Shown: positions 1 through 20,879 of the stretch, piece after piece
Layout: every line of letters starts with the position of its first letter
Position numbering within the stretch: position 1 is the stretch's first letter
DNA from: a virus
Strand: one strand, 5' to 3'
DNA length: 20,879 bases
IMG/VR virus record: IMGVR_UViG_3300020192_000226
Coordinates: 1 to 20,879 of that record
Translations under genes and position numbers: made by a program
Notes under the pieces: generated by a model
Told to the model about the DNA's origin: nothing
Database searches by the model: none
What the model saw: only the letters and a program-made list of their open reading frames with translations

Positions 1-2
1 TA

Positions 3-158
3 CAAAAAACTACAACTCAGTACAAGTCAGAACTACAACTCAGTACAAACAAGAATAACAAAGAGATTAACAAAGATAATAGGGAATTAAAAAGTAGTGC
101 AAAAGAACGCATTAGAAAAGCTCGAGAAATTGGGAGTTGGTCATTACTAAAAGCTTAA
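3..158 (+). CDS. C-terminal end of a plus-strand protein (partial)
   Basis: An open frame enters from the left edge and ends with TAA at 156-158, giving about 51 residues. The visible part is very polar (Q, T, N, K, E) and ends in a basic helix, AKERIRKAREIGSW, followed by SLLKA and the stop. It is the only plus-strand coding stretch I can support, and it converges on the late operon. The stop lies directly beside the terminator hairpin, which fits a real gene end. The N-terminus and any catalytic domain are outside the window, so I assign no function. A disordered linker ending in a basic helix would suit a DNA-binding or replication protein, but this is inference only. Confidence 0.55.
   Translation, partial: QKTTTQYKSELQLSTNKNNKEINKDNRELKSSAKERIRKAREIGSWSLLKA
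8..48. repeat. Two direct 18-bp repeats, period 23
   Basis: The 18-mer AACTACAACTCAGTACAA occurs exactly at 8-25 and again at 31-48. The period of 23 is not a multiple of three, so the two copies are read in different frames of the partial plus-strand gene. That argues for selection or duplication at the DNA level. A partial further copy (TACAA at 1-5) suggests the array continues to the left. Iteron-like protein-binding sites or simple slippage are both possible. Confidence 0.6.
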
Positions 159-159
159 T

Positions 160-188
160 AAAAGAAAAACCCCTAGTTTCCTAGAGGT
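160..188 (-). terminator. Intrinsic terminator of the late operon
   Basis: Read on the minus strand, ACCTCTAG (188-181), loop GAAA (a GNRA tetraloop) and CTAGGGGT (176-169) form an 8-bp stem with a single G-T wobble. The T-rich run TTTTCTTTTA follows at once (168-159). This is a textbook Rho-independent terminator for the leftward operon. On the plus strand the same hairpin is followed by a weaker T-rich stretch (CTTCTTT), so it may also stop the converging plus-strand gene. Confidence 0.85.
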
Positions 189-202
189 CTTCTTTGCCAT
201 GA

Positions 203-273
203 AAGATCAGATCTTAAACGTCTTTGAGACCATGATCGTAGCTTTTTGACTATTCAATCATACCATGAATAGT
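203..273. repeat. Two short palindromes in the distal untranslated region
   Basis: The stretch 189-301 between the terminator and the last minus-strand gene has no convincing gene. It holds a palindrome AAGATC-A-GATCTT (203-215) and an inverted repeat with 8-bp arms, ACTATTCA (249-256) and TGAATAGT (266-273), around a 9-nt loop. Neither is followed by a T-tract on the minus strand, so they are not obvious terminators. They may be operator sites or mRNA 3'-end structures. Confidence 0.4.
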
Positions 274-301
274 ATATTTAAACAATTAGGCTTTACGGTG
301 A

Positions 302-559
302 CTACACCCTACCATATCGTTCAGCTAGTTTGTGTATCGGGTCATACCGCTCAGGTGTAATATTCAGAACATGGCAAGCAACTATAGCTGTTAAGCCAAG
401 TGCTAGCAGTTTGCCAGTATCATTTTCTATCAAGCGATCTGCGGCGCTGCTCATTGTTTCTTTAGCTAAGTAATCAAACAAAACGACCCCAACAGTAACA
501 GCCACCCAACCTAATGTGCCTTGATGCTCGTTTAGCAATGGATGTCTACTGATCTCCAT
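302..559 (-). CDS. Small membrane protein, last gene of the operon
   Basis: 85 aa. The ATG at 559 overlaps the end of the preceding gene, with GGAAG upstream as a weak ribosome site. Two hydrophobic segments are visible: about residues 15-32 (LGWVAVTVGVVLFDYLA) and about 50-64 (LLALGLTAIVACHVL). They are separated by a polar stretch with TMSSAADRLIEND, so a two-pass inner-membrane protein is likely. The organisation (two helices, the ET(M/L)S-like turn, a proline-containing tail near DP) reminds me of membrane proteins encoded near the lysis genes of actinobacteriophages. That resemblance is from memory and unverified. A role in lysis or superinfection control is possible. Confidence 0.7.
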   Translation of the reverse strand: MEISRHPLLNEHQGTLGWVAVTVGVVLFDYLAKETMSSAADRLIENDTGKLLALGLTAIVACHVLNITPERYDPIHKLAERYGRV

Positions 560-740
560 CTATTGCTTCCAACTGTTCTATGGCGTTAAGATCGATCAAT
601 ATATCCAATAGCCAGTCGATGCGCCCCCATGATTCTCTACGTACAACATTGCCTGCCTGACTGTCGCAAGCAATCGCATGTTCAGCATTTAAGTGCTGAT
701 AAACTTCGTATCGTGTCATTACGTCGGCTTCAGTTTCCAT
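546..740 (-). CDS. Small hypothetical phage protein
   Basis: 64 aa from the ATG at 740. I chose this start because AAAGGG lies 6 nt before it; a second ATG at 743 and one at 764 are also in frame, but the 764 start has a poorer ribosome site and would lengthen the overlap. The start lies inside the end of the preceding gene, whose TGA is at 732-730, so the two are translationally coupled. The sequence is acidic and probably helical, ending in a motif of the type GRIDWLLDILIDL. No catalytic motif is visible. I do not recognise the family. Confidence 0.65.
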   Translation of the reverse strand: METEADVMTRYEVYQHLNAEHAIACDSQAGNVVRRESWGRIDWLLDILIDLNAIEQLEAIDGDQ

Positions 741-1164
741 CATCAACCCTTTCCACCATCCCACTTAATATGAATGGTATTTGTAACTCAAAGTTGCGAG
801 CGATTCGACCAGCATTTACGCCCATGCCAATATCCCTAGTGGTTTCTGCGACATTATGAATGTAATCGTTAATGTCTAGAAAACGATCATATGTATTCGT
901 AGCCTGATCTTGCTCGTATATGTGCATACGAATCAAATACATCAAGTTACCGACAGGCTTTGGCGCTAACGGTACCTGCGCGTGTAGGCTCTCTTTGCCG
1001 TCATTGTGAAACGTCTTTAATATAGGCACCACTAATCCACTCAGATTTACAAACTGACGTTCATTACATGAGTTCATTCTACACTGAGGGATTACGTGGT
1101 GTTTATCGACATGACTTTTAGCATATAGGTTACCCTCCATGTCGCGAAACATGAGGGCTTCCAT
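730..1164 (-). CDS. HNH-like protein with HHxxP motif
   Basis: 144 aa. The ATG at 1164 follows AGAGAGG two bases after the previous stop. Near the N-terminus, KHHVIPQ (H22, H23, P26) is followed by NL at residues 40-41, H53 in KTFHNDGKESLH, and H61. The spacing His-His ... Asn ... His ... His resembles the core of HNH nucleases. The usual zinc-binding CxxC pairs are absent: only C28 and C33 occur, inside the region before the Asn. The C-terminal half looks helical. It could be an active small HNH enzyme, a degenerate one, or an unrelated HH-containing phage protein. Its place after the holin suggests an accessory late function, not a packaging nuclease. Confidence 0.55.
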   Translation of the reverse strand: MEALMFRDMEGNLYAKSHVDKHHVIPQCRMNSCNERQFVNLSGLVVPILKTFHNDGKESLHAQVPLAPKPVGNLMYLIRMHIYEQDQATNTYDRFLDINDYIHNVAETTRDIGMGVNAGRIARNFELQIPFILSGMVERVDDGN

Positions 1165-1166
1165 GA

Positions 1167-1361
1167 TTAAGCCTCTCTGATTTCGCGGAGTGCTATTGAG
1201 CCAAGTTGTAATTCTTCTTGATTATATACCTCTATTGCTTCACCGTCTTGCGGTTCAACAGGCGTTGGTTCTATGCTAGATAGCATATTCTCAGCACCAT
1301 GTATCCTACGGTGTTCGCTAGGGTAGGCAATCTCTGCGTTAATGTGCCTGAATAGCCACAT
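1167..1361 (-). CDS. Small acidic hypothetical protein
   Basis: 64 aa. The ATG at 1361 shares its A with the TAA of the holin gene (TAATG), so translation is probably by re-initiation; the upstream AAAGTAAAG is only a weak ribosome site. The N-terminal third has several aromatic and His residues (MWLFRHINAEIAYPSEHRRIHG). The middle is acidic and Pro/Glu-rich (SSIEPTPVEPQDGEAIE), and the end is probably helical. There is no transmembrane segment and no motif I recognise. Because it is coupled to the holin it may act in lysis, for example as a modulator, but nothing in the sequence proves that. Confidence 0.6.
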   Translation of the reverse strand: MWLFRHINAEIAYPSEHRRIHGAENMLSSIEPTPVEPQDGEAIEVYNQEELQLGSIALREIREA

Positions 1362-1540
1362 TACTTTACTTTAGTGTTAAACGCTGCCATTGCAGTAACC
1401 ACGGCTACTTCAGCTGACCATAGCGCTAGTTCTAACTCGCCGATTATTTCTTTGGCGAATAAGTAAGCCACGACTGGCGTGCCTAGTGCTGTTAAAACAT
1501 AGAGTGCTAGACGAACTCTTGGGGGTAAATTAACTTGCAT
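1361..1540 (-). CDS. Two-helix holin
   Basis: 59 aa from the ATG at 1540. I preferred this to the in-frame TTG at 1555 because AGGAG sits 5 nt upstream of the ATG. The protein has a short charged start (MQVNLPPRVR) and two hydrophobic segments: about residues 8-26 (RVRLALYVLTALGTPVVAYLFA) and 35-52 (ALWSAEVAVVTAMAAFN). They are joined by an acidic turn (KEIIGELE). This is the shape of a small class II-like holin, and it closely resembles, from memory, actinobacteriophage holins. Its position just after the endopeptidase gene supports the call. It would make the membrane lesion that starts lysis. Confidence 0.75.
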   Translation of the reverse strand: MQVNLPPRVRLALYVLTALGTPVVAYLFAKEIIGELELALWSAEVAVVTAMAAFNTKVK

Positions 1541-1541
1541 A

Positions 1542-1613
1542 TTATCTCCTGACAATAAATATTACGAGTGCTATTATTCCTACAATGACGAGTACAGTTG
1601 TTAAACTACTCAT
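1542..1613 (-). CDS. 23-aa single-pass membrane peptide
   Basis: A very short gene. The ATG at 1613 overlaps the TGA of the endopeptidase gene as ATGA, with AAAGGA 6 nt upstream. It ends with TAA at 1544-1542, one base before the holin ATG, and the holin ribosome site AGGAG lies in its last codons. The peptide begins MSSLTTVLV, continues with an uninterrupted hydrophobic stretch (IVGIIALVIFIV), and ends in two arginines, as in a one-helix membrane peptide with its basic end in the cytoplasm. The coupled spacing on both sides is what makes it credible. It could be a holin partner or antiholin, or a leader peptide that controls holin translation. Confidence 0.6.
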   Translation of the reverse strand: MSSLTTVLVIVGIIALVIFIVRR

Positions 1614-2131
1614 TTTATTCCTTTCACAAAATTAGTTACTTTAGTTACAAAGGTTGCGACCTTGCCTTTTTCTTCGATGGTGCGCTTGCGGTAATGTAGC
1701 GCTCTTTTATACCAGTGTTTTGCTGATTTTCCTTTATACATATCGTTCTCTTTCTTTAATATTTGCCCTCGCTTAACGGTAATATTGCTTAAATGAAAGT
1801 ATGAATACACTTGACCGCTGCCGTTTTCAAGCCTGACATATTTGCCAATCATACTGTTGTTGCCAGTCTCTATGACTTTGACTGGTGCTTTAAGTGTAAA
1901 GCCAGTGTTTAGAGGGTTGACTACTTTGCCACCAGATACTTTTTGTATATGCAGATGTGGTCCAGTAGATTTACCTGTGCTGCCTGCTAGGCCGATCGTT
2001 GCTCCATTAACAATGACAGGCGTTCCTGTTGGCATTGCACGATCTGCGCCGAGGTGTGGACGGCTAGGACTATATGGGTTAGTAGTAGCACCGTACTTAA
2101 ATGTGATGGGATAATCTTTAGCTTGCTTCAT
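1610..2131 (-). CDS. M23-type endopeptidase (endolysin), permuted motif order
   Basis: 173 aa; the ATG at 2131 overlaps the stop of the 21-aa peptide as ATGA. The metallopeptidase signature is clear: HLGAD with H26 and D30, then GTPV, then GSTGKSTGPHLHIQ with H59 and H61. By analogy with LytM, H26, D30 and H61 would bind zinc and H59 would be catalytic. The strand pair that normally lies between the HxxxD and HxH motifs, ending in a Y-x-H-L motif, comes after them here (VYSYFHLSNITVKRGQIL, H113), so the fold looks circularly permuted. The C-terminal ~45 residues are basic and helical (SAKHWYKRALHYRKRT) and may bind the envelope. It would cut peptide cross-bridges of the host wall at lysis. 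There is no signal peptide, so release depends on a holin. Confidence 0.85.
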   Translation of the reverse strand: MKQAKDYPITFKYGATTNPYSPSRPHLGADRAMPTGTPVIVNGATIGLAGSTGKSTGPHLHIQKVSGGKVVNPLNTGFTLKAPVKVIETGNNSMIGKYVRLENGSGQVYSYFHLSNITVKRGQILKKENDMYKGKSAKHWYKRALHYRKRTIEEKGKVATFVTKVTNFVKGIK

Positions 2132-2193
2132 ACTTTAATTATACACCCTATGACAAAGCTAATGCTAATAAATGTACCTTGACTATAACTCAT
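2128..2193 (-). CDS. 21-aa hydrophobic peptide before the endolysin
   Basis: A short gene with a strong ribosome site (AAGGAG, 5 nt before the ATG at 2193). It starts one base after the preceding stop, and its TGA (2130-2128) overlaps the endolysin ATG as ATGA. The peptide begins MSYSQGTF, then ISISFVIGCIIKV, which is a single hydrophobic segment with one basic residue near the end. The endolysin has no ribosome site of its own, so translation through this gene is probably what starts lysin synthesis. It may be a pure leader peptide, a small holin or pinholin-like protein, or both. Confidence 0.6.
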   Translation of the reverse strand: MSYSQGTFISISFVIGCIIKV

Positions 2194-2194
2194 A

Positions 2195-2545
2195 TCACTC
2201 CTTATTTTGAATAATTTGATGCTCAACAGTTTGTTCTCGAACTTCTTGAGTCGTTGAGTTTTTAGCTAATACTTTGGCAGTCGTGGCGGCTGTTTGCGTG
2301 ATCTCAGTTGAGATTTTTGTAAGCTTCTGGATAACTTCATTGTGGAACTCATTATCTCTACCATTGCGTTGGCGTAGATATTCATCTGCTGACCTTGTAG
2401 CTTGTGTGTTTAGTTCCGTTGCAGTAACTAACCTATCCATTACAGGCATGAACGCTGTAAATAAATACTTAATTATCCAGATTAAAGCCCCAACAACCGT
2501 GGCTAGTATACCCACGATTGATATTATTATAGCTGAATCTATCAT
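2195..2545 (-). CDS. Membrane-anchored coiled-coil protein of the lysis cassette
   Basis: 116 aa from the ATG at 2545, which overlaps the TGA of the previous gene as ATGA. An in-frame ATG at 2563 would add six residues and cannot be excluded. One strong transmembrane helix is at about residues 4-27 (SAIIISIVGILATVVGALIW). The rest is polar and probably helical, with heptad-like spacing and many Q, T and E residues (for example NEFHNEVIQKLTKISTEITQT). This shape fits BhlA/UviB-type phage holins or a spanin-like anchor. The family is not certain. Position upstream of the endolysin supports a lysis role. Confidence 0.6.
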   Translation of the reverse strand: MIDSAIIISIVGILATVVGALIWIIKYLFTAFMPVMDRLVTATELNTQATRSADEYLRQRNGRDNEFHNEVIQKLTKISTEITQTAATTAKVLAKNSTTQEVREQTVEHQIIQNKE

Positions 2546-2805
2546 GCTACTGGTTCCGCCCATATTTTTGCTTGCGGCTCTTTCGGTGGGCGAGTAGATA
2601 GCTCAACATTAGCTATATTTTTTCGTGTAATCTCATAGCCGTTTTTTTCTAAAAACTCAAGCCTATCAGGGTAATTAATGTGCAGCTTTACCGGATGTTC
2701 CATTTCGTCAAACTCTGCCTCAGTAAGCTCTTTATCAGCTTTCATGGTAGGCACTACATAACCTTTTTCTCTTTCCCACACCTCTAATTTTTTTGTATCA
2801 GACAT
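2542..2805 (-). CDS. Small hypothetical protein after the tail fibre
   Basis: 87 aa. The ATG at 2805 is preceded by AAAGGAGT. The protein is charged and soluble, with an acidic middle (KADKELTEAEFDEMEHP), a likely strand-rich section (VKLHINYPDRLEFLEKNGYEI) and a proline-rich tail (STRPPKEPQ). There are no membrane segments or catalytic motifs. Standing directly after a fibre gene, it could be a fibre assembly chaperone or a minor virion protein. I do not recognise the family and this is only a positional guess. Confidence 0.6.
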   Translation of the reverse strand: MSDTKKLEVWEREKGYVVPTMKADKELTEAEFDEMEHPVKLHINYPDRLEFLEKNGYEITRKNIANVELSTRPPKEPQAKIWAEPVA

Positions 2806-2817
2806 CTTTTGACTCCT

Positions 2818-3651
2818 TTAAGTTGTAGCTATTAACCAACCGCTAAAGTATGTTTCTGCAGTGCCGTTTGTAATCGCTGCCGCTGCCACATCATACCTAA
2901 CATAAAAGTCTATTGTATCACCAGCCACAAGGGTTGCTGTATCGGCAAAGACAGGGCGCGAAAAGCCAGTCATCGAGTATTGAGACCCTTGAGAATAGAC
3001 CACACCGTTTTTATTCATCTGAGTAATTGCTAGACCTCCTGAAGTACCTGTACCTGAACGCGCAGCACCACAAAAAGCATATATCCCATTAACCGGCACT
3101 GTGTACCTATAGTTTGTAACAGCATCCCAATTATTATTTGTATCATAGCTCTCGGCATTAAATGTAATTTTTGTAAAAACCCCATTCACATGGTTACAAA
3201 CTTGGTTCAGATAAACCCTAAATGCGTATGGGTTGGTCCACTTAGCTGGCTCAACTGCTCCATCCTTTAAAGTCCCGTCTTGATCTAAAGATGTTAGGAG
3301 TGTGTCGATAAGGCGATTGTGATTGTAGCTTGATACTAAAATGTATACACGTGTCGTTGATCCAGCGGAATAGTTTCTGTTTGCGTCACCACCTGCATAA
3401 ACCATGTTTGTGATTTGGGTTGCGCCCGCTACGACACCTCGGAAAATGTTATAAGTTCCTGTGACACGAACGTACTCACCGTTTACTAATTCAACCTCAT
3501 CAATAGCGAATACTACGCCAGTATCTGTCGGCCAGTTAGAAGTCGAACCTACGTTAATTGATGTACCGGCGATTGTATACCCCGGTGCAGACAAAGTAGT
3601 CGCTGTGCTTAATCCTACTTTCATAAATCCGTCTGTGTTTAATGCTGGCAT
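2818..3651 (-). CDS. Tail fibre protein with C1q-like C-terminus
   Basis: 277 aa; the ATG at 3651 is one base after the stop of the nozzle gene. Residues ~1-110 look like a phage fibre attachment region, with a strand-rich section (TGVVFAIDEVELVNGEY) and a conserved-looking turn, SYNHNRLID...DQDGTLKDG. From about residue 140 to the end the pattern fits a C1q/TNF-like jelly-roll head: FRVYLNQ, KITFNAESYDTNNNWD, YTVPVNGIYAFCG, ITQMNKNGVVYSQG, VAGDTIDFYVRY and a terminal YFSGWLI. Such heads are trimeric and are common at the tips of phage fibres, where they bind receptors. It probably attaches to the tail built from the preceding two proteins. Confidence 0.75.
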   Translation of the reverse strand: MPALNTDGFMKVGLSTATTLSAPGYTIAGTSINVGSTSNWPTDTGVVFAIDEVELVNGEYVRVTGTYNIFRGVVAGATQITNMVYAGGDANRNYSAGSTTRVYILVSSYNHNRLIDTLLTSLDQDGTLKDGAVEPAKWTNPYAFRVYLNQVCNHVNGVFTKITFNAESYDTNNNWDAVTNYRYTVPVNGIYAFCGAARSGTGTSGGLAITQMNKNGVVYSQGSQYSMTGFSRPVFADTATLVAGDTIDFYVRYDVAAAAITNGTAETYFSGWLIATT

Positions 3652-3652
3652 T

Positions 3653-5638
3653 TTATGCTCCTGTTTTTAGTGTTAATTGATCTAGTGCTTGACCTCTGGT
3701 ATTTACGGCACTCAGTAAATAATCAGTACCTATTGAATTTGAGGTAACTTCCCAATCAAGTTGAGCAAGAAGTCCTCTCGGTTTAATTCTCAACACGGCA
3801 ACACTAGAACCAAAAGTATTTACTTCGCCCGGATCTTCGTCGTATTGGTGTTGGTCGTATTGCCAAATGTCATAGCCTGTTGGTGTGGTTGTTACGCTAA
3901 ACGAATCACTACCAACTGTTTGTTCAACAGCTCGTCGAGAAAGTCCAGTTGCGTTTACTTGAATAGCGCCTTTCGGGAATAAAAACTTGTAGTATTGGCT
4001 TTGAATGACACCGAGGTTTAAACCATCTTCGTCCCAAACAAGAGACTCAAAGGCAAGACGGCTTGTAAAAGCTACGTCATTATCTTGGTGAAACTGTGCA
4101 CCAGCTCTTGTAAATTCTAGTATTACATTATTTACTAATACACAATGATGGGTGAATCCGGCGTTATCTTCATACAGCCACATATCTTTTACTGCCATCG
4201 GCCAGCGAAGTACCCAGAGATTTCGTCTTGCTAAATCCATATACCAGATTTCATTGTTCTCAGTTGTTCCAACGGGTAGTGCAAAGTAAAGACGATCACG
4301 GTAAGCAAGTCCAACAGCTTTATGAAGGCTATCAAGATTCAAGCGTAATAGATCCGGTTCAATAACTTGAGAGATAGTATTAGTCGTTAGAATGTTAACG
4401 ATATTCTGTGAAGTACCAGTTGACTTAAATTCTGTACCAGTAGGATAGTACAATGAATCACCCTCTTTAATAGTGGCACGAGGTGAATATGTGCCAGATT
4501 GTCCGTTGGCTTCGTATACGTTTGGATAGACGATAATCTGATCCCCTACTGTGAGAGAGTCAAAACTTACGTGATATAGCTTTCCTCTACCGGCTGCACC
4601 ACGAGCGGAAACAGTAATAACTGGATCGCCCTTACCATTACGGAAACCGTCAACATAGTTAAGTTGAGTATCACCCGCTATGTCAATACCTACATAACCA
4701 CCACCATTATAGGGTGAGAAATCGCCAGTTCCAGGAGCTGAGTAATAAAGATAGTTGTCGGCTGTAATACCGAATATTTGAGAGTTTTTAGTATCTGTGT
4801 ACATCCATGTGAATACCGCGCCTTGAGTAGAGTTGCCGTCTGGCGCAAGTTTAAAGGTGTTTACCGCTAATGTACCGTAATCTACAAATGTATTTGTGGT
4901 GTTGCCAGACACGGTATAAAGCTCGAAACAGTTGCCCGCTTCGTCACCGTAATACACCGTATAGCTTGTTGCGTTGGTGACTGCCGACCATGTAACAGTT
5001 ATAAAATCAGTGTTTTCTACCCAACTTTCACGAACTTTACCAGAGGTAACAGTTCCAGCGGTTGAGGCGATTGATTCACCTACTTCATTATTGGCAGATA
5101 TACGGTAGAAATGAGGAAATGTTGCACCAGCCATACCTGTTTTAACGGGTGTAGGAGCGCCAGGAGTAGCCAGCGAAGTATAAGTATGGATAGTATCAGC
5201 CGCAAGATTAACATAAGACAAGTTATCAACTCCGTTATAAACGTATAATCTTCCTTTACTCTGTACGCCCATCATCCACGCTTCATCATCGTAACTACCG
5301 CCAATAGTACTAATTGCGCCACCATCTGTCTGTTTATAGATTTTACCAGTACCAGCGTCATCCATTGCCCAGTAAATACTACGCATACTGTTATAGCGCA
5401 CCATAGCACGTCCAATGACTGTTCGAGAAGGCTGTACACCGTATTTAACTGTAGGTGGTCGTGGTCGCGGGATAGAATCCTGCACGATCTCCATATTTGT
5501 CATATCAGAGAGTGACGTAAGAGGTCGACGAGAGTTGTCGATTGTAGAGATGTAAGCTTTATCCCACTTGTTCTGGTGGATGTTAATCTCTTTACGTGCT
5601 TTGCGTTTATTTCGCTGGCCACTAACTTGATAAGCCAT
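3653..5638 (-). CDS. Tail nozzle-like beta-propeller protein with FN3 insert
   Basis: 661 aa, ATG at 5638. The basic N-terminus is followed by SRRPLTSLSDMTNMEIVQD and PRPRPPTVKYG, a pattern typical of podoviral nozzle or stabilisation proteins (comparable in role to T7 gp12 or P22 gp10). Blade-like repeats follow: RLYVYNGVDNLSYVNL, KLYHVSFDSL, and RLYFALPVG...NEIWYMDLARRNLWVLRWP. Residues ~158-250 form an inserted fibronectin type III-like domain, starting PGAPTPVK and including TVTWSAVTNATSYTVYYG. The protein would form the distal tail tube and close the DNA channel. It is adjacent to an adaptor-like gene upstream and a fibre gene downstream, the usual order for short-tailed phages. Confidence 0.75.
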   Translation of the reverse strand: MAYQVSGQRNKRKARKEINIHQNKWDKAYISTIDNSRRPLTSLSDMTNMEIVQDSIPRPRPPTVKYGVQPSRTVIGRAMVRYNSMRSIYWAMDDAGTGKIYKQTDGGAISTIGGSYDDEAWMMGVQSKGRLYVYNGVDNLSYVNLAADTIHTYTSLATPGAPTPVKTGMAGATFPHFYRISANNEVGESIASTAGTVTSGKVRESWVENTDFITVTWSAVTNATSYTVYYGDEAGNCFELYTVSGNTTNTFVDYGTLAVNTFKLAPDGNSTQGAVFTWMYTDTKNSQIFGITADNYLYYSAPGTGDFSPYNGGGYVGIDIAGDTQLNYVDGFRNGKGDPVITVSARGAAGRGKLYHVSFDSLTVGDQIIVYPNVYEANGQSGTYSPRATIKEGDSLYYPTGTEFKSTGTSQNIVNILTTNTISQVIEPDLLRLNLDSLHKAVGLAYRDRLYFALPVGTTENNEIWYMDLARRNLWVLRWPMAVKDMWLYEDNAGFTHHCVLVNNVILEFTRAGAQFHQDNDVAFTSRLAFESLVWDEDGLNLGVIQSQYYKFLFPKGAIQVNATGLSRRAVEQTVGSDSFSVTTTPTGYDIWQYDQHQYDEDPGEVNTFGSSVAVLRIKPRGLLAQLDWEVTSNSIGTDYLLSAVNTRGQALDQLTLKTGA

Positions 5639-5640
5639 AA

Positions 5641-6513
5641 TTAACGTCTCGTTGGTGAGTTAATTCGATGGCCCGTGTAAGGAATTCGTCGCGGATTACT
5701 AAACGTACCAGCACGGTTCTGAGCAACCATAGCTCTGTATAGCGCATTAGCTTTTTCGTTTAAGCCTGAAGATTTGTCTTCATACACAAGGTCGTTAAAT
5801 GCAATCTCTGAAGCCACACTCATGACACCCCAGTTTGGGTCAGGGAATGGCAATAAGTCAGTTGCAGCAGTTAAGTCGTTAGGAAGGTAATAACCTGGTA
5901 CTGATAGTGTTCCACCAACTAGATTATTGGTTGCTGCAATGGTATCTATAAATGTAATAACTTTAGGATTAAGTCCAGTGATGTAAACCGCGCCGTTAAA
6001 ATCGTTACGTTCTTGTGGTTTTAAAAAGCTTTGATAATGAATGTCGCTAGTAGTTGTAACAATAGCCTGATCGCTTGGTGCTAGGAATGATCGGTGTAAA
6101 TTATAAGATTGCACACCTGTAGCAATAATAGTTGCATGTGTAAAGGTTAAAGCAGAAGCAGTGGTGCTAAATGCTACGGTTACGGTTAAAGAGGTGTTGC
6201 TTGAAATAGTTGCAATAGTACGAACAGTCTCGCCGCTTACCACAATAGTATCGCCAACACGGTAATCGCTAAAGTAAGTGCTTGTACCTGTTAAGGTTGT
6301 AGTTCCAGCAGTAGCAACAGTACCAGGCTCATTCGGAGAAGTCGCTGAAAAGGATTCTTGCCACTTTGTACGGGTATCACGGTAAAGCTCATCCTTTTTA
6401 GAATTAAGCACTGATAGCCACTGTACGGCTTCTTCATCACCAAAGGTAGGGGCTAAATCGTCTGTGCCTCGGAGGGCATAAGAAGTTTTAATTAAAAAAC
6501 TGGCAACGTCCAT
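5641..6513 (-). CDS. Head-tail adaptor-like structural protein
   Basis: 290 aa, ATG at 6513. The helical start (FLIKTSYALRGTDD, then EEAVQWLSVLNSKKDELYRDTRTKWQ) and the long C-terminal half (VMSVASEIAFNDLVYEDKSSGLNEKANALYRAMVAQNR) fit a podoviral adaptor or tail-tube A-type protein that sits below the portal. Between them, at residues ~63-128, is a beta domain with the pattern TTTLTGTSTYFSDYRVGDTI, a common inserted module of phage virion proteins. It is the first gene after a strong promoter and directly precedes the nozzle-like gene. The assignment rests on gene order and pattern, not on a database match. Confidence 0.65.
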   Translation of the reverse strand: MDVASFLIKTSYALRGTDDLAPTFGDEEAVQWLSVLNSKKDELYRDTRTKWQESFSATSPNEPGTVATAGTTTLTGTSTYFSDYRVGDTIVVSGETVRTIATISSNTSLTVTVAFSTTASALTFTHATIIATGVQSYNLHRSFLAPSDQAIVTTTSDIHYQSFLKPQERNDFNGAVYITGLNPKVITFIDTIAATNNLVGGTLSVPGYYLPNDLTAATDLLPFPDPNWGVMSVASEIAFNDLVYEDKSSGLNEKANALYRAMVAQNRAGTFSNPRRIPYTGHRINSPTRR

Positions 6514-6563
6514 CGTATATCCTTAATCGGGTTCGACGATGCGGTTAGCCGTTTATACACACT

Positions 6564-6592
6564 ATTATACATCAAAACCTTAAGCTTTTCTA
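6564..6592 (-). promoter_or_regulatory. Late promoter of the tail and lysis genes
   Basis: On the minus strand TAGAAA (6592-6587), a 17-bp spacer, then TATAAT (6569-6564), about 50 nt before the ATG at 6513. The -10 box is the perfect consensus. The -35 box lies in the last codons of the 1702-aa gene. The same TAGAAA-N17-TATAAT arrangement occurs at 13427-13399. It would drive the adaptor, nozzle, fibre and lysis genes. Confidence 0.7.
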
Positions 6593-9500
6593 GGTTTCTT
6601 TATTACTGCATCTTCTACAAGTTGGCGCAAACTCTTACTACTAGATTGCATCGAGCCAACATTTCCGAAACCGTATTGTTTAAAGTCATCGAGAGAACGA
6701 CCATCTGAACGACTGCCTGATCCACCACCACGCGCATATCCACCCTTGCCAGAGCCTTTTGCAGAATACTTGTTATCGGACTCTTCTCGTTTAATTTTAG
6801 GTAAGCCAAGTTTCTTACGTTCTCTATCAGTCCATTTGTTTTGTTTATCCCATTGTCCAGTGATTTGTTCCCATATAGCAGGGTTGTTTCGTATAAAGCT
6901 ACTACGTTCACCCGTGCCAGAAGGTAGTTTAAAGTAGTGATCCATGTGTTTTCGTACATCAGCTTTAGTTTCTGGGTAGGGGTTAGTGTCTTTAATATCA
7001 GCAAAACCACGTGCTTCGGTGTACTTACCTTTAGACTTGTAGTATTTATCTTGTTTGTTTCGGAAGTCCTGATACCAGGGCTTATCATATAGAGTGTTAA
7101 ATCCCTCATCTTTAGAGCCAGGAAGTTTAAGTTTCTTAGCTAAGATAATATCACGTCTAGCTTTGTTTAAGTTAAACACGGGGTCAACAGGTCGTTTGTC
7201 GTACTTATTCTGCATTCTAGCGTATTTTTCTTCGGCTTTAAATAGTGCAGGATTTTGTAACAATTCTCCAGCATTTTTATACTTATACCAGGGGTCTTCA
7301 GTAAACTCTTTCATCAGACCTGATCTAGTCTGGTTGCTCTTATGCCGAGTTTCAAAGGATTTGCGAGTTGTATCATCAAGAGTTGCTTTGAACTTATCGA
7401 CTTCACCAAAGAAGCCAAACATCTTATCAGTCTTACGTTTTTCTTTTGATTCTTCAGCGCCGAACTTTTGAGCACGAACACCTAGTAAACGCCATGCTGC
7501 TTGACCAACAGACTTCTTGCTCCCAGAGGTGTTGAACCCTGTTCTACCGAGGAAGTCTACATTTTTCTGAGAAGGGTCGTATTTAGATCCATCGGCAGCT
7601 TGTTCGTTGCGTTTATTCTGGTTAACCGCTGAGAGGATGTCACCAACTTCATTAACTGGATATGGTGCGTAACTTCTAACACCATATTGTAGACGATTTC
7701 TCCATTTGTCTTTTTCAGAGAGTTTATCGTCTGGGAATAATTCTTTACCTTTGCGAACACCGTCAGGGTCAGATACTGATTTACCGCGCCAATCTACATC
7801 ACCAACAGCGCTGATTACAGGGCCAATAAGAGGATCTGTAGCAGCCTTCTTGACAATCTCTTCCTTGCTAAGGTTGCTCGGTATATTAACCGGTGCAAGA
7901 CGAGACAGGTTATCGGCAAGGCTATTACCGTCAATATCTTGTCTCATATAGAGAGGGGTAAAACGAGCAGCATCAACAGCGCCATAAGGAGTTTGGAACT
8001 CAGTAGATACGTTAGTGAATGGTATCTTAGGCGCTCCAGCACGATCTTCACGTGTTTTCTTGTCTTCAACGGTTTCGCCTGAAAGACTACTTAAACCATT
8101 ACCCAGTGCAGCTATACCAGCAATCATTGCACCTAGTCGAAGAGGATGATCAATAGCAGCGTTCTTTAGAATACTAGTATAAAGATCGCCCTGGAAACGT
8201 ACAAAAGCGTTACCAAAGATCGGCATCTTTGCAGCCATATCGTAACCATGTCCAACACGTGAGTAATCTTGGAAACCCTTGCGTGTTTTAGCTATCGCTT
8301 CGTTGACCGAAAGACCACGGTTAACGTGTGACTTTAATGCCGCAAGTTTAGCAATATCATCGGCTTGACCATATCTCAGTGAAAGTTTGCCATCAATCTC
8401 ACGTGGAGCATCTTTTGTTTTGTCCCATAATCCACTAGTGTTTCTATCGAGATCCTGAAAAAACGCCTTGTCTTTGTCGAATATGTTTTTATCAGTACGG
8501 ACAATATCATTACCAATTAAGCCTTGTCGTTGAGCAGCTAGTGCAAGAGGGTCATCGTTTTTCAATGCTTTACTAGCCCAGAACTTGTTATTCTGGTAAG
8601 TGGCAGGGTTGATTCCGTTTAAGTATGCAAAGAAGTAGCTTGTCGTAACGTTACCAGCCCTGACAACAGGGTTATATATAGTAAGCATCTTTTTACGCAT
8701 TCTACGTAGAGGGTTGCCGTCATACAGATCCAAGAGGTTATTCATAGCATTCATGCCCTCGCCCATTGCGCGGAAACCTTCTATGTTCTCGAATACGTCT
8801 TGGCGTACATATTTACCGGACCAGTTAGCCATACGGTTTTGAGGTGTGACCTTTACAAAACCACCCTTAGGTGTCGCTGATACATAGCCCTTGCCCTCGG
8901 CTGTCATCATGTAAGTTAGTAACGCTTCGTTCTGGCGTACTTGCCTAGCACGTATAACAGCTAACTTGACAGGATCACGGATAAGTTTTTGCCTAAGTGC
9001 ATCGTTCATTTCAACACGGCTCTTGTACATGCCAAGGTGAAGCCCTCGCTTATCAGGCATTTCAAGTAAGTCGGCTACGTCTTCTGAAGAGGCTATATCA
9101 CGGTATAGACGTGCAATATATCGTCCACCCCTGTTAGATTCCCATTTCTTTTTACTAATAAAGCCTGTTCGGTATGAGGTATCGTTAATAGCATCACCAA
9201 GATCGCGAAGCATGTTTACGGCTTGTTTCTCGTTGTCGGAAAGATCAGCAAACTTTACGGCTGCCCCAGATCCTTCTGGGTCGAGGACTGCATGTACGCG
9301 AGCGCGAGAAGTTTCATCACCTAATAAATCATAGGCTTGTTTACCTACTTTAAGAAGTGACGAATCAGCATAAGAATTATCACCTGCATATTTTTGTGCA
9401 GCTTTGATCATATCCGGGTCTTGACCAGCGTTCTTGTTGATGTACTGTACAACGCGGTTTATCCTGCGAGCAACTCTACCGCCACGAGATAGTTTTTCTA

Positions 9501-11688
9501 AGCCCTTAGCAAGTTTGTCGTGTGCAATTCGAGTAACGTTTAAGCTTCTTACTTTTTCTCGTGCAGCCTGTACTTTACCGAGTGTTTCATATTTAGGACT
9601 AGAGACATCCAAAGCCGCATCATCGAGTTCTTCAATATTTAGATATTTGTTGACCACTGAATCAATAGTGTTTTTAGGCTTCTCTTGAATTTCCTTAACA
9701 CCGTAGTCGGCTTGATCTTGCATGTCTTTCAAGAGGTTCTTTTTACGGCTATTCTTAACTTTATCCATAGCTTTAGTAGTGCCAGATAGATCAATACCTT
9801 TTTCAATTTCACCTAGATCCTGCGCGGCTTTTTCAGGAGTCACGCCGAACGTTTCTGCATATTCTTTTGCCTGTAAAGATGGTTCGCTTTGAATCGTGCG
9901 AGCCAATCCAGCCTTATCATTCTTGATACGAACTGTGTCAACCCTACCAGCACGAGGTTTTGTTTCTTTAAGAATGAAGCCTTTGGGTTTATTGTTTTTA
10001 GTAGGCTTTAAATTAGCCTGTTCTAAATCAGCTTCGAACGGAGACTTTGGTACAGAGGGTTGAGAGGTTGGGGTGAGGTCTTTCTTACCACCTGGAAGCC
10101 CGACGTAGCCACCCTGGTTTTTATCAATCGAGGTAGGATTGCGCTTTAGATTATCTTCTGCCATGAGATCCTGTAACGCCTGTTGTCTTTGACCATTTTT
10201 GTAGAATCTAGGCTGTATACCTTCAGAATTGAGCTGTTTGACTATTGCTTCCCTTTGTGCCTTTGGTAATCCCTCTGGTATTAAAGCGTTCTCAAATTCG
10301 CTTAACTTAACTGCTCTGCTTGTAGTAGGCTGTTTTACGTTGGCTTCATCAAGCGGAGTTGCGCTAACTAGTTTAGTAGTAGGCTGTTTACCAAAACCTT
10401 CCTGAGTTAGGCGTTGATCGAATACATTGGCTAGTTTCTTAGGATCGCTTGGCATGTCTAAACCATACCGTTCAGCTATATGTGAAGCGTCTAACTCTAA
10501 GTTGAAAGCTGTATTAGAATCTGGTTTATAAGTGCCTCGTTGCATGTCTATAAAATCAGACATTATATTTTTATCTTCAGGGTGTATCTTCTTCGGAGTC
10601 CGACCTACTTGAACGAAACCATCTTGATTAAGCGGCTTAAGGCCTAGAGAATTAGTAGGCTGTTTTATGTTAACTTCATCAAGCGGAGTTGCGTTAACTA
10701 GTCCAGTAGTAACCTTTTTACCTGAACGAGTGATACGACCTATAGCTGGGCCTATATTAGCCATAAGACCACCAGTAGCAGCCGACATAAAAGTTTGCTC
10801 TGGGCTAAAGTGATCTCTAGTAATTTGTTGCTCTAATACGTCTTGAGCACCACCCTCTATAGCACCAGCAGTAAAACGCATACCGGTTCGTGCAGCAGCG
10901 TTCGGCGCTTTACTTAATAAGTTAGCAGTAAGACCTGCGCCTTTAGTGAGTGGCATAATTTCAAGTCCTGCCTGTCCAGCAGTTGCTAGTGTTCGCTTGG
11001 TAATATCTTTAGCGCCAAGAGTGTTAAACTGTTCAGGGTTGTCAAAGATTGTACCTTGTCCAAGTGCGCCGCTATCTGCTTGGTAGGCTTTTTGCTTAAA
11101 GCGTTGGTTGGCTTCGTTAATAGCTTTATAGGCTTTATTATTACCAGTAGCCTGTGCGCCGTACATTAAAGCGGTATCAGCGGTTTCACGTAATGCTGCT
11201 TTAAAAGTATTATCCATACGAGCAGTACCACCCGCAAGTGCAGCACCTATGTTTTGATAAGGACGCTTATTACCTTGTGCAATTTGTTGATCTCTGTATG
11301 ATTGGTTAAGTTTAGGAGCTTCCGGCTTTGCTAATATTTTATAAGATGTTTGATTATTAGCCAGCGCATCTCTTCTAGATTTTTCGTTAGTTCGAGAAAC
11401 TTCTTCTAGTCCCCTCCGACGTTCTTGCAAAGCTTCTTGATTACGTTTCCAGTAGTCTTGAGGAGTGTTTGCATCAAGAACATCTCTACCTCGATTTATA
11501 ACTGCACCCAAACCACTACCATAGCTAGGCATAGGACCTTTAGGATTGTTGTTGTTTGCAGCAGGGCGTGTTTGAGCCGGTGAAGGCGCTTGTCGTTGCG
11601 CTCTCACCGTCTTTGCTGTTTTACCCTTATCAAACGGGTTGATTTGGGCAGTGGCTTCTTCAAACCAGTTGCGGAGACTAAAGCCCAT
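6580..11688 (-). CDS. Giant internal virion/ejection protein (1702 aa)
   Basis: 1702 aa, ATG at 11688 with AGGAAAC upstream. The N-terminus (MGFSLRNWFEEATAQINPFD) is followed by a low-complexity linker, then an Ala/Gly-rich helical region (to ~320). A disordered stretch carries repeats of the type ATPLDE..KQPT (about residues 326-345 and 437-456). The long helical body includes NPVVRAGNVTTSYFFAYLNG (~1005) and a hydrophobic stretch LRLGAMIAGIAALG (~1185). The tail is very basic and Gly/Ser-rich (GSGKGGYARGGGSGSRSDG, ~1645-1665). Size, position and make-up fit the large core proteins that short-tailed phages eject into the cell. The middle also recalls phage 'large polyvalent' proteins. No catalytic motif could be identified. 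Confidence 0.7.
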   Translation of the reverse strand: MGFSLRNWFEEATAQINPFDKGKTAKTVRAQRQAPSPAQTRPAANNNNPKGPMPSYGSGLGAVINRGRDVLDANTPQDYWKRNQEALQERRRGLEEVSRTNEKSRRDALANNQTSYKILAKPEAPKLNQSYRDQQIAQGNKRPYQNIGAALAGGTARMDNTFKAALRETADTALMYGAQATGNNKAYKAINEANQRFKQKAYQADSGALGQGTIFDNPEQFNTLGAKDITKRTLATAGQAGLEIMPLTKGAGLTANLLSKAPNAAARTGMRFTAGAIEGGAQDVLEQQITRDHFSPEQTFMSAATGGLMANIGPAIGRITRSGKKVTTGLVNATPLDEVNIKQPTNSLGLKPLNQDGFVQVGRTPKKIHPEDKNIMSDFIDMQRGTYKPDSNTAFNLELDASHIAERYGLDMPSDPKKLANVFDQRLTQEGFGKQPTTKLVSATPLDEANVKQPTTSRAVKLSEFENALIPEGLPKAQREAIVKQLNSEGIQPRFYKNGQRQQALQDLMAEDNLKRNPTSIDKNQGGYVGLPGGKKDLTPTSQPSVPKSPFEADLEQANLKPTKNNKPKGFILKETKPRAGRVDTVRIKNDKAGLARTIQSEPSLQAKEYAETFGVTPEKAAQDLGEIEKGIDLSGTTKAMDKVKNSRKKNLLKDMQDQADYGVKEIQEKPKNTIDSVVNKYLNIEELDDAALDVSSPKYETLGKVQAAREKVRSLNVTRIAHDKLAKGLEKLSRGGRVARRINRVVQYINKNAGQDPDMIKAAQKYAGDNSYADSSLLKVGKQAYDLLGDETSRARVHAVLDPEGSGAAVKFADLSDNEKQAVNMLRDLGDAINDTSYRTGFISKKKWESNRGGRYIARLYRDIASSEDVADLLEMPDKRGLHLGMYKSRVEMNDALRQKLIRDPVKLAVIRARQVRQNEALLTYMMTAEGKGYVSATPKGGFVKVTPQNRMANWSGKYVRQDVFENIEGFRAMGEGMNAMNNLLDLYDGNPLRRMRKKMLTIYNPVVRAGNVTTSYFFAYLNGINPATYQNNKFWASKALKNDDPLALAAQRQGLIGNDIVRTDKNIFDKDKAFFQDLDRNTSGLWDKTKDAPREIDGKLSLRYGQADDIAKLAALKSHVNRGLSVNEAIAKTRKGFQDYSRVGHGYDMAAKMPIFGNAFVRFQGDLYTSILKNAAIDHPLRLGAMIAGIAALGNGLSSLSGETVEDKKTREDRAGAPKIPFTNVSTEFQTPYGAVDAARFTPLYMRQDIDGNSLADNLSRLAPVNIPSNLSKEEIVKKAATDPLIGPVISAVGDVDWRGKSVSDPDGVRKGKELFPDDKLSEKDKWRNRLQYGVRSYAPYPVNEVGDILSAVNQNKRNEQAADGSKYDPSQKNVDFLGRTGFNTSGSKKSVGQAAWRLLGVRAQKFGAEESKEKRKTDKMFGFFGEVDKFKATLDDTTRKSFETRHKSNQTRSGLMKEFTEDPWYKYKNAGELLQNPALFKAEEKYARMQNKYDKRPVDPVFNLNKARRDIILAKKLKLPGSKDEGFNTLYDKPWYQDFRNKQDKYYKSKGKYTEARGFADIKDTNPYPETKADVRKHMDHYFKLPSGTGERSSFIRNNPAIWEQITGQWDKQNKWTDRERKKLGLPKIKREESDNKYSAKGSGKGGYARGGGSGSRSDGRSLDDFKQYGFGNVGSMQSSSKSLRQLVEDAVIKKPRKA
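10323..10710 (-). repeat. Internal 58-bp repeat in the giant gene
   Basis: Positions 10323-10380 and 10653-10710 match at 52 of 58 bases by my hand alignment, 330 bp (110 codons) apart and in the same reading frame. They encode LVSATPLDEANVKQPTTS and LVNATPLDEVNIKQPTNS. A shorter third copy, coding for KQPTT, begins at 10390. The repeats lie in a disordered linker, so they may be spacer units or short binding motifs. Confidence 0.75.
10852..10890 (-). repeat. 39-bp segment shared with the 150-aa gene
   Basis: This stretch of the giant gene encodes RTGMRFTAGAIEG. It matches 11805-11843 in the neighbouring 150-aa gene at 36 of 39 bases by hand alignment, in the same frame. It is the only place where the two genes share more than their start region. 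Confidence 0.75.
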
Positions 11689-11696
11689 TTAGTTTC

Positions 11697-12149
11697 CTAA
11701 AATCCTAGAAATTTACGTGGATTGTCATCATAAAACGGTCCTTGGTGTTGTGGCATGTTCTCCAATTGCCAACTTGGAAGTTGCCCCTGTTGAACCATAC
11801 GATTACCCTCTATAGCACCAGCACCAAAACGCATACCGGTACGATTTGTCATGCGATTGTCTACTGTTTCTTGTTGTGGTGCAACTACGGTACTAGCTAT
11901 ACGGCTCAGTGGTCTTTGCATCTGTTGAACCATACGATTTGTCATGCGATTGTCTACTGTTTCTTGTTGTGGTGCAACTGCGGTACTAGCTATTTGTGGT
12001 GCAACTGCGGTACCAGTTATACGGCTCAGTGGTCTTTGCATCTGCTGTAGTCTTTGCAACTGCTGTGGTCTTTGCGGTTGCGGGTTGTTAAATGTCTTGC
12101 CCCCATCAAACATGTTCATTTGGTCAAATAATTGTCGTAAAAAGCCCAT
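11697..12149 (-). CDS. 150-aa repeat-mosaic virion-linked protein
   Basis: 150 aa. The ATG at 12149 shares its A with the stop of the 363-aa gene (TAATG), with GAGGAAC upstream. The N-terminus MGFLRQLFDQMNMFDGGKT resembles the start of the giant next gene (MGF..R..F....N.FD.GKT). Then come a Gln/Pro-rich run (QQLQRLQQMQRP) and two copies of a 31-residue unit built from PLSRI, TAVAPQ, ETVDNRMTNR. A short piece also found in the giant protein (TGMRFGAGAIEG) follows. The end is PFYDDNPRKFLGF. It looks disordered and has no enzyme motif. Most likely it is a small internal virion protein, or the decayed, expanded N-terminus of a duplicated giant gene. The intact frame and good ribosome site argue that it is expressed. 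Confidence 0.6.
   Translation of the reverse strand: MGFLRQLFDQMNMFDGGKTFNNPQPQRPQQLQRLQQMQRPLSRITGTAVAPQIASTAVAPQQETVDNRMTNRMVQQMQRPLSRIASTVVAPQQETVDNRMTNRTGMRFGAGAIEGNRMVQQGQLPSWQLENMPQHQGPFYDDNPRKFLGF
11805..12044 (-). repeat. Tandem 93-bp units plus a fragment of the giant gene
   Basis: Copy 1 runs from 11841 to 11924 and copy 2 from 11934 to 12044, with a 93-bp (31-codon) period. The first ~46 bases are identical. Copy 2 contains an extra in-frame 27-bp tandem duplication of the TTGTGGTGCAACTGCGGTA type (around 11993-12020). Immediately to the left, 11805-11843 is the 39-bp segment shared with the giant gene (10852-10890). Confidence 0.8.
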
Positions 12150-13240
12150 TAGTATAGTTCCTCTTCTTCGTTAGTACGTGGTCTGTACGGTGCGTAAGGG
12201 TCTTCAGTTCCTGCTGTTTCGTTAGATTGTATAGCTGCACGATCCACCATGTAGTCGCGTAAATTCACCTGTTGAGGTTTAACCGCGTCCACCTTGAACG
12301 GGTTACGGTATTTGTCGTAAAGACTGTCGATACTTTGTCGGCGACCATCAGCACGGTTAGTGTATTTAGACATAGCTGATTTAGCTTCTGAATAACCACC
12401 ACCACGTGTAAGTGCTTTTTGTCGAGCGATCTCGGCTAATGATTGATCTACTCCACGGCGTTCATCTTGAATACCTTGTTTGAGTTTCATTTCACCACTA
12501 CGTTTTTGTCGGGTTAAATCTTCAAGTAATGACGCGAAGTCTTTTGTAGCACGTTTCTCACCAAGTTCTAAGCCTCGGAAGTTAGCACCGTAGTCTTCTA
12601 GCACATCAGTTCGGTTTCCCGATGCTTCACGGGCAACAGCTCCGGGAGCTGTAGTCTGATAAGCAGAAGAGTCTGAACCAGATGCCATGCCTAAGCGTCG
12701 GCGTAAACTTTCAGCTAATGTACGAGCACTAGTGTTGACTTTGTCTAAAGCACCATCTTTGCCACGGATAGTGTCTTCACGCTGTATACCGTAGTTTTCT
12801 AATGCACGAGTACGCCCTTGATTAGCGCCATCCTTCTGTTGATTATAGCTATCTGTTAAACCTTCAAGGCCACGGCGAAGGGTTTGGTTAATATAGCCGT
12901 ATTCATCACCATATTGACTAGCCTGATCATCTAACCAACGTAGTTGGTCTGCATCTACTGCTGAAGCGCTATTTGTGCCATCGCCAGCATTGTAGCTGTT
13001 TTGTGTAGATTTATTAGATTTATTAGATTTATTAGATTTATTGTTAGATGGTTGTGTAGTTGTGCTTGTATCTTTCCCGTCATATGGAGAACGAACTCCA
13101 GGGTCTGGAAGTTCACTGATCTGCATTTGCCCTGGTCTGTTGCTGTTTGTGATTTTATCAAAAATATCGTAATCTCTACCCGTTGCTATTTGTTTAAAAG
13201 CATTAACTGGGCTAAACCCGCCCGGTAATCTCATACTCAT
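12149..13240 (-). CDS. Helical internal virion (ejection) protein
   Basis: 363 aa from the ATG at 13240. I chose this over the in-frame TTG at 13261 because AAGGGG lies just before it. The first ~90 residues are polar and disordered and carry a run of SNK repeats. From about 95 to 290 the sequence is long, charged and helical (for example NQQKDGANQGRTRALENYGI, then GEKRATKDFASLLEDLTRQK). It ends in an acidic tail, RTNEEEELY. There is no signal peptide or catalytic motif. It is the first gene after a promoter and is followed by the mosaic and giant proteins, which fits a set of inner-core proteins ejected with DNA, as in T7-like phages. That function is inferred from composition and order. Confidence 0.65.
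   Translation of the reverse strand: MSMRLPGGFSPVNAFKQIATGRDYDIFDKITNSNRPGQMQISELPDPGVRSPYDGKDTSTTTQPSNNKSNKSNKSNKSTQNSYNAGDGTNSASAVDADQLRWLDDQASQYGDEYGYINQTLRRGLEGLTDSYNQQKDGANQGRTRALENYGIQREDTIRGKDGALDKVNTSARTLAESLRRRLGMASGSDSSAYQTTAPGAVAREASGNRTDVLEDYGANFRGLELGEKRATKDFASLLEDLTRQKRSGEMKLKQGIQDERRGVDQSLAEIARQKALTRGGGYSEAKSAMSKYTNRADGRRQSIDSLYDKYRNPFKVDAVKPQQVNLRDYMVDRAAIQSNETAGTEDPYAPYRPRTNEEEELY
13007..13042 (-). repeat. Four 9-bp tandem repeats
   Basis: AGATTTATT (plus strand) occurs four times in a row. The unit is three codons long and encodes the SNK tripeptide repeat of the 363-aa protein. It is a likely slippage site that lengthens or shortens a disordered linker without breaking the frame. 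Confidence 0.85.
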
Positions 13241-13398
13241 GTGTTTCCCCTTAATCGTCAATTTTTGTATTTAAAATAAAGACAGATAATAAAATTGATA
13301 TTTACTATCCATTTATTCTACAATGAGGTTAAAATGGGAGGCCATAATAGGGTTTCTCTGCACCGCGTTCCATAGTAGGGTATACGTTGTTACCTCTT

Positions 13399-13427
13399 AT
13401 TATACCACAAAGAATGTTACGTTTCTA
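13399..13427 (-). promoter_or_regulatory. Late promoter of the ejection-protein genes
   Basis: In the 180-bp gap (13262-13441) the minus strand reads TAGAAA (13427-13422), 17 bp, TATAAT (13404-13399). The box sequences and spacing are the same as at 6592-6564. The next gene starts ~160 nt downstream, so the transcript has a long leader, which includes a 6-bp inverted repeat (GGTATA/TATACC) right at the -10 box. No terminator for the preceding tailspike gene is visible. Confidence 0.7.
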
Positions 13428-13441
13428 TCTTCTCGGCCACT

Positions 13442-16400
13442 CTAGGTGATGTATGCGTAGGCAAACCCAGCAGTCGAAGCTGTTAAAGCGGTAGCGGTTG
13501 CGCCAACAGTGAACGGAGTTGTTTGGGCAGTATTAGAAGTACCTATAAGTATCGGAGCTATGTTTCCTGGCTGGCTAGAAGCGTTAACTACACCACCCAG
13601 AGTTGGAACTGTACTGGCGTTGACCATTATGCCGATGTAGTAAAATCCGTCTGTCGGCACTACATAAGGCGTGGTCAGGTTCAGGGATTTAACGCTAGAG
13701 CTACCCCAAGCGGTACTCGTATCATCATTGGTAACTGCTAGACAAACCCTGTTAGAGTCGAACAATCCGAACCACTGGTTAGTGCCGGTAACCAATGCGG
13801 TAGTTCGACTCAAGAAGTTTATCGTGGTCGCCGTTGTACCAGCTCTGAGTGAAACAGCCTGCAGTAAAAGAGTGCCAGAGGTAAGCAGTGCGATGTTGCT
13901 AATAGTAAACGTGCCTCTTGGTACTGTTTGAGTTATAGCACCTGCTGGCGCTAAGTCCATCATGCTAGGTTGTGCTGTTTGCATCTGTAGCCAGCCTGTG
14001 TTGCCTGTGCCAGTTCGCTTAACATATATTCGCCCATTAGTAGTGTCTTGACAGGTGGCGCCGACTGGTGCGCTTACAACGCCCTCTGGTGTACCAGCAT
14101 TGCGCCTTAACAGATTAGTAGTTAGGTTTGAGTATGAGCTAGATGTAGCGCCGTATAAAGTTAGCTCGTTAGCGGCACTACGAGAGAGGACAGTATCGTG
14201 AGACGAAGCCCCACCAGCTCCAAACCCTATAGATATACCTGCGTTCCAACCAAGCGAGGCCGAAGCCTGGCTATTTGCAATCAATAGCTGACCACTTGCG
14301 TCTGCCGAGTTATTATAGACTGCGAAGAGTGGCGCCGTTCCATAAGTGATAGCTACAATCGAGCCTGATGCACCCTGGTCTAGGAATAGCGGGGGAGCTA
14401 TCTGATACCAAGATGTTCCGTCACAAGTTAAAGTCAGGTTTGTGCCAGCTATAGTAGCCAAAGTGCTTTTCATGGACAGGCCTGCTCCAGTAGACATCTG
14501 CAATGCGCCAGTAAATCGTAGTTGGACAGTTCGTCCATGATCTAACGGAGAAATTGTCATAGCTGTAATATTTGTCGTGCCTGTTATCTGGAATGTTTTG
14601 CCATAAGCAGGTAGCGTCAATGTTGCTGCCGAAGCTACAGTTGTAGCTGAACGTCCTACCACTTTAAGCGTTGCGTCAGGTGCTAGGTTGTCAGGGTCTA
14701 TAAAGAAAGTATTCTGCCAGTTACTCATGACGTATGCACCAGAAGTAGGATTGCCGTCTACTCGGTTGCCTTTTAGGTATAGTTTAGTGATGAATCCTGC
14801 CCAAGTAGCACCGTCCGCCGCGGAGTCAATACCATGAGTTCTTGGGCTTATTATCCAGTTATTAAGTAGAACTAAATCGTTGCTGTTGTTTATGAATATA
14901 CCCTTATCACATTTATCAAGGCGGTTTCCAGAGACAAATGTTCGGTCTGAGCCATTGTATATACTTATACCAACACTGGCGCCATCAACTCTACAGTTTA
15001 TTATTGAGCAGTCCGGACCGCGTATCTGAAAGCCCATCCCTGAGCCAGCTATCAAAGCACCAGTCCTGATGCTTGCTTCTGGTGTAGGGTTCTGGTTCGT
15101 AACAGTACAGTTTAAGAATGTAAAGTGGGTAGCGCCTGGGTGCATATCGTAAGGCGCAGCTGAACAATCCCTGGCTATACAGTTTGAAACAACCACAAAC
15201 TGAGGACCAACAGTATCTATTGGTTGAGTAGTCGTTACTAAGTGCCTACCTTGATACATAGTACATTGGTCAATAAGGACGTGGCTTGTTCCAGTCCTAA
15301 GTAAAATCAAGTAAGGAGTGACGCCAGCATCATCGTTTGTGTTCATGAAGTCTATATTTAATAGCTTGGCGTTTATACATGTCTGCAAGGTAAAGCCGCT
15401 AGAGTCATAGTCTATAGTTCTACAGTTTTTAATAACTATATTTTGCATCGCTACTAAATAAGCAATCGAGCCACCGTTGAGTTGGCAGCTTGGCGTAGGG
15501 TTTACAAAATCAATATCTCTTATGAAAACACCATCACCCATGCGTTGAGGGTTGACACTTGTTCCAGTTGTATAGCTATTTGCTAGCATACCCCTAAAAG
15601 TTAGCTGTGTTGCGCTATCAACAGACTGCACGCAAGCCATTTCACCAACTATAGAGGCTTGTGAGCGGGTGGTATTTCCATAAATAAGTTGGGTTGAGTC
15701 AGCTATATAAACCCACATTCCGACTGAGCAGTTGGCTGTAGTGCCTACTGTAATCTGAGTAACACCAGCAGCCGATGGAGCGCTCATTGTGGTGATTGTC
15801 GGCCCTTGTCCGTTTAAGAATATAAGGTTAGTAGCGCCATCGTCATAGAAGCGAAGTATTTTTGTTTGACCTTTTCCATCACCCCTGATACTAAAGCCTG
15901 GTGGATATGGTGTAGTCTCGTTAAGGATTCCACCAGTAACCGCATAAGTTCCGCTTGGTATGTACATTGTCGTTTGAACTGCCCTAGCTGCTATAAGGGC
16001 ATTTGTAAACGCTGTAGTGTTATCAGTACCGTATGAGGCAGGACGGCTTGCCACATCGACACCTGAGCTGTTAGGTAGTGCCAAAGTAACTGTAGTTCCG
16101 TTTACATAAGTTGCAATTGTAGTACGCAAATTTACTTTAGACGCGCCAGCTAATCCGACGATGACAGCCTTACCAACATCAGCCGATGTGAAACTTGCGG
16201 TAGGTGAAGTCAACGTAGTAGAGGCACTAACCATGCTTGCATCTGTTAGCAATATAGCATCGTCGACTGCGCCATAATTCCTAACATCTATCTCTTTTCC
16301 CTTAAACTTCCAAGACACGCCTGTGGGTGTAGTTGAGTCAGCAACTATTATTTGTCCGTCAGAACCTACACTAAGTCGATCTGGCAAGCTTGCGCCTGTA

Positions 16401-16540
16401 GCAACGTATATATCACCTTTTGTCGTTAGCGTAGATTTCATGGTCGCGCCGGCAGCATTTGAAGCGCTACCACCAGAACTTATAACTTTAGTCGCGGCTA
16501 GTTGAGGTAATCCCGTGAGTGGGTTGATTCCTATGCTCAT
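13442..16540 (-). CDS. Tailspike with pectate-lyase-type beta-helix
   Basis: 1032 aa; the ATG at 16540 overlaps the preceding gene by 4 nt. Residues ~38-78 carry a phage virion module (TTKGDIYVATGASLPDRLSV...GQIIVADSTTPTGVSW). At 83-90 EIDVRNYGA opens a pectate lyase 3-like beta-helix: DNTTAFTNALIAA, MYIPSGTYAVTGG, GFSIRGDGKGQTKIL, then many NCRT/NCIAR/NCRVDG-type rungs up to ~610. A small beta module (LTLPAYGKTFQITG ... LTLTCDGTSWYQI, ~640-715) follows. Then comes a typical phage motif, GVVSAPVGATCQDTTNGRIY, with TGNTGWLQ (~820-855), and a C-terminal beta domain of ~170 residues. Such spikes bind and often cut surface polysaccharide. The catalytic residues cannot be fixed from sequence alone. 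Confidence 0.85.
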   Translation of the reverse strand: MSIGINPLTGLPQLAATKVISSGGSASNAAGATMKSTLTTKGDIYVATGASLPDRLSVGSDGQIIVADSTTPTGVSWKFKGKEIDVRNYGAVDDAILLTDASMVSASTTLTSPTASFTSADVGKAVIVGLAGASKVNLRTTIATYVNGTTVTLALPNSSGVDVASRPASYGTDNTTAFTNALIAARAVQTTMYIPSGTYAVTGGILNETTPYPPGFSIRGDGKGQTKILRFYDDGATNLIFLNGQGPTITTMSAPSAAGVTQITVGTTANCSVGMWVYIADSTQLIYGNTTRSQASIVGEMACVQSVDSATQLTFRGMLANSYTTGTSVNPQRMGDGVFIRDIDFVNPTPSCQLNGGSIAYLVAMQNIVIKNCRTIDYDSSGFTLQTCINAKLLNIDFMNTNDDAGVTPYLILLRTGTSHVLIDQCTMYQGRHLVTTTQPIDTVGPQFVVVSNCIARDCSAAPYDMHPGATHFTFLNCTVTNQNPTPEASIRTGALIAGSGMGFQIRGPDCSIINCRVDGASVGISIYNGSDRTFVSGNRLDKCDKGIFINNSNDLVLLNNWIISPRTHGIDSAADGATWAGFITKLYLKGNRVDGNPTSGAYVMSNWQNTFFIDPDNLAPDATLKVVGRSATTVASAATLTLPAYGKTFQITGTTNITAMTISPLDHGRTVQLRFTGALQMSTGAGLSMKSTLATIAGTNLTLTCDGTSWYQIAPPLFLDQGASGSIVAITYGTAPLFAVYNNSADASGQLLIANSQASASLGWNAGISIGFGAGGASSHDTVLSRSAANELTLYGATSSSYSNLTTNLLRRNAGTPEGVVSAPVGATCQDTTNGRIYVKRTGTGNTGWLQMQTAQPSMMDLAPAGAITQTVPRGTFTISNIALLTSGTLLLQAVSLRAGTTATTINFLSRTTALVTGTNQWFGLFDSNRVCLAVTNDDTSTAWGSSSVKSLNLTTPYVVPTDGFYYIGIMVNASTVPTLGGVVNASSQPGNIAPILIGTSNTAQTTPFTVGATATALTASTAGFAYAYIT

Positions 16541-17301
16541 GCTTTTTTACCACCTATAAGGTTGTCAGAATTATCATAGGTGTAGTTAATACGCGCAACC
16601 TTTTTGCCTTTATTGTAATAAATTATGGCTTCTACTCTAGGGTCTTCATCATCAGTATCAAAATCATCATAGACAAGTTTAAACTGATCAAACTTCTCAC
16701 AAATTAGAGTATTTGTCTGTTCGGTTTTAATACTGTCTGGTACTTTGTTGTTCTTGACGGCTTTAGTAACTTCCTCTAAACCTTTCTTAATAGGTGATAA
16801 GTCGGTCTTCTCCACATTGACTACAGGTGCAGGAACATTAACTACTGGTGATTTCACTTCTACTTTAGGTGCTTCTACGTGTAACTTCTGGCCTTTGATA
16901 GCTTTTAGCACATCCGACATTGGGCCTTTTAACTCATCAAGATTAGAGACTTTAACTGTATCCCGTTGTTGTAAAAACTTTGGAATCTGCTTAAGGTCGT
17001 TAACTGGTATTGTTTCTAGCTGTTTTTGTAAAGTGTCTAAGCCTGATCGTAGTACATGTAGGTCATTCTTATTTGTTTTAAACTCATCCTCATGGCTTTC
17101 AAGTGCTTTGAATATCTGGCCGATGGCTTGTGCTTTAGTTGTGTCACCTTCAAGTGCTTGTACCATAGATTGAAAAGCATCGAAGATAACCTTTTGATTA
17201 AAAGTGTTTGATTGCTGTTGTTCACTACGATGTTTGTTTTCCATCTCGCTGCGTGAACGTTCTTGATTAGCTGATTTAATTCGTTCTATTATATCGCTCA
17301 T
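16537..17301 (-). CDS. Coiled-coil fibre or baseplate-like protein
   Basis: 254 aa; it overlaps its neighbours by 4 nt on both sides. Residues 1-120 are charged and helical, with coiled-coil character (SDIIERIKSANQERSRSEM, then KALESHEDEFKTNK). Around 143-165 is a Val-rich extended repeat (KVEVKSPVVNVPAPVVNVEK) that could form an intertwined trimeric shaft. The C-terminal ~55 residues form a small acidic beta domain (KLVYDDFDTDDEDPRVEAII, YYNKGKKVARINYTYDN). This layout is common in phage structural proteins next to spikes. It may anchor the tailspike or the LamG-like protein to the particle. Confidence 0.6.
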   Translation of the reverse strand: MSDIIERIKSANQERSRSEMENKHRSEQQQSNTFNQKVIFDAFQSMVQALEGDTTKAQAIGQIFKALESHEDEFKTNKNDLHVLRSGLDTLQKQLETIPVNDLKQIPKFLQQRDTVKVSNLDELKGPMSDVLKAIKGQKLHVEAPKVEVKSPVVNVPAPVVNVEKTDLSPIKKGLEEVTKAVKNNKVPDSIKTEQTNTLICEKFDQFKLVYDDFDTDDEDPRVEAIIYYNKGKKVARINYTYDNSDNLIGGKKA

Positions 17302-18023
17302 GTTGTTACTCCATATCTTGATGTCCAGTTCTTAAATTTTCCCCAGTTTGCATGGACGGTTATATCTCCTGAGTAAATGCCAACAAAAGCTAAGTTAAAC
17401 GTTGCTGAAGCAGCATTACCACCAGTACCACCAATTGTTATACCGGGTAAGGATAGAGTGCCTAATGTGCCTGTTTTTGTAAGATCATCTTGTAACAAGA
17501 TACTGTTTGCACCTTGAAACACCCCACCGAATATGTGGGCGTTACCATCAGTAGCAGGAGTTACCATACTTATAGCAGTAGCGGAGTTATATATCTGTGT
17601 TGAGCTAGGAGCTGTTCCTTGCTTACGTAGTAATATTATTGACGCATCGTCAGCGCCTATAAGGACGTCTGTGGACGTATCAGGACTTACCCAATTACCA
17701 ACCACTATTATTGTGTAAGGAACGGCCAGCGTACCAAAAGTAGCGTTAGCGCAAACCATACAATCAGTTGAATACTCTAGTGCCGGCCGACTATTTAGTG
17801 CAGCAACACTTGCTCTATAGGTTGGTCGACTAGCCGGAGTTCCTTGTGTTGCATGGCGTATGTTGCCTGAGTTGTCATCCCACTGAGCCGTTGTCGTAGC
17901 ATCCACGAATGGCGTAGTTTGAGTACCCTCCGCATAGTAAGAGGCGTACCACGTAATATCTGTTAGTGGGTCAAAGGGAGCGGATACTACACCCTTACCA
18001 GCGCCAGTCGATAATAAACTCAT
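17298..18023 (-). CDS. LamG/concanavalin-like virion protein
   Basis: 241 aa, ATG at 18023. After a short lead (GVVSAPFDPLTDITWYASYY) it shows the pattern of phage LamG-like lectin domains: WDDNSGNIRHATQGTPASRP, TYRASVAALNSRPALEYS, YTIIVVGNWVSP, HIFGGVFQGANSILLQDD and a closing FVGIYSGDITVHANW. The fold is a beta-sandwich that often binds sugars. Coupled by 4-nt overlap to the coiled-coil gene and followed by the tailspike, it likely belongs to a host-adsorption structure or decorates the head. Sugar binding is inferred from the fold. Confidence 0.7.
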   Translation of the reverse strand: MSLLSTGAGKGVVSAPFDPLTDITWYASYYAEGTQTTPFVDATTTAQWDDNSGNIRHATQGTPASRPTYRASVAALNSRPALEYSTDCMVCANATFGTLAVPYTIIVVGNWVSPDTSTDVLIGADDASIILLRKQGTAPSSTQIYNSATAISMVTPATDGNAHIFGGVFQGANSILLQDDLTKTGTLGTLSLPGITIGGTGGNAASATFNLAFVGIYSGDITVHANWGKFKNWTSRYGVTT

Positions 18024-18024
18024 G

Positions 18025-18375
18025 TTAGTTCTTATATAGAACGTTAATTACGATTTCATTTACGCCTGGAGCGCCAGTGTCACTATCTGCAACTCCGGTG
18101 GTAGCAGCTACAGTGATTGCCGTATCAAATACGATCCCTCCCTGAAACTCTACGTTTGCGGCCTGATCACCCTCTAGTGGGATTGTCAGAATAGGTGTGG
18201 TTGTACCAACAGTTACGTTTGTATTAGTAGCATTGTAAAACTTTATATAGCGAGTTGATGCAGCAAGGTTACTAATAAACCAGCCGTGTACACTACCAGC
18301 AGTTGCGCTGATTTGTTCTTCCGATTCGTCGAGATCTAGTGAACGAAATATCTTGTATGCAAATGTTGCGAGCAT
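18025..18375 (-). CDS. Small beta-rich virion protein
   Basis: 116 aa; the ATG at 18375 has AAAGGAAA upstream. The sequence has the look of a widespread phage structural family known mostly as hypothetical: SLDLDESEEQISATAGSVHG, WFISNLAASTRYIKFYNA, VGTTTPILTIPLEGD, then GIVFDTAITVAATTGVADSD and a final EIVINVLYKN. It lacks membrane or enzyme motifs. Its position among decoration-like genes suggests a minor head or neck protein. Confidence 0.65.
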   Translation of the reverse strand: MLATFAYKIFRSLDLDESEEQISATAGSVHGWFISNLAASTRYIKFYNATNTNVTVGTTTPILTIPLEGDQAANVEFQGGIVFDTAITVAATTGVADSDTGAPGVNEIVINVLYKN

Positions 18376-18402
18376 TGTGTTTCCTTTCTTTAATTTATGG
18401 TG

Positions 18403-18463
18403 GTGGTCTATTCTGCCGTTACAGTCATGCCTATTGGCCCTGCAATCAGTGGCGTTAGACCAC
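18403..18463 (-). other. Stem in the 100-nt spacer before the 116-aa gene
   Basis: On the minus strand GTGGTCTA (18463-18456) pairs perfectly with TAGACCAC (18410-18403), enclosing ~45 nt that can fold further (GTGG/CCAC overlaps the outer stem). The ribosome site AAAGGAAA of the next gene follows ~15 nt after the stem. There is no T-run, so it is not an intrinsic terminator. It may protect mRNA ends or tune translation. Confidence 0.45.
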
Positions 18464-18474
18464 TTAGTTTATTG

Positions 18475-18942
18475 TTAAGTTGCTGCGAAGATTCCGCTTT
18501 GTGCAGTCATCAACCAGTTAGTACTGTCAGCTATGAGAGTGATTGTGTCACCTACAACTGCTGTACCTTGAGTGTTGGTTAATGTAGTACCTGAGATAGC
18601 TGTACCTGTCGCACTAGTCTTAGCTTTGATAGTTCCACCTGTGACAGTGAATCCAGCCGTGGTGCTTGCTACTACAAAGGTGTAAGTCAAACCAGCGACG
18701 TTAGTTGGTAGTGTCCATGAAGGAGTACCACTAGTCGAACGGTTAATGTTTACGCTACCTGAGTTAGCCGCAGTTAGTACAACTGTTGCGCCTACTAAAG
18801 CGTTCTGTGTTACAACACGAGATGTTCCACCTGTAGTGGTCAACGTACCTGAAACGGTAGTTGCACCACTAAATGTGTTTGTTCCACTAAATGTGTTGTT
18901 TCCGATAAGGGTGTTGTCCCCTTGTCTTATGAATTTTGGCAT
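18475..18942 (-). CDS. Decoration-like protein with hexapeptide repeats
   Basis: 155 aa; the ATG at 18942 follows AAGGAAAG. The N-terminal ~38 residues are hexapeptide-like repeats (DNTLIGNNTFSGTNTFSGAT, then TVSGTLTTTGG), encoded by an 18-bp DNA repeat (CCACTAAATGTGTT at 18866-18879 and 18884-18897). The remainder is a beta module ending GDTITLIADSTNWLMTAQSG, similar to parts of the 125-aa protein and of the tailspike. It has the features of a small surface protein of the virion. No enzyme motif is visible. Confidence 0.65.
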   Translation of the reverse strand: MPKFIRQGDNTLIGNNTFSGTNTFSGATTVSGTLTTTGGTSRVVTQNALVGATVVLTAANSGSVNINRSTSGTPSWTLPTNVAGLTYTFVVASTTAGFTVTGGTIKAKTSATGTAISGTTLTNTQGTAVVGDTITLIADSTNWLMTAQSGIFAAT

Positions 18943-18972
18943 GTTATTTTACTTTCCTTGTTATTTGAGAGA

Positions 18973-19027
18973 GCCTATGTTGTCGCAGAGTTCTGGTCAT
19001 TGACTACTCTGTCGTGACGGTATAGGC
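18973..19027 (-). other. Nested stems in the spacer before the 155-aa gene
   Basis: The 104-bp gap holds an outer stem GCCTAT (19027-19022) / ATAGGC (18978-18973) and an inner stem CAGAGT (19011-19006) / ACTCTG (18991-18986). Like the spacer at 18403-18463 it sits ~30 nt before a ribosome site and lacks a T-run. It is probably an mRNA structure rather than a terminator. Confidence 0.45.
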
Positions 19028-19046
19028 GGATTTCAATTGTTAATGT

Positions 19047-19424
19047 TTAGGCTTCTGTTGAAGTTACACCACGTATTGCTGAAACTACCCAGGCTGTTGA
19101 GTTACCACCGACTAGGGTGACATAACTTCCGATTGGCTGATTAGTGAATACGAGGTCTTTGTTGTCTACGCCCGCTAGGTCTACACCCTTGATGCCGTCA
19201 GCGGCAGCAGGGCTTATGGTTAGAACTTGTGGGTTAGCACCGACTCTTAGAGTCAGTGTTTCACCAGCTGCTACTGCGTGTAGGGTTACTACACAAGTTG
19301 CGCCAGTAAAGTTTATAACCTTACCACTGTCGTTTAGGTCTGTTGTTAGTGTTGCTGCACTGATGTCTTCTTTGGTTTGGTAACCGAAGTCACCAATGTT
19401 TACACCTGCTGTGTCAATTGCCAT
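19047..19424 (-). CDS. Decoration-like beta protein
   Basis: 125 aa; the ATG at 19424 is two bases after the stop of the 55-aa gene, with AAAGGT upstream. The pattern is VVTLHAVAAGETLTLRVGAN, LTISPAAADGIKG, LVFTNQPIGSYVTLVGG, STAWVVSAIRG: a beta-sandwich with the same closing motif (G-x-x-[IV]-T-L-...-[ST]-x-W) as the 155-aa protein. It follows the capsid region, where head decoration or cement proteins are usually coded. The assignment is by position and shape. Confidence 0.65.
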   Translation of the reverse strand: MAIDTAGVNIGDFGYQTKEDISAATLTTDLNDSGKVINFTGATCVVTLHAVAAGETLTLRVGANPQVLTISPAAADGIKGVDLAGVDNKDLVFTNQPIGSYVTLVGGNSTAWVVSAIRGVTSTEA

Positions 19425-19426
19425 TG

Positions 19427-19594
19427 TTATTTACCTTTCTTGACTACATTAGATTGCACTGGTTCAGCGCTCTCTAATTTAGCCTTTTGATATTGTTGTT
19501 CTTCAAGCTGCTCATTAAAGCGTCGAGTCTGAATGCGAACTGCATCATCCTCCACTTCCTGAAGGTGTTTAGATTTCTGTGGTACTGGAGGCAT
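19427..19594 (-). CDS. 55-aa charged head-region protein
   Basis: A short gene that is easily missed. The ATG at 19594 has AAGGAC 6 nt upstream, and the TAA at 19429-19427 ends two bases before the next ATG. The peptide is highly charged and probably one long helix (QEVEDDAVRIQTRRFNEQLE, EQQYQKAKLE) with a basic end (VVKKGK). Good translation signals on both sides and tight packing support it. Its function is unknown. A small capsid-associated or assembly protein is possible from position. Confidence 0.65.
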   Translation of the reverse strand: MPPVPQKSKHLQEVEDDAVRIQTRRFNEQLEEQQYQKAKLESAEPVQSNVVKKGK

Positions 19595-19619
19595 GATTGT
19601 CCTTACTTATTTAGTTTAC

Positions 19620-20177
19620 TTACTTATAGTACCTTAGTTCTGCTGCCTTTCGAGCCTCTATAGCTTTACTCAAGTCTTTGTAGTAGCCGAGGTGCAGCCT
19701 GGTCTTCTCTATAACAATGTCTACTTTGTATTTCTTGTTACGAGTGGCCCAGCATACTCCACGCACACCAGTCTTATTCGTTGAAGGAGTACGGCGGTTA
19801 TTGGCTTGTTGGGTTCTAGTAGCCCATCGACAATTGTCTGGAGAGTATTCTCCGTCGTTGTCTTTACGGTCTAGCGTCCACCCTTTCGGGCGTCTACCCA
19901 TATCTTCTATGAAGTTGTGAAAACCAGTTTCACCGAGCCAACGGTCACAAACCCTTATGCCTCTTGCACCCCAATCGGGGTAGTTGTCGCACGTTGGGTT
20001 GTAACAACGTTGTTTCATATTCTGATAGGTCTGCCATAACACGTGCTTAGTACGTCCATCTCTGTTTACAAGAGCAATGTTAGGGTCTCCATGCTTTGCC
20101 TTACGTTGGTAATGCATTGCACAGTAATCCTTGGCATAGTATTTCTTCTGGCAGTTATCGACGGTGCATGCTATCAT
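19620..20177 (-). CDS. Free-standing HNH homing endonuclease with AP2-like domain
   Basis: 185 aa from the ATG at 20177; a TTG at 20195, directly after an in-frame stop, is an alternative start. The N-terminus has a zinc-ribbon-like set, C4, C9, C19, H22 (ACTVDNC ... YCAMHY). The middle matches the common phage HNH family: [53 protein letters not shown] and [10 protein letters not shown]. The C-terminus ([39 protein letters not shown]) resembles an AP2 DNA-binding domain. It is wedged between the capsid gene and a head gene and lies outside the capsid-gene intron, so it is a free-standing mobile endonuclease. Confidence 0.85.
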
Positions 20178-20221
20178 ATATGTATATGATAGCAATTACG
20201 TCACAAATTGTAAAGGTACTA
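19627..20221 (-). repeat. 9-bp inverted repeat bracketing the endonuclease gene
   Basis: AAGGTACTA at 20213-20221 and its exact reverse complement TAGTACCTT at 19627-19635 flank almost the whole endonuclease gene; the second copy overlaps its last codons. In RNA this would be a long-range 9-bp pair. It could mark the inserted unit, or be chance. Confidence 0.4.
20170..20193 (-). promoter_or_regulatory. Perfect hairpin over the endonuclease start codon
   Basis: GCTATCATATA, two bases, then TATATGATAGC: an inverted repeat with 11-bp arms and a 2-nt gap. The ATG at 20177-20175 lies inside the 3' arm on the mRNA. A hairpin would hide the start codon. As DNA the same sequence could be an operator. 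Confidence 0.65.
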
Positions 20222-20227
20222 CCTCAA

Positions 20228-20749
20228 TTAACTCGTTTTATGGATAGCCAATGAGAAGATCTTGTTCAGGTCAAAGAAAGCATCGTAGCGTATCCTGTAT
20301 TCAATTAAGTAACCGCTTACGCCTGGTGGGTTTTTGTGAACTTGATAGTCTTTTAGCTTTTCTGGTGCACATAGAGCGCTAGGGTGCGTGATAATTAAAT
20401 CAGTTGCACTTGGCATACGACCACTAGGAACAACAACGATTTTACAACCGTCAACCATTCCAAGGTCTCCACTGTCTAATTTGCCCTGGCCTTTATCACT
20501 ATCTAATACGAATCCACCCTGTTTAAGGAGATTGTAGTAAGAAGCGGTCATCAATGCAACTCGTCCGTCTTCAGGAGCTTCGTTGTTTGTTGAGTCAGCT
20601 TGCAAAGTTAAGAAGTTAGTGTAAGCGTTTGCGGCAGTAGTAGCGCCAGCTGTAACAATGTTGTTACGAGCTGTGATTGTGCCGTAGTTTCCACCGTTAG
20701 TCAAAGCACCAGCAGTTGCTAGTGTTGCTAGTCGGAATGTGTCAACTTC
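20228..20749 (-). CDS. Major capsid protein, second exon (C-terminal part)
   Basis: 173 residues are visible, ending with TAA at 20230-20228. It opens EVDTFRLATLATAGALTNGG, then TTAANAYTNFLTLQADSTNN, RVALMTASYYNLLKQGG, GDLGMVDGCKIVVVPSGRMP, IITHPSALCAPEKL and YRIRYDAFFDLNKIFSLAIH. This is the pattern of the C-terminal half of HK97-fold capsid proteins, in which a buried helix like EVDAY... is normally mid-protein, so the N-terminal half is missing here. The in-frame ATG at 20752-20750 is best explained as the last bases of the intron and not as a true start. The first exon lies beyond the right edge. Confidence 0.75.
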   Translation of the reverse strand, partial: EVDTFRLATLATAGALTNGGNYGTITARNNIVTAGATTAANAYTNFLTLQADSTNNEAPEDGRVALMTASYYNLLKQGGFVLDSDKGQGKLDSGDLGMVDGCKIVVVPSGRMPSATDLIITHPSALCAPEKLKDYQVHKNPPGVSGYLIEYRIRYDAFFDLNKIFSLAIHKTS

Positions 20750-20879
20750 CATTATCTTCGGTATAAGTCGTTAGCCTATACCCGTTCTCTTTTGAACTGC
20801 TAACAGTTGTCCTGCTAGATGAGACCATATCTTCATCTGCTTTATGCAGAGTCATCCACTTCCACTCACTTGAGTGTAC
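20750..20879 (-). ncRNA. Group I intron, 3' end (partial)
   Basis: On the minus strand, in order: a hairpin CACTC/GAGTG (20876-20863); GACT (20853-20850) as the 5' strand of P7; a P8-like hairpin TCTGC/GCAGA (20850-20836, so its first T is shared with GACT); AAGATATGGTC (20833-20823), which matches the conserved S element and pairs GGTC with GACT; a P9-like hairpin AACTG/CAGTT (20808-20795); a second hairpin GGTATA/TATACC (20782-20760). The intron would end with G at about 20750, after which the capsid frame is open. The GTTAGC and GCTAAC loops of the last two hairpins are complementary. The 5' part, and any intron-coded protein, are outside the window. Confidence 0.7.

Follow-up and report, generated by a model that had tools for sequence, protein, structure and literature searches.

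A predicted td-like group I intron in an uncultured phage interrupts its major capsid gene

In the window (the whole stretch of DNA analysed here, 20,879 bp, which is the complete IMG/VR record IMGVR_UViG_3300020192_000226), a capsid reading frame near the right end lacks its beginning. We wondered where the rest of this gene is and what separates the two parts. A preliminary description, made from the letters of the window, proposed that a group I intron interrupts the gene. The capsid frame it recognized is real: the ORF at 20752–20228 (minus strand) matched the major head protein family phrog_422 over the C-terminal part only (E 1.5e-18) and the Pfam family PF21703, Gp10A-like, above the curated cut-off (E 6e-7). 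Its exon part is 83–90% identical to uninterrupted capsid genes of related viral contigs (L003–L012), and a capsid search of genome contigs for a host or prophage returned no relative. Between the contig end and this conserved part lie 130 nt of non-capsid sequence on the same strand. The ATG at 20752 forms its final three bases, so that the exon begins at 20749. We rejected a simple truncation of the gene by the contig end, because these 130 nt are conserved intron sequence preceding exon 2. The first exon, which the preliminary description had expected upstream, is absent from the window and present on an overlapping contig.

That contig, IMGVR_UViG_3300020192_000141 (11,717 bp; hereafter L015), was the one other viral contig to contain a 24-nt piece of the intron end; no further record of the viral collection contained it. 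The L015 terminus is identical to window positions 20753–20879 (minus strand) over 127 nt, and the gene content of the two contigs is complementary: L015 has terminase, portal and further head genes, the window has tail genes. Neighbouring contigs are expected to share exactly 127 nt when this is the longest word used by the assembler. Both contigs are therefore probably neighbours from one assembly graph, and the locus described below is two contigs joined by this overlap, not a single read-through assembly. The overlap stops 3 nt short of the intron 3' end, which suggests that the graph branches there (several strains or alleles). Elsewhere in the window, one ORF of 1702 codons spans positions 6580–11688; its product may be a large protein of the virion interior or one that is ejected.

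Across the join, the insertion measures 867 nt (L015 10854–11717 plus window 20752–20750). Joining the exons without it yields a full-length frame for a 286-aa capsid protein, which aligns without gaps to seven uninterrupted 286-aa relatives at 81.5–88.5% identity. This places the insertion after codon 113 (...ACGTGCTTGTTCCT^GAAGTTGACAC...) and makes the ATG at 20752 the end of the intron. The boundary was set by comparison with the uninterrupted relatives, which read GAA or GAG after exon 1, whereas L015 reads AAACTTTTGGGAC (that is, AAACTTTTGGGACTTT). At every capsid locus inspected at this site, L015 excepted, the junction is an uninterrupted CC[T/A]GA. The resulting boundaries, CCT^AAAC ... 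AATG^GAAG, give an exon 1 ending in U and an intron ending in G, and the spliced mRNA would carry the junction ...GTGCTTGTTCCT^GAAGTTGACACATTCC (CCT^GAA). Positions of all features are collected in Table 1.

Table 1 Positions of the capsid locus, the intron elements and the terminase reading frames
Feature	Contig	Position	Strand	Basis or remark
Free-standing HNH endonuclease gene	window	19620..20195	-	phrog_374, E 1.6e-52; start TTG 20195 or ATG ~20177
Major capsid protein exon 2 (173 codons + stop)	window	20228..20749	-	phrog_422, PF21703, relatives
Group I intron 3' part, last 130 of 867 nt	window	20750..20879	-	127 nt identical to L015 end
P9.2 hairpin GGUAUAG ... UUAUACC	window	20760..20782	-	alignment of 11 introns
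P9.1 hairpin GUUC AAAAGA GAAC	window	20784..20797	-	alignment of 11 introns
P9 hairpin CUAGCAG GACAA CUGUUAG	window	20800..20818	-	compensatory changes in alignment
S element AAGATATGGTC	window	20823..20833	-	J8/7 + P7 3' strand TGGTC 20827-20823
P8 hairpin UCUGC AUAAA GCAGA	window	20836..20850	-	alignment of 11 introns
P3 3' strand UGGAUG	window	20853..20858	-	can pair with CAUCUG at L015 10893-10898
P7.2 hairpin CACTC AAGT GAGTG	window	20863..20876	-	alignment of 11 introns
Capsid exon 1 (113 codons, ends ...GTTCCT)	L015	10515-10853		
Group I intron, first 737 nt	L015	10854-11590		in L015 only
P/Q element GAATTGCTGGGAA	L015	10898		
R element GGCAATCAGCAGC	L015	10942		
In-intron endonuclease ORF NUMOD4-HNH (194 codons, 585 nt)	L015	11002-11586	same strand as intron	Pfam
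Terminase / HNH frame	L015	4912-6558 / 5685-6395		
Terminase / HNH frame	L049	1112-3376 / 2749-3159		
Terminase / open frame	L057 (Tetrasphaera phage TJE1)	589-2775 / 1713-2627		
Terminase / open frame	L058 (Acinetobacter phage Highwayman)	496-2778 / 1959-2633		

The start of the capsid gene in L015 has a peculiarity of its own. Positions 10515–10517 read ATA, where relatives with a readable start have ATG, and the stretch from the preceding stop to this ATA has no in-frame ATG, GTG or TTG. The sequence shortly before the ATA contains a hairpin, AGCAAATACA CAA TGTATTTGCT. The ATA may be a sequencing error, a rare start codon or something else, and with ATA in place of ATG the expression of the capsid in this genome is not fully explained.

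What kind of element is the insertion? At the gathering threshold, Rfam gave no match on the window or on L003–L015, and we used the E-value mode instead. The Intron_gpI model then found a truncated, sub-threshold match in the window (17.4 bits against a gathering score of 50; E 0.079). Extending this search beyond the window end, as the preliminary description had proposed, brought a better match in the 5' half on L015 (E 1.7e-4) that still lies below the gathering score; the probable reason is that the model is split by the contig break and by the 585-nt ORF. In the Rfam alignment P1 is UCCUAA/UUGGGA, which puts a U-G wobble pair at the splice site; by RNAfold alone a different register, GUUCC/GGGAC, is slightly favoured (-5.2 versus -4.8 kcal/mol).

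The 3' domain gave a clearer signal. A blastn search with the 3' 140–170 nt matched 176 phage records, with E-values down to 7e-15. We fetched eleven of them, and several of the annotated ones sit in split genes: td with an I-TevI ORF, RNA polymerase, DNA polymerase and primase/helicase. In an alignment of L015 with ten of the fetched records (11 introns), the 3' domain forms P7, P7.1, P7.2, P8, P9, P9.1 and P9.2, and double-sided compensatory changes occur in 18 of the 35 consensus pairs. All five pairs of P7, the guanosine-site helix, are kept in all 11 introns, with a compensatory change from U-A to C-G (GACCA/UGGUC here versus GACUA/UAGUC in the other ten). P7.2 is likewise kept throughout, with changes C-G/U-A and U-A/C-G, while P8 can be drawn in each of the 11 from differing sequences. 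P9.2 keeps 77 of 77 pair cells and shows multiple compensatory changes; P9.1 is invariant and so carries no covariation evidence. The covariation analysis covered the 3' domain. For the putative P3, which would form a pseudoknot with P7, the complementarity of the strands CAUCUG and UGGAUG is seen directly. The core elements follow in the expected order, P/Q AAUUGCUGGGAA, R GGCAAUCAGCAGC and S AAGAUAUGGUC.

These results redraw part of the fold given in the preliminary description. Its P8, S element and P9 stand in the order described, while its P7 does not: the first hairpin in the window (20876–20863) is P7.2, and the true P7 pairs TGGTC with a 5' strand, GACCA, that ends 12–13 nt beyond the window end, at L015 11574–11578. 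The group I class, which had been drawn from the S element, holds on a broader basis, namely the homology of the whole 3' core and its covariation. Among the established group I classes we place the intron in subgroup IA, for its arrangement of P7.1 and P7.2 and its resemblance to the td intron. Together with the related 3' cores in other phage introns and with the exon and core on L015, the sequence comparison makes it very probable that the major capsid gene is interrupted after codon 113 by an 867-nt td-like IA group I intron.

Could the two halves instead belong to a broken capsid gene, degenerate or misassembled, with an intron-like tail that is chimeric, the window and L015 representing separate strains that have only the intron end in common? 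An overlap of exactly 127 nt does fit a junction in an assembly graph where more than one path may meet, and the ATA at the start of the L015 capsid would suit a broken gene. Yet exons 1 and 2 are both intact and form a perfect junction relative to the seven relatives, packaging and portal genes in L015 complement the tail genes of the window, and the intron end recurs nowhere else in the viral collection. Even if two strains were involved, each half would be an intron flank at the same site. We consider such a broken or chimeric gene very improbable.

An insertion of an HNH gene with no ribozyme intron, the capsid being made as two separately translated polypeptides, is scarcely credible. It could draw on the in-frame ATG at 20752, from which exon 2 would be read, and on the exon 1 frame, which runs on for 12 codons to a stop. 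That ATG, however, is the last three bases of the intron, and an intact capsid start at 20752, one of the findings the preliminary description had named as speaking against its own reading, does not hold. The preceding 127 nt form a group I 3' domain that is conserved, covaries and is found in other split phage genes, and a group I P/Q/R core comes after exon 1; on domain and core together we rejected separate translation of exon 2 from this ATG.

Under the interpretation of a group I intron, and by analogy with its family, the transcribed intron would fold, excise itself by two guanosine-initiated transesterifications and join the exons, and every capsid subunit would be made from spliced mRNA. 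The ORF within the intron matched NUMOD4 (E 1.7e-16) and HNH_3 (E 8e-11) in Pfam, above cut-off. As in related endonucleases, its HNH protein may cleave or nick capsid alleles that lack the intron, at the place of insertion or close to it, and repair would then copy the intron into the cut allele. An intron ORF together with intronless alleles is what homing introns typically show, and we infer homing from it. A search of viral contigs with the endonuclease returned L015 itself and two distant relatives only, and thus no second copy of this intron. Directly downstream of capsid exon 2 lies a free-standing HNH gene; none of the eight intronless relatives examined showed it there. It is unlikely, though conceivable, that its product works alongside the intron HNH, or in its place, to spread the intron together with its flank (collaborative homing), the two enzymes forming one homing unit.

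Phage capsid genes with group I introns have been described before, and the present one adds one case. The major capsid gene of mycobacteriophage LittleE holds an intron whose splicing was shown by RT-PCR and N-terminal sequencing of the capsid protein (PMC3706429), and a capsid-gene group I intron of lactococcal phage Tuc2009 is cited in the same paper (PMC3706429); the huge gut Jug phages have many essential genes split by introns (PMC12363816). The LittleE gene shares with our locus an endonuclease ORF within a group I-like intron, a U at the end of exon 1, a G as the last intron base, and intronless alleles in close relatives (PMC3706429). LittleE belongs to another phage group, however, and the class of its intron was judged only 'most likely' group I; its ORF lies on the opposite strand and is LAGLIDADG-like (PMC3706429), whereas the one here is a same-strand NUMOD4-HNH.

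Another close system is the T4-type td intron in the thymidylate synthase gene of Pseudomonas phage PspYZU05 (L037), which matches ours at ~70% of nucleotides across the 3' 147 nt and has the same layout of P7.1, P7.2, P8, P9, P9.1 and P9.2; it differs in its host gene and in its ORF, which is annotated as I-TevI and not HNH. The 3' cores of crAss-like cr116_1 (L032), the RNA polymerase gene of Acinetobacter phage vB_MZM_4AB-P (L033) and bajarodcaudo virus 1 (L034) are 72–74% identical, and the next gene is annotated from the match end or a few bases off. These too interrupt other host genes, and an HNH ORF is not present in all of them. The locus gives a well-delimited example of a predicted self-splicing intron in the virion gene whose product an uncultured phage needs in the greatest amount, and the intronless alleles at the same site allow comparison. 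Viral contigs can end within such introns, and capsid genes can consequently appear truncated or missing in annotation.

A further arrangement, in the terminase gene of L015, is perhaps more interesting than the capsid intron: the DNA that codes for an intein in this gene also encodes, in a second reading frame, an HNH endonuclease. Four large-terminase genes from unlike phages, belonging to more than one terminase family by Pfam, contain an intein with in-frame Hint or Intein_splicing matches, and in all four the HNH lies in the middle part of the intein, in a frame shifted by +2 (equivalent to -1) relative to the terminase. When L015 is compared with L049, identity is ~60% over 88 aa in the HNH frame and much lower in the intein frame of that stretch. 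In the literature we found, an out-of-frame HNH is described only in a non-intein insertion, that of ShiLan (PMC11855218), and the intein version may be undescribed. The L015 terminase large subunit itself (3685–6558) appears split into two ORFs, an ATPase-like N-terminal part recognized by eye (3685–4482) and a nuclease part (4912–6558) that holds the intein. Between them lies a NinG-like gene (Pfam NinG) at 4479–4925.
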